From a bacterium (GTDB taxonomy: Bacteria; Armatimonadota; Zipacnadia; Zipacnadales; Zipacnadaceae), in contig JAUVXR010000012.1 in the NCBI GenBank assembly GCA_030603495.1, forward strand, positions 1-64,000: DNA of 64,000 bases. Reading direction: 5' to 3'. Of this stretch, positions 1 to 64,000 are shown in pieces. The notes below the pieces were generated by a model. The model was given only the letters and a program-made list of their open reading frames with translations. It ran no database searches and had not been told where the DNA came from. Positions within the stretch are counted from its first letter, which is position 1; every line of letters starts with the position of its first letter. Position numbers and translations under genes: made by a program.

Positions 1-314
1 GTGGCATGCAACTGCCAGACTAACTCGTCCTGGAGAGACTGGGGTGCTGGGAGCGAGCTCATCGGCAAAGCTGCCCCGGCAAAGCGGGGGCCGGCGGAGG
101 CCGAACGTTGGGCGGCGGGGGGCAGCCCCACCGGCAACGGCTCATAATCACTGCTGTCCAGGTCAACGTCAAGTGCGGGGTTCTCCGCCAGCTCCTGTTG
201 GATACGGCGGGAGAGATCAACGTAGTCGAGTTCAAGCAAGGCGCTGCGTACAACAATATGCGGGCTGACGGTGGTGTGGGTGCGTGGCCCGATCTCGTAC
301 TGAAGCTGTAGCAT
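1..314 (-). CDS. rpoN: RNA polymerase sigma-54 factor, N-terminal part (cut by window edge)
   Basis: The gene reads leftward off the window, leaving about 104 residues. Residues ~20-52 match sigma-54 region I, ending in QQELAENPALD, the family's 'QQEL..NP.L' signature. A Pro/Ala-rich linker like region II follows, and near the cut edge SLQDELVWQL resembles the segment that opens the core-binding region. The ATG at 314 has a G-rich Shine-Dalgarno run just upstream on the minus strand. The extreme N-terminus, usually a Gln/Leu-rich LxMTPQL stretch, is only loosely conserved (QLQYEIGPRTHTTVSP). Sigma-54 initiates only with AAA+ activators and often serves flagellar or nitrogen genes; flgM lies next door. 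The core-binding and RpoN-box regions lie outside the window, so integrity cannot be judged. Confidence 0.72.
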   Translation of the reverse strand, partial: MLQLQYEIGPRTHTTVSPHIVVRSALLELDYVDLSRRIQQELAENPALDVDLDSSDYEPLPVGLPPAAQRSASAGPRFAGAALPMSSLPAPQSLQDELVWQLHA

Positions 315-816
315 TGTGCCCCCCAGTGTAGTAGAGACAATGGCATGAGAAGAGAGCAAGCCCAAGAAAAGGGCCGCTCTCGAGAAGCCTCGCATCCTGG
401 CCGAGACTGCTTGCGCAGTGACAAACCCTCATTGGCATATCGGCATTGGGGTGGCCTTTCTTGAGGGCGAGTTTGGGCAACGGCAGCCCGAAGCCAGCGT
501 AGTGGCAGAGAACAAGAATGAGGGGGCGTGGTTTACTGGAGAAGCCCGGTCAAGGGCCTCTGGTTTATTGCCTTGCCCCTCAGCGGCGGGTCGGCGCACG
601 GAAGCTCTCCCTGGAAGTTGAGAATGATGGAACGAGGGGCAAACTCGCCACGGGGAGCAGGGGGACCACTTCTTGGCAAAGCGAACAGCGGACAGTCAGG
701 AGTAGAGAGCAATCGCACAGCAGGTGACAAGAGATCGCGACAAGCAACGGCAGTTCAAGCCAGAGGAAGCGCAACAAGGCAGGGGTGATCAGGAAGCCGG
801 AGGGCAGATTTGCAGC
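315..816. other. Gene-free stretch between rpoN and flgM
   Basis: About 500 bases with no convincing gene on either strand. Short open frames here have no ribosome site and no protein-like composition. It should contain the rpoN promoter on the minus strand, but I could not identify a clear one. It ends at the sigma-28 promoter. Confidence 0.5.
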
Positions 817-843
817 TAAAGTATGCATATTTCGTGCCGATAA
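817..843 (+). promoter_or_regulatory. Sigma-28 (FliA/SigD) flagellar promoter upstream of flgM
   Basis: TAAAGTAT at 817-824, exactly 11 bases, then GCCGATAA at 836-843. The sigma-28 consensus is TAAAGTTT-N11-GCCGATAA, so only one of the 16 conserved positions differs. It lies 83 bases before the flgM start on the same strand. FlgM is the anti-sigma-28 factor, so the site fits the usual late-class negative feedback. Confidence 0.9.
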
Positions 844-926
844 ACTGACCAGGAGACATATTGGGACCTTTTCGGAGACCGGTGTGCGCGGAGTACCGGT
901 TGTCGCTAATGAGGAGGTTAAGGGCA

Positions 927-1238
927 ATGCCAATGGAGACATCTGGGCATGGCGTTATCGCACTAGTAGGGAAAGCGGCGGAAAGCGCGCCCACTGAGAA
1001 TCAGGGAAAGCAGTCGCCCGTGCCCGTCGACCAGTCGGTACATCTCTCGGAGCGCGTCCGCCCGTTGCAGACGATCAGCCGAGCGCTGGCAGGGATGCCC
1101 CGGGTCCGGGCGGAGCGAGTCAGGATAGTGCAAGACAAGCTGGCCAGCGGGCGGTACCGACTGGACAGCAAGCATCTAGCGGCACTCATCCTCGAGGCTA
1201 TGGAAGATGGTCAGCAGAGCTACCGCGCCGCAGCCTAA
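927..1238 (+). CDS. flgM: Anti-sigma-28 factor FlgM
   Basis: A 103-residue protein. The C-terminal third (RAERVRIVQDKLASGRYRLD followed by an amphipathic helix ending ILEAMEDG) is the FlgM sigma-binding pattern 'R...i+..I.sG.Y.vd...vA..il'. The N-terminal half is low-complexity and polar, as in other FlgM proteins, which are largely disordered. Known role: it binds and inhibits sigma-28 until the hook is complete, then is exported through the flagellar apparatus. The start at 927 is set by GAGGAGGT at 911-918 with 8-base spacing; the in-frame ATG at 933 is an alternative. It is driven by the sigma-28 promoter at 817-843. The neighbouring flgN-like gene supports a flagellar context. Confidence 0.82.
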   Translation: MPMETSGHGVIALVGKAAESAPTENQGKQSPVPVDQSVHLSERVRPLQTISRALAGMPRVRAERVRIVQDKLASGRYRLDSKHLAALILEAMEDGQQSYRAAA

Positions 1239-1395
1239 GCCAGTCCTCTGAGCGCCAGATGGCAGCTTCACCCTGAGCCCCTCGCCCCGCGGGAGATGGG
1301 AGAACGGCCTTTCACAAGCTCACCCCACCAGCCTGCTGAGGCTGGATACCTTCCGCCAAAAGGCTTCGGGCACGACGCTTGGGCACGAACCCCGC

Positions 1396-2212
1396 TCAGA
1401 ACTCTCCGAAATCGGGGTCAATCAGCCGCTGCTGTTGGCTGATGTTGTCTATCTTCTGTTCGTCTTCGGAGGCAAGCTGCCAGTCGAAGATATCCATATT
1501 GCTGTGCAGGTGGGCCGGCGAGGCGGACTTGGGGATGACGACTGCTCCCTTCTGAACCAGCCAGCGCAAGCAGATCTGAGCGGGCGTTTTCGCATACTTA
1601 TCTGCCAGCACCACGATGACCTTGTTGTTAAGGTCGGCCCCCCGGCCAAGTGGGCAGTAGGCGGTTAGGGCGATGGCGCGGCTCTGGCAGAACTCCAGCA
1701 GTTCCTTCTGGTAGAACGAAGGATGAAACTCCACCTGGTTATTGGCTATAGGCAGACCACTGACTGCCACAGCCTGGTCAATGTGGGAGATGGTGAAGTT
1801 GCTTACCCCAATGCTGCGCACTTTCCCCTGCTCGTGCAGCTCGTCTATCGCTTGCAGTGTCTCCGGCATAGGTATCTTCTTATTGGGCCAGTGAATCAGA
1901 AAGAGGTCGAGGTAGTCGGTCCCCAGATCGTGCAGCGCCTCGTCGCAACTGCTCAGGACGTCGCCGTAGTGCAAGCGCTCATACGGGACCTTAAGAGGTC
2001 AGGAATGTCTCCGAGCGGTCAAAGCCGGCCATGCCCCGCCCCACCTCGGCGTGGTTATCGTAGGCCTCAGCAGTATCAAGGTGAGAGTAGCCCAGTTCCA
2101 GGGCAGCTTTGACTGAGGCCATACACTCTTCGCCCCCAAGTTGCCAGGTCCCCAGACCAAGCTGCGGGATTCGGTAGCCGGAAGACAACTTCACTGTCGG
2201 GATGCGCATCAC
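1396..2212 (-). pseudogene. Aldo/keto reductase interrupted by a +1 frameshift
   Basis: Two frames together give a ~270-residue aldo/keto reductase, the usual family length (NADPH-dependent carbonyl reduction, cytosolic). The first part (1991-2212) starts MMRIPTVKLSSGYRIPQLGLG and holds the catalytic Asp and Tyr (HLDTAEAYDNHAEVG). The second (from 1974 down to 1396) holds LFLIHWPNK (catalytic His), IGVSNF, and the cofactor-binding IPKSASP. At ~1992-1995 the minus strand reads CTCTTAAGG; removing one T restores FLTSKVPYERL, with the catalytic Lys exactly at the break. Nothing else is damaged, so this is either a very recent inactivation or an assembly or base-calling error. The start has a GAGGTGA site. 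It lies alone between flagellar-type genes. Confidence 0.85.
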
Positions 2213-2387
2213 ATCACCTCATTTGACGGGACACAACAGTTGAGCACACATACTCTAACACAGTTTCGTCCTCTCACCAAACTCGGAGCGCGGCCAGGCG
2301 ACTTGAGTTAGGTGCCGGGTACCATTGTCTGCCCTATCCTAAATACCCTCGTCGGTCCCACGTCCCGGGAGAGTATGGCGAAAAAAC

Positions 2388-2415
2388 TAAAGAGACCGGA
2401 ACTGTGTGCCGATAC
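2388..2415 (+). promoter_or_regulatory. Likely second sigma-28 promoter
   Basis: TAAAGAGA at 2388-2395, then 12 bases, then GCCGATAC at 2408-2415. This is one base longer than the ideal spacing, and the -10 differs from GCCGATAA only at the last base. It lies 61 bases before the next start (2477). If real, it makes the small proteins at 2477-3383 part of the late flagellar regulon. Confidence 0.6.
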
Positions 2416-2476
2416 ATGGGTAGTGAAGGTCGCCACAACGTTGATGGCGCCCACGAAGGCGTAGGGGGGAATCATA

Positions 2477-2875
2477 ATGGCCGACAACGTGGCCGGGATG
2501 GCCGCGACATCTGGGGGAAGTTCCGGCACGGACGTTGACGGTATTCTCGCGCAACTGGCCCAGGTCTGCGAAAGTCCCATCACTAGTCCGCAACTCCGTC
2601 AGGCCGAAGAGCAGCTCCTACTGGCCCAGACCGAGCTCACTGACCATGACAGCGACACGCTGAGTTTGGCTAGTGATCGAGTCTACGACGGTATGGATGC
2701 CCTTGACGAGCAGCTTAAGCAGCTTCGCAATGACCTGGTGGACTATCTCGCCCAGGTAGAGGAGTTCTTCCTGGCGGTGAAGCAGGCCCTCGCCCGTGCC
2801 GAGGCCCTGGGTGGCTCGATGGCAGCACAGGTCGAGGACCTGGCCAGTTCGTACTATTCATCAGATAACGCCTAG
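2477..2875 (+). CDS. Small helical protein, possibly flagellum-related, unknown function
   Basis: 132 residues, acidic, predicted mostly helical. The N-terminus (~1-20) is Gly/Ser/Ala-rich, and residues ~38-120 have long Leu/Ala/Glu/Gln heptad-like stretches (LRQAEEQLLLAQTEL; ALDEQLKQLRNDLVDYLAQV) suggesting a coiled coil or four-helix chaperone-like fold. I do not recognise the family. GGGGGG at 2463-2468 sets the ATG. Placement just downstream of a likely sigma-28 promoter and upstream of a flgN-like gene suggests a flagellar accessory or secretion chaperone role. This is inference from context only. Confidence 0.6.
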   Translation: MADNVAGMAATSGGSSGTDVDGILAQLAQVCESPITSPQLRQAEEQLLLAQTELTDHDSDTLSLASDRVYDGMDALDEQLKQLRNDLVDYLAQVEEFFLAVKQALARAEALGGSMAAQVEDLASSYYSSDNA

Positions 2876-2908
2876 TGCCAGCAGCACTCAAGGCAGGAGC
2901 AGCTAGTC

Positions 2909-3098
2909 ATGGCAGTGCCGACCTATGCCGATCACCTCTGTTCACCTGTGCAGGCGCAGCTCCCGCCCTCAGGACACTTGTGGTGATGATGTTTGACACT
3001 GTGGTGCGCTGTGCGCCGGGCGATGCCTGGAATGAGGCTAAGAATCCATGCCGCGACCAAGCAGCACAAGTAGTCCAGGCAAATCGGACCGCCCCCTG
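2909..3098 (+). pseudogene. Possible remnant of fliS (flagellin chaperone)
   Basis: An ATG at 2909 with AGGAG at 2894-2898 opens MAVPTYADHLCSPVQAQ and stops after 25 codons. One frame over, the text continues LVVMMFDTVVRCA and later DQAAQVVQA, which resembles FliS (YxxxQV.sAsP..L..MLYDgai+.., then an 'AQ.Iv' helix). The remnant sits where fliS usually lies, before a flgN/fliT-type gene. It is short, contains at least one frameshift and overlaps the start of the next gene, so the call is tentative. Confidence 0.3.
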
Positions 3099-3383
3099 AC
3101 GCTGTGGGAAGCGATGGGGAAGCTGCATGAGATACAAACCCAGGAAGAGATCGCCCTGGACAACGGCGACATCGGACTGTTTCAGGAACTGCTGGAACAG
3201 CAGGCCCGCGCCTGGCAGGTCGTCTATGTGCAAGCCGGCGAGTTAATCACCATCGGCAAGGCCCCACCCGATATGATCGCGCGCCTCGAAAAAATCCTCA
3301 ACATCCACTGCGACCACGAGCAGCGGCTGCGGGAGGCTAATGGCGAGATACAAGCCCGGCTGCGCCTACTCAAGTCCGCGTAG
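3048..3383 (+). CDS. FlgN-like flagellar secretion chaperone
   Basis: 111 residues. From ~20 the protein is all-helical with the FlgN pattern 'L...l..E..aL..gD...l.elle.q......' (LWEAMGKLHEIQTQEEIALD, then NGDIGLFQELLEQQA, then a second helical hairpin ending LREANGEIQARLRLL). FlgN chaperones the hook-associated proteins FlgK and FlgL in the cytosol. The first ~20 residues are Ser/Pro-rich and lack a clear ribosome site, so translation may instead begin at the internal ATG at 3114. Sequence conservation in this family is low, so FliT or a generic chaperone is possible. Context: flgM upstream and sigma-28-type promoters. Confidence 0.55.
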   Translation: MPRPSSTSSPGKSDRPLTLWEAMGKLHEIQTQEEIALDNGDIGLFQELLEQQARAWQVVYVQAGELITIGKAPPDMIARLEKILNIHCDHEQRLREANGEIQARLRLLKSA

Positions 3384-3425
3384 CCGGGCAATCGATTGGC
3401 AACTCGTTGCCGGCGGGCCTGCCGC

Positions 3426-3617
3426 TCACGGCACGTAGTAACCCGTCTGCGCCTCGGCGTCCAGTATCGTACTGCCCGGGGCTGGGCTCAGATGGGCAAT
3501 CACCAGATCGGAGACTTCGGGCCAGTCCTCCAGCCTGCCGAGCATCGAACGATAGCCTCGATCCTGGGTAATCCCCCCCCGCATCACCGAGAAGCCCGCC
3601 GTCCGTCTGAGTGGCAT
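3426..3617 (-). CDS. Small hypothetical protein
   Basis: A 63-residue frame from an ATG at 3617 with GGAG 9-12 bases upstream (minus strand). Composition looks protein-like, especially LGRLEDWPEVSDLVIAHLSP. No recognisable domain, signal peptide or membrane segment. It is the only candidate in the otherwise empty 3384-3702 stretch and could be the fragment of a larger lost gene. Confidence 0.3.
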   Translation of the reverse strand: MPLRRTAGFSVMRGGITQDRGYRSMLGRLEDWPEVSDLVIAHLSPAPGSTILDAEAQTGYYVP

Positions 3618-3702
3618 TACCACCCGCTCCTGCGTTCCCTCGCCCACTGAGCTAACTGTTACCTATGTATGTTACTAGCTCACTGGTCGAACCGCGCTGC
3701 GC

Positions 3703-3732
3703 TTGACACTGCCTTCAACACCGTAACATAAT
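3703..3732 (+). promoter_or_regulatory. Sigma-70-type promoter for the kelch gene
   Basis: TTGACA (3703-3708), 18-base spacer, CATAAT (3727-3732). The -35 is perfect and the -10 has one mismatch. The expected start of transcription is ~3739, leaving a leader of ~130 bases before the kelch gene at 3872. Confidence 0.6.
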
Positions 3733-3871
3733 AGCACGGTAGGCTTTCGGGCGGCGGATATATAGTCTCGTCCTCCGACAGCCTGACTGCCGATATGGAG
3801 CCGGAGAATATCTGGGCAATGAGCGAGGCAATTGACACGTAGGGCAGGTAATAGTTGCAGCGGAGGAGCCC

Positions 3872-4969
3872 ATGCCGCGAATTGGATGGCAGCTTTCGAT
3901 AGCTCTGATCCTGGTGGCTCTGACGCATTCGGTGGGGGCGCAGGAGCAGATGCTGGCACCGCGGTATGCCCATACGGCCACGGTGCTGGCAGATGGGCGG
4001 GTGCTGATATACGGCGGCCTTGGCCCCAGTGATGTGTTCGTTGCCGGGACCGAACTCTTTGAGCCGGGCAGCCCGCAGTTCCGGCGGGGGCCCTGCGGCC
4101 ACAAGCGCCGCGCCTTTCATACCGCCACCCGGCTCCCCGACGGCACAATACTGGTTGCTGGTGGTTTCATCCTCCCCTACTCGACGTCGCGCACCGCTGA
4201 GCTATTCGATGGCCGGCGCTTTGTCTTCCTGGAGCAGAAGATGTCGGCGCCCCGAGAGCTACACGCAGCGACGCTTCTAGACGATGGGCGTGTGCTGCTC
4301 ACCGGTGGTTTCGTCGGTGGTGTTACCTCCCTGGCCAAGTGTGATCTATTTGAGCCCACCGCACGAACCTTCCAGCCTACGGGTGATATGCACTTCAGCC
4401 GCTTCGGCCACGCTGCCTGCCGGCTGACGGACGGTCGAGTATTGGTCACCGGCGGGTCGCAGTATCCCGGCGAACGATCGCTGGCCCAGGCGGAGCTGTA
4501 TGACCCGGCCACGGAGGAGTTCCAACGGGTCGGGCGGATGGTAGCTGATCGGTTCCGCCATAACGCCACTTTGCTTCCTGATCGGCGCGTCCTTGTCACC
4601 GGCGGGTACAGTGCCACGGCTGGCCGCCAGCTTAGCAGTACCGAGCTCTTCGACCCCGCCACGGGCACCTTCACTGCCGGCCCAGATATGAGCGAGCCGC
4701 GCATGGACCACACCGCGACGCTACTTCCCAACGGGCAGGTGCTGATCACTGGCGGCTTCAATGGTGCTGGCGTACCGCATACAGTGAGCTCGTGCGAGCT
4801 TTTCGATCCCGAGGAAGGCTCCTTCCACCGGGCTGCGCCCCTGCCCAGGGCAGTCCACGAGCATAGAGCTACGCTGTTACCATCCGGGTCGGTGCTGGTC
4901 TCGGGGGGGCTGAAGGTCGAAGGGGAAGACAAGCAGGCCGTCGCTGATGTTGGCGTTATTTCCCCTTAA
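3872..4969 (+). CDS. Secreted kelch-repeat beta-propeller protein
   Basis: 365 residues. Residues 1-23 form a signal peptide (hydrophobic core IALILVALTHSVGA, cleavage before QEQML). The rest is seven kelch repeats of ~48 residues, each with H-[TA]-A-T-x-L-x-D-G-R-V-L-[IV]-x-G-G and a closing ELFDP-type strand, enough for a complete seven-bladed propeller; the last blade is short and may close with the N-terminal strand. It should act outside the cytoplasm in protein or sugar binding; some propellers of this kind are galactose-oxidase-like, but no copper-site residues are evident. GGAGGAG just before the ATG sets the start. No operon partners. Confidence 0.8.
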   Translation: MPRIGWQLSIALILVALTHSVGAQEQMLAPRYAHTATVLADGRVLIYGGLGPSDVFVAGTELFEPGSPQFRRGPCGHKRRAFHTATRLPDGTILVAGGFILPYSTSRTAELFDGRRFVFLEQKMSAPRELHAATLLDDGRVLLTGGFVGGVTSLAKCDLFEPTARTFQPTGDMHFSRFGHAACRLTDGRVLVTGGSQYPGERSLAQAELYDPATEEFQRVGRMVADRFRHNATLLPDRRVLVTGGYSATAGRQLSSTELFDPATGTFTAGPDMSEPRMDHTATLLPNGQVLITGGFNGAGVPHTVSSCELFDPEEGSFHRAAPLPRAVHEHRATLLPSGSVLVSGGLKVEGEDKQAVADVGVISP

Positions 4970-5068
4970 CCGCCAACTGGCAGATGATAGTGCATTCTGG
5001 TTAGGGCCTGCACAGTCACTACTATTCCCGCGCCTGGCCCGTCTTCGTCTTCTCCGAGAAACATGGCT

Positions 5069-6607
5069 CTACGCCGGCAACTCACCATTGCGTAGCTCCT
5101 GCTTCAGAACCTTGCCCAAGGCCGACTTGGGTAGGGATTCTCTGAACTCAACTACATGTGGTACTTTGAACGCCGCTAGATGCTGCTGGCAATGGACAAT
5201 GACCTGCTCAGCGCTAAGCTGGGCATCTTCAGCGGGGGCTACTACGGCTCTAATCCGTTCGCCGCGCAGCGTATCCGGCAGCCCCACTACCGCCACTTCG
5301 CTGACCTGGGGCATCTGCGCTATGACCGCCTCGACCTCCCGCGGGTAGACATTGGTCCCACCCACTATGATCATATCTTTTCTGCGGTCCACAATGTACA
5401 GGTAGCCGTCGTTGTCAAGCTTGCCCAGATCGCCGGTGTAGAGCCAGTCGCCGCGAATGGTTTCAACTGTGGCGGCTGGGTCGCGCCAGTAGCCTTGCAT
5501 GATATTATCGCCAGCAACAATGATCTCACCGACCTCTCCCGCGGGCAACTCCTGACCCGCTTCGTCTACGACGCGCACCTCCACCCCCGGTATGGGCGGC
5601 CCGACACTGCCCGGCTTCTGCACTCCCTCGGGCGGGTTGACGCTTACTACCGGGGAGGCCTCGGTGGGGCCATAGCCTTCGACCAGCAGCACGCGGTAGC
5701 GCTCTTGAAAACCTCGAAGCAGCGGGACCGGCAGGGGCGCTCCGCCCGAGATGCAGACGCGCAGCACACGGAGATTGTACTTGCGAGTAGTCCGGCATCC
5801 GGTCAGTACCGCAAACATCGGAGGTACGCCAGCCAGTATGGTTATCCGCTCGGCTTCAAGTGCCTCCAGGACCGGCAGCGGCGCAAAGGCCCTTTGCAGC
5901 ACGATGCTGGCGCCGGATAGCAGAGGGAGTATCATGCAGACGGTGGCGCCGAAGGAGTGGAACAGAGGAAGCACTGCCAGAAAGGTGTCCTCATCCGTTA
6001 CGCTGATAAGCTCGCGGCACGAGCGGGCGTTAGCCAGAAGATTACGGTGGGAGAGCACTGCACCTTTGGGCCGGCCGGTTGTGCCCGAAGTATAGATGAG
6101 CACGGCGGCATCATCTGGCTGAGCTGCATCCCGGAGGAGGGGCCGGTCAATCGCGCCAGATACAAGCTGTTCCAGATTAACTGCATCCGGTACTGCCGAC
6201 TCGCCACTGATTAGCAGATGCGCGAGGCCAGGGACCTGGGGCTGTAACTGCGCGAGGATCGGGTCAAGCTCTGACAGAGATATAAGTGCCTGCACCTGGG
6301 CGTGGTTGAGAATGTAGGCTGCTTCTTCTGTACTCAGTTGACAATGTACCGGTACAGCCAGCGCCCCCAGGGCGGTGATGGCCAGATACGAGATTACAAA
6401 CTGGGGGCAGTTGGGTAGCAGCAACGCCACCCGGTCCCCGCGTCTTATCCCCAGATCCGCCAGGCCGGTGGCGAGGGCCCCGGCACTATGCACAAGCTGC
6501 TGATAGGTGAGTCTCTGCTCTTCGGCTATTACTGCTGTCTGCTGGCCAAACTCAGCGGCCGAGGCCAGCACCGCCGAGAACAGACCGCCTGTAGCCTCCT
6601 GGTTCAT
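5069..6607 (-). CDS. Long-chain fatty acid-CoA ligase (AMP-forming, FadD-like)
   Basis: 512 residues, normal for the ANL superfamily. It activates a carboxylate (probably a medium- or long-chain fatty acid) to the acyl-AMP and then the CoA thioester. Motifs: P-loop IYTSGTTGRPKG (~171-182), VEGYGPTEASP (A5), YTGDLGKLDNDGYLYIVDRR (A7/A8 hinge), GGTNVYPREVE, and the catalytic Lys in PKSALGKVLKQ near the end. GGAG 6 bases before the second of two adjacent ATGs favours a start at 6607; GTG at 6622 and ATG at 6610 are alternatives. It stands alone, convergent with the kelch gene, so the substrate cannot be told from context. Confidence 0.88.
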   Translation of the reverse strand: MNQEATGGLFSAVLASAAEFGQQTAVIAEEQRLTYQQLVHSAGALATGLADLGIRRGDRVALLLPNCPQFVISYLAITALGALAVPVHCQLSTEEAAYILNHAQVQALISLSELDPILAQLQPQVPGLAHLLISGESAVPDAVNLEQLVSGAIDRPLLRDAAQPDDAAVLIYTSGTTGRPKGAVLSHRNLLANARSCRELISVTDEDTFLAVLPLFHSFGATVCMILPLLSGASIVLQRAFAPLPVLEALEAERITILAGVPPMFAVLTGCRTTRKYNLRVLRVCISGGAPLPVPLLRGFQERYRVLLVEGYGPTEASPVVSVNPPEGVQKPGSVGPPIPGVEVRVVDEAGQELPAGEVGEIIVAGDNIMQGYWRDPAATVETIRGDWLYTGDLGKLDNDGYLYIVDRRKDMIIVGGTNVYPREVEAVIAQMPQVSEVAVVGLPDTLRGERIRAVVAPAEDAQLSAEQVIVHCQQHLAAFKVPHVVEFRESLPKSALGKVLKQELRNGELPA

Positions 6608-7088
6608 CATGATCTCCAACACTCAGGTATTCTCGTCGCGGCAAGTCAGTCGGCACTGACGCAGCACCAGGATCAGCACACGTCCGGGCAGCCTGCCTTG
6701 GGGGCCGGGCAGGTCCTCAATGCTGCCAATGGCCGCGACAAGGGCGACCAGCCCGAGAGTTACGGGCCCGGGCGGCTCTTGTGGTGATCAGATGAAGGCT
6801 TAGGCGGAAGCAATCAGGTGGCTGGCGAGCAAAGGTCGGTAGGAGGGTCTAATTAGTGGGGCGCTGAAGCGACCGGCTGCGAGGCGGCATAGGCTGGGCC
6901 GCTCAGATGCGGCGCATAAGGGGGCATAAGTAGGTGCCCCACGGCTCCGACAAGGGGTCGTCCCCTGGGACAGCTTGCCCGAACTTGGGTACCACAAAAC
7001 TCCCCTGCCCACCGCGCGTTTGCTTAGCGCGGACATGGGCAAGCTGGTCTCGACTTTGTATTGGCTGCAGCGCGGTCTGTGCTGTGGT
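6608..7088. other. Gene-free stretch between acyl-CoA ligase and CBS genes
   Basis: About 480 bases with only short open frames of poor composition on both strands. No tRNA, no clear sigma-70 promoter and no strong terminator were seen. It must contain the minus-strand promoter of the acyl-CoA ligase. Confidence 0.4.
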
Positions 7089-7451
7089 TTAGTCGGCGGC
7101 TATAGCTGCTACTACGTCAGCCCGGCTCACAATCCCTACCAAGCTACCTCCGCAGTCAATCACCGGCACTCGCTTGATACCCCACGCCGCCAGGGTCTTG
7201 GCGATGTCGGCGACGTCGGTATCCGGCCCCACTGAGACCACCTTGGAAGCCATCACCGACCCGACCGTCGCACCCTCGGCGGCAGTGAGGATATCAGCTT
7301 CGCTGATGATGCCGACTACCTCACCCTCGCTGACCACGGGCATACCACTAATCCTGTTCGCAGCGAGAACCTCGGCAACTTCGCTGACCGCAGCACAGGT
7401 GGTAGTAGTTACCACCCCAGTCGTCATAATGTCGCTGGCGGTCTTCTCCAT
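7089..7451 (-). CDS. Tandem CBS-domain protein
   Basis: 120 residues comprising two CBS motifs that together form one Bateman module: TASDIMTTGVVTTT...AANRISGMPVV...GIISEADIL, then VGSVMASKVVSVGPDTDV...KRVPVIDCGG...GIVSRADVV. Such stand-alone modules bind adenine nucleotides (AMP, ATP, SAM or NAD) and regulate partners in the cytosol. The start at 7451 follows GAGGGG by 8 bases; the GTG at 7460 overlaps that site and is less likely. The partner cannot be inferred from the neighbours. Confidence 0.85.
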   Translation of the reverse strand: MEKTASDIMTTGVVTTTTCAAVSEVAEVLAANRISGMPVVSEGEVVGIISEADILTAAEGATVGSVMASKVVSVGPDTDVADIAKTLAAWGIKRVPVIDCGGSLVGIVSRADVVAAIAAD

Positions 7452-7693
7452 TCTAGCCACCCCTCTTCAGCACTTTTTTTGAGGCCCTGCACTGTAGTAT
7501 TCTCCGCCCACCGCAGCAGTTCATTCCTGGTGCCAGCCGGTGGGGTAAGCCATGCGAGGCGTACTTGCGCATGTGAACCCCGGCGGAAGGACAAACCCGA
7601 TGGGACGATGAATCTCAAATGACAGAATCTCACCTGCCCGGTGATGGTCACATCAAGTGGACCAGCCGTAGTTCGGATGTCCAAGATCTTCAT
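7424..7693 (-). CDS. Uncertain small ORF overlapping the CBS gene
   Basis: 89 residues from an ATG at 7693. The N-terminal half (MKILDIRTTAGPLDVTITGQ, then FCHLRFIVPSGLSF) looks protein-like. The C-terminal half is Arg/Trp-rich and overlaps the start of the CBS gene by 28 bases. There is no good ribosome site and no recognised domain. It could be a small upstream operon member or a chance frame. Confidence 0.3.
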   Translation of the reverse strand: MKILDIRTTAGPLDVTITGQVRFCHLRFIVPSGLSFRRGSHAQVRLAWLTPPAGTRNELLRWAENTTVQGLKKSAEEGWLEWRRPPATL

Positions 7694-7722
7694 AGGATGG
7701 ATTAACCACAGGGAGGTCGGTC

Positions 7723-8376
7723 ATGAAGTCAGCGCTGATGGTCTGGGGGGGCTGGGAAGGCCACGAACCCAAGCAATGCGTGGACGTTTTTGAGCCGCAC
7801 CTGCGTGAGCAGGGCTATGAGGTGCGTGTGGAGAACACGCTGGACGTCTATCTCGAGGACGACTACATGAGATCGCTCAGCCTGATCGTGCCAGTCTGGA
7901 CGGGGGGCGAGATTGGCACAGAGCAGTCGAAGGGCCTGCTGGAGGCGGTGCGCAGTGGCGTCGGCATTGCCGGCTGGCACGGTGGCATGGGCGATTCATT
8001 CCGCAACAACACCGAATATCAGTTCATGGTCGGCGGCCAGTGGGTGGCACACCCTGGCGGAATTATTGATTACACCGTCAATATCGTCAACCACGATGAT
8101 CCGATCACCGCCGGCCTAGCGGACTTCGATATGCACTCGGAACAGTACTATATGCACGTTGATCCGTCTAACGAGGTCCTGGCGACCACTACCTTAAGTG
8201 GCGAGCACTGCTCCTGGATTGCTGGCTGCGTGATGCCGGTGGTCTGGAAGCGCAAGTATGGCGAAGGGCGAGTATTCTATAGCTCAGCGGGGCACGTTGC
8301 GGCAGATTTTGAGGTCGAGGAGGCGCGCACCATCGTCGAGCGCGGGATGCTGTGGGCCAGCCGGTCAGACGCTTGA
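7723..8376 (+). CDS. ThuA-like domain protein (trehalose-utilisation family)
   Basis: 217 residues covering the whole ThuA domain (class I glutamine-amidotransferase-like fold). Features: N-terminal strand [13 protein letters not shown], central [42 protein letters not shown], the HDDPITAGL segment before YYMHVDP, and [17 protein letters not shown], all typical. ThuA proteins occur in sugar-utilisation loci; in rhizobia thuA is linked to trehalose catabolism, but the biochemical reaction is not settled. GGGAGG sets the ATG. It is convergent with a class II aldolase gene, which loosely supports carbohydrate metabolism. Confidence 0.85.
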
Positions 8377-8473
8377 GTGCCGCAGCTCACGCCGCCACCT
8401 GGCCCAGGACTTGCTGATGCGTGTCGTGGCCAATTGCAGGAAGATAGTCGGACTATTGAGCGCCGGTAGCTGT

Positions 8474-9520
8474 TCAGCCCGCGTATCGCTCGTAGTTGAA
8501 GGTGACGAGAAACTCCTTGCACCTGTCGCAGACGGCCCGGAACCAGGCGTCACGCCGGCCGGGATTGGCCACACCCTTCAGTTTTGGCCCCAGCGGCGGC
8601 GTATTCTCGCCGTATGCCGGCGAGCCGGCGGCTTCGCCCAGTATCCCCTGTGCCAGGTACTCCTTGAACTGCTGCTCCGTGAAGATATTGGCCAGATTGC
8701 TCAATACCTGCCGCGCTACTGCCTGGCCGCCGTACACGGCGAGGGTGGTGTAGATATTGATCTTGACGAATCCGTCCTGCGGAAGCCTAGCAAGATCATT
8801 CGGGCCCACAGAGGAGGCGCCGTGCAGGCACAAGATATTGCCCACTGCCGCGCTGATTTCCCGGGCGCAGTCAGAGCGGTAGCTTACTTGTTCGGCAGTT
8901 GCGCGGTGCTCCGTGCCCACGTTGGGTACGACGATATCCACGCCGGTTGCGTGCACGAATCTTACCGCCTGCTCAGCGGTGGTAAGCTTATTGCTTAGAC
9001 CGTCGCTGCCAGCCTCCAGTATCTCAGCAGCCGCGCCCTCCACGACGACCTGGCCCCCGACTTTCTCCACATATTCAGCCGTGAGCCGGAGGTTCTCGTC
9101 AAAAGGCTGCTTGCTGGCATCACACATAACCGATGCAAACTCCCCCACGAAGTCTTCCATGATATCACCGTCCAGCCACGGGAACCCATGATCCAGGTGC
9201 GGCATCACCCGCAGCTTGGCGTAAGGGCTTCGCTCGCTGCAAAACGCTGCGAGGTCCGAGAACATCAAGCGAGTGCCGAGCACCGGGTCGCCACAGGCAG
9301 TAAGCAGTGTCATCTGACCACGCGGGGGATAGCGGGCAGTCCAGGCAGGAATGATGGGCAGATCCTCCACGCCAATCTGCTGGCCCATCTCCAGCGCGGA
9401 GGCCAGAATCGCCTCCAGCGTTTCGCGGTCTTCACAGCAGAATACAGGCAGGCCGACGCCTAGCTCCGCTGCTTCCTGATACATCTCTTTCACTTGTTGG
9501 TAGTCTGTTATCAGGGGCAT
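8474..9520 (-). CDS. Class II (zinc) fructose-bisphosphate aldolase-like protein
   Basis: 348 residues. Class II aldolase signatures are present in divergent form: HLDHGFPW (Zn His), VVVEGAAAEI (Glu), VPNVGTEHRATAEQ (His; usually GTSHG), ILCLHGASSV (His; usually LHGGSG), and KINIYT (usually K[VI]N[IV]DT). It would cleave or form a ketose 1,6-bisphosphate or tagatose analogue with dihydroxyacetone phosphate in the cytosol. Because several active-site positions differ from standard FBA, a different ketose phosphate is possible. The start follows GAGGTGA. It is divergent from the SOS-type gene, with only ~70 bases between this start and the next gene's promoter. Confidence 0.78.
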   Translation of the reverse strand: MPLITDYQQVKEMYQEAAELGVGLPVFCCEDRETLEAILASALEMGQQIGVEDLPIIPAWTARYPPRGQMTLLTACGDPVLGTRLMFSDLAAFCSERSPYAKLRVMPHLDHGFPWLDGDIMEDFVGEFASVMCDASKQPFDENLRLTAEYVEKVGGQVVVEGAAAEILEAGSDGLSNKLTTAEQAVRFVHATGVDIVVPNVGTEHRATAEQVSYRSDCAREISAAVGNILCLHGASSVGPNDLARLPQDGFVKINIYTTLAVYGGQAVARQVLSNLANIFTEQQFKEYLAQGILGEAAGSPAYGENTPPLGPKLKGVANPGRRDAWFRAVCDRCKEFLVTFNYERYAG

Positions 9521-9592
9521 CTAATCACCTCGTCAACTGAGGCCCGGGACAGTCTTTCCCGGGACATCTCCAGCTTAGGGACGGTTTCGACC

Positions 9593-9621
9593 TTGACAAT
9601 AGAACGTATGTTTGATATAAT
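9593..9621 (+). promoter_or_regulatory. Consensus sigma-70 promoter of the ImuB-like gene
   Basis: TTGACA (9593-9598), a 17-base spacer and TATAAT (9616-9621): a perfect match at both elements. Transcription should start at ~9628, giving a short ~19-base leader to the ATG at 9647. A promoter this strong is normally held down by a repressor; see the LexA box within its spacer. Confidence 0.92.
9602..9613. promoter_or_regulatory. LexA (DinR-type) SOS box
   Basis: GAACGTATGTTT followed by G, matching the Gram-positive LexA/DinR operator CGAACRNRYGTTYG at all positions except the first C. It lies inside the promoter spacer, where a bound repressor blocks RNA polymerase. The regulated gene belongs to the Y-family polymerase group, classical SOS targets, so site and gene support each other. 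Confidence 0.8.
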
Positions 9622-9646
9622 CATAACTCCTAAGAAAGGTGTTACT

Positions 9647-10276
9647 ATGAATGACTGGATTGCCTGCATAGTTCTCAATGGTTTTTATGTCCAGGCGTAC
9701 TGGCAACTACAACCGTCGTTGAAGCCCAGACCTCTGGTGATAGCCAGCAAAAACCGAGTTCTGGAGGCCTGCCCGTGGGCGCAGGCAGAGGGCATTGGTC
9801 CTGGGGTCTCCCTTCGGCAAGTGCGTTGTCTATGCCCCCGTGCCACTATAGTTCCCTTTAGCCCAGACGAATACCTGCCGCTATACCGGCAGATTTGGGA
9901 TGTCGTTGCAGCTCATAGCCCGATGGTCGAGCCGGCCGAGTTTCATCGGGGCTTCGCGGATATCAGCAGGTTAGTCGCGAATGCCTGCCAGGCCCGGGCA
10001 TGGCGGGATGAGGTTAGGGAGCAGATTCAGCAGCAGGCCGATTTGCAACCCTATATCGGAATCGGGCCGGGCAGATTCATTGCACGGGTGGCAGCGGCTC
10101 ACAATGCCGTAGTAGCCCGGGAGGACCTTCAAGTATTTCCGCATCTGATTCCGTTGTCCGAGCTTGATTGGTTGGATTCTGACCTGCGGGATGCTCTGCA
10201 CAGGCTGGGTCCGGGATTGGCTGATTTGCGGACCATTCCATACCGCCGGCTTCTCAATGGTGGCACCCTTTTTTGA
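9647..10276 (+). CDS. ImuB-like inactive Y-family DNA polymerase, truncated
   Basis: 209 residues. Palm/finger pattern of Y-family polymerases: CIVLNGFYVQAYWQ, KPRPLVIASKNRVLEACPWA, AEGIGPGVSLRQV, then MVEPAEFHRGFADIS and YIGIGPGRFIARVAA; the thumb HhH region is ALHRLGPGLADLRTIP. The catalytic acids are gone: the usual DMDAF is VLNGF and the SxDEAxLD motif is EFHRGFAD. That is the hallmark of ImuB, the non-catalytic partner of ImuA and DnaE2 in the SOS mutasome. The protein stops in the thumb, so the little finger and the clamp-binding tail are missing. AAGAAAGG precedes the ATG. No imuA or dnaE2 is in the window. The last ~85 bases overlap the next gene in another frame. Confidence 0.72.
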   Translation: MNDWIACIVLNGFYVQAYWQLQPSLKPRPLVIASKNRVLEACPWAQAEGIGPGVSLRQVRCLCPRATIVPFSPDEYLPLYRQIWDVVAAHSPMVEPAEFHRGFADISRLVANACQARAWRDEVREQIQQQADLQPYIGIGPGRFIARVAAAHNAVVAREDLQVFPHLIPLSELDWLDSDLRDALHRLGPGLADLRTIPYRRLLNGGTLF

Positions 10277-12446
10277 GACTACCCTGGAGCCCAATGCTTG
10301 GGAAGTACACCACGACGAGTGGAAACCCGATCGTAGGTGGGAGGTCACCTGGCGACCCTATCAGTCGCCGACGGACGACATTGATCTCGACCTCGACGAA
10401 ACTTTCGCGGGGCGGCCAGCAATGGACTGGCCACCAGGCTACCCACCCACCGCCTATGCTCATCTGTATATCACCACATCCCGGCGGGATGTGCTGCTCG
10501 ATTTCCATGCCACCAGTCCGGCGCGCATCTGGCTCAATGGCCAGGATGTCACGGAGATAGAGACACTGCCCTCCGGCGTGGCAGCGCAGGCCGACTACCA
10601 CCCCGCACCGGGCGACGGGCCTTACCGCAGACCGATCACGCTGCTCCACGGCATCAACCGTCTGCTCATCAAGCTGTATTTCCCGCAGAAGGATTACGGC
10701 ACCGGGCTGGACCGGCCCACACGCTTTCGCTTACGCCTATTGGACGTGGACGGATCGCCCATACAGGGCTGGGCCTACAGCCTCAATAACCCGCGGCTTT
10801 ACCCACCCGACCTCGCCCTCCGCGGCAGCGAGACGGCACCAGAGCCAGGCTCATGCCTGGCCGACCTTACTGAGGTCAGCATCACCTCCAAGCGGCCCCG
10901 CCACGTATTCTACAGCGACCAATCGGTCAAGCTCTCCGCCCAAGTGCGGTTGTTCAACTCTGAAGAACGGATAGAGCGCTTCGAGCGTGACGAGACCCGC
11001 TATGATACTCAAACCTTCGCCGGGCGCATCTCTGCCAACCTGGTCAGCTACTATGGCGACGTGCCTGGCCGCGAGGCAACGGAAGTTGAATACGGCCTGG
11101 AGCCCAGTGAGGCGAACTGGGACTTCGGCATCCTGCCCAAGGGCCACTACACGCTGTACTGTCGGCTGCATCTAGGCGGCCAACTGCTCAAGATGCCACT
11201 GCCAACGATGATCTCGGTAGTGGATCGACCCCATCCTCTGCCCGAGGGCGTAACGTCGAAATTCGGCCACTCGTACTACTACTTGGGCCTAGTGGGACCC
11301 GAGTTCGTGGAGGTTCTGGCCGCGGGCGGCGTCCGGTTCAACATCGGCAGCGTGCATTGGTGGTGGCTCAGTAAAGACCCCAGGGAATGGATCAAGAAGC
11401 CGATAGCCGAGCGGAAATGGACGTACACGCCCAAAGAAGAGGTTCTGGCAGCAGCCCGCAAATGGGGTGTGGAGCTCACTGGTGACCTGGGCGGCTGCTG
11501 GACGGCGGAATACCGCAAGCTACGTCATCCCCAGTGGGAAATCCCCGAGGAGACCAAGGGGAAGCTGGTAGTCATCAATTCCTACTGGCCCACCTACACC
11601 TACGACTCACCGGAATTCGTTGAGATGGTGCGGGAGTATGTCATCCCCACCGTCAGCAAGTTCAAGCCGCACTTCCGCTACTGGAAGCAGCAGAATGAAG
11701 TCAACCAGGGCAGGTACGGGATGACGCCGGAGATGTGGGGGCCTATCATTAAGGCCACATATGAAGCAGCCAAAGAGGCCGACCCCGACTGCATAATCGT
11801 CAATGCCTCGATGACCGGTCTGGGCATCAATTTCCTCGAGCCGCTTTTCCAACAGGGCTACGACAAGTACTTCGATGTCATTGACTACCATGTGTCCGCC
11901 TGGCCGTTCTACGACCCGGTGGACGATTTGCGCGGGCTGAAGAACCTGTTGGCCCTGATGGACAAGTACGGGGTAGACAAGCCGCTGTGGGACGGGGAGT
12001 TCGGCGCCTATCGCTCGCTCTGGGAAGATGGCGCTCGTGCCCAGGCCGGCGCCTGGACTCGATATATGGTCTGCGCCCACACCTACGACCGACTGGAGCT
12101 GGTGGGCGCGCACTTCATCGGCTACGGTGGCTGGAGTGCCGCAAGCCGTCGGGGGCAGTTCCCGGCCTATGTGGCCTACCGCACCTGCGCGGATAACCTC
12201 GAAGGAGCCACTGACCACGAGCAGCTCAGCCTCGGCCCGCAGATAGCGGCGTACCGCTTCAACCAAGGTGGTGGGCGCGTAACCGTCGTCTGGACGCGCG
12301 ATGGCAGCGAGAAGTCGGTTGTTATCCAGGTGCGGAAGCCCCAGGTGCGGGTTGTGAAGATGTTGGGTACTGAGCAGACAATGCCTTCGCGCCAAGGCTA
12401 TATTCGTCTGCAAGTCACCGGCAGTCCAGTCTACATACGAGACTGA
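10191..12446 (+). CDS. Glycoside hydrolase-like protein, clan GH-A type (retaining)
   Basis: About 751 residues. Near the N-terminus DWLICGPF is the common opening motif of large hydrolases with an accessory jelly-roll; ~60-200 look like beta-sandwich (LLDFHATSPARIWLNGQDV). From ~360 a TIM barrel follows, with acid/base Glu in YWKQQNEVN (~502) and nucleophile Glu in LWDGEFGAY (~602), the NE...E layout of clan GH-A (GH39-like). A C-terminal beta domain ends the protein. The substrate is unknown. There is no signal peptide and no good ribosome site; candidate starts are TTG 10164, ATG 10191 and ATG 10257. The conserved DWLICGPF lies inside the 3' end of the polymerase-like gene, so the original N-terminus was probably lost at a junction. 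Confidence 0.68.
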   Translation: MLCTGWVRDWLICGPFHTAGFSMVAPFFETTLEPNAWEVHHDEWKPDRRWEVTWRPYQSPTDDIDLDLDETFAGRPAMDWPPGYPPTAYAHLYITTSRRDVLLDFHATSPARIWLNGQDVTEIETLPSGVAAQADYHPAPGDGPYRRPITLLHGINRLLIKLYFPQKDYGTGLDRPTRFRLRLLDVDGSPIQGWAYSLNNPRLYPPDLALRGSETAPEPGSCLADLTEVSITSKRPRHVFYSDQSVKLSAQVRLFNSEERIERFERDETRYDTQTFAGRISANLVSYYGDVPGREATEVEYGLEPSEANWDFGILPKGHYTLYCRLHLGGQLLKMPLPTMISVVDRPHPLPEGVTSKFGHSYYYLGLVGPEFVEVLAAGGVRFNIGSVHWWWLSKDPREWIKKPIAERKWTYTPKEEVLAAARKWGVELTGDLGGCWTAEYRKLRHPQWEIPEETKGKLVVINSYWPTYTYDSPEFVEMVREYVIPTVSKFKPHFRYWKQQNEVNQGRYGMTPEMWGPIIKATYEAAKEADPDCIIVNASMTGLGINFLEPLFQQGYDKYFDVIDYHVSAWPFYDPVDDLRGLKNLLALMDKYGVDKPLWDGEFGAYRSLWEDGARAQAGAWTRYMVCAHTYDRLELVGAHFIGYGGWSAASRRGQFPAYVAYRTCADNLEGATDHEQLSLGPQIAAYRFNQGGGRVTVVWTRDGSEKSVVIQVRKPQVRVVKMLGTEQTMPSRQGYIRLQVTGSPVYIRD

Positions 12447-12715
12447 CGGGGAACGGAGTTGAAGAAGATTAGAAACTTCCTCTGTCGGGGTTACAATTCT
12501 GGTGCTACTTGTAGGGGGGAGCAATATGACCCCGGGCACCATCTGGTTGTTTGTCGTCGTCCCGCTAGGGATCCCATACCCCCCATACTAACATTAAACC
12601 TGGATTCAAGTTCTGGTGGGCGAGGTGAGAGAAGAAGGAACTCATGTGCTGGACGCGGAACTTCATGACGATAGAACTACGGGCGAAACTCCATCACTAA
12701 GGGACGTGGCGCACC

Positions 12716-13717
12716 ATGACCGACAATCCGGAACAACGCACTGCCGAGGAAAAGGGTTCGTGGGTAACCTGGCGGCCTGAGATCAATGTCCTGGATTGCA
12801 GCATTCGCGACGGCGGCCTGATGAACGACCACCGATTTGAGGACGGCCTGGTACGAGAGCTCCATCAGACCTGTGTGGCCGCGGGCATCGACTATATGGA
12901 GCTCGGCTACAAAGCATCGAAGCGGATCTTTGCCCCGGACGGATTTGGAGCCTGGAAGTACTGTGACGAAGATGATATCCGTCGCATTGTGGGGGACAAT
13001 CCCACCAATCTGAAGCTCTCCGTAATGGCTGATGCCGAGCGTACCGACTACCATGAAGACATTCTGCCAGCCGCCGACAGCGTACTGGATATGGTGCGCG
13101 TCGCCACCTATATTCACCAGATACCGACTGCCATTGACATGATCGAGGATGCTCATCAGAAGGGTTACGAGACCACCGTCAACTTGATGGCTATTTCGGT
13201 CGTTCAGGAGAACGACCTTGACGACGCGCTCGAGGCCCTTGGCAAGACCGATGTTAGCACGATCTATCTGGTGGACAGCTTCGGCGCATTGTACTCCGAA
13301 GAGATTCAGGCCTTAATTCGCAAGTACTTGGCTATCACTGAAGCCACCGGCAAGCAACTGGGCATCCACACCCACAACAACCAACAACTTGCCTTTGCCA
13401 ACACCATCGAAGCCATCGTCTTGGGGGCGAATCGTCTTGATGCAACTGTGGCAGGCTTGGGGCGCGGCGCCGGGAATTGTCCGCTGGAGCTGCTAATTGG
13501 GTTCTTGAAGAACCCCAACTACCGGCTACGTCCCATCCTGCAATTCATAGAGCGAGATCTCGTCCGGCTGCGTGAGACAATGAGATGGGGGTACGAAATC
13601 CCCTACATGATAACCGGTCAGCTAAATCAGCATCCGCGCGAGGCGATCAGGTTGCTCGAAAGTGATGAGCCGGGGGCTATTGTCGAGTTTTTCGACACAA
13701 CCATTGAGCAGGTCTGA
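12716..13717 (+). CDS. HMGL-like (DRE-TIM) aldolase family protein
   Basis: 333 residues. VLDCSIRDGGLMND is the metal- and substrate-binding DRDG/DRE motif of the DRE-TIM metallolyases (usually 'DtTLRDG'), IYLVDSFGALY supplies the barrel Asp, and IHTHNNQQLAFANT the metal-binding HxH. GLGRGAGNCPLELL matches the conserved glycine loop of 4-hydroxy-2-oxovalerate aldolases. Likely activity: divalent-metal-dependent aldol cleavage of a 4-hydroxy-2-oxo acid or a related condensation. Without a partner aldehyde dehydrogenase the substrate is open. The C-terminal helices (QLNQHPREAIRLLESD) resemble the aldolase extension. The ATG has only GGGACG upstream. Confidence 0.78.
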   Translation: MTDNPEQRTAEEKGSWVTWRPEINVLDCSIRDGGLMNDHRFEDGLVRELHQTCVAAGIDYMELGYKASKRIFAPDGFGAWKYCDEDDIRRIVGDNPTNLKLSVMADAERTDYHEDILPAADSVLDMVRVATYIHQIPTAIDMIEDAHQKGYETTVNLMAISVVQENDLDDALEALGKTDVSTIYLVDSFGALYSEEIQALIRKYLAITEATGKQLGIHTHNNQQLAFANTIEAIVLGANRLDATVAGLGRGAGNCPLELLIGFLKNPNYRLRPILQFIERDLVRLRETMRWGYEIPYMITGQLNQHPREAIRLLESDEPGAIVEFFDTTIEQV

Positions 13718-13753
13718 GTTTCCCATCCCGAACGCGTGCTCAGGAGGCGCCAA

Positions 13754-14164
13754 TTGACAAAGCTAATGACGATATCATCTTATCTGGCAGTAGGACTGCT
13801 CGTGGGGACCGTCTCAGCACTGCTGGGGATTGGGGGCGGCGTGCTGCTGGTGCCGGCCCTGGTATTGATATGGGAATGTAGCATGCACACCGCAGTGGGC
13901 ACTTCGCTGGTGGTGATTTTCCTGTGTTCACTGGCCGGAGCAATTCGTCACTATTCCCTTGACAACGTGAATCTACCGTTGGCGCTGGCCATAGCAGTCG
14001 GGGCGATCGTGGGCAGCTTCTTTGTCGGTGCGCCGCTGGCTGAGATGCTTCCGGCTGCGGCGCTGAAGAAGATCTTCGGCATCGTCCTGGCAGTGGTTGG
14101 GCTGCATATGGCAGGCGTTAGCGGCTACCTCGTGAGGCTCGTGCAGGCCGTCACTGCCGGGTAA
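13754..14164 (+). CDS. TauE/SafE-type half-size membrane transporter
   Basis: 136 residues with about four membrane helices. The first (YLAVGLLVGTVSALLGIGGG) carries the GIGGG glycine motif of the TauE/SafE (DUF81) family, followed by VGTSLVVIFLCSLAGAIRHY, which matches the family's 'GTSl..i......a....+'. The usual protein is ~250 residues with two such lobes, so this one should dimerise. The family exports sulfite or sulfoacetate-like organic anions; the substrate here is unknown. TTG at 13754 is chosen because AGGAGG at 13742-13747 is 6 bases away; ATG at 13766 is the alternative. It lies 36 bases after the aldolase gene, so they are probably co-transcribed. Confidence 0.8.
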   Translation: MTKLMTISSYLAVGLLVGTVSALLGIGGGVLLVPALVLIWECSMHTAVGTSLVVIFLCSLAGAIRHYSLDNVNLPLALAIAVGAIVGSFFVGAPLAEMLPAAALKKIFGIVLAVVGLHMAGVSGYLVRLVQAVTAG

Positions 14165-14177
14165 GCTGGTGTCTATG

Positions 14178-15125
14178 TCAAGATAGCTCCTCGAGTACAG
14201 CCGCCGCAATCAGGGGAATATTGATCTCGTGGTGGCCGATGAGCGTAATGCCCTGCCCGCCGAACTCCTCAGCGCGTGTTACCGGGTTGAGCGTTGACCG
14301 ATAGTGCTTGACGAAGTCGAGGTTGATGCCGGTGAACGGACCCACATCGTAGCCCAGGTTCTGCACTATGGCCAAGGCCTTCTCGATGATCAGGGGCAGC
14401 ACTACCGCCGACCCAGCAACGACGACAACCCCGCCGTCTTGGAGTTTGGCAACCTCGTGAGCGAAGATGCGAAAATCGCGTAGCGTGGCGGCGCCGATCG
14501 CCGCACCGTCGGCAGAAGGGTGCATATGGTTTATGTCCGTGCCCAGCGCTACGTGCACGGTGACGGGAATCCCCTTGCGGTAAGCGGTGGCCAGGATACT
14601 GATGTCCACGTGCGGCGCGTCGCTGTTGGCGATACGGCGAGCAATAGCGGTGCCCAGGCCGATTTCCTTGCGGTAAGCCTCCTGAGCCGCTTGGTTGAGA
14701 AGCTCGGCGGTTTCCTGGACCATGCCGAAGCGCCCCGAAGCGAGGCAGGCGGGTACATCCTCGGACGTCTTGCCAGCCAGGGCGATCTCCACGTCGTGGA
14801 TTGCACCAGCCCCGTTCGTGGCGATGCTGGTCAGGACCCCACGTTTGACGAGTTCAATCAACACTGGCGCCAGGCCGACTTTGACGACGTGAGCTCCGTA
14901 GCAGAAGATGACCGGCAAGTCCTGCTGGCGCGCAGTGACGATGGCCTGAATTGTGCGCTTGATATCCCGCCCAGCCAGAATGTTAGGGAGCGAGTCAATA
15001 AAGTTGCGTACGTTGACTTCCGGCGGACAGACGGTGCCGAAGTCAGCTACGTGCACATTGCTGGGCCGAGCGGCCAGGGACTCGGTGTTTATTCCGTCCA
15101 GATCCAGTTCCTCGTGGTGATCCAT
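14178..15125 (-). CDS. Conserved protein of unknown function (Rossmann-like)
   Basis: 315 residues, no signal peptide or membrane segment. Strong conserved-looking blocks: LPVIFCYGAHVVKVGLAPVL, SIATNGAGAIHDVEIALAG, VTVHVALGTDINHMHP, GGVVVVAGSAVVLPLIIEKA. The Gly-rich segments and NGAGAIHD/GTDINHMHP hint at a nucleotide-binding alpha/beta enzyme distantly reminiscent of deoxyhypusine synthase-like folds, but I do not recognise the family with confidence and see no active-site Lys. Its stop lies 13 bases from the stop of the convergent TauE-type gene. The comFC gene lies just downstream in the same direction of a palindrome, not clearly in an operon with it. Confidence 0.7.
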   Translation of the reverse strand: MDHHEELDLDGINTESLAARPSNVHVADFGTVCPPEVNVRNFIDSLPNILAGRDIKRTIQAIVTARQQDLPVIFCYGAHVVKVGLAPVLIELVKRGVLTSIATNGAGAIHDVEIALAGKTSEDVPACLASGRFGMVQETAELLNQAAQEAYRKEIGLGTAIARRIANSDAPHVDISILATAYRKGIPVTVHVALGTDINHMHPSADGAAIGAATLRDFRIFAHEVAKLQDGGVVVVAGSAVVLPLIIEKALAIVQNLGYDVGPFTGINLDFVKHYRSTLNPVTRAEEFGGQGITLIGHHEINIPLIAAAVLEELS

Positions 15126-15150
15126 TTGTCTCTCAGCTTTCTTGTTCTGC

Positions 15151-15179
15151 GGTGTAGCAGGCCCGTCGCCTGCCCTACC
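15151..15179. repeat. REP-like palindrome
   Basis: GTAGCAGGC, a 5-base centre, then GCCTGCCCTAC: an imperfect inverted repeat between two minus-strand genes. It resembles the larger palindrome at 33627-33683, which also pairs GTAG...CAGGC with GCCTG...CTAC. Such elements are dispersed intergenic repeats in many GC-rich genomes. It could also act as an attenuating hairpin. Confidence 0.45.
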
Positions 15180-15182
15180 CGC

Positions 15183-15992
15183 TTAGGCTCGGTCGTTCTC
15201 GTCACCGAGACGCCGCCCCAATTGGGGATGGTAGCTGGGCACCGCCCGGGTGATGGTCAGTGCATATAGCGATTGTGCTCCGGCTCGCCGCAGCACGCGG
15301 GCCGCGGCATTCAGCGTACTGCCGGTGGTGTAGACATCGTCAATGAGCAGGAAGCTCCCGCCTGCCGTTGCCTGTTTGTCAGACACCTCAAATGCGCCCT
15401 GCAAGTTCTGGCGGCGCTGCGTAGGACTAAGCCCAATCTGGGGCGCAGTGTTCTTCTTTCTAATCAGAACCTGCTCCAGGCAGGGTAGGTCCACCAGAGC
15501 GCTGAGCCGACGGGATAGCAGCACGGCCTGGTCAAAGCCACGCCACCCGCGCCGGCTTGGGTGCAGGACTACCGGCACAACGCCGGTCAGGTGGGCCCAC
15601 GGCAAGCCGGCAGGATTCGATATCTCGGCGTCTACGCATTCAGCCAGCAGCTCGCTCAGTGGTTCGGCCAGTCGCTGGCGGCGGTTGAACTTGAACTTGA
15701 TTACGGCCTCGCGCAAGGTTGCCGTATGCAGCCCCACGGCCCGGGCGGCATCGAAGCGTGGCGACTGCTGCCGGCACTCCCCGCAGATCATGTCGGGGCT
15801 AGCCGACGCCGACAGGGGCTTGCCGCACCGTCGGCAGTAGGGCGGCGTGACCAGCTCAAACTCCTGCCGGCAGCGGGCGCATATCACCTCACGGCCCGGG
15901 CTGCCGCAGACCTCGCAGACTGGGGGGAAAACCAGCTCGAGGAGTTCCTCGCCCAGTTTCTTAAGGCGGCTCATGCCGCGTGTTTCCGCCAT
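15183..15992 (-). CDS. comFC: ComFC-family phosphoribosyltransferase-like protein
   Basis: 269 residues. The N-terminal double zinc ribbon has CxxC pairs (CEVCGSPG, CARC; CRRCGKPL, CGEC), followed by a PRTase domain with KFKFNRRQRLAEPL, HPSRRGWRGFDQA, and the PRPP-binding motif FLLIDDVYTTGSTL. ComFC/GntX proteins take part in DNA uptake during natural competence; the exact reaction is unknown. The start lies 3 bases after the debranching-enzyme stop, so the two are co-transcribed. No ComFA helicase is seen in the window. Confidence 0.88.
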   Translation of the reverse strand: MAETRGMSRLKKLGEELLELVFPPVCEVCGSPGREVICARCRQEFELVTPPYCRRCGKPLSASASPDMICGECRQQSPRFDAARAVGLHTATLREAVIKFKFNRRQRLAEPLSELLAECVDAEISNPAGLPWAHLTGVVPVVLHPSRRGWRGFDQAVLLSRRLSALVDLPCLEQVLIRKKNTAPQIGLSPTQRRQNLQGAFEVSDKQATAGGSFLLIDDVYTTGSTLNAAARVLRRAGAQSLYALTITRAVPSYHPQLGRRLGDENDRA

Positions 15993-15995
15993 CGC

Positions 15996-17975
15996 TCAAG
16001 TTTCAAACAGTTGGTATTCGACCCAGCAGCGCAGCAACTCCCCCACACTCCAGGCCTGGGCGATGCAGCCGCGCGGATAGTGGGGCGGGTCGCCGTCGAA
16101 TATTTCAGATATTGAGCCCAGTCCCGCCTGGTTGAGGTGTTCGCGCAGCGGCTGGAGCAACTGGCGCAGGTGGTGCTTGGTCTTATCGCCGAGGCCGTGT
16201 ACCTTGACGTAGGCACTGATATATGGGCCCAACAGCCACGGCCAGACCGTCCCCTGGTGGTATGCGCTGTCGCGGGCGTGCTGGTCGCCGAAGTAGCGCC
16301 CTTGGTAGCCGGGATTGTCCAGGGCCAGGGTGCGCAAGCCATAGGGTGTGAGCAGCCTGTCGGCTACGTGCCGCAGAATCCGGGCTGCCTGGTCTCGCGA
16401 GACGAGATCATATGGCAAGGCCAGGGCAATTAGCTGGTTGGGCCGCAGGGAGGCATCCGACTGGCCATCGGTGACGCAATCGTAGAGATAGCCAAGCTCT
16501 GGACTCCAGAACAAACGGTTGAAGCTCTCGTGGGCTTGCTCGGCACGGGCAGTGAACTCCGCCGCGGCTTCGGGCTGGCCCAGTTTCGCACCAAAGTCAG
16601 CGGCAATGCGCAGAGCGTTGTACCACAGGCCGTTAATCTCAACTGCCTGGCCATGCCGAGGCGTGACTGGCCCGGAGCCCGGGTCGGCATCCATCCAGGT
16701 GAGCTGGGTCTGTTCGTTCCCTGCCACCAGCAGGCCGTCGTCGTCAACGTGAATGCCAAACCAGGTGCCCCGGCAGTACCAATCAATTATACCCGTAAGC
16801 GCCGGATAGAGGACCCCCGCCAGGAAGTCGGTATCCCCGGTCGCTGCAGTGTATCGGTGAGCCGCTATGGACATCCACAATGCGGCGTCCACGGTGTTGT
16901 AGCCAGCGCCGTTGCCGTTATCGTCGAAGCTATTGGGCAGCAGGCCATGCTCGGTAGTCTCGGCGAAGCTATGCAGTACCGATTTAGCTTCGGCGAAGCG
17001 CCCAGTGGCAAGCAGAATACCGGGTAGAGCGATCATCGCATCGCGCCCCCAGTCGGTGAACCAGGGGTAGCCGGCGATTATGCTGTGCCGCTGGCTGGTG
17101 CTGATTTTTCGACGAACCAGGAACTGATCCGCCGCCCGGGCAAGCGTGCGACCGAATTCGTCCCGCTCGGGCAGGGCGGCAACCAGCGCGGCTCGCCGCT
17201 GCCGCTCGGCTTCAATCCAAGTTTCGGGGTCGAAGGAGTCCAACGGCTGGGTGGAGGCGCACAGGTAGACTGTCTCGCCGGGAGTGATGGTCCACCTGAT
17301 TACGCCGGGACTGTAGAGGTCCTCGGTGCAGTCCAGGCCACGGTCGCGCTCCCGATAGTAAAGATAGTCGTAGTACCACAGTCCGTCCGGCCACAGTTGT
17401 CCGCTGGGATATGTGACGAACAGCTTTGAAGACTCCTCATACGGCTGGATGACGAAGCTGGCGCTGTTGCTCTGCAACTCGGTATTGAGGTTACCCCGCG
17501 CCCGCTGCAGATGGTGATAATCGCGTCCGGCGATCAGCGGCCTAACCGATAAGTGGCAAGGGGCAGTGGCCGCAGCAAGACGGTAGGCAATTATTGTCTG
17601 ATTATAGCCGTGGCGCATCGTTACGGCTTTCTCGAGGGTTACCTCGTCCAACTCGTAAGTCATTACCGGCCAGGGATCGAGGCGAAACTCGACCAGATTC
17701 AGGTAGCCCTGGGGATGAACGATGTCGCCGGCATACACACTCGTGGCCAGATCAACGGTCTGCGCATCGCTCTCAAGCTGCTCCTCGACCTTGCTCAGCA
17801 GCACGCACCGCCCCACCGGCGGGCGCGCTGCCCCCACCAGCAACCCGTGATAGCGGCGGGTGTTAGCGCCAACTATTGTCGAGCAGGCAAATCCGCCCAG
17901 ACCATTGGTCTCCAGCCATTCAAGCTGGAGGGACTGGTCGAGGTCACGGATGGTGTCGGTTCCGAACCGGATCAT
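15996..17975 (-). CDS. Glycogen debranching enzyme (amylo-alpha-1,6-glucosidase type)
   Basis: 659 residues. The N-terminal beta-sandwich opens with EWLETNGLGGFACSTIVGAN TRRYHGLLVG-like text, the signature of bacterial GDE-N. The C-terminal (alpha/alpha)6 barrel has AGYPWFTDWGRDAMIALPG with a likely catalytic Asp, LPNSFDDNGNGAGYNTVDA, and the closing SEIFDGDPPHYPRGCIAQAWS. It hydrolyses alpha-1,6 branches of glycogen in the cytosol. ATG at 17975 gives the canonical MIRFG start; the GTG at 17996 is an alternative. Downstream of the Nudix gene and upstream of comFC with short spacing. A GH57 branching-type enzyme lies ~24 kb away, giving the opposing glycogen activity. Confidence 0.9.
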   Translation of the reverse strand: MIRFGTDTIRDLDQSLQLEWLETNGLGGFACSTIVGANTRRYHGLLVGAARPPVGRCVLLSKVEEQLESDAQTVDLATSVYAGDIVHPQGYLNLVEFRLDPWPVMTYELDEVTLEKAVTMRHGYNQTIIAYRLAAATAPCHLSVRPLIAGRDYHHLQRARGNLNTELQSNSASFVIQPYEESSKLFVTYPSGQLWPDGLWYYDYLYYRERDRGLDCTEDLYSPGVIRWTITPGETVYLCASTQPLDSFDPETWIEAERQRRAALVAALPERDEFGRTLARAADQFLVRRKISTSQRHSIIAGYPWFTDWGRDAMIALPGILLATGRFAEAKSVLHSFAETTEHGLLPNSFDDNGNGAGYNTVDAALWMSIAAHRYTAATGDTDFLAGVLYPALTGIIDWYCRGTWFGIHVDDDGLLVAGNEQTQLTWMDADPGSGPVTPRHGQAVEINGLWYNALRIAADFGAKLGQPEAAAEFTARAEQAHESFNRLFWSPELGYLYDCVTDGQSDASLRPNQLIALALPYDLVSRDQAARILRHVADRLLTPYGLRTLALDNPGYQGRYFGDQHARDSAYHQGTVWPWLLGPYISAYVKVHGLGDKTKHHLRQLLQPLREHLNQAGLGSISEIFDGDPPHYPRGCIAQAWSVGELLRCWVEYQLFET

Positions 17976-18002
17976 CTCGCCCACTATTTCTTTCACCAGC
18001 AG

Positions 18003-18584
18003 CTAATCCAGCTCGCGCAGAGCTGCCACTGCCAGAAGCCCGGCGACCGTCTTAGCATCGCTGATCTCGCCATGCAGACAGGCGGCGACGGCTTCGGCCA
18101 GCGGCACGGCCCGGACGCGCAGGATTTCGTCTTCGTCAGGAGCGGCCTGCCCAGGCTCAAGATTCTCGGCCAGAAAGATGTGAATCAGCTCCTGTGAGTA
18201 GCCGGGTGCCAGGTAGAGCGAAAAGAGCAGAACCAGGTGGCCCGCAGCATAGCCGGTCTCCTCAATCAGCTCGCGATGCATGGCGGCCGCGGGCTGCTCC
18301 CCGTCTTCGACGAGGCCGGCGGGGATCTCCAGAAGTGCGTGCCCCACAGCATGTCGCCACTGCTCCACCAGAAGGACTCGGCCATCGGGCAGCAGGGGCA
18401 CAGCGGCGGCAGCAGCTACGTGCTCGACTACCTCACGGGTCGCCTCACAGCCGTTAGCCAGGCGCACGGTATCGAAGCGCAGGTTCACAATGCGCCCTCG
18501 ATACAGATGCTGGGACTCGATGCTCTCCTCAGCAAGGCCTGTACCATCAACGCCAAATGAGTTTGTCTGGTCCGAGTCAGTCAT
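18003..18584 (-). CDS. Nudix hydrolase, ADP-ribose pyrophosphatase type
   Basis: 193 residues. A full Nudix box, GX5EX7REUXEEXGU, is present as GLVEDGEQPAAAMHRELIEETGY split over residues ~115-137. The upstream LVEQWRHAV and ALLEIPAG are characteristic of the NudF/ADP-ribose group (usually 'vrQyR..v' and 'lElpAG'). It hydrolyses ADP-ribose or related nucleoside-diphosphate sugars to AMP plus sugar phosphate with Mg2+. The first ~25 residues are a variable extension. It ends 6 bases before the alternative GTG of the debranching gene, so Nudix, debranching enzyme and comFC look like one minus-strand operon. Confidence 0.88.
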   Translation of the reverse strand: MTDSDQTNSFGVDGTGLAEESIESQHLYRGRIVNLRFDTVRLANGCEATREVVEHVAAAAAVPLLPDGRVLLVEQWRHAVGHALLEIPAGLVEDGEQPAAAMHRELIEETGYAAGHLVLLFSLYLAPGYSQELIHIFLAENLEPGQAAPDEDEILRVRAVPLAEAVAACLHGEISDAKTVAGLLAVAALRELD

Positions 18585-18639
18585 CCTGTTTTTATATTCC
18601 TGTGGCCACCGAGAAAGTCCTCCCCCGACCGCTGCTCAG

Positions 18640-18831
18640 GGCAACGGGAAGCTGCTGGAAGAGATGGTCAGCCGAGTTGGTGCGCAGCACATTCTATTTG
18701 GGACTGACATGCCCTTCTTGGACAGTCGGGCGCAGGTCGGGCGCATATTGACTGCCCGGTTGACCGACGACGAAAAGCGGCTCATCCTGGGCCTGAATGC
18801 CGTCAGGCTCTTTGATCTACCCGTCCGCTAA
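18640..18831 (+). pseudogene. C-terminal remnant of an amidohydrolase
   Basis: 63 codons reading LLEEMVSRVGAQHILFGTDM and ending LILGLNAVRLFDLPVR, the typical last 60 residues of an amidohydrolase_2 protein: the 'RvlFGSDfP' Asp motif, then 'ls.eek..il..NA.rl..l'. Nothing upstream in this frame continues the enzyme; the preceding bases are antisense to the Nudix gene. The 5' part, with the metal-binding HxH, was deleted. Confidence 0.7.
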
Positions 18832-18931
18832 ACGGCGACTCAAGGCACCTGTGCAGCCGTTTGTGGCACAATACCTGCTGCAACGGGGTTGGACGGTGGC
18901 GCCCGGCGAGGCGATCTGATGTGCATAATAC

Positions 18932-18960
18932 TTGACCTAGTTGGGTATATGACCTATAAT
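18932..18960 (+). promoter_or_regulatory. Strong sigma-70 promoter of the SLH porin gene
   Basis: TTGACC (18932-18937), 17 bases, TATAAT (18955-18960). Transcription should start near 18967, leaving a ~175-base leader before the ATG at 19142. The leader has no obvious riboswitch or small ORF. A long leader on an abundant outer-membrane protein often stabilises the message; that is inference. Apart from this promoter, the 18832-19141 stretch holds nothing I can name. Confidence 0.85.
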
Positions 18961-19141
18961 GGGATGGTAGAAGAGACTAACCAGAAGCCCTGTTGACCCT
19001 AGGTAGCGTCACTCAGCAACCTCTCGCAGTGCAAAGAACAGGATTCGAAAAAGGTACAGCGCGCGCAGTAGATTCGCAGCAACAGGTGGCAGAATAATGC
19101 GCGGCGACGGTTGTGCTATGACTGTCAGGGAGGATGCTTAG

Positions 19142-20929
19142 ATGTTCAGATCACGATTGCTAATAGCGGCAGCATGCCTTTTAGTGGCGTTGCCGGCTCT
19201 GGCGGGCGGGCCATTCGTAATTCCTACCCCACCTAAAGGGGAACTCAAACCTCCGCCTGCACCATCACCACCCAAGGAATGTCACGTCCCCTTCGACCAC
19301 TGGGCCTATGATGCTGTCCAGCAGCTCATGGACATGGGTATCATCATCGGCTACCCTGACGGCTGCTTCCGGGGAGACCGGGCGCTGACGCGCTACGAAT
19401 TCGCTATGGCCCTGACCCGACTGCTGGACGCTGCTGACCAATTTCAGGGTCCTCCGGGACCGCGAGGGGAAAAGGGGCTAGTTGGCGCTGAGGGGCCGCG
19501 TGGCCCTCAGGGAGACCAGGGGCGAGCCGGACCGCAGGGGCCACCTGGTCCTCAGGGCAATGCTGCGGACCTGACTGAGGCCGCGGACCTGGTCGAACGG
19601 CTGCTGGACGAGTTCGCCCAGGAGATCACCGAGATTCGGGGTGACTTGGCGGATATCGTCGGCGAAGTAACCGACCTGAGTGAACGCGTCGGAGCGCTAG
19701 AGAATCTACGGCGCCCGCTTATCGAGGCGCTGATCGAGTACCGTATTGGGTTGATCGGCCGGTCGCTGGACCACGATACCGAGGCTGATGACCTGACCGT
19801 GATATTGTCAGCCACCTATGACATTGACCCTGACACGGCGGTAAAGGTTGCCCTGAAATTCGCGGACGGAGTGCTGCCCCTGACCATTCTAGGTGCAGAG
19901 GTGCTTGAGCCGCCGCTGTTCCAGAACCCGCCCCTGCCCTTTGAAATGGATCTGTACGGGCGCGGCTACGGCGAGGATAGCTGGTGGCTCGACGAAGCGT
20001 GGGTAAGCCATAGTTATGGGGAGGACGACTTCTGGCGCTTCGGCCGCCAGTTCCAGCAGTATGCGATGGGACTGGTGGTCAATAATGAGCGCCGCGCTCA
20101 GAATGGCTTGCGCCGACGCTTCGATGGTGTCTTCGACAGTAGCTTCGACATTGATCTGTTCTACGGCGGGAGCTCATACGATTGGATGCCCATACCGCCC
20201 AACAACCCGGGAAGCGATGGCTACTTCTCGAGCCGCGTGCAGTACGATGGCGATCGCCTTGACCTGGGGTTTAGCTGGCTACCCGACGGTGTGGGCAAAG
20301 AGGACGCACGCGGTGTAGACTTCTCCTACCGGTATAGCGGTGACAAGTATCTGGCGGGTGAGTATGGCTGGCTATATCACCACTGCAATCGCTACGTGTA
20401 CGCGGAGAAGCACAAGCCTGATGCCTTGGCTCTCCTGGCCGATCTGTACAAGACCGATAACCTGTGGCTGCAGGCTTGGTATTCGATCGTGGATGCGGAG
20501 TATGATATCCAGTACTCGTCACTGCATCCGTATCTGAAGATAGAACAGCGCGACCGCCCCCACAACCTGATCTACTGGGATCGCTGGCTCAAGCGGCGAC
20601 CGACTATGACCAACATCGAGTTCATTGGCGGCAATGCGTGGACGCACCTGGGTGAGTTCCCCTTGCACCTCACTTACTATCAGTTGGACGAGGAAGCCTA
20701 CGAGTGGTGGCCGAGTTCCCAGGTGTCGTCGCTGGTATTCGACAAGCTGTGGGCGATCCGCACTTACCGTTCGCTTGGCGAGAATGCCAGCGTCCAACTC
20801 ACCTATGCCAAAGCGGTCCGTGGGGATCAGCCCAATTTCAAGTACCAGGGGCCTGACGAGGGTGTCATACCGCTAGGTCCAATTGATGACCAGCAGTTCT
20901 TGCAGCTCGAGTTCCTGCTGAGCTTCTGA
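19142..20929 (+). CDS. Outer-membrane SLH-domain porin with collagen-like linker
   Basis: 595 residues. Signal peptide 1-21; Pro-rich 24-45; one SLH domain ~47-98 (FDHWAYDAVQQLMDMGIIIG then ALTRYEFAMALTRLL); twelve uninterrupted Gly-X-Y triplets at 103-138; coiled coil ~140-190; then a ~400-residue beta-barrel with alternating aromatic strands ending in LEFLLSF with terminal Phe, the BamA recognition signal. This is the SlpA/OmpM layout: the SLH domain grips peptidoglycan-linked polymer and the barrel sits in the outer membrane, tethering it. The unusual part is the collagen-like segment between SLH and coiled coil. AGGGAGG 8 bases before the ATG sets the start. It has its own strong promoter and a hairpin at 21012. 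Confidence 0.85.
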   Translation: MFRSRLLIAAACLLVALPALAGGPFVIPTPPKGELKPPPAPSPPKECHVPFDHWAYDAVQQLMDMGIIIGYPDGCFRGDRALTRYEFAMALTRLLDAADQFQGPPGPRGEKGLVGAEGPRGPQGDQGRAGPQGPPGPQGNAADLTEAADLVERLLDEFAQEITEIRGDLADIVGEVTDLSERVGALENLRRPLIEALIEYRIGLIGRSLDHDTEADDLTVILSATYDIDPDTAVKVALKFADGVLPLTILGAEVLEPPLFQNPPLPFEMDLYGRGYGEDSWWLDEAWVSHSYGEDDFWRFGRQFQQYAMGLVVNNERRAQNGLRRRFDGVFDSSFDIDLFYGGSSYDWMPIPPNNPGSDGYFSSRVQYDGDRLDLGFSWLPDGVGKEDARGVDFSYRYSGDKYLAGEYGWLYHHCNRYVYAEKHKPDALALLADLYKTDNLWLQAWYSIVDAEYDIQYSSLHPYLKIEQRDRPHNLIYWDRWLKRRPTMTNIEFIGGNAWTHLGEFPLHLTYYQLDEEAYEWWPSSQVSSLVFDKLWAIRTYRSLGENASVQLTYAKAVRGDQPNFKYQGPDEGVIPLGPIDDQQFLQLEFLLSF

Positions 20930-21011
20930 GCGCGGCTTGGGTGAGGGATGTGCAACTGGTTGTTGGATAGTGGAGTTGTGTGCGTGAGCACAGTGCTGAC
21001 CAGGTCAGATC

Positions 21012-21039
21012 AAGACCACCCCAGGAGAGGGTGGTCTTT
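21012..21039 (+). terminator. Hairpin terminator after the SLH porin gene
   Basis: A perfect 10-bp stem, AAGACCACCC / GGGTGGTCTT, with a 7-base loop, followed by T then CC. The U-tract is weak, so it may be a mixed terminator or a 3' stability hairpin. It lies ~80 bases after the porin stop. Confidence 0.7.
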
Positions 21040-21201
21040 CCGTAATCGCCCGCGATAGGCGGCACGACCGGTCTGGGCTGCAAGGGGTCGGAACAGGTGC
21101 GGCTCAGGATCATCCGTCGGCTAAGCATGACGCACGATGATGTGGAGGCGGGCAGGAGTTCTTGCTGTCCAGGGGGAAGTGTGGAGCCGGAGATGAGTTG
21201 A

Positions 21202-22164
21202 ATGCCCTTTCTATTGAACGCTCTGCGCATGAACAGCAACGCCCGCGCTACTGCTCGCAAGTGGTGGGTTGTGGGATTCGTCGTGCTGATAGCTGTGCTG
21301 CTGACTATCTGGCACACCAGGCCCAAGCCACTGCCCGTGAATGTTGTGCCGGCCCAGAAAGGTGCTTTGATCGGACAGCTTTCGGCTACCGGCGAGGTGG
21401 ATGGGCCGGTCGCGCGGGTTGGTGCCAAGGCCGGCGGTGAGGTCGAGCAGGTATACGTCGAGGAAGGCCAGTCCGTCTCCGAAGGTGCGCCGCTAGCGCG
21501 AGTCTCGCCTCCGCCCACAGGCCTCCCGGAAACAGGGGCCAGCATGCTGGACTTGCAGGTGATAGAGAGTCCGTTTGCGGGGGTAGTGGCCCGCCGTTAC
21601 GTTGACCCCGGCGATGCTGCGGTGCCCGGCCAGCCCCTCTTCGCTGTTGTCGACCCGGATCAGCTCTGGGTCGTCGCCTACGTTGACGACGTGGACCTGC
21701 CCAAGCTTAGCGTCGGCATGGCGGTACGCGTCTCCCTGCCGGCATACCTCTCCCCCAGTTACACCGGGGAGGTAGTTGCTGTCGGCCAACTGGCCGAGCC
21801 CCGCAGCGCCCTCGAGTCGGGAGCCCGGACGGTGCGCGCCCGCATTCAGCTCAGGGAACCGATACCGGGTGCGGTCCCGGGCATGGAGGTGAATGTGGAC
21901 GCCACGGTCACGCTGCGCAACGAAGCTTTGCTCGTACCCGTTGACGCCATTTCGGAGGAGGATTCGCGACGCTACGTCTGGGTGGTCCGCAAAGGCCGTG
22001 CTGAGAAGCAGCCCGTTGAGACTGGCCAAAACAACTACCTGGCGGTGGAGGTGCTGGAGGGGTTGGCAGAAGGGGATACAGTCGTCGTCAGCGCCAAGGA
22101 TCAACTGCAATCTGGCCAAGCTGTCCGCGCCCACGAGGTCTCGGTTCCGCTGAATGTAGAGTAG
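21202..22164 (+). CDS. Periplasmic adaptor subunit (HlyD/MacA-like) of an ABC export system
   Basis: 320 residues. One N-terminal membrane anchor (WWVVGFVVLIAVLLTIW, ~20-36), then a lipoyl half-motif (AKAGGEVEQVYVEEGQSVSEGAPLARV), almost no coiled-coil hairpin, the second lipoyl half (ESPFAGVVARRYVDPGDAAVPGQPLFAVVD), a beta-barrel domain (LWVVAYVDDVDL...GMAVRVSLPAY) and a membrane-proximal domain. The missing hairpin means it is unlikely to reach a TolC-type channel by itself. It forms an operon with the ATPase (40 bases on) and permease, as in MacAB-type systems that export peptides, lipoproteins or drugs. GGAG sets the ATG; ATG at 21229 is possible. Confidence 0.85.
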   Translation: MPFLLNALRMNSNARATARKWWVVGFVVLIAVLLTIWHTRPKPLPVNVVPAQKGALIGQLSATGEVDGPVARVGAKAGGEVEQVYVEEGQSVSEGAPLARVSPPPTGLPETGASMLDLQVIESPFAGVVARRYVDPGDAAVPGQPLFAVVDPDQLWVVAYVDDVDLPKLSVGMAVRVSLPAYLSPSYTGEVVAVGQLAEPRSALESGARTVRARIQLREPIPGAVPGMEVNVDATVTLRNEALLVPVDAISEEDSRRYVWVVRKGRAEKQPVETGQNNYLAVEVLEGLAEGDTVVVSAKDQLQSGQAVRAHEVSVPLNVE

Positions 22165-22203
22165 CTCAGGCAAACCGGCCGCCGCACAACCTGATGGTCA
22201 CCT

Positions 22204-22911
22204 ATGGACTCCTCTATCGCTGTGCTGGAGAACGTAACCAAGACTTACATGCTCGGAGAAGTGCCCGTGGAGGCACTGCGCGGAGTTGATCTCACGCTGA
22301 GCCGCGGCGAGATCATTGTGCTGTTGGGGCCCAGCGGCTCGGGCAAGACGACCCTCATCAACGTCATCGGCGGGCTGGATAGCCCCACCGGCGGGACGGT
22401 CACCGTGGCCGGACAGGATATTACCACCGCCGCCGAAGAGCAGCTCACCCGTTTTCGCCGCCACACTGTCAGCTTCGTCTTCCAGTTCTTCAACCTCGTC
22501 CCTACCTTGACTGCGCTGGAGAATGTCGAGCTAGTCGCGGAGCTGAGCGACAGCGACGCGCACTGCCTGGACCTGCTAGGCCGTGTCGACCTGGGCGAAC
22601 GCGCTTACCACTTCCCCCACCAGCTTTCCGGTGGCGAGCAGCAGCGGGTGGCCATCGCCCGGGCTTTGGCCAAGAGTCCCCAGTTGCTCCTGGCTGATGA
22701 GCCGACTGGCAACCTTGACTTCCGTACCGGCATTACGGTGCTGGAAGCGCTGCGGGACATCAACCGCGCGGAGGGCCTCAGCATGCTGCTGGTTACGCAT
22801 AACGAGGTGATAGCCGAGATGGCCGACACCGTCATCAAGCTGCGCAGCGGCCAGATCGTGGACATCACGCGCAACGATTCGCCGCTCTCCCCCGACCAGA
22901 TTCGCTGGTGA
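22204..22911 (+). CDS. ABC transporter ATPase, LolD/MacB type
   Basis: 235 residues with every ABC motif: Walker A LLGPSGSGKTTLI (~41-53), Q-loop FVFQFFNLVPTLTALENVE, signature LSGGEQQRVAIARAL, Walker B LLLADEPTGNLD, and H-loop LLVTHN. The 'FQ.fnL.p.LTa.eNv' and 'DEPTGNLD' text is specific to the LolD/MacB/FtsE branch, which works with FtsX-fold permeases by mechanotransmission. Its stop overlaps the permease start by 4 bases, indicating translational coupling. Confidence 0.93.
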   Translation: MDSSIAVLENVTKTYMLGEVPVEALRGVDLTLSRGEIIVLLGPSGSGKTTLINVIGGLDSPTGGTVTVAGQDITTAAEEQLTRFRRHTVSFVFQFFNLVPTLTALENVELVAELSDSDAHCLDLLGRVDLGERAYHFPHQLSGGEQQRVAIARALAKSPQLLLADEPTGNLDFRTGITVLEALRDINRAEGLSMLLVTHNEVIAEMADTVIKLRSGQIVDITRNDSPLSPDQIRW

Positions 22912-25316
22912 GTGCTATTATGCAGCTCTCGCGCCTGAATCTGAAGCTGCTGCGGGACCTGCGCGCCACCCGCTCCCAGGCCATCGGCCTGTTGGTGGCA
23001 ATCGTGCTGGGCGTGGGTCTGTTCCAGGCCACGTATATGTCGGTGGAGAACCTCGGGGCCAACTACGCGCTGTTCTACGACTCTCTGCACTTTGCTGACT
23101 TCACTGCAGCCGTAAATCCTACCAGCGACGATCTCCTGGACAAGCTGCGGGCGATACCGGGCGTCGCAGAGGTCACCGGGCGGATTGTAGAGACGGCGAA
23201 AATCGAGCAGCCCCACACCGAAACACCCTCGGTGCTGGGGCGGCTGATCTCCCTGCCGGCGGACCGGCGAACAGCCATCAATGACGTGAAGGTCACCAGC
23301 GGGCAGTATTTCACTGCAACTGGCCGCCGCGAGGTCCTGGTCGAGGGCAACTTCGCGCGCTTCCATGATTACCAGCCCGGCGATACTATCTACGTCACCA
23401 TTCGGGGCCGGCGTATCCGCTTTCGAGTTGCTGGTATTGTCACCAGCCCGGAATACCTTTACGCGGTGCAGAGCAAGGAATACCTTTTCCCGACCCCGGG
23501 TACGTTCGGCGTGCTGTTTGTCCCCACTGCACAGGCCGAGCGCCTGCTGGATATGGCCGGAAGGATCAACGAAATATGTGTGCTCACCGAACCCGGCCAG
23601 CGGAGGCGGGTGGTGGCGATAACCCAGAGCCTCCTGGAACGCTACGGCAGCCAGGAGCCGGTGCCCCGTGAGGAGCAGCCCAGTAACAAGCTGCTTACTA
23701 TGGACAAAGAGGGAGCCCGGGGGATGGCGATTATGTTTCCGGTCTTCTTCCTGAGCGCGGCAGCGCTGATTATCTACTCGGTGCTGTCCCGGCTGGTCCG
23801 GCTCCAGCGCACACAGATCGGCTTCCTGCGCGCCTCCGGCCTGAGCCGGGCGGCAGTAGCCTGGCACTACTGCCTCTACGCCCTGGCGCTAGGGTTTGTC
23901 GGTGGGCTCATAGGTGTGGTGCTGGGGCAACTGGGCAGCTGGCCGTTTACCGCTGCTTACCTGGGCTTCTTGAACTTGCCCTTCCAGGTCTACGCGCCCG
24001 GTGGACGGGTTGCCGTCGTGGGAGTATCCATTGCGGTGGTTACCTGTTTGGGAGCGGCGCTGTTGCCGGTGCTGGGTGCTGTGCGGATGATGCCGGCCGA
24101 GGCAATGCGGGCGGTCTCCCCGCCGGGGGGCATGCGCCTGGCTGTGCTGCTGGCGGGTTATATGCGTCGCACCGGCCTGGTATGGAAACTGGCCCTGCGC
24201 AATCTGCTTCGCCAGGGCTACCGGTTGGTCTTCACAATTATCGGCATTGCGCTTGGTGTAGCCCTGGTGGTCGTATCCGTCGCCAGCGTCAATATGTCGG
24301 ACTACACGATTGACTACTACTTCGAGGCCATACGCCACTACGACGTGGGCATCGGCTTTGCGCAGCCGCAGAGCGAAGCGATAGTCAACCAGATCGCCAA
24401 CTGGCCGGAGGTGAACTGGGCGGAGGGCACTTTGGGCATTCCCGTTACGCTTACACACGGCGACAATGTGCTGGACACAGCGTTGAGCGGCATCTCGCCC
24501 CACAGCCGTGCATACCGACTGGCGGACCAGACGGGGCGGGCTATCCAAGTGCGTGAGCCGGGCATATACCCGACACGCACCGTCGCCAAAAAGCTCGATC
24601 TGGTCCCCGGGGACACCGTGCGCATGGACTACGCGTTCAATGCGCGCGACCTAAGCGTTACCGTGCGCGCGCCGGTGGTGGCCATTGTCGAGCAGCCCTT
24701 CGGGCAGGGCATCTATGCGCCTCGCGACTACCTCTACCAGGTCTTCGGCCCGCGTCTGGACATTGCCCCGGGCACCGTCAGTGGCATACTGGCACAGGTC
24801 CAACCTGAAGTCGAAAAGGCTCTCAAGCGCCGGGCGTTCGATCTGCCGCAAACCGCTTCCGTTGAGCTTATTTCGGATATCCGCAGCCAGATTGACCAGC
24901 AGATGGCGATCGCGAACATCTTCACAGGGGTGATGGTGCTCTTCGGTCTGGCCCTGATGCTGGCGGTGGTCTACAATACCGTGTCAATCAACCTGTTCGA
25001 GCGCCGCCGTGAGCTAGCGGCGCTGCGGGCGCTGGGGCTGACGCAGCGGGAGATGAGGACGATCGTCATGCTGGAGAACCTACTGGCGGCGATGCTTGGG
25101 CTGATTGTGGGGCTGCCGGTGGGGTGGTTCTACACGCTGCTGGTGGCGCGGACCTGGGAGACCGAGCAGTACACGATTCTGCTGCACGTAGACTGGACCA
25201 CCTACCTCATCGCCATCCTGACCGTGCTGGCAGCGATGGCGCTCTCCCAATGGCCGGCCCTGCGCGCCCTGGCCCGCATGGACCTGGCCGAAGCCGTCAA
25301 AACAATGGAGTCGTAG
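22908..25316 (+). CDS. FtsX-fold ABC permease, duplicated (two-lobe) type
   Basis: 802 residues. The N-terminal helix (AIGLLVAIVLGVGLFQATYM) leads into a periplasmic domain, then three helices (~280-400, including AAALIIYSVLSRLVRLQRTQ). A second copy starts ~435 (IIGIALGVALVVVSVASVNM), with its own periplasmic domain and three final helices (MLAVVYNTVSINLFERRREL, AALRALGLTQREM). The FERR..LAaLRALGlt..+ text is the FtsX/MacB coupling helix. So it is a fused dimer of the FtsX unit, common in lipoprotein or peptide exporters. GTG at 22908 overlaps the ATPase stop; ATG at 22920 is an alternative. It completes the adaptor-ATPase-permease operon. Confidence 0.9.
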   Translation: MSAIMQLSRLNLKLLRDLRATRSQAIGLLVAIVLGVGLFQATYMSVENLGANYALFYDSLHFADFTAAVNPTSDDLLDKLRAIPGVAEVTGRIVETAKIEQPHTETPSVLGRLISLPADRRTAINDVKVTSGQYFTATGRREVLVEGNFARFHDYQPGDTIYVTIRGRRIRFRVAGIVTSPEYLYAVQSKEYLFPTPGTFGVLFVPTAQAERLLDMAGRINEICVLTEPGQRRRVVAITQSLLERYGSQEPVPREEQPSNKLLTMDKEGARGMAIMFPVFFLSAAALIIYSVLSRLVRLQRTQIGFLRASGLSRAAVAWHYCLYALALGFVGGLIGVVLGQLGSWPFTAAYLGFLNLPFQVYAPGGRVAVVGVSIAVVTCLGAALLPVLGAVRMMPAEAMRAVSPPGGMRLAVLLAGYMRRTGLVWKLALRNLLRQGYRLVFTIIGIALGVALVVVSVASVNMSDYTIDYYFEAIRHYDVGIGFAQPQSEAIVNQIANWPEVNWAEGTLGIPVTLTHGDNVLDTALSGISPHSRAYRLADQTGRAIQVREPGIYPTRTVAKKLDLVPGDTVRMDYAFNARDLSVTVRAPVVAIVEQPFGQGIYAPRDYLYQVFGPRLDIAPGTVSGILAQVQPEVEKALKRRAFDLPQTASVELISDIRSQIDQQMAIANIFTGVMVLFGLALMLAVVYNTVSINLFERRRELAALRALGLTQREMRTIVMLENLLAAMLGLIVGLPVGWFYTLLVARTWETEQYTILLHVDWTTYLIAILTVLAAMALSQWPALRALARMDLAEAVKTMES

Positions 25317-25507
25317 CCTGCGCGCTGACGGGCGGGTGTCGCGGCCGATGGCGACCAGCCCTCCGCCCAGGTAGGTGCCAAAGGCCTGGGCGAACGAAAC
25401 CAGCAGGTGGGGTGTCAACGGGTCGCCTACGACCCCACGCATGGCGCAACCATCTTGCCGGAATTACGGGTGTCTCCACTGACCAGGACTATCCCCCCTG
25501 CCAACAT
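25317..25507 (-). pseudogene. Fragments of a phosphoglucosamine/phosphomannomutase N-terminus
   Basis: Minus strand from 25442: RGVVGDPLTPHLLVSFAQAF continues GTYLGGGLVAIGRDTRPSARR, a close match to the first ~45 residues of GlmM/ManB-type mutases ('GIRGvvGe.LTPel...lg.AfGtyl...vvvGrDtRpSg'). It then runs into the permease gene. A second, weaker piece just before it in another frame (25507-25427, GGIVLVSGDTRNSGKMV) repeats the strand around the same 'GrDtR.SG' motif. No catalytic Ser motif (TASHNP) survives. Confidence 0.6.
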
Positions 25508-25620
25508 TAGGTGGCAAAGACCTGGCCGAAGTCCACCACCAGCCCCAGGAAATCCTGGTGTTCGCCGAACAGACAGACTCGCCCTGGCGCCGACACCTTC
25601 ACGTGCCGAGAGTCAATCAC
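25507..25620 (-). pseudogene. N-terminal remnant of a GHMP (galactokinase-like) kinase
   Basis: From a GTG at 25620: VIDSRHVKVSAPGRVCLFGE then HQDFLGL. 'APGRV.L.GEH.D' is the family-defining N-terminal motif of galactokinase and mevalonate-type GHMP kinases. The frame stops at 38 codons, before the ATP-binding PxxxGLxSS loop, and abuts the mutase fragments. A clean promoter still stands upstream at 25680-25708. Confidence 0.7.
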
Positions 25621-25679
25621 TTCGGGGCCCTATTCTTGTTGTGATCCAGTAGACTTGCGCTAGCCTGGCTTTTCGTTTA

Positions 25680-25708
25680 TTATTAGGCTTGTACCTCCAC
25701 GCTGTCAA
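25680..25708 (-). promoter_or_regulatory. Promoter left upstream of the decayed GHMP kinase gene
   Basis: On the minus strand: TTGACA (25708-25703), 17-base spacer, TAATAA (25685-25680), ~60 bases before the GHMP remnant. No intact gene follows in that direction until well past the permease 3' end, so it may now produce a transcript antisense to that gene. Confidence 0.6.
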
Positions 25709-25738
25709 GCTAGAGGTATGGAGTCTTTCCTCGAGCAC

Positions 25739-25750
25739 AACGACGTCGTT
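25739..25750. promoter_or_regulatory. Perfect 12-bp palindrome upstream of glnA
   Basis: AACGACGTCGTT, fully self-complementary, 54 bases before the glnA start. The position fits an operator, but I recognise no GlnR or other named consensus. No clear sigma-70 promoter is visible beside it. Confidence 0.3.
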
Positions 25751-25803
25751 TCAGCATACCGGCTCAAACTCACAGTACCAGGTTGATACGGAGGAGAACC
25801 GTG

Positions 25804-27141
25804 ATGTCCGATACGAAGGACAAGCAATACGTATTAGAGCAGGTTAAGGCCAACAACGTCAAGTTCGTGAAGTTCTGGTTCACCGACATCCTGGGATACC
25901 TGAAGAGCTTCGCCATAACCGTCGAGCAGTTGGAGCAAGCCTTCGAAGATGGCCAGGGCTTTGACGGTTCGTCCATTCAGGGCTTTGCCCGTATTGACGA
26001 GAGCGATATGGTGGCTATGCCCGATCCGTCCACATTCACGATCCTGCCATGGCGGCCCAGCGAGGATGGCGCAGTGGCCCGGATGTTCTGCGACATTGTG
26101 CTGCCGAACGGCACGTCCTACGAATGTGACCCCCGCTATGTGCTCAAGCGCAACTTGGCGCGGGCGGCGAAACTGGGCTATACCTTCTACGTTGGTCCGG
26201 AGCTCGAATACTTCTACTTCAAGGGCAATGGTCTGGATACGCAAGTGCTCGACCACGCGGGCTACTTCGACATGACGCCACGGGATGAGGCGATGGACCT
26301 GCGCCGCGAGACCGTGCTTATGCTTCAAAAAATGGGCATCGCCGTCGAATACAGTCACCACGAGGTTGCCCCCTCCCAGCACGAGATTGACTTGCGCTAC
26401 ACCGATGGGCTGACGATGGCGGATGCCGCGATGAGCTATCGGTTGGTCGTCAAGGAGGTCGCCCTGCGCCACGACGTCTACGCGACCTTTATGCCCAAGC
26501 CCCTGCTTGCCGAGAACGGCAGCGGTATGCATGTCCACCAGTCCCTGTTCATGGGCGAGAAGAATGCGTTCTTTGACCCCGACGACGAGATACACCTGTC
26601 GGCCATTGCCCGCAAGTATATTGCCGGGCTGCTCAGGCATGCCCCGGAAATAACGCTGGTTACTAACCAGTGGATCAATTCATACAAGCGCCTGGTGCCC
26701 GGTTATGAGGCGCCGGTTTACCTGTCCTGGGCGTTGACTAATCGCTCAGACCTCATTCGCGTGCCTGCCTACAAGCTGGGACGGGAGGACGCGATGCGCA
26801 TAGAGTACCGCGCGCCCGACCCGGCTTGCAACCCCTACCTGGCCTTCGCAGTCATGCTGGCGGCGGGCCTGGAGGGGATCGAGAACGACTACGAATGCCC
26901 GGCGTCTGTCAACCGCAATGTCTATGAAATGTCCGAGGAGGAACGTGAGAGCCTGGGCGTCGGCACACTGCCCCCCGACCTGCACAGCGCGATTGGCCTG
27001 GCCGAAAGCAGCGAACTGCTCAAGCGGGCGCTGGGCGAGGAGATGCATAGCAAGCTCATCGAGAACAAGAAGATCGAGTGGGAGGAGTACCGCGTGCAGG
27101 TTACCAGTTGGGAGCTAGAGAAGTACCTGCCCGTGTTATGA
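25804..27141 (+). CDS. glnA: Glutamine synthetase type I
   Basis: 445 residues, the length of the GSI-alpha form. It makes glutamine from glutamate, ammonia and ATP as a cytosolic dodecamer. Motifs: FDGSSIQGFARIDESDM (Asp latch/ammonium side), GPELEYFYF (metal Glu), NGSGMHVHQS (ATP/metal), RIEYRAPDPACNPYLAFAVM. The beta-type adenylylation site (NLYDLP) is absent; the end reads WELEKYLPVL. Regulation is therefore not by adenylylation and is probably by feedback or a repressor, as in Gram-positives. The start at 25804 is fixed by GGAGGAG at 25791-25797. It precedes the M20 peptidase by 55 bases and may be co-transcribed with it. Confidence 0.95.
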   Translation: MSDTKDKQYVLEQVKANNVKFVKFWFTDILGYLKSFAITVEQLEQAFEDGQGFDGSSIQGFARIDESDMVAMPDPSTFTILPWRPSEDGAVARMFCDIVLPNGTSYECDPRYVLKRNLARAAKLGYTFYVGPELEYFYFKGNGLDTQVLDHAGYFDMTPRDEAMDLRRETVLMLQKMGIAVEYSHHEVAPSQHEIDLRYTDGLTMADAAMSYRLVVKEVALRHDVYATFMPKPLLAENGSGMHVHQSLFMGEKNAFFDPDDEIHLSAIARKYIAGLLRHAPEITLVTNQWINSYKRLVPGYEAPVYLSWALTNRSDLIRVPAYKLGREDAMRIEYRAPDPACNPYLAFAVMLAAGLEGIENDYECPASVNRNVYEMSEEERESLGVGTLPPDLHSAIGLAESSELLKRALGEEMHSKLIENKKIEWEEYRVQVTSWELEKYLPVL

Positions 27142-27196
27142 ACTGACTAACCCACGCAGTGCAGGGGAGCAGCACTCCCCGAAAGGCAGATCAGAG

Positions 27197-28312
27197 ATGG
27201 ACCGAGATGTCCTGGTGACCGAGTTCTGCGAACTTGTGCAGATTGACAGTCTGGCCCGGCGGGAAGCTGCCTTCGCTGAGGTTATCGTGGCGAAAATGGC
27301 TGAGATGGGACTCGAGGTGCAGCACGACGGTGCCGGTGCCCGGATTGACGGTGACTGCGATAACCTGATATTTCGGGTCCCGGCCCAGGCTGATGGTTTC
27401 CCGGTTGTAATGCTGAACTCGCACCTGGATACAGTCGGTGATTATACAGGCATCAGGCCGGTCGTCGAGGGCGATGAAGTTCACAGTGCCGGCGATACCA
27501 TTGTTGCGGCCGATGCCAAGGCCGGTGTTCTGATGATACTGGCTGCCTTGGGCAGGCTGGGCGCCGAGAACCTGCCCCACGGCGAACTGCTCGTGGTCTT
27601 CACAGTCGCGGAGGAGATTGGGCTAGTGGGGTCACGGCATCTGGACTACAATGTGCTCGAGCCGTGGCCCGACATGGCTTATGTGCTCGACGGGGGCGTT
27701 ACACCGGGGGAGATGACTACGCAGGCGCCGTATGCCGACGAGATTCACTTTGAAATCCGCGGCCAAGCGGCGCACGCCGGTGTGGAGCCGGAGAAGGGCA
27801 TCAATTCGATCCAGATTGCGGCGCAGGCCATAGCCCAGATGAAGCTGGGGCGGTTGGATGAGGAGTCCACTGCCAACATCGGTACGATCCAGGGCGGTGC
27901 GGCCGTCAATATTGTGCCTGAGATGACCCAATTCCGCGGTGAGGCCCGCAGCCACCAGGAGGAGAAGCTGGTCGTTCAGAGTCGGCATATGTGCGAGATG
28001 GTCGAAGAAGCAGCGGTCAAGCACGGTGCCACGGCGAAGATCGAGCAGGAGCGTACCTACAACGGCTTTGCCCTGAGCCCGGACGAGCCAGTGGTGCAGC
28101 GGGGAATAGCTGCCGCTGAGCAGGTCGGCTTGAAGCCCAGGTTGCACAAGGGCGGTGGCGGCAGCGACGCCAATCTGTTCAACGAGCACGGCATCCCTAG
28201 CGTTATTGTCAGCACCGGCGCCCACAAGATCCACACCACCGACGAGATCTTGAGTATACCCAGTATGCTCAGGTCTCTCGACTGGCTGATGGCGATACTG
28301 ACGGTAAAGTGA
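27197..28312 (+). CDS. M20-family peptidase, PepT-like
   Basis: 371 residues. Zn-binding set of clan MH: NSHLDTVGD (His, catalytic Asp), DTIVAADAKAGVLMIL (bridging Asp), VAEEIGLVGSRHLD (general-base Glu plus metal Glu), LDGGVTPGE (Asp), and the final His in GAHKIHTTDE. A dimerisation lid with GQAAHAGVEPEKGINSI lies in between. The order and the AEEIG motif match the PepT/PepT2 tripeptidase group: cytosolic aminotripeptidase, releasing N-terminal residues. Only a weak AAGG ribosome site precedes the ATG. Confidence 0.88.
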   Translation: MDRDVLVTEFCELVQIDSLARREAAFAEVIVAKMAEMGLEVQHDGAGARIDGDCDNLIFRVPAQADGFPVVMLNSHLDTVGDYTGIRPVVEGDEVHSAGDTIVAADAKAGVLMILAALGRLGAENLPHGELLVVFTVAEEIGLVGSRHLDYNVLEPWPDMAYVLDGGVTPGEMTTQAPYADEIHFEIRGQAAHAGVEPEKGINSIQIAAQAIAQMKLGRLDEESTANIGTIQGGAAVNIVPEMTQFRGEARSHQEEKLVVQSRHMCEMVEEAAVKHGATAKIEQERTYNGFALSPDEPVVQRGIAAAEQVGLKPRLHKGGGGSDANLFNEHGIPSVIVSTGAHKIHTTDEILSIPSMLRSLDWLMAILTVK

Positions 28313-28358
28313 CGATGGACAGGCAAGGGGCCGGTCATTCTGATGCGCGCTGTCGGGG

Positions 28359-28387
28359 TTGACACTCAAGCCAGAATCGAATAAGCT
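28359..28387 (+). promoter_or_regulatory. Promoter of the kinase-deaminase fusion gene
   Basis: TTGACA (28359-28364), 17 bases, TAAGCT (28382-28387). The -35 is perfect and the -10 matches at four of six positions. The transcript would begin ~50 bases before the ATG at 28437. The gene therefore has its own promoter, independent of the upstream peptidase. Confidence 0.65.
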
Positions 28388-28436
28388 TGCTGTAGGTGGC
28401 AGTCACGCTACTTACCTCCCCATTGGAGGCACGTAG

Positions 28437-29645
28437 ATGTCTGTTGGACGCCTCATAGTTGGCATCACGGGTCATTACGGCGCTGGTAGGACAACGGTTG
28501 CGAACATCCTCGAAACTGATTCCGGCTTCGAAAACATCTCTCTGTCATCTTTTCTGCGTAGTAGTGCTGACGAGCACCTGACTATTGAGGAATTGCAGCA
28601 GCGGGGCGATGACTTGAGACGCGCAGAGGGTGAAGACGCGCTGGCTAAGCGAGCCCTTGCAGAGATGCAAAAGCAAAACGGGGATTGTTACGTCATCGAT
28701 GGCATCAAGCACCCGAATGAAGCCAAGACGTTAGCAATTGACGGCAATTTCTTTTTATTGGCAGTCCAAGCCGACACTGAAGCCAGGTGGCAACGCAAGC
28801 AAGATGATTTGGGTGATGACCGGAATCAATTCAATAGAATCGACGCCATCGACAACAAGGAGACCGACAGCTGGGGTATGCCTGTCGAGCACGGTCAAAG
28901 AGTTGCGGACTGCTTGCTTTTGGCAGATGCTTTCATTTGGAACGACGCTCCGCTGCAGTCTTCAACCAAAGACACACAAAGAGGGACGTTGCCTGAGCTG
29001 CGAAGAAAAATTGCCCGTTTCCACGCGCTCATCACCAACCCGGGCCGCGAGGCGCCCAGCCGCTTTGAGGTCCTTATGGCTCAGGCCTACTTGGCCGCCC
29101 AACTGTCTTCTTGTTTACAAAGGAAGGTTGGTGCGATCATCACCAATAACTATTATCGTATCATAGCCGAAGGGTACAATGAGGTTCCAGATACTGAGGG
29201 GTCCTGCGACGAGGTATTCGGTGGTTGTTACCGAAATAGAATACGAGAGCAGGATCTGAGAAAACTAAGCCAGCTATTCAAGTGCGGCCAGTGTGGCGGT
29301 CCTTTGTCAGTCGATCTCGAATGCCAGACGTGCGGACCGTACAGCCAGTTATTGCCTAAACGGCAGCATCTGGATTACTGCCGCGCCCTGCATGCGGAAG
29401 AACGTGCCATTCTCCAATGTAGCAGGTATGGCGGCGTCGGCCTCGAAGGTAGTACTATGTTTTGTACAACCTTTCCGTGTGCGTTGTGTGCCAAGAAGAT
29501 CGTTGATTGTGCAATAGGAACCGTGATCTTTGTGGAGCCATACAAGGTCAAAGACGCGTTTGACTTCTTCAGGGATGCGAAGACTCAATTGATTTGCTTT
29601 GAGGGTTTTGCAGCGCGAGCATTCCAGAGAGTTTTCAGATCATGA
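28437..29645 (+). CDS. P-loop kinase-like / cytidine deaminase fusion (possible anti-phage dCMP/dCTP deaminase)
   Basis: 402 residues. Residues 1-170 are a nucleotide-kinase-like P-loop domain: IVGITGHYGAGRTTV with Walker A Lys replaced by Arg18, then a VIDGIKHPNEAKTL element and a lid. Residues ~205-400 are a zinc deoxycytidylate-deaminase domain: RKVGAIIT, catalytic LHAEE (His319, Glu321), PCALC (Cys348, Cys351). Cys283, Cys286, Cys296 and Cys299 form an inserted zinc ribbon. Known relatives with P-loop plus dC-deaminase domains include AvcD-type anti-phage enzymes that deplete dCTP/dCMP; a housekeeping dCMP deaminase would be ~150-180 residues. GGAGG sets the ATG. Base composition is visibly more A/T-rich than the neighbours, and codon use is less GC3-biased, suggesting transfer. 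Confidence 0.82.
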   Translation: MSVGRLIVGITGHYGAGRTTVANILETDSGFENISLSSFLRSSADEHLTIEELQQRGDDLRRAEGEDALAKRALAEMQKQNGDCYVIDGIKHPNEAKTLAIDGNFFLLAVQADTEARWQRKQDDLGDDRNQFNRIDAIDNKETDSWGMPVEHGQRVADCLLLADAFIWNDAPLQSSTKDTQRGTLPELRRKIARFHALITNPGREAPSRFEVLMAQAYLAAQLSSCLQRKVGAIITNNYYRIIAEGYNEVPDTEGSCDEVFGGCYRNRIREQDLRKLSQLFKCGQCGGPLSVDLECQTCGPYSQLLPKRQHLDYCRALHAEERAILQCSRYGGVGLEGSTMFCTTFPCALCAKKIVDCAIGTVIFVEPYKVKDAFDFFRDAKTQLICFEGFAARAFQRVFRS

Positions 29646-29666
29646 AAGGGAGGGAGCAAGAAAGTA

Positions 29667-29846
29667 ATGACTAATCAGAGCAACGATAGCAGCCAATCTA
29701 AGCAGCCGAAGCTGATCTCTGAGACCCATACTGAAGAAGAGACTGTCCTTCCGCGGGAAAGTGCCCCAAGGAGTGTCGCCGAGGAGGCACTTTGCTCACG
29801 GTGGCTGGCCGAGCCAATCTGGAGATTGAGGGACAAAAACGAATAA
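29667..29846 (+). CDS. Small polar protein next to the kinase-deaminase gene
   Basis: 59 residues beginning MTNQSNDSSQSKQPKLISET, rich in Glu, Ser, Asn and Gln, ending SRWLAEPIWRLRDKNE with one amphipathic segment. GGGAGGGAG ~9-15 bases upstream gives it a good ribosome site, and it starts 21 bases after the deaminase stop, so it is probably in the same transcript. No recognised family. It could be a regulator or partner of the fusion enzyme, but that is inference from position only. Confidence 0.5.
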   Translation: MTNQSNDSSQSKQPKLISETHTEEETVLPRESAPRSVAEEALCSRWLAEPIWRLRDKNE

Positions 29847-29880
29847 GCTGGAGTCCGGGGAGTTTGGGATGGCCCAGGGC

Positions 29881-29910
29881 TTGACAACCACAGGTCAGTC
29901 AGGATATAGT
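29881..29910 (+). promoter_or_regulatory. Promoter of the T-box-ilvD transcript
   Basis: TTGACA (29881-29886), 18-base spacer, TATAGT (29905-29910). The expected start is ~29917, about 20 bases before stem I of the T-box leader. Confidence 0.8.
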
Positions 29911-29937
29911 ATCGTTAAACTGAATAGGATTTGCTGT

Positions 29938-30190
29938 GATGGGGAGGAGTATGCGGGGAGCGGAGGCTACAGCGAGCCGGCGGGAAGGTGAGAGTCCCGG
30001 CGCCTTTTGACCGCAGAACGTCGCCCCTGAGCCGTACCGCCGAAGCTAAGTAAGCGGCAACCGGGCTGCGCCCGTTACAGCGTCAGAGAGTCCCGCCTTC
30101 GCCAAGGCTACGGCGGGGAACTTGGGTGGTACCGCGGGAGATGCTAGTTATCGGCCTCTCGTCCCAATGGGGACGAGAGGCTTTCTGTTA
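29938..30190 (+). promoter_or_regulatory. T-box riboswitch leader of ilvD
   Basis: Textbook T-box order: stem I base GGGGAGGAGTA (loop E AGTA side), the AG-bulge region and GGTGAGAG distal motif, the return strand GAACGTCGCCCC, and the T-box TGGGTGGTACCGCGGG at 30123-30138. The antitermination fold then competes with the terminator at 30154-30189. The codon after GAAC in the specifier loop reads GUC (30020-30022), so uncharged tRNA-Val is the likely ligand; that reading is inference from the alignment. Uncharged tRNA pairs at the specifier and T-box bulge and allows read-through into ilvD. Confidence 0.92.
30154..30189 (+). terminator. T-box regulated intrinsic terminator
   Basis: A 12-bp stem, GCCTCTCGTCCC / GGGACGAGAGGC (partner strand 30170-30181), a 4-base AATG loop and TTTCTGTT. 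Its 5' side is preceded by the T-box sequence that forms the alternative antiterminator. It lies ~30 bases before the ilvD start. Confidence 0.9.
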
Positions 30191-30219
30191 TTCAGTGGTG
30201 ACTGGAAAGGGGCGTCATT

Positions 30220-31872
30220 ATGCGCAGTGATCGAGTGACCAAAGGGCTGACTCGGGCGGCAGCGCGGGCACTATTGCACGCCTGTGGACTGACCCGGGAG
30301 CAACTGGACAAGCCGTTCATCGGCATCGCCAATAGCTTTTCGGACCTGGTGCCCGGCCATATTGGGATGCACCGGCTCCAGCGCGCGATCGAGCTGGGTG
30401 TTGCCGCGGGCGGCGGCGTGCCGTTCAATTTTGGCCTGCCGGCGATCTGTGATGGCATTGCCATGGGGCATCTGGGCATGTTCTACTCGTTGCCCTCGCG
30501 CGAGTTGATTGCCGATACCGTCGAGTCAATGGCCCAAGCGCATGCTTTGGACGGGCTGGTTCTGCTCACCGACTGCGACAAGATCACGCCCGGGATGCTG
30601 ATGGCCGCCGGCCGGCTGGATATTCCGGCTATCGTTGTTACTGCAGGGCCAATGATGTCCGGGCGATACGAGGGGCGCCGACTGTCGCTGGTGCGCGATA
30701 CTTTCGAGGCCATCGGTCGGGCCCAGGCCGGTGAGATCACCGAGGAACAGGTCGCGGAACTGGAGATGGAGGCCTGCCCGGGCCAGGGCGCGTGTCAGGG
30801 GCTATACACGGCCAATACGATGGCTTGTGTGACCGAGGCGATGGGCATGAGCCTGCCCGGCTCGGCCACGGCGCTGGCGGGTAGTGCCAGGCGGGAGCGC
30901 TTTGCGTATGAGGGTGGCGAGCGTATTGTGGAGTTGGTTGAGGAGGACATCACCACCCGCCAGATCATCACTGAAGCTTCTGTCCGCAATGCGATTCGCA
31001 TTGATATGACTCTGGGCGGCTCGACCAATACCTGCCTGCACATCCCGGCTATTGCCCACGAGGCCGGCGTAGATATCGAGCTGGAGGTCTTTGACGAGAT
31101 CAGCCAGGTGACCCCTCAGATCTGCTCCCTGCGGCCAGGCGGCGACTATATGATGGAAGATCTGGACTGGGCCGGCGGGATTCCGGCGGTGCTATCGGTG
31201 CTCAGGGACATGCTGGACGACAACACGACTGTCACTGGTAAGTCTGTTAGCGAGATTGCAGCGGACGGCCAGGTCAGCAACGACGATGTTATCCGCTCAC
31301 TGGATAATGTCTATGCACCGCAGGGCGGCATTGCGGTGCTGCGAGGGAACCTCTGTCCCGACGGTGCAGTCATCAAGCAGTCGGCGGTCTCGGCGAAGAT
31401 GCGCACGTTCCGGGGCCAGGCGCTCTGCTTCGAATCTGAGGAGGCGGCGATGGAGGCTATACTCGCTGACCGAATTCCCGATGGCTCGTGGGCGATAGTG
31501 CGCTATGAGGGGCCCCGGGGAGGCCCCGGGATGCGCGAGATGCTCAACCCGACTGCGGCCTTGACTGGCATGGGCAAGGAGGAAAGTGTGGGGTTGGTGA
31601 CTGACGGACGCTTCTCGGGTGGGACGCGTGGCCCTTGCATCGGGCACATCTCGCCGGAAGCCGCCGCGGGCGGCCCGCTGGCGCTGGTTCAGGACGGCGA
31701 CGAGATCGAGATGAACCTGGCCGAGCGGCGGCTGGAGCTGCTGGTGGATGATGACGAGCTGGCCCGGCGTCGCGAACAGTGGCAGCGACCCGAGCCGAAG
31801 ATCAAGACTGGCTGGCTGGCCCGCTACGCTCGGAACGTGACCAGCGCAGCAACCGGAGCGGTGATGGAGTAG
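30220..31872 (+). CDS. ilvD: Dihydroxy-acid dehydratase
   Basis: 550 residues, full length. It dehydrates 2,3-dihydroxy-isovalerate and -methylvalerate to the 2-oxo acids of valine and isoleucine synthesis. Fe-S ligands: [21 protein letters not shown] (cysteines) and the earlier [10 protein letters not shown]. The C-terminal swivelling domain has [12 protein letters not shown] and [20 protein letters not shown], family hallmarks carrying the active-site Ser. AAAGGGG precedes the ATG. Controlled by the T-box just upstream; ilvB follows after 34 bases, so both should respond to tRNA-Val. Confidence 0.97.
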
Positions 31873-31906
31873 CATATATATGTAACAGGCGAGGAGGTAG
31901 TTGACA

Positions 31907-33607
31907 ATGGCAACTGAAGAAATGACCGGAGCAGATGTGCTGCTGAAGGTGTTTGAAGAAGAAGAAGTTGAAGTCCTCTTTGGAATACCCGGTGGCGTGA
32001 CCATTCCGATCTTCGACAAGCTCTACCATAAGACCGAGGCCGGCGAGATTCGCTTTATCCTGACGCGGCACGAGCAGGGCGGGGCCCACGCCGCCGACGG
32101 CTATGCGCGCGCGACCGGTCGCGTCGGGGTATGCACGGCAACCAGCGGTCCGGGCGCGCTGAACCTAGTCACGGGGTTATGCACCGCCTATATGGACTCG
32201 GTCCCCGTGGTGGCGATCACCGGGCAGGTGAAGACTGCTGCCATCGGCACTGACGCCTTCCAGGAGGCCGATACCACCGGCACCACCATGCCGATAACCA
32301 AGCACAACTACCTGGTCAAAGATCCCGCAGAGCTGGCTCACGTGGTCCGGGAGGCCTTCTTTGTGGCGCGCAGCGGGCGGCCTGGGCCCGTGCTCATTGA
32401 TCTGCCCGCCGATGTCAGCGCAGGGCCGGGTGTGTGGACCGAGGGAGATATGAGCAACCTGCGCGGCTACCGGCCGCCCGAGAAGGGTGACCCAGAAGCT
32501 ATCGCCCAGGCGGCAGCGATGATTGGGCAGGGCGAGCGCCCAGTTCTCTACATTGGCGGCGGCGTTATCGCCGCAGGTGCTTCTGATTTGGTCAAGGAGC
32601 TAGCCGAGAAGACTAACATCTACGTGGTGCACACGTTACTGGGCAAGGGCGGCTTCCCCGAGTCGCACCCTCTGTCCCTGGGGATGCCGGGGATGCACGG
32701 GGTGGTCCCGGCCTGCTATGCCCTGCGTGATGCCGGGCTGATGATCACCGTTGGGGCGCGTTTTGATGACCGGGTGACCGGGGATCTGAGCAAGTTTGCG
32801 CAGGGGGCGCAGATCATCCATATTGACATTGATCCGGCCGAGCACAACAAAGTCGTGCGACCGGATGTGGCAATCGCCGGCGACGCGCGCGAAGTTCTCG
32901 CCCAGCTCGTGCCCCAGGTCCAAGCCCGGCAGCCGGGCAAGTGGGAAGAGCAGCTCCAACAGTGGCGCGAGCAGTATCCGCTTCGCTATAACCAGCCGGA
33001 GGAGGGCATCGCGCCGCAGTACGTGGTGGAGCAGATATATGAGGTCACCGGCGGACAGGCCATCGTCACCACCGAGGTGGGTCAAAACCAGATGTGGGCG
33101 GCACAGTATTACAAGGTGGACAAGCCGCGCCACTTCCTTAGCTCCGGCGGATTGGGTACAATGGGTTATGGCTTCCCGGCGGCTATCGGCGCCCAAGTAG
33201 GCTGCCCCGATGCAGTGGTCTGGGACATCGCCGGTGACGGCTCGATTCAGATGAATATCCAGGAGCTGGCCACTGCCGTCATCAACAAGCTGCCGGTGAA
33301 GGTGGCGATCCTGAACAACTCGTACCTGGGCATGGTGCGCCAGTGGCAGGAGCTGTTCTACGACCGCCGCTACAGCGGCGTCGATCTGAGCGGCAACCCC
33401 GACTTCGCCCGTGTGGCTGAGGCGTACGGCGCGGTGGGGATAAAGGTGGAAGCGCCGGAGGATGTCCGCCCTGCCATCGAGAAGGCTATGGAGGTGGACG
33501 ACCGCCCGGTGTTCATTGACTTCGCGGTGGCCAAGGAGGAGAACGTCTTTCCGATGATTCCCGCGGGCAAGTCCGCGGATGATATCGTGATGTCCCAGCC
33601 GAACTGA
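31907..33607 (+). CDS. ilvB: Acetolactate synthase large subunit
   Basis: 566 residues. ThDP-dependent enzyme of branched-chain synthesis, joining pyruvate to pyruvate or 2-oxobutyrate. Motifs: RHEQGGAHAADGYARATGR (catalytic Glu on the Pyr side), TSGPGALNLVTGL, ITGQV, the FAD region with VGARFDDRVTG, and the ThDP Mg-binding IAGDGSIQMNIQELATA ... NNSYLGMVRQWQ. GAGGAGG 9 bases before the ATG fixes the start at 31907. Unusually, no small regulatory subunit (ilvN) and no ilvC follow; fumarase genes do. The small subunit may be encoded elsewhere, or the enzyme may work unregulated. Confidence 0.95.
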   Translation: MATEEMTGADVLLKVFEEEEVEVLFGIPGGVTIPIFDKLYHKTEAGEIRFILTRHEQGGAHAADGYARATGRVGVCTATSGPGALNLVTGLCTAYMDSVPVVAITGQVKTAAIGTDAFQEADTTGTTMPITKHNYLVKDPAELAHVVREAFFVARSGRPGPVLIDLPADVSAGPGVWTEGDMSNLRGYRPPEKGDPEAIAQAAAMIGQGERPVLYIGGGVIAAGASDLVKELAEKTNIYVVHTLLGKGGFPESHPLSLGMPGMHGVVPACYALRDAGLMITVGARFDDRVTGDLSKFAQGAQIIHIDIDPAEHNKVVRPDVAIAGDAREVLAQLVPQVQARQPGKWEEQLQQWREQYPLRYNQPEEGIAPQYVVEQIYEVTGGQAIVTTEVGQNQMWAAQYYKVDKPRHFLSSGGLGTMGYGFPAAIGAQVGCPDAVVWDIAGDGSIQMNIQELATAVINKLPVKVAILNNSYLGMVRQWQELFYDRRYSGVDLSGNPDFARVAEAYGAVGIKVEAPEDVRPAIEKAMEVDDRPVFIDFAVAKEENVFPMIPAGKSADDIVMSQPN

Positions 33608-33626
33608 ACGCAGTCGAATGGAAATC

Positions 33627-33683
33627 GGTAGGACAGGCGTCTCGCCTGTCCGCAAGCTCGACAGGCGGGACGCCTGTCGTACC
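33627..33683. repeat. Large REP-like palindrome between ilvB and fumarase
   Basis: Two 24-base arms, GGTAGGACAGGCG... and its near-exact inverse ending ...GCCTGTCGTACC (22 of 24 pair), around a 9-base centre. Each arm is itself a smaller palindrome (GACAGGCG/CGCCTGTC). It resembles dispersed intergenic repeats of GC-rich genomes and the smaller element at 15151. As RNA it would form a very stable hairpin and could separate ilvDB from fumarase expression. Confidence 0.8.
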
Positions 33684-33700
33684 AGTTCGGGGCACAAGCT

Positions 33701-34546
33701 ATGCACGAGATTCAGTCGTCACAGATAACCGAAGCGGTTGCCGAGCTGTGTCAGCGGGTCAACTTCGAGCTGCCCGAAGAGGTGCAGGCGGCACTGCGCA
33801 GGACCCGCAAAACGGCGACCACTGATGTTGCCAGGATGATCCTGGACCAGCTACGGGACAACGCTCGCCTGGCGCGTGAGGAGCGCATCCCGTACTGCCA
33901 GGACACCGGCCTGGTGGTGGTCTTTGTTGAGCTGGGTCAGGAGGTTCACCTGGTGGGTGACGATATACACACGGCCATTGACGCCGGGGTACGCCAAGGC
34001 TACCAGGATGGCTATCTGCGTCCGTCGGTAGTGTCCAATCCGCTGGACCGGGCTACCAACACCGGCGACAACACGCCGGCGATCGTGCATCTGCGGATGG
34101 TTGCGGGCGATGGGCTCACGCTGCACCTGGCGGCCAAAGGTGGCGGCAGCGAGAATATGAGCGCGCTATGGATGCTCACGCCGGCTGCGGGCAGACAGGG
34201 GATTATCGAGGCCATTGTCGAGCGCATCCGCGAGGCTGGCGGCAAGCCCTGCCCGCCGCTGATTCTGGGGGTCGGCATTGGTGGCGATCTGGAGAAGGCA
34301 GCACTGCTCGCCAAAGAGGCGCTTTTCCGTCCGCTGGGCCAGCCGAGCGACGATCCGGAGCTCGCCGAGTTGGAGCAGGAGATTCTCGCAGCGGTCAATG
34401 CGACCGGTGTCGGGCCGATGGGGCTGGGCGGCGCCGATACGGCACTGGCGGTACATCTGCTCAGCTATCCCTGCCACATTGCCAGTCTGCCAGTGGCATT
34501 GAATGTGCAGTGTCACGCGGCCCGGCACGGTTCGGTGACATTTTAG
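33701..34546 (+). CDS. Class I fumarate hydratase, alpha (N-terminal) subunit
   Basis: 281 residues, matching the N-terminal half of FumA. Fe-S cysteines lie in IPYCQDTG, GGKPCPPLILGVGIGG and SYPCHIASLP; TNTGDNTPAIVH and AKGGGSENMSALWML are family blocks. It interconverts fumarate and malate (or another dicarboxylate such as tartrate) with an oxygen-sensitive [4Fe-4S] cluster. ATG at 33701 follows a GGGG/AAGC context with no strong ribosome site. The beta subunit begins ~20 bases after the stop. Confidence 0.92.
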   Translation: MHEIQSSQITEAVAELCQRVNFELPEEVQAALRRTRKTATTDVARMILDQLRDNARLAREERIPYCQDTGLVVVFVELGQEVHLVGDDIHTAIDAGVRQGYQDGYLRPSVVSNPLDRATNTGDNTPAIVHLRMVAGDGLTLHLAAKGGGSENMSALWMLTPAAGRQGIIEAIVERIREAGGKPCPPLILGVGIGGDLEKAALLAKEALFRPLGQPSDDPELAELEQEILAAVNATGVGPMGLGGADTALAVHLLSYPCHIASLPVALNVQCHAARHGSVTF

Positions 34547-34566
34547 ATGGGGAGGTCTTGCCACCC

Positions 34567-35118
34567 TTGTCCTCGGATACCAAGCAAATCCAGTTGCCTT
34601 TGACTGCTGAGGCCATCGGTGACTTGCACGCCGGCGATGCGGTGGCGCTTAGTGGGATCGTCTATACAGCACGCGATGCTGCTCACCAGCGGTTGACTTC
34701 CGCGCTGGAGGCCGGCCAGCAGCTTCCTATTGATCTTGCCGGAAGTGTAATGTACTACTGCGGGCCGACACCTGCGTCCCCCGAACGGGTAATAGGCGCA
34801 GCGGGGCCGACGACGAGCGCACGGATGGACGCTTTTGCGCCGCAGCTCTACGCGGCGGGAGTCCCGGCTACTATCGGCAAGGGGCAGCGAGCCCGAGAGG
34901 TGCGTGAGGCGTGCCGAGAGTATGGTGGTCTGTATCTGGTAGCTACCGGCGGCGCCGGGGCGCTACTGGCTTCGTTTATTATCGAGGCTCAGGTGGTGGC
35001 CTACCCGGACCTGGGCCCAGAGGCAATCCGCAAGTTGACGGTAGCGGGGCTACCAGTCCTGGTGGGCTACGATACGCACGGGGGGAGCATATTCCCGAAC
35101 GACGAGAAGCTGGACTGA
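34567..35118 (+). CDS. Class I fumarate hydratase, beta (C-terminal) subunit
   Basis: 183 residues corresponding to the FumA C-terminal domain: IQLPLTAEAIGDLHAGDAVA, SGIVYTARDAAHQRL (substrate-binding Arg), YYCGPTPASPE, AAGPTTSARMDAF and GGAGALLASFI. No ATG is available; GGGGAGG at 34549-34555 points to a TTG start, either 34567 (11 bases) or 34558 (2 bases). 34567 is chosen for spacing. It pairs with the alpha subunit to form the heterodimeric enzyme found in many anaerobes and archaea. Confidence 0.9.
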   Translation: MSSDTKQIQLPLTAEAIGDLHAGDAVALSGIVYTARDAAHQRLTSALEAGQQLPIDLAGSVMYYCGPTPASPERVIGAAGPTTSARMDAFAPQLYAAGVPATIGKGQRAREVREACREYGGLYLVATGGAGALLASFIIEAQVVAYPDLGPEAIRKLTVAGLPVLVGYDTHGGSIFPNDEKLD

Positions 35119-35124
35119 CCCGTG

Positions 35125-36471
35125 ATGAGACTTTCGCTGTTACTGGTCGTGGTGAAATGGGGTATGGGTTGGCTTGCATATGGGCTGGCGCAAGCGGCGC
35201 TACCCCTGGGTTCGATTGGCCAGGCTGTAGCGCGGCCGCTGCTGAGTGTGTTGGTCCAGTTGCAGCCCCGCAACTCGTGGGCACGGGCGTATTATGACTA
35301 TGTCCAGGCCCTGCACATGTTTCCCCGGGGCCAGACCGACGAAGCGCTGAAGCTACTGCACCGGGCCCACCGCACCGCCCCCGATGACGAAGCTCTACAT
35401 CTGGACTGGGCGGTAGCGCTGACTATGGCTGGTCGCTACGATCAAGCCATCGGCGCCCTCGAGCAGCTTGGCAAGGACTCTGAGGGCCTCCTGCATGAGG
35501 AACAGTACTGGTCGGCGCTGGGCTGGGCGTACCTGCGTACCGGGCGGTTCCCGCTGGCGCAAAATGCTGCGAAACAGGCTGCTGAGAACGGGGTTGCCAC
35601 TGGGGAGATGCGCCTGATAATGTCCCTGGCGCTGCTCGGCGAACAGGGCTGGATGGACGGGGCGGGGGTTAGCGACATTCTCAAGAAACAGCCGCGTAGC
35701 CTGGGGATGGTGCTGGAATTCATCTACTACCTGGCCAGTATCGGGAAGCGCAGCGAGGCGGAGAAGCTGCTCGCGGCGGTGCCTGAGGCGATTCGCCCGC
35801 GTGGCTGGCGGATTGTCGCCCAGCATTGCTTGGACGAAGACGATACAACCTGTGCGCAATGGGCGCTGGCTAAGCTGAATTCCCTCGACCCCGGCTCGCC
35901 AACCAGCCTGCTGCTGGGCTGCGAGGTTGCAGCAAGGGCGGATAATTGGGCCGCGGCCGTTGCCGGTGCCGAGCAGGCGGTTACTCACCAGCCTGCTAAT
36001 CTCGATGTCCTCGAGACGGCGGGCCGGATAATGGCCCTGGCCGGAGAGCGAGAGACAGCCTTTCGCTATATGACAGAAGCCCTCGCCAAGGGCAGCCGCG
36101 ACGCGTTGGCGGGCGGGGTCGTGGCGTTGCATCTGCTCGAAGAGGCCCGAGTGGCCGATGCCCGCCTGGTTTTTCGGGTGCGGCGGACCGGCGATGAACT
36201 GGCCTGTCTATACGGACACACCGCCATGGCCTGGCTGTTGCAGATCGAAGAAAAGCCAAGGGAGGCACTGGCCTTGGCGGCACAGGCCTATGATTTCTGG
36301 CAGCAGTTGCCCGCCTGGGCAATGACCGAGGCGGCGCGGCAGAGCATCTTGCCCCGTCTGACGGCAATTGCCCAGTTTGGCGAGAAGGCTGAGGGGCAAG
36401 CCACTCGTCGTGACGCGGCTGACCTGCTATGTCGTCTGGACAGCGCTGCCGCAGGCACCGACGACGACTGA
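35125..36471 (+). CDS. TPR-repeat protein with N-terminal membrane segment
   Basis: 448 residues. Residues 1-35 are hydrophobic (LSLLLVVVKWGMGWLAYGLA), a signal anchor or signal peptide. The rest is helical TPR-like hairpins: AYYDYVQALHMFPRGQTDEA, LHLDWAVALTMAGRYDQAI, YWSALGWAYLRTGRFPLAQN and several looser repeats to ~430. Probably a scaffold facing the periplasm. No enzymatic motif. The GTG at 35122 is an equally possible start; no strong ribosome site is seen. It follows the fumarase beta gene by a few bases, so it may be co-transcribed, but no functional link is evident. Confidence 0.7.
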   Translation: MRLSLLLVVVKWGMGWLAYGLAQAALPLGSIGQAVARPLLSVLVQLQPRNSWARAYYDYVQALHMFPRGQTDEALKLLHRAHRTAPDDEALHLDWAVALTMAGRYDQAIGALEQLGKDSEGLLHEEQYWSALGWAYLRTGRFPLAQNAAKQAAENGVATGEMRLIMSLALLGEQGWMDGAGVSDILKKQPRSLGMVLEFIYYLASIGKRSEAEKLLAAVPEAIRPRGWRIVAQHCLDEDDTTCAQWALAKLNSLDPGSPTSLLLGCEVAARADNWAAAVAGAEQAVTHQPANLDVLETAGRIMALAGERETAFRYMTEALAKGSRDALAGGVVALHLLEEARVADARLVFRVRRTGDELACLYGHTAMAWLLQIEEKPREALALAAQAYDFWQQLPAWAMTEAARQSILPRLTAIAQFGEKAEGQATRRDAADLLCRLDSAAAGTDDD

Positions 36472-36637
36472 CCCATCTGGTGCCGCTCCCTATGGTCATG
36501 TTAGCCCGTACGCCTGAGCAGGTGCCGGCAGGATTGCTGTGCCTGCTCAAGGAAACTCATAGTATGATTCAGCGTAACAGGCGGCAGACACTCAACCGAC
36601 TGCCGGCTTCTGATAGCTACAGATGGAGGAGCAACCT

Positions 36638-38920
36638 ATGCCCAAAGACATTGATGTTTGTCCCATATTTAGCCCTCACAAGATCACGTTCCCGCCGGTG
36701 CCAATGTTCAGCTACCAGGACGACCTCGGCGATGAGTTGAAGCAGGGGCTTACCGGCGCCGATGCCCTTGGCCTCTATGACTGCATGCTGTTCATTCGCG
36801 AGTTCGAGCAGATGATCATCCAGCTCAAGGGCGGCAAGTTCGAGCCGTTGCCAGGATTCAAGTTTATCGGGGCCACCCATCTCTCGATTGGCCAGGAGGC
36901 GGTGGCGGCAGGCGCGATGTCGGCGATCCGGCCTGACGACTACATCACCAGCACGCACCGCGGCCACGGCCACTCTATCGCCAAAGGCGTCTTCTGGCTA
37001 CGCGCGCGGTCGCCTGACGGACTGGCTGAATTCATCGGCCGTGACGTCGGCGACATCTCCCCCGACGAGCTGTGGGAGATGGCCCTCCAGGAACATCTGA
37101 ACCGCACGATGTGTGAGCTGTTCGGCAAGGAGGAGGGCTACTGCCGAGGCCGGGGTGGCGGCATGCATATTGCCGACTTCAATATGGGCCATCTGGGCGC
37201 CAATGCTATTGTCGGAGGCTCCTATGGAATTGCCACTGGCGCAGCAATGGCCTGCGAGAAGCTGGGGAATGACCGCATTGTGCTTTGTATGGTCGGCGAC
37301 GGGGCGACGAATAACGGCATCGCGCACGAGTCCTACAATTTCGCGGCTATGGACCAGTTCGAGAACGGCACGCCCGTCATCTACCTTATCGAAAATAACC
37401 AGTACGGCATGACCTGTCAGCAGCGGGGCGAGGTCACTGGTGTCAAGTACTTGGCTCAGCGCGGCGCGGGCTACAACAAGGCAAATATGAACGCCGAAGG
37501 CGTGTGCGGGATGGATGTCCTGGCAGTACGTGACGCCGTCAGGCGCGGGGCCGAACTGTGCAGCAGCGGCCGGGGCCCGGTTATGCTAGAGTGCCATACC
37601 TACCGCTACATGGGCCACTCCCTCTCCGATACCCGCGAGGCCTATCGCAGCAAAGAAGAGGAGCAGATGTGGCGCAACTGCGACGCGATCGGGCAGTTCC
37701 ACACCCAGCTTCTCGAACAGGGCCTTGCCACCGAAGATGAGCTAAAGACCCACCAGGAACAGGCGGCCCAGCGCATCTATGATGCCACCGTCTTCGCTGG
37801 CAACGCTACCGACCCCGATCCGCGCACTATCTACGACGGCCTGCTCACCGACACCACCAGCGACGACCTGGATGAGGAGGGAGCAACTCCCGAAAACGAG
37901 TTGTTCCAGAAGCCCAAGCAGCGCAGGGGTGCCCAGCAAATCCTGTACCGCCACGCGGTCAATGAGGGGCTCGTCGAAGAGATGCTGCGTGACCGCCGCG
38001 TTGTCCTCTACGGCGAGGACGTCGCTGACTACGGCGGCGCCTTCGGCGTGACTCGCGGTATCTTTGAGATATTCGGCCGCGAGCGCATCTTCAACACTGC
38101 CATATCCGAAGCGGCAATCGTCGGGACCGCTGTGGGCGCAGCAGCCGTCGGCCTGCGGCCGGTCGTCGAGTTGATGTATATTGACTTCATCCTGATGGCG
38201 ATGGACCAGGTTGGTAATCAGGCCGCCAAGAACCGCTATATGTTCGGTGGTAAGGCGAAAGTGCCGATGGTCATTCGCACCTCCGTCGGCGGCGGCAAAG
38301 GCTACGCCGGCCAGCACTCCCAGAGCCTGGAGGCAGTCGTGACGATGTTTCCGGGCCTGAAGGTCGTAGCACCCGCAACGGCCTACGACGCCAAGGGCCT
38401 CATCAAGTCGGCCATCCGCGACGATAACCCGGTCGTCTACATCGAGCACCAGCACGCGTTCACCGAGCGCGGGGAGGTGCCTACTGAGGACTACACTGTA
38501 CCGATCGGTGTGGCTCGCGTGGCTAGAGAGGGGACGGACTGCACGGTGGTCGCTTATAGCTGGCTGTACTACCGCGCGATGGAAGCTGCCGAGAATCTGG
38601 CTGAAGAGGGCATCTCGGTCGAAGTGATTGATCCCCGCACGCTGGTGCCGCTGGATGTGGACACGATCGCCCAGTCGGTGCGCAAGACCGGGCATCTGGT
38701 AGTTATCCAGCAGGCTCCGGAGCGCGGCTGCTTCGGCGAGCATATCGCCTACCAGCTCCAGCAGCAGGTCTTTACCGACCTCAAGGCACCGATAAAGATC
38801 GTGGCCGCGCACAACGTCCCGCCGCCGATGGCCGCACCGCTCGAGGAAGAGAACCTGCCTTCGGTCGAGAAGATTATGGACAATATCCGCCAGACCGTGG
38901 CCGAGAATAGGAAGGGCTGA
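36638..38920 (+). CDS. 2-oxo acid dehydrogenase E1, fused alpha and beta subunits
   Basis: 760 residues. The alpha part (~1-380) holds the ThDP motif MVGDGATNNGIAHESYNFAA, GRGGGMHIADF and CHTYRYMGHSLSDTREAYRS. An acidic linker (~400-435) leads to the beta part: VVLYGEDVADYGGAFGVTRG, FNTAISEAAIVGTAVGAA, IRTSVGGGKGYAGQHSQS and APERGCFGEH. It would decarboxylate pyruvate, a branched 2-oxo acid or acetoin and pass the acyl group to an E2 lipoyl domain. Usually alpha and beta are separate genes; the single-chain form is less common. No E2 or E3 gene is in the window. GGAGGAG ahead of ATG 36638 sets the start; ATG 36623 lies within that site. Confidence 0.9.
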   Translation: MPKDIDVCPIFSPHKITFPPVPMFSYQDDLGDELKQGLTGADALGLYDCMLFIREFEQMIIQLKGGKFEPLPGFKFIGATHLSIGQEAVAAGAMSAIRPDDYITSTHRGHGHSIAKGVFWLRARSPDGLAEFIGRDVGDISPDELWEMALQEHLNRTMCELFGKEEGYCRGRGGGMHIADFNMGHLGANAIVGGSYGIATGAAMACEKLGNDRIVLCMVGDGATNNGIAHESYNFAAMDQFENGTPVIYLIENNQYGMTCQQRGEVTGVKYLAQRGAGYNKANMNAEGVCGMDVLAVRDAVRRGAELCSSGRGPVMLECHTYRYMGHSLSDTREAYRSKEEEQMWRNCDAIGQFHTQLLEQGLATEDELKTHQEQAAQRIYDATVFAGNATDPDPRTIYDGLLTDTTSDDLDEEGATPENELFQKPKQRRGAQQILYRHAVNEGLVEEMLRDRRVVLYGEDVADYGGAFGVTRGIFEIFGRERIFNTAISEAAIVGTAVGAAAVGLRPVVELMYIDFILMAMDQVGNQAAKNRYMFGGKAKVPMVIRTSVGGGKGYAGQHSQSLEAVVTMFPGLKVVAPATAYDAKGLIKSAIRDDNPVVYIEHQHAFTERGEVPTEDYTVPIGVARVAREGTDCTVVAYSWLYYRAMEAAENLAEEGISVEVIDPRTLVPLDVDTIAQSVRKTGHLVVIQQAPERGCFGEHIAYQLQQQVFTDLKAPIKIVAAHNVPPPMAAPLEEENLPSVEKIMDNIRQTVAENRKG

Positions 38921-38925
38921 GAGGG

Positions 38926-39792
38926 ATGAGAAAAGTCTACATGTTCCTCCTCGTGGCGGTACTCATTGTAGCGCTAGCAGACGCAGTGAGGGGCAGGCGG
39001 AATTACAGATTGACGGGGGACACGGATTCATCTAGCACAGTTTTGCCAGAGTCAGCGTCGCGTGAGGATGTCGAAATCCTGGATGAACTGGCTTCCAGGT
39101 ATGTGGCCTTGGGCGACTGTGATGCCGCTATGCACTATGCCTCCAAGAGCTTCGAACTTGCCCCTGTCACGACCAAGTTTTTGAGCGCAAGACTGAGTAT
39201 AGCGCACTGCTACGCTGAGCAAGGCAATCACTCCGAAGCTAGGACGCTGTACGAGGAGGTTAGGGACAGAGCGTCAGACCCCGAGTTAAAAGCCAGCGCA
39301 CTTGTCGAACTGGCGCAGATGGACGAGAAGGAGGACGAGTTGTTCAGAGAAGTAGTTGCGGAATACCCCGAGACGGAAGCTGCTCTCGATGCTGTTGGGA
39401 GGATAGCAAAGCGTCGGGCAGCCGCGACCGGTAGGCCGGTAACAGCAGAACTGGTGTCTATGGCTGAAGAGTTTGCTCAGTCGGGTGAGGAGCGCCAGGC
39501 CGCTGTCAGCCTCTACCGGGCCGCGCACTTTTATGCGCACGAGCAAAGGTATGAAGATTTTGCGGCCCTGTGTAAGGCTGTAGTTGCCCAATACCCAGAA
39601 TCGTCGTGGGCTCCGGAAGCACTACTCGACACTGCTACGCGCTACTTCGCGCAGGGCCAGTGGGCGAAGGTATTGGAAGCATCGCAGAAGATTCTTGACG
39701 ACTACCCCGATTCCAGTGTGCGTGGGTTTGCGCAGATGAACGCCAGAGTAATGCGGCAGTTCTTGGAAATCGAAAAGAAGTATCCCAGGTGA
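38926..39792 (+). CDS. TPR-like lipid- or membrane-anchored protein
   Basis: 288 residues. An N-terminal hydrophobic segment (VYMFLLVAVLIVALADAV) serves as signal peptide or anchor. The rest is TPR-type helical pairs: ILDELASRYVALGDCDAAMH, SIAHCYAEQGNHSEARTLYE, and a C-terminal 'ALLDTATRYFAQGQWAKVLE ... ILDDYPDSS' repeat like that of YbgF/CpoB and BamD periplasmic proteins. Probably a periplasmic scaffold. It begins 5 bases after the E1 gene, but the more A/T-rich sequence suggests it is not functionally tied to it. Followed by an RHS remnant. Confidence 0.7.
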   Translation: MRKVYMFLLVAVLIVALADAVRGRRNYRLTGDTDSSSTVLPESASREDVEILDELASRYVALGDCDAAMHYASKSFELAPVTTKFLSARLSIAHCYAEQGNHSEARTLYEEVRDRASDPELKASALVELAQMDEKEDELFREVVAEYPETEAALDAVGRIAKRRAAATGRPVTAELVSMAEEFAQSGEERQAAVSLYRAAHFYAHEQRYEDFAALCKAVVAQYPESSWAPEALLDTATRYFAQGQWAKVLEASQKILDDYPDSSVRGFAQMNARVMRQFLEIEKKYPR

Positions 39793-39800
39793 GGTGGCGC

Positions 39801-39893
39801 AGCACCACGACCAAGTACTACCATTTCGACGCGCTCGGCTCGACCCTGGCACTGACTAGTTTCAGCGAGACTGCAACTGACACTTGCGCTGCG
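39801..39893 (+). pseudogene. RHS/YD-repeat protein remnant
   Basis: In one frame the bases after the TPR gene read STTTKYYHFDALGSTLALTS, matching the RHS-associated core motif 'YyhfD.lGS...lTd'. Neither the YD repeats before nor the toxin tip after are present. A leftover of a polymorphic toxin or wall-associated RHS gene. Confidence 0.5.
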
Positions 39894-39961
39894 GGGCAGT
39901 CGTGCAGACTGACTAGTTTTGAGTAGCTCTTGCCAATCTTAAACACTGTCAAGGAGGTCGG

Positions 39962-41680
39962 ATGAGCGAACCAGTGGGCTGTTTTGTCCTCGTCTTGCAC
40001 GGACATACTCCCTACGTGCTGGGCCACGGAACCTGGCCGCACGGCGCGCAGATGCTCTATGAGGCCGCCGCCGACACCTACATTCCCCTGCTGTGGGTCA
40101 TCGAGGAGCTGGCTGCTGAAGATATCCCCGCTAACATCACCATCAGCCTCAGTCCCGTGACCATCGAGCAGCTTGCCGACGACCGCTTCAAAGAATGGTT
40201 CGAGGGCTATCTGAACAACAAGATCCACCGGGCCGGTGAGAATGATGCGGAGTTCAATGGGTGGGGCGATGGTCACCTGGCCTACTTGGCCCGTCGCTGG
40301 CGGGAGCGCTACGAGGCTCTGCGCGACAGCTTCGTCAATCGCTACGAGCGCGATATCGTCGGTCAATACCGCAAGTGGCAGGACCGTGGGCATATCGAGG
40401 TAATGACCTGCGCGGCCACTCACGGCTATCTGCCGCTCTTGCGGGAGGATGCCAGCATCTCCCTGCAGATCCAGCAGGCCGTGGCCACCTACGAGAGGCA
40501 CTTCGGTCGCCGGCCCCGAGCCTTCTGGCTGCCGGAGGCTGGCTACCGACCACAGTGCGAATGGGCGCCACCGGCCGTTGTCAGCGGCGAGGAGCCGTCA
40601 TGCTTCCGCCGGGGGCTCGAGGAATTCCTGGCCAATAGCGGCTTTGATTACTTCGTGGTGGATACCCACCTGCTGGGCGGTGGCCCTCCTGGGGCTGTGC
40701 AGATTGATTCTGCCCATACTCTGGGCAAGCAGTGGGGCACAATCCGCAAAACCCACGAGCCGCAGCCATACGACGGTGACAAGTCACCATATCTGGCCTA
40801 TTTTGTGGGTCACTATTATGAAGACCATCCGCCAGTGGCGACTTTCATCCGCGATCCCCAGACCGGCCTGAAGGTGTGGAGTGCTGAGCACGGCTACCCG
40901 GGCGACCCGGCGTACCTGGAGTTCCACAAAAAGCACCAGCCTGGTGATCTGCGCTACTGGCGCGTGACTGGTGCTGACTGCGCTCTGGGCGATAAGCAGC
41001 ATTATATTCCCGAATGGGCCGACGGAGTAGTGCGCGAACAGGCCGGCAACTTCCTGTGGACAGTCAAGGAAACACTGCGAGCTAACCAGCCTGGTTCAGG
41101 ACAATGGCCGGTACTGTGCGCGCCCTTTGACGCCGAACTCTTCGGCCACTGGTGGTTTGAGGGCCCGCGCTTTTTGGTGCATGCGCTGCGCTGGATGCAC
41201 CAGGACCCCGAGATTGAAGTCACGACCGGCAGCCAATACCTCGCCCAAAGCCCCCCGCAGACCGCCATCACACTGCCCGAGGGCTCCTGGGGCGCGGGGG
41301 GTGGCCATCGGGTCTGGCTCAATGAAGACACCAGGTGGTGTTGGCAGCGCATCTATGATGCCGAGGTGAACCTGCGCAATCTGATCCAGGAGCACGGCGG
41401 TGGACATGACGAGACCATGCACCAGCTTATCCAGCAAGCGCTGCGCGAGCTATTGTTGTTGGAGGCATCTGATTGGGAGTTTCTCATCACTACCGGGAGC
41501 GCCCGCGACTATGCCGAGAGTCGGATCCAGTCCCACCACACGGATTTGAAGCGCGTGGTGGAGCTGGCCCGCAGGTATGCCCGTGGCGAAGCGTTAAGCG
41601 AGGAAGAATGGGCCTACTTCGGCAGCCTGGCCGACCGCGATCACATCTTCGCCGACATAGACCCGGATTGGTATCAATGA
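39962..41680 (+). CDS. GH57 glycoside hydrolase, glycogen branching enzyme type
   Basis: 572 residues of the GH57/DUF1957 group. The opening FVLVLHGHTPYVLGHGTWPH carries the conserved His pair; PRAFWLPEAGY has the nucleophile Glu192; VLCAPFDAELFGHWWFEG has the acid Asp390. The C-terminal ~100 residues form the helical domain. Family members of this size (TK1436/AmyC-like) transfer alpha-1,4 glucan to alpha-1,6 branches in the cytosol. Another GH57 specificity (amylase) is possible. Full AAGGAGGTC site before the ATG predicts strong translation. It stands alone; the debranching enzyme at 15996 provides the matching glycogen function. Confidence 0.9.
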   Translation: MSEPVGCFVLVLHGHTPYVLGHGTWPHGAQMLYEAAADTYIPLLWVIEELAAEDIPANITISLSPVTIEQLADDRFKEWFEGYLNNKIHRAGENDAEFNGWGDGHLAYLARRWRERYEALRDSFVNRYERDIVGQYRKWQDRGHIEVMTCAATHGYLPLLREDASISLQIQQAVATYERHFGRRPRAFWLPEAGYRPQCEWAPPAVVSGEEPSCFRRGLEEFLANSGFDYFVVDTHLLGGGPPGAVQIDSAHTLGKQWGTIRKTHEPQPYDGDKSPYLAYFVGHYYEDHPPVATFIRDPQTGLKVWSAEHGYPGDPAYLEFHKKHQPGDLRYWRVTGADCALGDKQHYIPEWADGVVREQAGNFLWTVKETLRANQPGSGQWPVLCAPFDAELFGHWWFEGPRFLVHALRWMHQDPEIEVTTGSQYLAQSPPQTAITLPEGSWGAGGGHRVWLNEDTRWCWQRIYDAEVNLRNLIQEHGGGHDETMHQLIQQALRELLLLEASDWEFLITTGSARDYAESRIQSHHTDLKRVVELARRYARGEALSEEEWAYFGSLADRDHIFADIDPDWYQ

Positions 41681-41925
41681 GGCAGCTATCCGGGCAGAAC
41701 ATATCGCCGCAGCCGAGTGTCAAGAAGGATACAGTCGCCCGTGGCGCGGGCGCGAAGGCGAAGCTGGTGAAGGGGTGGTGCGAGGCAAAAAGTGGAGCTG
41801 CTGGAGGGCCCGGTTGCATGGGTTGGTGGCACCAGTGTGAGTCCACATGTATGCAGACAGATGGTGCGCATGGCCCGGAGACCCCCCTGCCAAGGTGAAT
41901 GCTCCACAGAAGGAGGAACGTCAAC

Positions 41926-42387
41926 ATGCGTAACATACTTGCTGTGATGCGTAATGTATTTGCTGCAGGTGCGGCAGGGGTAATAGGTGAATATGCGACC
42001 ATACGTGTGAGCGTGTGGTGGGCCTCCTGGGTGGTTACGCTGCCGCCCCCCGGCGTCTACCGGCTGTCTCCGTTTGTTGTGGTGTATGTAATACAGGGCT
42101 TTCTCTTACCACTTATCGGCTGTATCCCTGCTGGCGTTGTTGCAAGTCTGATCGCAACCCGACGTTGGAGGCGCAGATGTGCGGTCCTTGCCGGTGGTGT
42201 CGCTTGGCTAATATATGTTTTTGCAGCAGGGTATTTTCTCCCTGAAGGGCCCTGGGGAGTAGCGATCAATAGGATCGGCATCGTGCTTCTATGTGGCTTG
42301 CTCGCTGGTGGACTGCTCGGCAATCTCTTGTACGAAAGATTGCGAAGGAAACGTGGGAGTGAGCAGAGAAGTACTAGCATTCAATGA
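41926..42387 (+). CDS. Small integral membrane protein, unknown
   Basis: 153 residues with four predicted membrane helices (~12-30, ~45-70 with VVVYVIQGFLLPLIGCIPAG, ~82-102, ~112-132) and a basic C-terminal tail (ERLRRKRGSEQR). I do not recognise the family. AGGAGG ~8 bases before ATG 41926 sets the start. The sequence is more A/T-rich than the surrounding genes. The preceding 245 bases hold only a doubtful short frame. Confidence 0.65.
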   Translation: MRNILAVMRNVFAAGAAGVIGEYATIRVSVWWASWVVTLPPPGVYRLSPFVVVYVIQGFLLPLIGCIPAGVVASLIATRRWRRRCAVLAGGVAWLIYVFAAGYFLPEGPWGVAINRIGIVLLCGLLAGGLLGNLLYERLRRKRGSEQRSTSIQ

Positions 42388-42533
42388 TGGCAGCAATCCA
42401 AGCAAGCAAACGCGCGCTTCCTGAGCGGCGGAGGAACACGTACGACAGCGTGAGACCATGGTGGCGGGACCGACAGAAAACGCTAAATACAGCGGGAAAG
42501 TATGTGAGAGATCCCGGGGAGTGACATAATCTC

Positions 42534-43595
42534 ATGGAAACCCTTCCTCCTGCGTCATCGAACGCCGTCCGTGCGCCTATGTCAGCGGCCGAGGCCATCA
42601 TGCCCGCCTTGCAGAACGTGAAGCGGGTCCTGTTATCTCCATTCAGCGTGCGGAAATGGCTGAAATTAGGACTGATCGCCTTCCTCGCTGGAGTGATGGG
42701 CGGTGGTGGGAGTGGCGGAGGTGGTGGGCCCTCAGGAACTGGCGGCCTGGACTTCGACCACGTGGGGCGGCAGATCGTCGAGTGGTACCAGGCTCACACC
42801 GACGCGATCATCGCGGGTGCCGTTGGTCTGGGCATCGTGGGTCTGGCAGTGTTCCTGATCATGCTCTATGTGAGCAGCATCTTCCGCTTTATTTTCATGG
42901 AGTCCGTGATCACGACCGAGACGCGCATCCGGGAGTCCTGGCATCGAAACAAAGCCGAAGGGCTAGCGTACATGTGGTGGCGGATCGGGTTTGGTCTGGC
43001 CTCGCTCCTGCTCGTAGCGCTCCTGGTCGGTGGGCCGGTGACGATTCTCGTCCTGTTCGTCATTGGCCCGGCGCGAGGCGGCGGATTTACGGCTGTGGGC
43101 GGCGCAATTGTGCTGGTCCTTGTCGCCATCTTCTTCGCGTTGATCTGCGCATTAGTCATCGGCCTGATTAGCGCGATGACCAGGGACTTCGTGTTGCCAC
43201 TCATGTACCTACGCCGGATTGGCGCTGTCGCCGGGTGGCGCGCCTTCTGGCCGATCCTGTGCGGTAACAAGCTGGGCTTCTTGATCTACTTCCTGCTCAA
43301 AGTTGTCTTGGCGATAGCCGCGGGGATCGCAGGTATGTTCGGAGCCATCATCGGCTTGCTCGTCGCCGTAATACCCCTGGCACTCATCGGGCTCATAGGC
43401 TGGGGGATCGTGTTGCTGCTGGGCATAACGGCTTGGAACTGGTGGTACCTGGCAGTGCTCATCCCCGTCGGTTTGGTCATCGCGATGCTGCTGGGCTACT
43501 GGATGACCTGCGTGCTGCTGCCGATCCCGGTGTGGTTTCAGTCCTACGCGCTGAAGTATCTGGGCTACGTGGAGCCCACAGCCGAGACCATCTGA
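42534..43595 (+). CDS. Multi-pass membrane protein (DUF4013/DUF7544-like)
   Basis: 353 residues. A short cytosolic N-terminus with VRKWLKLGLIAFLAG leads into a Gly-rich loop (~55-73), then six or so long helices (AIIAGAVGLGIVGLAVFLIM; FGLASLLLVALLVGG; AIVLVLVAIFFALICALVIG; further four). An amphipathic FRFIFMESVITTETRIRESW segment followed by NKAEGLAYMWWRIGF is typical of uncharacterised membrane proteins with 'f.f.f.esv' motifs related to the glycerophosphodiester-phosphodiesterase membrane domain. Function unknown. The only ribosome site, GGGGAG, is ~12 bases from the ATG. Confidence 0.7.
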   Translation: METLPPASSNAVRAPMSAAEAIMPALQNVKRVLLSPFSVRKWLKLGLIAFLAGVMGGGGSGGGGGPSGTGGLDFDHVGRQIVEWYQAHTDAIIAGAVGLGIVGLAVFLIMLYVSSIFRFIFMESVITTETRIRESWHRNKAEGLAYMWWRIGFGLASLLLVALLVGGPVTILVLFVIGPARGGGFTAVGGAIVLVLVAIFFALICALVIGLISAMTRDFVLPLMYLRRIGAVAGWRAFWPILCGNKLGFLIYFLLKVVLAIAAGIAGMFGAIIGLLVAVIPLALIGLIGWGIVLLLGITAWNWWYLAVLIPVGLVIAMLLGYWMTCVLLPIPVWFQSYALKYLGYVEPTAETI

Positions 43596-43681
43596 ACAGC
43601 AGCTTACGATTCTCCATCGATGCGGGCACGGGCGGCTTCAACGGCCAGTACGGCGACGACGGCCTCTGACGAGTGCAGGGG

Positions 43682-44527
43682 TTACCGTAGCGCTGGATTG
43701 CCCTCAGGCTGGCTAATTTTAGCCAGCCTTTGTACCAGTTGATGATTCTGCTGGTGCCCGCTGCGGGAGCCGATGATATGAGCCTGGATGGGCCGGCCCA
43801 GTAGATAAAGATCGCCCATCAGATCCAGCAGTTTGTGGCGAGCAAAGGTCTGGGGCAGGGCAGGTGTCTCCGAGAGCCGATCGGGGTATATTACTATCGC
43901 GTTATCTTCACTGCCGCCTTTGAGCTTTCCCGCTAGTTGGGCAGTGCGGGCTTCCTCGTAGGCGATGAAGGTGCGCGCTGGGGCGATCTGTGCGCCGAAG
44001 TCATCACGGCCTGGAACAAAGCTGGCCCACTGGTAGCCAATCAGGGGGGGGTCGCTGGCAAAGAGGTAGTAGTAAGCCGGGGTTTCGCTGGGGATAGCGG
44101 CGATGAAGCAGTCGGTAGTGCTGAGAATGACGGGCTCGGATAGGACTAGGGGTGCGATGTTGCTGTCGAGTTCCTGTACGCCGGCCTCCAGAATCATCTG
44201 CCAGAGGGCGACTGCCCCACCTTCGAAGAGCGGGATTTCCGGTCCCGAGACCTCGATGAATGCATCGGTAATGCCCGCCGCGGCCAGCGCGCCGAGCAGA
44301 TGCTCGATGAATGCCACTTGATGGTGGTCGTCGCCGATGATAGTGCTCACGGGGCCAGCAGCCGCGGTTTGGGGGCTGATTGGCCAATGCTTGCCGACGT
44401 CGGTCCGGCGCAGTTGGAGGCCGGTTCCGGGCCCAGCAGGGTGCAGTGCCAGGCCTATTGCCAACCCGGATTGCACGCCCGTGGCAGTGCGGCTGACCGA
44501 TTGTGCGAGGGTCTTGCGCCTGGGCAT
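43682..44527 (-). CDS. lpxC: UDP-3-O-acyl-N-acetylglucosamine deacetylase
   Basis: 281 residues. It catalyses the committed step of lipid A synthesis. Motifs: QVAFIEHLLGALAAAGITDA (Zn His76 context), IEVSGPEIPLFEGGA (LpxC 'E.dgpEiPilDGSa'), APARTFIAYEEA, FARHKLLDLMGDLYLLG (Zn His and Asp) and IGSRSGHQQNHQLV (catalytic His). It diverges in places (Phe-Glu-Gly-Gly instead of Leu-Asp-Gly-Ser). The start at 44527 fits the promoter only 15 bases upstream. The gene implies LPS or at least lipid A in the outer membrane. No other lpx gene is in the window. Confidence 0.88.
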   Translation of the reverse strand: MPRRKTLAQSVSRTATGVQSGLAIGLALHPAGPGTGLQLRRTDVGKHWPISPQTAAAGPVSTIIGDDHHQVAFIEHLLGALAAAGITDAFIEVSGPEIPLFEGGAVALWQMILEAGVQELDSNIAPLVLSEPVILSTTDCFIAAIPSETPAYYYLFASDPPLIGYQWASFVPGRDDFGAQIAPARTFIAYEEARTAQLAGKLKGGSEDNAIVIYPDRLSETPALPQTFARHKLLDLMGDLYLLGRPIQAHIIGSRSGHQQNHQLVQRLAKISQPEGNPALR

Positions 44528-44541
44528 AGGTGACGAAACTG

Positions 44542-44571
44542 AGTATACCGAGCGGTAGGGGGCACTGTCAA
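44542..44571 (-). promoter_or_regulatory. lpxC promoter, giving an almost leaderless mRNA
   Basis: Minus strand: TTGACA (44571-44566), 18 bases, TATACT (44547-44542). Transcription should start near 44535, about 8 bases before the lpxC ATG at 44527, and there is no Shine-Dalgarno there. It is divergent from the secG promoter, with the two -35 boxes 12 bases apart. Confidence 0.8.
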
Positions 44572-44583
44572 GCCGGCGGAGGC

Positions 44584-44612
44584 TTGACGGAAGCGGTGCC
44601 ATAGTGTAAAAT
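44584..44612 (+). promoter_or_regulatory. secG promoter
   Basis: TTGACG (44584-44589), 17 bases, TAAAAT (44607-44612). Expected start ~44619, a ~67-base leader before secG at 44686. Confidence 0.75.
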
Positions 44613-44685
44613 GCAGTAGTGTAAGAGAGGTGTGCTCCTATCGGCGCAATCCTTGAGTCGGTGGCGGGCTAAAAAGGGAGATAGC

Positions 44686-44913
44686 ATGCTAAGAGTCGCA
44701 GTAGCAATGGCAGTGATGTCGGCCCTCGCCATTATCGTGGCGGTGATGTTGCAGAAGACGAAGGCCGACGGCTTCTCGGCGGCCATGGGCGGCTCGGACA
44801 GTGCTCGTCATACGCCGGGCAGTAAGGAAGAGTGGTTGGACAAGATCGCCAAGGTTGCAGCGGTCATCTGGGTGATATCCTGCCTGGCTGTGGCGATTTT
44901 GTGGTATCGTTAG
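44686..44913 (+). CDS. secG: Preprotein translocase subunit SecG
   Basis: 75 residues with two membrane helices (~4-21 VAVAMAVMSALAIIVAVM and ~52-72) and the family connection LQKTKADGFSAAMGGSDSAR, corresponding to SecG 'LQ.gKG.g....fGG'. A cytosolic loop with TPGSKEEWLDKIAKV follows, like the 'L.+.T...a' segment. It assists SecYE protein export. GGGAG sets ATG 44686. Followed closely by a HIT gene, likely co-transcribed. Confidence 0.85.
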   Translation: MLRVAVAMAVMSALAIIVAVMLQKTKADGFSAAMGGSDSARHTPGSKEEWLDKIAKVAAVIWVISCLAVAILWYR

Positions 44914-44950
44914 TAGTTGGGGAGACAGGCGCAATTGGCGGCAACCGTAA

Positions 44951-45448
44951 ATGGATCACATATGGGCTCCTTGGCGAATAGGCTACGTGGTCTCTGAGAA
45001 GGCGGAAAGCTGCATCCTGTGTGACAAGCGAGACGCGGCCGATGACGAAGCGAGCTACGTGCTGTATCGCGGTCGGCAGAGCTGTGTGCTGCTGAATACC
45101 TTTCCGTACAACAGCGGCCATCTGATGGTCGTACCGCATCGGCACGTCAGCAACTTGACTGACCTGAGCACCGAAGAGGCTTGCGAGTTGATGCAGGTAG
45201 CCCAGGCCTGCATCGCCGCACTCGAACAGGGACTGCATGCCCAGGGAATAAACCTGGGCATGAATATCGGGCAGTCGGGTGGGGCGGGCATTGACGACCA
45301 TATCCATCTGCATATTGTGCCGCGATGGAGCGGCGATACTAACTATATGACGGTCGTCGCTAACACGCGGGTTGTTCCGCAATCGCTGGCAGAGTCTGCT
45401 GAGCAGTTGCGGCCCTTGATACAACAAGCAATGGCAGCAGGTGACTGA
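44951..45448 (+). CDS. HIT-family nucleotide hydrolase
   Basis: 165 residues. HIT triad HIHLHIVPRW near residue 117, plus the N-terminal MDHIWAPWRIGYV block and zinc cysteines ESCILCD. This is the Fhit/APA2-like branch ('APWR..Y' opening), acting on dinucleoside polyphosphates or nucleoside phosphoramidates in the cytosol. It follows secG by 37 bases and precedes the Met-rich secreted protein by 26, so the three may be co-transcribed. No strong ribosome site; the second in-frame ATG is far downstream, so the first is kept. Confidence 0.9.
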   Translation: MDHIWAPWRIGYVVSEKAESCILCDKRDAADDEASYVLYRGRQSCVLLNTFPYNSGHLMVVPHRHVSNLTDLSTEEACELMQVAQACIAALEQGLHAQGINLGMNIGQSGGAGIDDHIHLHIVPRWSGDTNYMTVVANTRVVPQSLAESAEQLRPLIQQAMAAGD

Positions 45449-45474
45449 TACAGATTGAGAAGGGACGTGAGGTC

Positions 45475-47544
45475 ATGAGCGTGCGGCCAGCCATAGTTGT
45501 TACTTCTTGTATTGTCATCGCACTGGCGGGCACCATTTGTCCCGGTGCTGCTCAAGTGGCAATCCTGGCGCCGGAGGCGGGGGCGGTAGTACGCGGTGTA
45601 GTCAAGATCTCTGCGACTAAGCCGCAAGCGGACGACGGGTGGGTGACCTTCAGCGTACTGCCCAGCCGCGATGCGTACTTGGCCGCCGCAATGTCCCCGT
45701 TCGCCATCAAATGGAACACGCAGGTCTACCGCGATGGCAAGCGGGTCTATCCCGACGGGCAATACACCATCAAGGCGATGGGCTTCGACGGTTCGGGCCG
45801 TCGCCAAGGCGAAGATAGCCTGACCATTACCGTGGTCAACAGCATTGACCCCTCGGAGATCGGTGGCGCAGTTGAGCTTAAGACAAACTACCAGAAGGGG
45901 CAGATTCTCAGCTATGAGGTCGAGGGTAAGACCACGGTCAACGTGCCTGGGGAGGCGGGTAAGGAACTGCGCGAGCCGCCGCAAATGGAGATGGGGATGG
46001 GGGGGATGCCCGGGATGATGCCCGAAGAGCGCATGATGGGTATGCCTCCAGGCTATGGTTACGGCGGGATGATGCCCGAACAAGGCATGATGCAGACGGG
46101 GCTCAGCGGCTCCCAGGGACTGCCCTCGACTGTGAATATTGAGATCAGTGGTGGCTGGGAGGAAGAAGTTCTCAGTCCGACGGCTACGGGACCCGCTGTC
46201 GTTGATAGGGAGATACTGCGGGGCTACTATACCGTTTCGTGGCTGTGGCCCAAGGAAATCTGGATGACCGCAAAGGGGGAACCGAAGGAAGAAGAAGATA
46301 TCCCTGACTCCTATGCTGAGGTCTTGCCGGCGGCGGGCGATGAGTACCGCTTCAAGGTCCATCCCTCAGCGGAAGTCGAAAAGATGCACGAAGAACAGCC
46401 GGAGTTCCCCCTGGGTCAGACCTTCATCGAACTTCCCGAGCGCCCGGTGCGGGTGGGTGATAGCTGGGCAGGGGATATGGCCGTAACTATCAGCCCCACA
46501 AGCCGGAAGCCCGAGACAGTCTCGAGCATCCATCGACTGGACGGATTCGAGTACAAGGGCACCTACCGCTGCGCTCGAATCGTCAGCAGGCACACCGTCA
46601 AGAACACAGAGATTAAGATAGAGTTGCCGCAGCGCTTGGGAGCCGTCGGCGGAGCTGGCATGATGGGCGAGGAGGGTATGATGGGCCTCGGGATGCCCAG
46701 GGAGATGCCAATGATGGAGGGATATGGCATGGGCATAGAAGGCATGATGCCGCCCGGGCTGGAGGGTATGGCAGGCGGGATGGGCATGGGTATGGGTATG
46801 CTGGTTGTGGAATATAAAGGTGACCTGTCGATCGAGCGAGTCTCCTATTTCGCGCTGGATGCGGGCCGCTTTGTCGCTTTCGAGGACACCATCCGGCAGG
46901 AGGCAAACAGCCGTGTGGTGACCCCCGCCCGCGAGATTATGCTGTTGTCAGGCAGAAGAGAATCTTTGGACGAGACCACCCGTGACCTCTACGTTGGTGA
47001 TGTGCAAGGGGAGATCCAGAGACTAATCGGTGGGGCTGGCGGTGGCATGGGTGCGATGGGTATGATGGGCGAGGAGGGTATGATGGGCCTCGGGATGCCC
47101 GGGGGGATGCCACAGATAGGGGGATATGGCATGGGCATGCCACCCGACTATGGCGGTTATGGCTATGGCTACGGCGGGGGGATGGATGAAGGGATGATGG
47201 GGATGGGTATGATGCAAGCCAGGCCGCCCACCAAGGCGACGTTGGAGATCACCACCGAGTGGTTTATCTACGAGAAGACTGCTGGTATTTCCAAGTACGC
47301 TGTGGTCACCGATGAAGGCGAGGGCGCAGGAGGTGGTGGATGGGTACTGCCCGGCGAGACCTATGCCCAGCAGAACGCTCTGGGCGGCGCCGGGGGCCAA
47401 CGCCAGGACGGGACGGTCTTTGTGGTTGACCTTACAAGCCGCAAGTTCCGCGCCGTCATCAGCAGCTACATACCGCAAGAGCACGAAGAGGTCGTCAGGA
47501 CCACGCGGGATTACTTGCTCGGCCTCGGCTATCGGCCGCAATAA
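45475..47544 (+). CDS. Secreted protein with three Met/Gly-rich insertions, unknown
   Basis: 689 residues. Signal peptide 1-26 (IVVTSCIVIALAGTICPGAA). Residues ~27-125 look like an Ig-like beta domain (VAILAPEAGAVVRG ... LTITVVNSIDP). Three low-complexity blocks rich in Met and Gly (Met every 2-4 residues, with GMM, GMG and Tyr) lie at ~171-207, ~394-443 and ~520-581, between otherwise ordinary beta-rich segments that resemble each other (about EISGGWEEEVL, VEYKGDLSIERVS, LEITTEWFIYEK). That suggests three copies of one domain, each with a Met-rich loop. Met-rich periplasmic loops can bind Cu(I) or act as oxidation buffers; this is inference. AAGGGACG precedes the ATG. Confidence 0.75.
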   Translation: MSVRPAIVVTSCIVIALAGTICPGAAQVAILAPEAGAVVRGVVKISATKPQADDGWVTFSVLPSRDAYLAAAMSPFAIKWNTQVYRDGKRVYPDGQYTIKAMGFDGSGRRQGEDSLTITVVNSIDPSEIGGAVELKTNYQKGQILSYEVEGKTTVNVPGEAGKELREPPQMEMGMGGMPGMMPEERMMGMPPGYGYGGMMPEQGMMQTGLSGSQGLPSTVNIEISGGWEEEVLSPTATGPAVVDREILRGYYTVSWLWPKEIWMTAKGEPKEEEDIPDSYAEVLPAAGDEYRFKVHPSAEVEKMHEEQPEFPLGQTFIELPERPVRVGDSWAGDMAVTISPTSRKPETVSSIHRLDGFEYKGTYRCARIVSRHTVKNTEIKIELPQRLGAVGGAGMMGEEGMMGLGMPREMPMMEGYGMGIEGMMPPGLEGMAGGMGMGMGMLVVEYKGDLSIERVSYFALDAGRFVAFEDTIRQEANSRVVTPAREIMLLSGRRESLDETTRDLYVGDVQGEIQRLIGGAGGGMGAMGMMGEEGMMGLGMPGGMPQIGGYGMGMPPDYGGYGYGYGGGMDEGMMGMGMMQARPPTKATLEITTEWFIYEKTAGISKYAVVTDEGEGAGGGGWVLPGETYAQQNALGGAGGQRQDGTVFVVDLTSRKFRAVISSYIPQEHEEVVRTTRDYLLGLGYRPQ
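46660..46698 (+). repeat. 39-bp direct repeat, copy 1 (Met-rich coding)
   Basis: Identical to 47062-47100. It encodes MMGEEGMMGLGMP in the second Met-rich block. Perfect nucleotide identity, including silent positions, indicates recent duplication or gene conversion. Confidence 0.9.
47062..47100 (+). repeat. 39-bp direct repeat, copy 2 (Met-rich coding)
   Basis: Identical to 46660-46698, in the third Met-rich block, 402 bases on and in the same reading frame. Recombination between the copies would remove exactly 134 codons in frame. Confidence 0.9.
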
Positions 47545-47642
47545 CCGGCTGGCAGGTCGGCGATGGTCTTCGTGCCGCAATGTCTGAACTTGAGGGCGGC
47601 GACCCGGGCGGTCGTGGCCCTCTCTGTTACGAGGTGAGCAAG

Positions 47643-48890
47643 TTGCGCGTACGCCCGCGTTGTGTGCAATGCTTCGCCCTCATTATTGTAGGGATGTTTG
47701 CAGTCGGTGTGCTGGGGCTGGCAAAGGCCGAAGACCAGCCAGTCGAGTTCATCCAGTTATTCGTCTGGCATGACGGCCCCGCTCGGGAGCTGCGCCCGAT
47801 CCATCATCTACTGGGGCTATACCACCAGGTCTACCCCGAGACCCGGATCGTTTTGAACGTCCATCCCACTACTGAGGCCTACCGGCAACTCGAAGCGTGG
47901 GACACCTCCGAGCGCAGAACCGCACCGGATATGGTGATCCTACCTGCCACCTGGCTGCCCGAGTTCGGGCACCTAGTGCGCTCGCTCCAGGCGGCGCTGA
48001 CTGTGGAGCAACGGGCTGTGTTTCATCCGGGACTCTTGGATATGTTGACCGCCGACGGCCGGCTGCGAGCAGTGCCCTGGCTTGTGGGGGGGCGAGGCCT
48101 GGTGGTACGGGCGGACCTGCTTGGTGCAGCCGGCCTGGCACCGCCTCAGACTTGGGACGAGGTGCTGGCGGTAGCTGAGGCCCTGCATAACCCGCCTGGG
48201 GTCTATGGTATAGGGCTACCGGGTTCTGCCGGTGGCGGGGAGCTGCTGGCGGAGATAACGTGGGGGTGGGGCGGGCGGCTCTGTGACGACGAGGGGCAGT
48301 TAATGTTGAGTACGGCGGCCAGCGCGGAGGCGCTCGATCTTTTCGGTCAGCTCGTCCGGTTCGCCCAGCCGGAGGTACTGAGCTGGTCCCAGAAAGAGCT
48401 GGAAGGCCTGTTCCTGGACGGCAAGTTGGCCATGCTGGTTACCGACAGTTGGTGGGCTCAGGAGGTAGCCAGCGATCCCGAGCTTGACCTCGCAGTACAG
48501 ATGGTCGCCTTACCGCGTCAAAGTCAGCCCGTTGCTCACCTGATCGCTGAGGGCTTGGCAGTGCTCCAAAACAGCGCTTACGAGAAGCAGTGCGTGGAGT
48601 TCGTCCGCATGGTCTGCGAGACCCAGTCCCAGGCACAACTCCTGAAGTTGGGCGGGCTGCCGACCGGGCCGGACCTGGCAGACGCCTGCCGTGCCGACCC
48701 GCTTCGGGCGTCACTGACGGCTACTCTTGACCACGTCCGGAGCATACCAGTGCAGGACCGGGAGAAGGTGCTCGAAGCGCTGCGCGTGGCGATCTATCTG
48801 TCGCTGAGTGGCCGCATGGCTCCGGCAGAGGCCTTGCAGCAGGCCGAGGATATATTGCTGGGCTCACCCCAAGCAGATATTGCTTCGTAA
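47643..48890 (+). CDS. Extracellular solute-binding protein, ABC sugar type, orphan
   Basis: 415 residues from a TTG at 47643, chosen because GAGGTGA lies 5 bases upstream and the resulting N-terminus is a clean signal peptide (CVQCFALIIVGMFAVGVLGL, cleaved near AKAED). The mature part is a family 1 solute-binding protein: PDMVILPATWLPEFG, AVPWLVGGRGLVVRADLL, PPQTWDEVLAVAEAL, GLFLDGKLAMLVTDSWWAQE, the usual two-lobed periplasmic fold. It binds a sugar or similar ligand for import. No permease or ATPase gene is nearby. An upstream ATG at 47580 has no ribosome site. It precedes the M16 gene by 12 bases. Confidence 0.8.
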   Translation: MRVRPRCVQCFALIIVGMFAVGVLGLAKAEDQPVEFIQLFVWHDGPARELRPIHHLLGLYHQVYPETRIVLNVHPTTEAYRQLEAWDTSERRTAPDMVILPATWLPEFGHLVRSLQAALTVEQRAVFHPGLLDMLTADGRLRAVPWLVGGRGLVVRADLLGAAGLAPPQTWDEVLAVAEALHNPPGVYGIGLPGSAGGGELLAEITWGWGGRLCDDEGQLMLSTAASAEALDLFGQLVRFAQPEVLSWSQKELEGLFLDGKLAMLVTDSWWAQEVASDPELDLAVQMVALPRQSQPVAHLIAEGLAVLQNSAYEKQCVEFVRMVCETQSQAQLLKLGGLPTGPDLADACRADPLRASLTATLDHVRSIPVQDREKVLEALRVAIYLSLSGRMAPAEALQQAEDILLGSPQADIAS

Positions 48891-48902
48891 GGTACTATGT
48901 AG

Positions 48903-51515
48903 ATGACCCTCATAGCCGGACTCAAGCAGCTTCGCATCTGCTCAGCAATTCTGGTGGCTGGGGTTGCTCTTTTTGCTGGTCTGCCGGCCTACGCTGAGCC
49001 GATACACCGGGTCTTGCCGAATGGAGCCCACATAGTCGTCGAGGAGAATCATGCCTCCCCGGTGGCTGCAATCCGCTTCTACGTAGGTGTGGGCAGCGTT
49101 TACGAGGGAGAATACCTGGGCGCGGGCATATCCCATCTCGTCGAGCACTGCAGTGGCCGGGGCACGGCCATGCACACCGCCGTAGAGATTGACGAGGCGG
49201 AAGCAGCAATTGGCGGATACGCCAATGCCTATACCACCCACGATCACACGTGCTATCACATTACCACCCTGGGCACTTGGGCCGACCAAGCGATCCAGCT
49301 GCTGGGTGATTACGTACTTGGTGCTAGCTTCCCGGAAGAGGAGGTGGCTAATCAGGTTGATATCGTTACCCGGGAAATCGCCCGTGTGGACGACGACCCG
49401 ATGCGCGCGGCATATGAGCTTTTCAATCAGACGATGTTCCGCCGTCATCCCCAACGCTACCGCGTTATTGGCTATCCGGCCGACTTTGCCGGACTTGTCC
49501 GCAAGGACCTGGTCAAGTTCCACCGGCAGCACTATACACCGGATAACCTCGTAGCCGTAGCAGTCGGCGATTTTGATGTTCAGGAGGTTGCTGACTGGCT
49601 CGAGGCCGCACTCGGCGGCTACCCGCGCCGGCCGGGTGCGCCGGTGGTTTTGCCCCGGGAGGCGGGTCCGACGACGATTCGCCGGGCCACGCAGGAGCGG
49701 GAGGGACTGCATCGTGCGCGTCTGGTGGTGGGCTGGCGGACAATTGATCTGTTTGATCCGGATCTGTATGCGTTGGATGTCCTGGCGTACGTCCTGGGCC
49801 ACGGCAACAGCGCGCGGCTGCCGCGTCTACTGCGTGACGAGTTGGGTCTGGTGGACACTGTGCATGTGTGGTCGGATACCCCGTCGTATGATGCCGGTAC
49901 GTTTGTGGTGTCGGCGATCCTGGACGCGGGTAACCTCAAGCAGGTCGAGCGGTGGGTACTGGAGATGGTAGGCAAAGCTGGTAGTGAGCTGGTGACGGCC
50001 GAGGAGATCGCCCGGGCCAAGCGCCAGAAGGAAGCCATGCTCGTCTACGCGCAGGAGACGCCGGAGGGGCGTGCGAGGGTGCTGGGCACCGATCTGCTGT
50101 TGGCTGGGGATCTGGGGTTCAGTAGTGAGTATGTGGCCAGGATTCGGGCGGTGACTGCGGAGCAAGTCCGCGCCGTAGCCCGCAAATACTTGCTGCCGGA
50201 CTGCTACGTCATTACGGCCCTGCTGCCGCCGCAGGAACAGCAGGCGACCCCGGTGGATCAGCAACAAGAAGTGCCGGTTCCCCACAGTGAACGGTATGTC
50301 CTGGACAACGGCTTGACGGTTGTGGTAAGAACCGAGCCAGGCGCGCCTTCGGTTCACGTAGTGACTGCTACCCGTGCCGGGCTGCGCTATGAAAACGAGC
50401 AGAACAACGGGATTACCCGGCTGATGGCTCGTATGCTCATGCGGGGCACCGAGCAGCGCAGCCGCGAGCAGATTGCCGCCGCGATGGACGATCTGGGCGC
50501 GGAGATTGATAGTTACTCGGGCCGTAACAGCTTTGGGCTGACTGCGCGCTGTCTGCCTGAAGACTTCGAGGCGGTGCTGCGCATTCTGGCAGATTGTCTG
50601 CAAGACGCGAGCTTTCCGGCGGAGGAGTTCGGGCGTGTCCAGCAGCTTGCTCTGGCGGAGATCGCGGCCCAGCAGGAAGATGTGGACCAGGTGGCTGAGA
50701 AGCTGTTGCGGGCGACGCTCTTCCAGCGCCACCCCTACCGCTTCATGGAAGTCGGCTCCCGGGACAGCGTTGAGCAGCTCAGCGCTGAGCAGCTTCGCCA
50801 CTTCCGTCGCCAGGTGTGTCAGCCAGCGGGGACGATCCTGGTGATCCAGGGCGCAGTTGACCCGCAGCAGGCGAAAGAGTTGGTTGCGCAGCAGTTTGAG
50901 CAGTGGGACGGCGGTGAACTGGGTGAGCCGCAAGTTCCCGTGGAGCCGCCGCTGTCCCAGCAGCGCACGAGAGCTCTGGAGCGCAGTCAGGAGCAAGCCA
51001 TCATCTATTACGGCTTCTCGGGTCCGCGGGTGAACGAGGAGGAGCGCTACGTGCGAGACGTGATGACGGCGGTGCTGGGGTACAACACTGGGCGCTTGCA
51101 CACCATCCTGCGTGGGCAAGGCCTGGTTTACGCCACCTTTGCCTACGCAATTCCGGGGCTTGACCCGGGCTACTATGCTATTTATGCCGCCACGGCACCG
51201 GACAAGGTAGAACAAGTGCAGGAGATTATTGAGCAGAACACCGCCCGGCTGCAAACGGAACTGGTCAGCGCCGAAGAGTTGGCCAAGGCCAAGATTGCCT
51301 GCCTGAGTCGTGAGCAGATCGGTCTGGCCAAGCCGGCGGTGCGCGCGCAGAGCCAAGCGCTGGACGAATTGTATAGGCTCGGCTATGATAACTACCGGCG
51401 CTACCAGCAGCAGATCGAGGCGGTCACCGCCGAGCAGGTGCGCGATTACGCGCGGGAGCTGTTGGATCTAAAGGCCTGTGCGGTGGTGGTCACTCGGCCC
51501 CAATCCAGTCAGTGA
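48903..51515 (+). CDS. Secreted M16 zinc protease, two-domain
   Basis: 870 residues. Signal peptide 1-31 (AILVAGVALFAGLPAYA). First M16 lobe: HLVEH inverted zinc motif (HxxEH) in GAGISHLVEHCSGRGT (~80), with the distal Glu in VTREIARVDDDP ~76 residues on. The C-terminal lobe from ~458 repeats the fold (VLDNGLTVVVRTEPG) but its zinc motif is lost (TRLMARMLMRGT), so it is structural, as in YmxG/PqqL-type pairs. It degrades peptides in the periplasm. Its stop overlaps the next start by 4 bases. Confidence 0.9.
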   Translation: MTLIAGLKQLRICSAILVAGVALFAGLPAYAEPIHRVLPNGAHIVVEENHASPVAAIRFYVGVGSVYEGEYLGAGISHLVEHCSGRGTAMHTAVEIDEAEAAIGGYANAYTTHDHTCYHITTLGTWADQAIQLLGDYVLGASFPEEEVANQVDIVTREIARVDDDPMRAAYELFNQTMFRRHPQRYRVIGYPADFAGLVRKDLVKFHRQHYTPDNLVAVAVGDFDVQEVADWLEAALGGYPRRPGAPVVLPREAGPTTIRRATQEREGLHRARLVVGWRTIDLFDPDLYALDVLAYVLGHGNSARLPRLLRDELGLVDTVHVWSDTPSYDAGTFVVSAILDAGNLKQVERWVLEMVGKAGSELVTAEEIARAKRQKEAMLVYAQETPEGRARVLGTDLLLAGDLGFSSEYVARIRAVTAEQVRAVARKYLLPDCYVITALLPPQEQQATPVDQQQEVPVPHSERYVLDNGLTVVVRTEPGAPSVHVVTATRAGLRYENEQNNGITRLMARMLMRGTEQRSREQIAAAMDDLGAEIDSYSGRNSFGLTARCLPEDFEAVLRILADCLQDASFPAEEFGRVQQLALAEIAAQQEDVDQVAEKLLRATLFQRHPYRFMEVGSRDSVEQLSAEQLRHFRRQVCQPAGTILVIQGAVDPQQAKELVAQQFEQWDGGELGEPQVPVEPPLSQQRTRALERSQEQAIIYYGFSGPRVNEEERYVRDVMTAVLGYNTGRLHTILRGQGLVYATFAYAIPGLDPGYYAIYAATAPDKVEQVQEIIEQNTARLQTELVSAEELAKAKIACLSREQIGLAKPAVRAQSQALDELYRLGYDNYRRYQQQIEAVTAEQVRDYARELLDLKACAVVVTRPQSSQ

Positions 51516-52093
51516 AGGAGCATCTGCCTACCAAAGTGATGAACGAGAAAGAGTATGTTGGTGCAGTTAGCCAAGAAATCAGCGAAGCGGTGGGCAAGTT
51601 CGATCAGGGCGAACTTGCCGCGCTGGTCGAGGCCATATTGCAGGCCGATCGGGTGTTCGTCTGTGGCACCGGACGCAGCCTACTGATGTTGCAGGCCTTT
51701 GCGATGCGGCTGATGCACGCCGGCGTGGCGGCTTACGTAGTTGGGGAGACAATCACCCCGGCCATAATCCAGGGTGACTTGCTTATCGCCGGCTCGGGCT
51801 CCGGGCAGACGCAGACTACGCTGGCGATGATCCAGGCGGCCGCGGCTCGCGGTGCAGACACCGCCGTGATAACTGGCCACCGGACCTCGCCCGTGGCCGA
51901 GGCCTGTGACCTGGTCGTGGAGGTGCCCGCTCAGGTGACCGGCGATGCTGCTCTCACCACATCTGTGCAGTTGCCTGGTTCGCTGTTTGAGCAGTGCTTA
52001 CTGGTCATGGCCGATGCGCTGGTCTTGAGGCTGATGGCGCGACTGGGCACGACTATGGCCGAGATGCGCACGCGTCATACCAAACTGGAGTGA
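51512..52093 (+). CDS. SIS-domain isomerase, 6-phospho-3-hexuloisomerase-like
   Basis: 193 residues, one SIS domain: [60 protein letters not shown], and [20 protein letters not shown]. The GTGRS and 'GS.FEq.l...Dal' text matches PHI (HxlB), which converts 3-hexulose 6-phosphate to fructose 6-phosphate in the ribulose monophosphate route. No hexulose-phosphate synthase (hxlA) is nearby, so a related sugar-phosphate isomerase is possible. GTG at 51512 overlaps the protease stop (coupling); ATG at 51539 is the alternative. Confidence 0.8.
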
Positions 52094-52136
52094 CCCTGCC
52101 GCTGAGCGCCAGGCTGTTATAAGGAGTGAACAGGCA

Positions 52137-53021
52137 ATGTCTGAAAGAGTGCTGAGAATCGGTCTGCCCAAGGGGAGCCTCCAGAAGGCGACCATTGACA
52201 TATTCCGCAAGGCCGGCTTCCCGATAACGGTGGATGAGCGCCAGTACAAGCCCGATTTTGACGATGACGAGCTATGGGGTGTGCTGCTGCGTGCCCAGGA
52301 GATGCCGGATTATGTGGCCGGTGGCATTCTCGACTGCGGGCTGACCGGGCTGGACTGGATTCGCGAGCGCGGCGTGGAAGAGCAGGTGGTTGAGGTCGCC
52401 GACTTGGTCTACGCTAAGCACGGCATGCGCCCGTATAAGTGGGTGCTGGCGGTACACGAGAGTTCCGATATTCAGGGGCCCGGGGAGCTCCAGGGCAAGC
52501 GCGTGGCTACCGAGTTGGTTGATGTTACTACGAAGTATCTGGCCGAGCACGGCGTGGAGGCGCAGGTCGAGTTTTCCTGGGGCGCTACTGAGGCCAAGTG
52601 CCCAAGCCTGGTAGATGCCATCGTCGAGGGCACGGAAACCGGCAGCACCCTGGCGGCGAACAATCTCAGAATAGTAGATGTCCTGTTTGAGTCGTGTACG
52701 AAATTCATCGCTAGCCGAGATGCCTGGGCGGATTCCTGGAAACGCGAGAAGATTGAGGTTATTGCGATGTTGCTCCAGGGCGCGATCGATGCCGAGTTGA
52801 AGGTGGGGCTGAAGATGAACGTGGCGCGGGAAGATCTGGACGCGGTGGTAGATGAACTGCCCGCGCTCAAGCGCCCGACTGTCTCGCCACTGGCCAACGG
52901 CGAGTGGGTAGCGATAGAGACGATTGTAGACTCGGCTCTGGTACGCCAGCTTATCCCAAGGCTGAAGGCCGCCGGCGCCCAGGGCATCATCGAGTACCCG
53001 CTCAACAAGATCATAATGTAG
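52137..53021 (+). CDS. hisG: ATP phosphoribosyltransferase, long form
   Basis: 294 residues. First step of histidine synthesis. [18 protein letters not shown] (N-terminal phosphate loop), [17 protein letters not shown], and the PRPP signature [20 protein letters not shown] (usual 'E..P.lglaD.IvDlv.TG'). The C-terminal ~75 residues ([20 protein letters not shown]... [11 protein letters not shown]) are the ACT-like regulatory domain found only in the long, HisZ-independent form and mediate His feedback. AAGGAG lies ~12 bases upstream of the ATG. Isolated from other his genes. Confidence 0.93.
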
Positions 53022-53131
53022 CAGCTACCGGAGACCGGTATGCCCCAGACCACGCTGACGTTCATCGGTACCGACAGCGTTGTGCCACGGAGTGAAAACG
53101 ACACTACTATCCCTATCCTCGGCCGCGACGT

Positions 53132-53160
53132 TTGCCTCTGCCAACACTGTCTGCTATAAT
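53132..53160 (+). promoter_or_regulatory. Promoter of the leuB-like gene
   Basis: TTGCCT (53132-53137), 17 bases, TATAAT (53155-53160). Perfect -10, four of six at -35. The transcript would start ~53167, giving a ~37-base leader. Confidence 0.75.
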
Positions 53161-53203
53161 CGTGATGCAATTCCCTCATTATGCTGGCCGGAGAGGTCCT
53201 GCA

Positions 53204-54256
53204 ATGCACAAGATCGCTGTATTGCCCTGCGATGGAGTTGGGCCCGAGGTCGTCACCGAGGGTCTGAAGGTACTGGCGGTGGCCGCGGAAAAGTACAACG
53301 TTAAGTATGAGTTGGTCGAGTACGACATCGGTGGCGACCGCTACCTGCGTACCGGCGAGGTCCTGCCCGATTCCGTAATGGAGGAGCTAAGCCAGTGTGA
53401 TGCGATTTATCTGGGTGCAGTCGGTCATCCCGACGTGCCTCCGGGTGTCCTGGAGCAGGGCCTCTTGCTCAAGCTGCGCTTCGGCTTTGACCAGTACGTC
53501 AACCTGCGGCCGATCAAGCTCTATCCCGGTGTGGCGACGCCGCTCAAGGACAAGGGGCCTGAGGACATTGACTTCATAGTCGTCCGCGAGAACACCGAAG
53601 GCTTCTACGCCGGTACGGGTGGCCAACTGAAGAGAGGCACGCCCGACGAGGTAGCCATACAAACTGGTGTCTACACTCGCAAGGGCACCGAGCGGATAAT
53701 TCGATATGCCTTTGAGCTGGCCCGTAAGCGCGACAAGGCCAAACAAGTCACCTGTGTGGATAAGGCCAATGTGCTGACCTACGGTCACGACCTGTGGCGG
53801 CGCACCTTCGCCGAGGTAGGCGAGGAATACCCTGACATCAAGCAGGAAAACGCCTTCGTGGACGCGGTCTGCATGTGGTTTGTGAAGAACCCGGAGTGGT
53901 TTGACGTCGTAGTCACGACCAATATGTTCGGGGATATCATCACCGATCTGGGGGCAATGATCCAGGGCGGTATGGGTGTGGCGGCCTCGGGCAACATCAA
54001 CCCGGAGGGTGTCTCGATGTTTGAGCCCATCCACGGCTCAGCGCCCAAGTACACCGGTAATAACGTCATCTGTCCGATTGCAGCCATCTGTGCCGCCGGG
54101 ATGATGATGGAACATTTGGGCGAGACCGCAGCCGGAGCAGCGATCGAGAAGGCCGTGATCAGTGCGCTGGCCAGCGGCAAGCTGGGGGACTTGTCCACGC
54201 GCAGCGGCGTCAGTACAACCGAAGCCGGTGACCTGGTCGCCAGTCTGATCGAGTAG
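53204..54256 (+). CDS. Isocitrate/isopropylmalate dehydrogenase family (LeuB-like)
   Basis: 350 residues. HKIAVLPCDGVGPEVVTEGL opens the fold, RENTEGFYAGTGG is the phosphate/substrate loop, VDKANVLTYG...RRTF carries the catalytic Lys, MFGDIITDLGAMIQGGMGVA the metal Asp residues, and EPIHGSAPKYTGNN the NAD loop. Most likely 3-isopropylmalate dehydrogenase (leucine synthesis), but TGG rather than a typical LeuB 'GGiYFG' loop also fits tartrate/homoisocitrate-type paralogues. GGAGAGG sets ATG 53204. Confidence 0.85.
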   Translation: MHKIAVLPCDGVGPEVVTEGLKVLAVAAEKYNVKYELVEYDIGGDRYLRTGEVLPDSVMEELSQCDAIYLGAVGHPDVPPGVLEQGLLLKLRFGFDQYVNLRPIKLYPGVATPLKDKGPEDIDFIVVRENTEGFYAGTGGQLKRGTPDEVAIQTGVYTRKGTERIIRYAFELARKRDKAKQVTCVDKANVLTYGHDLWRRTFAEVGEEYPDIKQENAFVDAVCMWFVKNPEWFDVVVTTNMFGDIITDLGAMIQGGMGVAASGNINPEGVSMFEPIHGSAPKYTGNNVICPIAAICAAGMMMEHLGETAAGAAIEKAVISALASGKLGDLSTRSGVSTTEAGDLVASLIE

Positions 54257-54271
54257 CTATCTCGAGAGCAA

Positions 54272-56071
54272 ATGAATAACCTGGCCGGTTTTCTGACAAG
54301 CGGTGCCGTAGCACTCCCCGCAGCGGCGGTGGTCTACCTGTGGGAGCGCTGGCGGCTGTCGCGTCCGGGAGGACCGTATGCCCGGGCTGACTTCTCCGGC
54401 CTGATTCTTCTGGTGGCGCTGGCAGCTTCCTGGTGGGTATATCTGCCTACCCATCCCCAACTGGCGGGTGTACTGTTTGGCGGGGGCATCGTCTTCGTGA
54501 TAGCGGCCCTGGCTGATAACTGGCGACCCGCCTGGTGGCTGGCGATAGTGGGTGTGGTGGTGGTCGGGGCGCTGCTCAGCTATCAGGGCGTAACCGTCCG
54601 TGTGGTCAACCTGCCCTTCAGCCAGAACGACATCTCCCTGGGTTGGTTCGGGCACGTGGTGACCGTACTGTGGATGGTGATCTGCGCAGTGCTGTTTGCG
54701 CAAGCGGCCAGCATCCTGGCGGTGCCGCTGGGCGTGGCCGGGCTGGCAGCGGGCACCTTTTTCCTGGTCTGCCAGCTCCAGCCGGCGGTAACCGGCCCGG
54801 TGGCAGCCTTCGCCGCCGTGACAGTGTGTGGTGCCTGTCTGGTGCAACTGCCCTTCGCCCGGATGCTGAGCTACGCCGGAGCCACCGCGGGGGCCTATAC
54901 GATCGGTTACTTGATCGGCGCCTTGTCGGTAATGGGCGCGCTTAAGAATGCTGCCTTCCTGGTCGCCGTGCTGCCCCTGATTGTCGTCGGTGTGCCTCTG
55001 TTTGCTGCTACCTATACTTATGCCGCCGAACTGCGCCGCGGCTGGCGAGCCGTCGTCTTCACCGAGCGGCGCAGGCACCTGCATGACCTGCTGCTAAGCC
55101 AGGGCTATAGCCAGCGCCAGGTCATCGGAATACTGCTCGGCGGCACGGTTTACCTCTGTCTGCTGGCATTGCTGCTGGTCTGGATTATCAAGATAACTTT
55201 CGTGGTCAAGATCGTAGTCGTCGCGGCGACAGTGGCCTTTGGGCTGCTGTTCTTCTACACACTACTTCGGCTTCTGCCCCATGCGCCGGCTGAACAGTTG
55301 CCGCGTAGTTCGGGCCAGGTGCGCCTGCTGGGCATGCCGCTGGACCCGCTGACCCTGGATGAGGCGCTCCAGGAGGCTGAGCGTTTCCTGGTAGAAGACC
55401 GGCCTCACATGATCGTGACCCCCGATGCCTCGGCGGTGGTGCGAGCACAGCACGATAAGGAGCTGCGCCAGATTATCGAGGAGGCCGACCTGGTACCACC
55501 CGATGGCGCGGGTGTTGTTCTGGCCGCGCGGATGCTCAATCTGCCGGTGGACGTGCGCTGTGCCGGCTGTGACATGGTCGAGCAGCTCTGCCGGGCGGCC
55601 GCAAACCGGGGGCGCGCAGTCTACCTGCTTGGGGGTGAGGCGGGGGTTGCCGAGGAAGCTGCGGCCAAACTCCAGGAGCGCATTTCCGGCCTGGAGATAG
55701 CCGGCTGCCAACACGGCTATTTTACTCCCGAAGAGGAGCCAGAGATTGTCAAAGACATCCGGCAGAAGCGGCCGGGGGTGCTGCTGGTGGCCCTGGGCAT
55801 ACCTCGGCAGGAGAAGTGGATCAAGGCGCATCTGGAAGACCTGCGCGTGCCCATCTGCATCGGGGTTGGCGGGAGTCTGGACGTCATCTCCGGCCGCAAG
55901 AAGCGTGCTCCGGTCTGGATGCAGCGGGCCGGGCTAGAGTGGCTTTACCGCACCATTAAAGAGCCCCACCGCCTGCTCCGGCTGCAGGCGCTGCCCGCAA
56001 TCGTCTGGATGAGTATCCGCGAGCTGCTGCGGTCGCCGGATCTGCCGTCCGAGCCACCTCAGAATGGATGA
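54272..56071 (+). CDS. Fusion of degenerate WecA/MraY-like membrane domain with TagA/WecG glycosyltransferase
   Basis: 599 residues. Residues 1-345 contain about ten membrane helices resembling polyprenyl-phosphate sugar-phosphate transferases: GVLFGGGIVFVIAALADNWR aligns with the 'G.lDD' site and VTVLWMVICAVLFAQ...GLAAG with 'T..W.v..NA.NliDGlDGLAaG', but the catalytic Asp residues and NA..N are gone. Residues ~350-575 are a complete GT26 domain: VTPDASAVV, ADLVPPDGAGVVLAARML, VYLLGGEAGVAEE, LLVALGIPRQEKWI, GVGGSLDVISGRKKRAPVWM, LEWLYRTIKEPHRLLRL. GT26 enzymes add the second sugar (often ManNAc) to undecaprenyl-PP-GlcNAc in envelope polymer synthesis. It starts 15 bases after the leuB-like stop. 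Confidence 0.8.
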   Translation: MNNLAGFLTSGAVALPAAAVVYLWERWRLSRPGGPYARADFSGLILLVALAASWWVYLPTHPQLAGVLFGGGIVFVIAALADNWRPAWWLAIVGVVVVGALLSYQGVTVRVVNLPFSQNDISLGWFGHVVTVLWMVICAVLFAQAASILAVPLGVAGLAAGTFFLVCQLQPAVTGPVAAFAAVTVCGACLVQLPFARMLSYAGATAGAYTIGYLIGALSVMGALKNAAFLVAVLPLIVVGVPLFAATYTYAAELRRGWRAVVFTERRRHLHDLLLSQGYSQRQVIGILLGGTVYLCLLALLLVWIIKITFVVKIVVVAATVAFGLLFFYTLLRLLPHAPAEQLPRSSGQVRLLGMPLDPLTLDEALQEAERFLVEDRPHMIVTPDASAVVRAQHDKELRQIIEEADLVPPDGAGVVLAARMLNLPVDVRCAGCDMVEQLCRAAANRGRAVYLLGGEAGVAEEAAAKLQERISGLEIAGCQHGYFTPEEEPEIVKDIRQKRPGVLLVALGIPRQEKWIKAHLEDLRVPICIGVGGSLDVISGRKKRAPVWMQRAGLEWLYRTIKEPHRLLRLQALPAIVWMSIRELLRSPDLPSEPPQNG

Positions 56072-56492
56072 TAAGCCGAGTTACTCGCCTGCAAAACCCC
56101 ATTTTGCCCATATTTCCTGCCCCTTTGTGGGACGATAATCCTTGCTATAGTGCCCACTTTGCCCCACACTACCAGCCCCGTGCTCCACGTACAGTCCTTC
56201 CTTCTCTATCCCCCCACCTTCCCCTCCTACCCTACACCCCTCGGCAAGAGCACACACCCTTCACGTCAGCAGACGGAAAGAATCTGTGAAGCTACTCTCC
56301 GTCAGGGCTTGAATGACTATGCCCCGCACGTGACGAACCCCTATTCGGGACATGGGGCTACCTACCTGTGTGGTCTGGAGGTGTTTCCGGGAATCTGTCA
56401 CGCCAGACGGCAACCATCCCAGTCCATCCGGAACGCATGTGAGCAATCGTTTGGCAGGTACTTCTCAAAGAATGGGATTTGGAGCCACAAGC
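56072..56492. other. Leader region of the DUF262-HEPN pair
   Basis: About 420 bases without a credible gene. It is pyrimidine-rich from ~56160 to 56250 and more A/T-rich than upstream. A possible weak promoter, TTGTGG-N15-TATAGT, ends at ~56152. At ~56273-56304 GACGGA and TCCGTC could pair around a long loop. Composition changes here, consistent with the edge of an inserted segment, but I could not find terminal repeats or an att site. Confidence 0.35.
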
Positions 56493-57629
56493 ATGAGCAA
56501 CGATACTGACATAGCGTCACTCGACGGCAGAGCCGAATACGAACGAAAAACGGTTCGCCCCGAAGACATCGAGTTCGAGCGTATCGGGTCGGAAGAGGAG
56601 GATTACGAGAGCGCGCCTCCCACGTACGAGATCAACACCTATCCTGCGGATTTCACTCTTGAGGTGCTCTATACCAAGTGGAATGCTGGTGACATCGAGA
56701 TTCCGCGCTTCCAGCGTCAATTCGTATGGAGGCAGGTCCAAGCGAGCAAGCTCATCGAATCCTTCCTCATCGGACTTCCGGTTCCCGCTGTGTTCCTATA
56801 CACTAAAAGGACAACACAGAAGTTCCTCGTCATCGACGGACAGCAACGTTTTCGCAGCGTGTTCTACTTCTTTGACGGCTTCTTCGGTGAAGAGCAGAAG
56901 GGGAAGCGACAGGTCTTCCAGCTCAAGGGGCTTAGCAAAGATAGCAAGTACTACGATAAGACCTTCGAGGACCTCGATGAGCCAGATCGCCGTAAGCTTC
57001 ACAACTGTGTACTGCGCTCGTTTATCGTCCAGCAACTCGATCCCGCAGCAGACGATACCAGCATGTACCACATCTTCGAAAGGCTGAACACAGGCGGCAC
57101 GCTGCTCGCCAACCAAGAAATTCGTAACTGTGTGTACCGCGGCTCATTCACCGAGCTATTGCAGGTTCTTAACACGCTTCCTGAGTGGCGACGCATAGTT
57201 GGACGGGATGCCCCTGACACCCGACAGAAAGATGTGGAGTTAATCTTGCGGTTCTTTGCCCTTCTTGACACCGCCAGCTATAAGAAGCCGATGAAGGACT
57301 TTTTGAGCAAGTTCATGAAGGCCAATCGTGAGCCATCCAATAGTGTGCTCGGACAGTTTGAGGAGCTGTTCAGGGGTACATGTAAGGGTGTGGTGGACAA
57401 TATAGGAGATCGTCCCTTCCACATACGTGCGGGGCTCAACAGCGCCGTGTTTGACTGCGTGATGGTGAGCTTTGCGAACCATCGCGGCGTGATCGCAGCG
57501 GACATCAGAGAGCGGTATGACCGGCTAGTGAGCGATGATGAGTTTCTCAATAACGCGAGAAGCGGCACGACGGACGAACTGGTTCTCAGAAAGCGTTTTC
57601 GCGCCGCGAACCAGGCGTTGTTTGGGTAA
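56493..57629 (+). CDS. DUF262 (GmrSD/ParB-like NTPase) protein
   Basis: 378 residues. DUF262 motifs: IPRFQRQFVWRQVQASKLIE (~71-90), FLIGLPVPAVFLY, the catalytic LVIDGQQRFRSV (Asp115-Arg119, DGQQR), and FERLNTGGTLLANQEIRNCV. DUF262 domains use NTPs and occur in anti-phage systems (GmrSD/BrxU, SspE). Here there is no C-terminal DUF1524 HNH nuclease; the last ~100 residues are helical. It starts with GGAG 8 bases before ATG 56493. The HEPN gene follows after 9 bases, so the two form an operon. Base composition is lower in GC than the neighbouring genes, suggesting horizontal acquisition. Confidence 0.85.
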   Translation: MSNDTDIASLDGRAEYERKTVRPEDIEFERIGSEEEDYESAPPTYEINTYPADFTLEVLYTKWNAGDIEIPRFQRQFVWRQVQASKLIESFLIGLPVPAVFLYTKRTTQKFLVIDGQQRFRSVFYFFDGFFGEEQKGKRQVFQLKGLSKDSKYYDKTFEDLDEPDRRKLHNCVLRSFIVQQLDPAADDTSMYHIFERLNTGGTLLANQEIRNCVYRGSFTELLQVLNTLPEWRRIVGRDAPDTRQKDVELILRFFALLDTASYKKPMKDFLSKFMKANREPSNSVLGQFEELFRGTCKGVVDNIGDRPFHIRAGLNSAVFDCVMVSFANHRGVIAADIRERYDRLVSDDEFLNNARSGTTDELVLRKRFRAANQALFG

Positions 57630-57638
57630 TCAAGGCCC

Positions 57639-58106
57639 ATGAAAATCGCACGAATCGATGAGGGCATAAAGACCTGCGAGGAGCACCTCCGAACTTCTGG
57701 TGCGAGCGGCACCGAGATCGAAGCTTTCCTGACGCGTTATCTAACGATAGTTATGTGCGCCAGCTTTGAGGAGCACATTGAGGAACTCGTAAACAGCCGT
57801 GCGGCGGAATCGCAAGACGTGGCGTTGGCGTCCTTTGTGCGTTCTTCACTGCACCAGGTATTTCGAAGTGTGAAGACCGGCGAGATAGCAGGTCTGCTAG
57901 GGCGCTTCGGTGAAGATCACAAGACCCGGTTTCAGGACGAGATGAGCAACAACGAGCGCGTGGCCACTTTCTATAACAACATTGTGGAGAACCGCCACCA
58001 AACGACACATGGCGGCGGATTCAATCTTACTTTCCGGGAGTTGGTTGATTTCTACTCCGAGGCCCAGCTGGTTCTTGATGCGGTCGCCAGAGCACTTCAG
58101 GGATAG
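57639..58106 (+). CDS. HEPN-domain protein (RiboL-PSP/MAE_28990-like), putative RNase
   Basis: 155 residues, all-helical. The HEPN RNase motif R-x4-H is present as ENRHQTTHGGG (Arg119, His124), preceded by NNIVE and followed by FRELVDFYSEAQ, the layout of RLPH/MAE_28990-type HEPN proteins. The N-terminal half has LTRYLTIVMCASFEEHIEEL, typical of that subfamily. Such HEPN proteins cut RNA and act as toxins or effectors. The 9-base gap to the DUF262 gene suggests the two act together, DUF262 probably sensing or controlling the RNase. A weak AAGG precedes the ATG. Confidence 0.8.
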   Translation: MKIARIDEGIKTCEEHLRTSGASGTEIEAFLTRYLTIVMCASFEEHIEELVNSRAAESQDVALASFVRSSLHQVFRSVKTGEIAGLLGRFGEDHKTRFQDEMSNNERVATFYNNIVENRHQTTHGGGFNLTFRELVDFYSEAQLVLDAVARALQG

Positions 58107-58158
58107 ACCTGTCCGCCGCTCCGCTCACATCACCACCCCTCGCATCGGCACAGTCTGA

Positions 58159-59010
58159 TCAGAGCAGCTTCTGTAGTCTATCGAAGACGTCTTTGGCGAA
58201 CTGGCTGATGTACTCACCCATGTATGCGTTGATATCCAGGCTCGGGTCGGCCATGAGCGGCGTCAGGTCCATCGCAAAGATCATACTGGTAGCAACGTCC
58301 ACGCCGTGGGTGGCGTAATATGTTGCATTAGCCCTTCTTCGGCCCATCGTGGCTAGATCATACCCTTTTCCACCACATATCTGCGAGTCAAACACCCCAG
58401 TAAGCGCCGCCGCCAGGTTCTCATGCGCCGAGACATCAAGAGCAACCTTGTCCTCATCAACCATCCAGTCCAGATCTCGCCACACCTCACAGCCATACAC
58501 GCTCTGGGGGCGAGCGGCTTCCGGCAGTGCGCGCAGCGCTTGAATTGTCCTGAGCGCGACAGCAACATGGGTATCATGCTTATCGGCCAAGTTGTGAGTG
58601 TAGATAATCCTCGCTCTCGCCTGCTCGACCAGTTCCCTTATGTCCTCGGTGACCTCTTCATTCGCCGGGTCCTTCACCTCTGAACTGGGATAGTCCAACA
58701 AGGCGACTAGACTGTATTCTCCCACCATCGCCGCTTTCTTCTGTTCCACTCTTCTTACTCGCTGCATGTCCTCGTCCGAATAGTCAGCGTACAGATCGTC
58801 CCGAGGACTCCCGGCACCATCAGTCGCAATAACGCCGGAAAACCATTTCTCGTTATTGCCAAGGCACTCTAGGATACCGTGATAGGCCATTATTTCCAGA
58901 TCATCCGCGTGCGCCCCGATAGCCATGTGAGTCGTCCGGGCTAGAGCATTGTCAACAGATGTCCCATCTGTAACGAATAACTCGGTTCCTGGATTGTTCA
59001 GTTGAAGCAT
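58159..59010 (-). CDS. PIG-L family deacetylase (LmbE-like)
   Basis: 283 residues. The metal-binding AIGAHADDLEIMAYHGI (HxDD-type) and the distal HDTHVAVALRTIQAL His form the active site of N-acetylglucosaminyl (or related) deacetylases; SGVIATDGAGSPR is the family's middle block. The C-terminal ~90 residues are divergent. Probable substrate: a GlcNAc-type amide on a small molecule. GGAG 9 bases before the second ATG favours a start at 59010. It follows the ROK gene by 30 bases; together they suggest processing of an amino sugar, the kinase-like protein acting on the same or a related sugar. Confidence 0.85.
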   Translation of the reverse strand: MLQLNNPGTELFVTDGTSVDNALARTTHMAIGAHADDLEIMAYHGILECLGNNEKWFSGVIATDGAGSPRDDLYADYSDEDMQRVRRVEQKKAAMVGEYSLVALLDYPSSEVKDPANEEVTEDIRELVEQARARIIYTHNLADKHDTHVAVALRTIQALRALPEAARPQSVYGCEVWRDLDWMVDEDKVALDVSAHENLAAALTGVFDSQICGGKGYDLATMGRRRANATYYATHGVDVATSMIFAMDLTPLMADPSLDINAYMGEYISQFAKDVFDRLQKLL

Positions 59011-59040
59011 GTCAATCATCTCCGCTTAACATTGTACCGG

Positions 59041-60438
59041 TCAGACAGACGGCAAACTAGCCGCCGCGATAGCTTGACCCACCCGCCGTTCGGTCTCGTC
59101 GGGCAAATACACGTTTATCCGGTCGAGCAGATCAGGAAACTCGGCCCCCAGGACCTCGGTAGCCTTCTCCAGGATAATGTGCCCGCCTTCGCCGGAGGTG
59201 ACGCGCCCCAGGATGAGCACGTGGCGGATGTCATAGAAGTCAGCATAATGGGCGATAGCGTACCCCAAATAGCAGCCGATGGTCTCAAAGATTGGCCGGG
59301 GGCGGTCATCGCCATCCGCAAGCAGCGCCTGCACCGCGGCCAGTTGCTCAGCTGGAGTCTGAGTCTCGTCGAGCGCAATGCCAGCCGTCCGCGCCAACCT
59401 GATCACGACCTGCTGCGAAAAGTATTGCGCTCCACAACCGTAGTCCTGCGACCATTCATCCACGGCACTGTCGAGATGGAAGTCAACTGGCATGGAGGCC
59501 ACCTCGTTGAGGTCGCCGGTGATATTCCCTTCGTCGTTTACGTACCCGCCCGCCTCGCTAGAGCCCATGGCAATACCCAGGACGGCATTGTCGTTAAGCG
59601 TCATGGCGCCAGCCAAGGCCGTCACGTCGCCGTCATTAACTGCCACCAACGGGATATCGCCCCATTCCTTTTGGATATTGAGGAATATGTCCTTTATCCT
59701 GGCCTCGAAAAGGTCGGCCGGGATGCCCCGGAACAGTGAGGCGACCATCGCGCGATTGTTGATGTAGATTCCGGCAGCGCTGACGCCGATGCCGTCAACC
59801 CGGGGCATATGCGAGGCGGCCCGGCGCAACGAGTCGGTAATACCATCATAATGGTACTGAGGATCACTCTGGTTCTTGGGGTCCCAGACCACCTCCTCGC
59901 TGAAGACCGCTTCCCCTTCGATAACGGCAGCGACTTTTCGATCACTAGCGCCCAGATCCAGCCCGATACGGCAGCCGTTCAGGTGGCGCCCCAGGGCCAC
60001 GGTCTGCTCTCGGGCAGCCGGTGCCCCCTCGGGGTCGGTGATCTCCACGGTGAACGGTCTCCCGTAGACACCACTCATCAGTTCCGCGTCGAAGCTCCGA
60101 GCTCCCTCCGCGGAATAGGCCTCTCGTATGTGCTGCCCAATCTCTTCGGAGCCTCCCACGACAATCCTCCAGCCGCCCCGTTGCCACAACAGCGTTTTCA
60201 CCAGTCGTTCCACGTAGGGCAAGTTGGCCGGGGCCATAGCGGACCCCGAGGCGTAGGCCTGAGTCTCAAAGACCGAAATCAAGCCATTCTCGCGCTCCAG
60301 GCCGATCACCAGAGGCACACCCTTTCCCGAGGCTTGCACCCCGTCAACAAAGGCGTGATTGGCCAGCACAGCAGGGCGAAATTGTGGGTCAAGGGGAGGA
60401 CATATCTGCGGTGCTACTAGATTCCATCCGTTGCTCAT
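59041..60438 (-). CDS. ROK/ASKHA-family sugar kinase-like protein with N-terminal extension
   Basis: 465 residues. The first ~150 are an extra alpha/beta domain; from ~153 the ASKHA fold appears: CRIGLDLGASDRKVAAVIEG (phosphate 1), VDGIGVSAAGIYIN, PLVAVNDGDVTALAGAM (catalytic Asp in NDgD), NAVLGIAMGSSEAGGYV and a C-terminal lobe with IRHVLILGRVTSGEGGHIIL. The ROK zinc motif (CxCGxxGC) is missing. It likely phosphorylates a sugar or amino sugar. A start at 60438 follows AGGAAGCG; upstream in-frame codons lie in the promoter. It is upstream of the PIG-L gene with the promoter at 60497-60526. Confidence 0.75.
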   Translation of the reverse strand: MSNGWNLVAPQICPPLDPQFRPAVLANHAFVDGVQASGKGVPLVIGLERENGLISVFETQAYASGSAMAPANLPYVERLVKTLLWQRGGWRIVVGGSEEIGQHIREAYSAEGARSFDAELMSGVYGRPFTVEITDPEGAPAAREQTVALGRHLNGCRIGLDLGASDRKVAAVIEGEAVFSEEVVWDPKNQSDPQYHYDGITDSLRRAASHMPRVDGIGVSAAGIYINNRAMVASLFRGIPADLFEARIKDIFLNIQKEWGDIPLVAVNDGDVTALAGAMTLNDNAVLGIAMGSSEAGGYVNDEGNITGDLNEVASMPVDFHLDSAVDEWSQDYGCGAQYFSQQVVIRLARTAGIALDETQTPAEQLAAVQALLADGDDRPRPIFETIGCYLGYAIAHYADFYDIRHVLILGRVTSGEGGHIILEKATEVLGAEFPDLLDRINVYLPDETERRVGQAIAAASLPSV

Positions 60439-60496
60439 GGCTATCGCTTCCTGGTGGCGATGGGTGGTCTCGACATCTCGGAGTGCAACAAGGCTG

Positions 60497-60526
60497 AATA
60501 TATCACGCGGTTGTGTCAAGTGTCAA
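60497..60526 (-). promoter_or_regulatory. Promoter of the ROK/PIG-L operon with tandem -35 repeat
   Basis: Minus strand: TTGACA (60526-60521), 18 bases, TATATT (60502-60497). The -35 is duplicated as TTGACACTTGACAC, a 7-base tandem repeat. The second copy could be a competing site or a half-operator. The transcript would start near 60490, ~50 bases before the ATG. Confidence 0.75.
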
Positions 60527-60600
60527 GCCAGCTGTTTTGTGGCCAGCGCCGGCCTGTTGCTCGCGTATTTCAGCGGCTCGTCAGTGGGGGGAAGTTACGG

Positions 60601-61704
60601 TTAGCGTCGCTGCCGCTGCCTATAGACCTCGTCTACGAAATCGCCGAATTGCCCTTTGAAGCGCTCCACTCCGAAGCGCAGGGCGTTGGCGCGGCAGGCT
60701 TGGGGGGCGAACTCCATCTCGCCAAAGCGGTCAACTGCTGCGCAGAGTGCCTCCGGAGTCTGCTGGGCGAAAAGCAAGCCAGTCTGACCGTCCACAATCG
60801 TTTCGAGTGCCCCTCCGGCGGCACTGGCAATGACTGGCCGGCCTGCGCTCTGGGCTTCCAGCGGAGCAATGCCGAAATCTTCCTCCTGGGGCATTACAAA
60901 GGCCCGGCAGCGGGCCACCAGTTCGGTGACCTCCTCGTCTTCGCGCCACCCCAGCAGTTGCACGGTCGGGCCAGCTAGGCTCTGAAGGCGCTGGTATTCC
61001 GGACCACGCCCGACCACTATCAGGGGTAGCTTGAGCCGGTTGAACGCCTCAATCGCCAGGTCCACGCGCTTGTATGGATTCAGGTTGCTGACGATCAGGA
61101 AGTAGTCTTCGTGGCCGTCCACCGGCTGGAAGCGGTCGGTGTCCACCGGGGGATAGATTATCACCGAATCGCGCTCGAAGTACCGGCGGATCCGCTCCTG
61201 GACGGCCTGGGATATCGCCACGAAGTCGGTCACTCGCCGGGTGCTGCGCTTATCCCAGCGGCGCAGGCCGGGCAAGGTCGCTCGGATCAGGCTGCGGGCA
61301 ATCGGGCCGGCGCGCAGGCTGTGAATATACTCCTCGCTCCAGTGCCACAGGAAGCGAGCCGGGGAGTAGCAATAGCAGATATGAATTGCCCGTGGAGCCG
61401 GCTGGACGTTCTTCACCCAGGCGCTGCTGGCGCTGATGATCAGATCATAGTTACGCAGGTCCAAGCGTTCGACCGCCAGCGGCATCAGCGGGAAGAGCTT
61501 ACGGTGAAACCTCTTCGCGCCGGGCAGTCTTTGCAGGAACGAGGTGCGGATGTCCCAGCCCGTGGTGGCTTCCCCCATCTTCTCGGGGTCATACAGCAGC
61601 GTGTAGATGGACGCATCGGGGTAGAGGTCGCGAAAGACGGCCAGGACCCGCTCTGCTCCCCGCATCCCTTGCATTAAGTAGTCGTGGACCAATGCAACGC
61701 GCAT
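60601..61704 (-). CDS. Glycosyltransferase family 4 protein
   Basis: 367 residues, GT-B fold. N-terminal RVALVHDYLMQGMRGAERVL is the usual acceptor-side opening of GT4; VSNLNPYKRVDLAIEAF begins the nucleotide-sugar domain, LIVVGRGPEYQRLQ and VQLLGWREDEEVTELV follow, and EDFGIAPLEAQSAGRPVIAS has the EX7E catalytic/donor motif. It probably adds a hexose (often mannose) in envelope polysaccharide synthesis on the cytoplasmic face. It is 28 bases downstream of aroE in the same direction, so transcriptionally linked to the mltG operon. Confidence 0.9.
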   Translation of the reverse strand: MRVALVHDYLMQGMRGAERVLAVFRDLYPDASIYTLLYDPEKMGEATTGWDIRTSFLQRLPGAKRFHRKLFPLMPLAVERLDLRNYDLIISASSAWVKNVQPAPRAIHICYCYSPARFLWHWSEEYIHSLRAGPIARSLIRATLPGLRRWDKRSTRRVTDFVAISQAVQERIRRYFERDSVIIYPPVDTDRFQPVDGHEDYFLIVSNLNPYKRVDLAIEAFNRLKLPLIVVGRGPEYQRLQSLAGPTVQLLGWREDEEVTELVARCRAFVMPQEEDFGIAPLEAQSAGRPVIASAAGGALETIVDGQTGLLFAQQTPEALCAAVDRFGEMEFAPQACRANALRFGVERFKGQFGDFVDEVYRQRQRR

Positions 61705-61732
61705 TGGCTGCCGTTACTCCTCACTGGTGCCT

Positions 61733-62635
61733 CTAGTGGTCCGGTGAGCGCGAAAAATCGTCGAGCGCCTCGAGCAATGCCAGGCGCATTACTTCGACGG
61801 GCGCATCCTGGCCCGTCCAGCGCTCGAAGGCAATCGCGCCCTGGTGGACCAGCATACCCGTGCCGTCGAGGACACGAGCGCCGGCCTCGCGCGCGGCCCT
61901 GAGCAGCACGGTATCGCGAGGGTTATACGTCAAGTCGCAAACCAATTGACAGGATCGAAGCCACGCGGGGGAGATAACTGGCGCGACGTCAACGTCCGGA
62001 TACATACCCACCGGAGTTGAGTCTATAATGACGTGCGCGGCAGTGACGACCTCTGCAAGCTCGGGGCTGTCCAGCCCCACCGCACGCACGGCTTCGAAGT
62101 CGGCGGCCTGCTTCACCAGCTCGGCCAACTCGATAGCGCGTTGTGGAGTGCGGTTGACGATGACCAGTTCGGCAGGTGCATCCTCCGCTACCGCCAGGGC
62201 TACGGCACGGGCCGAGCCCCCCGCGCCGATGAGCACGACCCGGTTCTCAGTGACGCCTTCGCCGGCTTCGGCCAGGGCGCGCATGAAGCCTGGACCATCG
62301 GTACTGTCCCCGCTCAGATGACCGTCAACGTTGTCAATGGTATTGACCACGCCGAGCGTCCGGCTGACCGGCGAGATTTCGTCGAGGTGGGGAACGACTG
62401 CCGCCTTGTGGGGAATGGTGACATTGAGGCCTCGGATCGCCAGACCCCGTAGGCCGGCCATTGCCTCAGCAATGCCCTCAGGATGCACTTCGAAGGCCAC
62501 GTAAACCCAATTAAGACCTATCGCCCGGAGGGCGGCATTGTGCATCGGCGGGGAAAGACTGTGCTTCACCGGCCAGCCAATAACCCCGACTACCTGGGTC
62601 GCTCCGTCCACATCCACCGCACTATCCCGACTCAT
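61733..62635 (-). CDS. aroE: Shikimate dehydrogenase
   Basis: 300 residues. It reduces 3-dehydroshikimate with NADPH. VVGVIGWPVKHSLSPPMHNA (shikimate loop), LNVTIPHKAAV (catalytic Lys), NTIDNVDGHLSGDSTDGPGF (catalytic Asp), VLIGAGGSARAVALA (NADP glycine loop), VNRTPQRA (NADP phosphate), and DGTGMLVHQGAIAFERWTG. The first ~10 and last ~10 residues are extra. GGAGG 7 bases before ATG 62635 fixes the start, which overlaps the yqeG stop by 14 bases, showing coupling. Confidence 0.95.
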   Translation of the reverse strand: MSRDSAVDVDGATQVVGVIGWPVKHSLSPPMHNAALRAIGLNWVYVAFEVHPEGIAEAMAGLRGLAIRGLNVTIPHKAAVVPHLDEISPVSRTLGVVNTIDNVDGHLSGDSTDGPGFMRALAEAGEGVTENRVVLIGAGGSARAVALAVAEDAPAELVIVNRTPQRAIELAELVKQAADFEAVRAVGLDSPELAEVVTAAHVIIDSTPVGMYPDVDVAPVISPAWLRSCQLVCDLTYNPRDTVLLRAAREAGARVLDGTGMLVHQGAIAFERWTGQDAPVEVMRLALLEALDDFSRSPDH

Positions 62636-63191
62636 TGCCTGCCTCCACCTGTGAGCCGATTTCGTGGGCGCTGACCGGTGGCCAGATGCCCCTGCTGGTG
62701 AGTCGCATCCTGATTAGGGCTTCTATCCAGCGATTGATGCGTGTAATGAAGAATTCTGAATCGCTGAGGGTATGAACCATGATGGTATGCATGCCCAGGC
62801 GATTGCCGCCGAAGATGTCGGTGAGGAGCTGGTCGCCGATCATCGCGGTTTCGGCGGGCGCTACGCCGGTGTGCTGTATGGCTTCGCGGTAGCCGCCACC
62901 AAAGGGCTTGCGGCCCCAGCCCCAGCGGCAGACATAGGGCAAAGCCAGTACCTTGCCCAGGTGCCGTAGTCGGCGCGCGGTAATGCTGTTGCTGAGCAGG
63001 CAAATCGCGAAGTTGTCCTTGGCTCGATTGAGCCACTTCACGCGCTGCTTGGGTATGCGGTGGCCCCGCCAGTTGACCAGAGTATTGTCCACGTCAATGA
63101 GCAGTGCCTTGATGCCCCGGTTAAGCAGGGCTTGCTGGTCAATGTTCTCCAGGCGGGGTACAATTTCGTCGGGACAGAATCGTTCTAGCAA
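62622..63191 (-). CDS. YqeG-family HAD phosphatase
   Basis: 189 residues. HAD motif I KALLIDVDNTLVNW, motif II LLSNSIT, motif III Lys (WGRKPFGGGYREA) and motif IV AMIGDQLLTDIFGGNR. This is the YqeG group ('kaviiDlDNTL' and 'GDQl.TDv.g.n'), in Firmicutes sitting beside aroE and ribosome genes; the physiological substrate is a phosphorylated metabolite (phosphatidylglycerophosphate in mitochondrial PTPMT1-like relatives is one idea). It starts with TTG at 63191 behind GAGAGG, 3 bases after the mltG stop. Confidence 0.9.
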   Translation of the reverse strand: MLERFCPDEIVPRLENIDQQALLNRGIKALLIDVDNTLVNWRGHRIPKQRVKWLNRAKDNFAICLLSNSITARRLRHLGKVLALPYVCRWGWGRKPFGGGYREAIQHTGVAPAETAMIGDQLLTDIFGGNRLGMHTIMVHTLSDSEFFITRINRWIEALIRMRLTSRGIWPPVSAHEIGSQVEAGNESG

Positions 63192-63194
63192 TTG

Positions 63195-64000
63195 CTACCT
63201 CTCGGCTTTGTCTCGCACCTTTCTGATTGCGGCCTTGTGCTCCTGATAGGTGCGGGAAAAGATATGGCTGCCATCTCCCCGTGCGACATAGAAAAGGTAT
63301 TCGGTCTGCGCCGGCTCAAGCGCAGCGCTCAAACAAGCCAGGCCGGGATTAGATATTGGCCCAGGCGGCAGGCCCATGTGCCTGTAAGTATTGTACGGCG
63401 AGTCTATCTGCAAATCCTTGTTGGTAAGCCGGGCTCGGTGCTCACCCAAGGCGTATAGCACTGTCGCATCGCACTCCAGGCGCATACCTCGGACCAGCCG
63501 ATTACGCAGTACTCCGGCAATGAGCGCGCGCTCGGATTCCTGTTGCGCCTCCTCCTCGACCAGCGAGGCCATTGTGACGACCTCGTGCAGACTGCCCCAG
63601 CGCGCTTCCGTCGGCATGGCCTGCCAGGGGCCTTTGGCAAACTGCGTCGCAAACTCCTCGGCCATGCGGGCAACTATCTGGTCAGCCGTGGTGCTCAGTG
63701 CAAAGTTGTAGGTTTCCGGGAACAGATACCCCTCCGCAGTCCGTGCCCCAGTGGGCAACTTGATCTGCAAAGCTTCTTCTACTGCCTGGGCCGTTGCCGC
63801 CGCCCGAAACTGGTTTTCGTCAACCAGACCCGCCTCGGCTAGCCGGCCAGCAATCTGCGCAATCGTGAAGCCTTCGGGCACGGTTACTGTTGCCGTCGCC
63901 TGCCGACCCTCCACGAGCATTTGGACTATGTCCGGTGCCGACATCGCAGTGGAGACTTGATAGATGCCGCTCTTGAGCTTGTTGGCCCGCCCGGTGATCA
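63195..64000 (-). CDS. mltG: Endolytic murein transglycosylase MltG, partial (5' end beyond window)
   Basis: 267 residues are visible and the frame continues past the right edge with no start seen: upstream of an internal Met the text ITGRANKLKSGIYQVSTAMS belongs to the YceG N-terminal domain. Catalytic LTG-like features: VPEGFTIAQIAGRLAEAGLV, TAEGYLFPETYNFAL (family motif), MASLVEEEAQQESERALIAG (catalytic Glu), NRLVRGMRLECDATVLYALG, DSPYNTYRHMGLPPGPISNPG. It cuts nascent glycan strands in the membrane-periplasm and ends polymerisation. First visible gene of the mltG-yqeG-aroE-GT operon. Confidence 0.95.
   Translation of the reverse strand, partial: ITGRANKLKSGIYQVSTAMSAPDIVQMLVEGRQATATVTVPEGFTIAQIAGRLAEAGLVDENQFRAAATAQAVEEALQIKLPTGARTAEGYLFPETYNFALSTTADQIVARMAEEFATQFAKGPWQAMPTEARWGSLHEVVTMASLVEEEAQQESERALIAGVLRNRLVRGMRLECDATVLYALGEHRARLTNKDLQIDSPYNTYRHMGLPPGPISNPGLACLSAALEPAQTEYLFYVARGDGSHIFSRTYQEHKAAIRKVRDKAER

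Follow-up and report, generated by a model that had tools for sequence, protein, structure and literature searches.

Background

AvcID systems, that of ETEC included, act on dCTP and dCMP as deaminases and give protection against some phages, under the control of the AvcI RNA (PMC10511110, PMC9455884). This RNA keeps the enzyme silent (PMC10511110) and has its position upstream of AvcD (PMC9455884). The ETEC system, a homologue of the protein described here, lowers the deoxycytidine pool and gives phage protection (PMC10511110). In the literature examined, silencing and infection sensing of AvcD-type deaminases are described only for this RNA-controlled version.

Here we analyze a P-loop/deaminase fusion gene that encodes 402 amino acids at positions 28437 to 29645 of a 64,000-nucleotide stretch of bacterial DNA (the window). 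All genes, domains and motifs that we place in the window by coordinates lie on its forward strand. The branch to which the protein belongs is apparently not described in the literature that we searched, which left out two founding papers (Nat Microbiol 2022). Taking the analysis as a whole, we consider it reasonably likely that the gene encodes a stand-alone enzyme of the AvcD/anti-phage dCTP deaminase superfamily, which represents a separate ribbon lineage and would act in phage defence by depleting dCTP/dCMP.

Results and discussion

Domains and catalytic residues

The initial annotation described a kinase-like P-loop domain followed by a deaminase, and the open reading frame is indeed a real fusion of an AdkA/UPF0200-like P-loop domain and a catalytically complete dCMP/dCTP-type deaminase. 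The N-terminal domain (28449-28970, approximately residues 5-178) matches Pfam AAA_18 at residues 8-130 (3.5e-6) and the 3lw7/3h0k profile at residues 6-178 (1.7e-18), and Foldseek matches it to the AMP-bound AdkA-like protein 3lw7. It carries a D-G-I-K-H-P motif (28698-28715) whose form is conserved throughout the family. The C-terminal domain (29049-29642, approximately residues 205-402) matches PF00383 (dCMP/cytidine deaminase) at residues 211-366 (3.4e-18); Foldseek matches are the dCMP deaminases of Streptococcus mutans, human, cyanophage and T4 and the dCMP/dCTP deaminase of PBCV-1. The catalytic set consists of N248 in GYNEVP, H319-A-E321 (29391-29399) and the zinc-binding P347-C348-A-L-C351 (29475-29489), the latter two being invariant in the alignments. 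Between N248 and H319-A-E321 lie C257 and C264 (29205-29228) as well as the cysteines of the ribbon.

A structure was predicted with AlphaFold on the basis of 24 sequences, namely those of the window protein and its relatives. The pLDDT is 81.5 and the pTM 0.79, with both domain cores mostly above 90 and values below 50 at residues 251-264, 282-298 and 300-316. The two cores are thus modelled confidently, whereas the ribbon loop falls below 50 and its zinc-ribbon fold is not confirmed; we therefore use the word ribbon for a sequence motif and not for a modelled fold.

Arg-type Walker A and Cys4 ribbon

Two peculiarities had been pointed out at the start, an Arg in Walker A and a Cys4 ribbon before HAE, and the residues of both were read correctly. 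Walker A (28470-28493) is G12-H-Y-G-A-G-R18-T19, and the ribbon is C283-x2-C286-x9-C296-x2-C299 (29283-29333). In the window's phylum we searched 291 genomes for relatives, and two further phyla were sampled as well. Within the phylum there are three full relatives (L024, L025 and L026; 52, 45 and 44% identical), a C-terminal piece (L027, 53% identical) and an N-terminal piece (L033). All clade members having the N-terminus read GxxGAGR[ST], and the Arg is kept in 6/6 P-loops found, counting a pseudogene remnant in the sister species G005. Wherever the C-terminus is preserved, clade members have all four ribbon cysteines, the first knuckle being C-x-C in L027. Since Arg and cysteines recur in relatives that are only 44-53% identical, they cannot be ascribed to chance. 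Outside the clade, the three best matches in a 399-genome sample of a third phylum have no such ribbon, and a scan of genome contigs with the single window protein returned only two distant canonical relatives.

The remnant in G005 (L009, reverse complement of 1501-1614; G005:C35:58622-58735) comprises 38 amino acids with an Arg-type P-loop, GHYGAGRSTVARYL. It reads GHYGAGRST, is decayed, and lies in a 79-amino-acid open frame at a site unrelated to the window locus, with no deaminase left nearby.

The description of Walker A as a change from Lys to Arg needs to be narrowed. Arg18 is present, but the AvcD/dCTPase relatives lack the lysine too: in 40-odd canonical proteins (from plasmids, viral contigs and genomes) the position holds V, I, M, S, T, L or others, and no ribbon was seen in these sequences. 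Among the proteins compared, absence of the Walker lysine is a general family trait, and it is the Arg itself, together with the ribbon, that is special. The lysine of an active P-loop nucleotide kinase (GxxGxGK[ST]) is replaced by Arg in the window protein and clade-wide; at the Walker position lysine is found only in two short fusions, L031 (1513-2508) and L032 (approximately 1534-2529). These combine an intact AAGKG P-loop with a ComEB-like dCMP deaminase without ribbon, and L031 has Gly instead of Ala in HAE (H-G-E).

The survey also yielded a further divergent type, namely two proteins of 566-609 amino acids (L166 and L167, from G751 and G860) with GRTGSGC[ST]T as Walker A and a P-loop domain enlarged by a long insert. 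On a Rhizobium gallicum plasmid (L074, 1917-5348) a canonical P-loop/deaminase protein is encoded in two overlapping open reading frames, followed by a TIR-domain gene.

An accessory gene at an empty site

Counting one genome per species, the full gene occurs in one of seven genomes of the genus and one of 15 of the family, in both cases only in that of the window; far from belonging to the core genome, it is carried by none of the six remaining species of the genus. In the sister species G001 the segment 28365-29928 is missing. The window's 25765-28364 and 29929-31331 align there (L169) at 80-84%, approximately 42 bp stand in place of 1,564 bp, and the order glutamine synthetase, peptidase, T-box, ilvD is uninterrupted. 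As both flanks are syntenic with G001, a contaminating contig was rejected. The lower GC noted initially is borne out: the fusion gene has a GC of 0.514 and a GC3 of 0.56, against a GC3 of 0.72-0.79 for the flanking genes. From composition and rarity we infer that the direction was insertion in the window and not loss in G001, and judging from the sequence the gene is most likely a horizontally acquired accessory. Clear terminal repeats of the insertion were not found, the only candidate being a 16-nt direct repeat of 88% (28372 and 29834) that may be at chance level. Downstream in the inserted segment lies a 59-amino-acid open reading frame (29667-29846) with a plausible ribosome site; no homologue of it was found near any relative.

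Relative to G001, the insertion sits at the promoter of the ilvD T-box. The homology with G001 has its left edge at the TTGACA that starts the ilvD promoter there; in the window this hexamer (28359-28364) might serve as -35 of a deaminase promoter. The initial claim that the gene has its own promoter is softened here to a putative one: the TTGACA is perfect, but the best -10 (TAAGCT, 28382-28387) matches at three of six positions, and a promoter scan upstream of the fusion gene reported none. A GGAGG Shine-Dalgarno sequence is located 6 nt before the ATG; a leader hairpin hiding it (28414-28437, CCTCC/GGAGG) was rejected, its folding z-score of -1.64 not being significant. The window has a second TTGACA-18-TATAGT (29881-29910) ahead of the T-box leader (RF00230 at 29927-30169, 100.8 bits); the stretch 29881-30182 holds this leader with its own promoter and a terminator before ilvD.

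The neighbours of the fusion gene are metabolic genes, including amino-acid genes, and do not form a defence island; the same applies to its relatives. A conserved partner gene or antitoxin was rejected as well, as the relatives' neighbours are unrelated genes with no partner in common and nothing shared with the window. At some distance (56352-58106) the window does encode a GmrSD_N/DUF262 protein (Pfam 1.6e-27; PADLOC NsnA 1.2e-67 and PD-T4-2_A 1.5e-48), followed after 9 bp by a RiboL-PSP-HEPN gene (9.2e-13). By sequence these two look like a PD-T4-2-type two-gene defence pair, and the GC is lower in the patch that holds them, at 56-59 kb.

A solitary gene among metabolic genes, with a catalytic fold resembling plain dCMP deaminases, might also be taken for accessory pyrimidine salvage: a second dCMP/dCTP deaminase supplying dUMP for thymidylate, regulated by nucleotides through its P-loop and without a role in defence. 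The lysine-type fusions L031 and L032, which resemble ordinary dCMP deaminases and keep their P-loop intact, lend this some credit. We nonetheless hold it to be unlikely, because the genome encodes a separate housekeeping dCMP deaminase on contig C18, so that the metabolic need is already met, because all other genus genomes lack the gene, and because the phylogeny points elsewhere. In the deaminase-domain tree (70 rows) the housekeeping enzymes, the phage rows and the lysine-type fusions form one group (99/99), and the topology test rejects a tree in which the Arg-ribbon clade is forced to join the housekeeping enzymes (p-AU 1.4e-5). Together with the family scores given below, this rules out an ordinary dCMP deaminase.

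Relation to the canonical anti-phage deaminases

The likeness to anti-phage dCTP/dCMP deaminases that had been proposed extends over the full length of the protein. Its best NCBIfam match is NF041025, anti-phage dCTP deaminase (1.6e-70, residues 6-401). The PADLOC dCTPase model (PDLC02373) gives 2.5e-95 and 318.7 bits, against 1.4e-29 and 101.5 bits for the genome's own dCMP deaminase, and TIGR02571 gives 63.7 bits at a cut-off of 219. When the profile of the ribbon clade is compared with that of 11 canonical members (hhalign), the two align end to end, with a probability of 100 and an E-value of 1.7e-54 over columns 2-406; in this alignment, C257 and C264 align with a C..C pair that is invariant in these 11.

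Identity with canonical AvcD does not follow from this. The NF041025 score of 238.1 bits misses the curated equivalog cut-off of 400 bits, which the ETEC H10407 protein passes with 470.3 bits; five ribbon relatives score 185-233 bits, and every ribbon member is below the cut-off. The canonical set forms one side of a branch (95/89 for the deaminase domain, 100/99 for full length) with the window protein outside, and the Arg-ribbon clade of the window's phylum is itself well supported (97/91 and 99/99, respectively). Given the failed cut-off and tree test, we do not file the protein as a member of NF041025. Under the current curated cut-off, some of the diversity of these deaminases thus goes without a name.

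Five plasmid relatives have an open reading frame of 171-186 bp directly upstream, which corresponds to the position of AvcI (PMC9455884). Upstream of the window gene the 124-nt spacer shows neither a small open reading frame nor an Rfam match, although an RNA that sequence does not reveal may still lie there. Control would then come from another element or from an RNA that has escaped notice. The latter belongs to a reading in which the protein is a true but diverged AvcD, an RNA-controlled toxin with an AvcI-like RNA hidden upstream and with the ribbon as an incidental loop. Domain order and catalytic residues are indeed alike, the loop preceding HAE differs in length across the family, and the data do not reject a tree in which the Arg-ribbon clade and the canonical members are joined (p-AU 0.137). 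Against this stand the separate branch of the canonical set, the low scores of all ribbon members next to that of ETEC, the persistence of four ribbon cysteines at 44-53% identity and the short spacer, which together make a diverged AvcD improbable. Least of all do we expect cargo of a phage or mobile element that provides nucleotides for the element itself or modifies its DNA: low GC3, the insertion and the carriage of dCMP deaminases by phages would suit it, but there are no phage or transposon genes in or beside the 1,564-bp insert, and the viral contigs contained plain phage dCMP deaminases only and no ribbon relative.

Proposed mode of action

Returning to the ribbon-lineage enzyme that we favour, its mode of action can be sketched as follows. 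The protein probably works like an AvcD-type deaminase. In view of the intact active site and the related family, the deaminase domain would most likely turn dCTP and/or dCMP into uracil forms. The N-terminal domain is unlikely to be a kinase, since the catalytic lysine is missing; more likely it senses nucleotides, binding them as a regulatory module. In healthy cells the enzyme would stay silent until infection triggers it, and once active it would starve phage DNA synthesis of dCTP. This proposed role in phage defence is favoured by the end-to-end alignment with canonical members, the PADLOC score, the complete catalytic set, the findings on ETEC AvcID, the accessory occurrence, the separate housekeeping dCMP deaminase and the placement of the clade outside the housekeeping enzymes. 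The ribbon may be a structural or sensing element adjoining the active site.

Against this proposal stand the metabolic neighbourhood, which is no defence island, and the missed NF041025 cut-off. As no AvcI-like regulator is visible, it also does not account for the silence in healthy cells. With the open reading frame at the AvcI position missing, control would most readily be sought in the ribbon and the P-loop. A rather speculative extension would be a single-gene defence in which these two replace the RNA antitoxin switch, with a nucleotide as the signal for the P-loop and a phage protein or a nucleic acid as that for the ribbon; we consider this doubtful.

Comparison with known systems

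The AdkA-like UPF0200 proteins (3lw7, 3h0k) share the P-loop sequence profile and the fold of the N-terminal domain, but they stand alone without a deaminase, whereas the window protein is a fusion. Housekeeping and phage dCMP deaminases (ComEB, T4 Cd) have in common with it the deaminase fold, the zinc site and the C..C..(L/Y)CR before HAE, yet they form a separate clade and have neither the P-loop domain nor the ribbon.

Two proteins of another phylum (L050 from G440 and L051 from G640) combine a P-loop, a deaminase and Cys-rich ribbon(s) placed as in the window protein. Their Walker A however has Cys (GSFGSGCGT in L050) or Ser (GPIGGGST in L051) instead of Arg, and L051 carries two ribbons against one here. 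The ribbon is thus more widespread than the Arg, which marks one clade of a lysine-less family. That these two form one clade with the Arg group is neither established nor rejected (p-AU 0.42 for the deaminase domain, with all seven ribbon proteins, and 0.12 for full length), with the placement of these outliers being unsure owing to nearby long branches in the full-length tree.

AvcD itself (NF041025; PADLOC dCTPase; for example ETEC H10407 p58, WP_000951932) agrees with the window protein in domain order, catalytic residues, the C..C pair preceding the insert position and the missing Walker lysine. The Arg in Walker A and the Cys4 ribbon are found on the window side only, where HAEE replaces the HAEM of canonical AvcD. 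The window protein, with approximately 400 amino acids, lacks the C-terminal extension of the canonical proteins (499-566 amino acids), and the small upstream open reading frame is seen at AvcD genes but not at the window gene. A lineage that has the domain plan of AvcD, no sign of an antitoxin slot, and a fixed ribbon and Arg P-loop lends itself to comparisons on the role of the P-loop domain.
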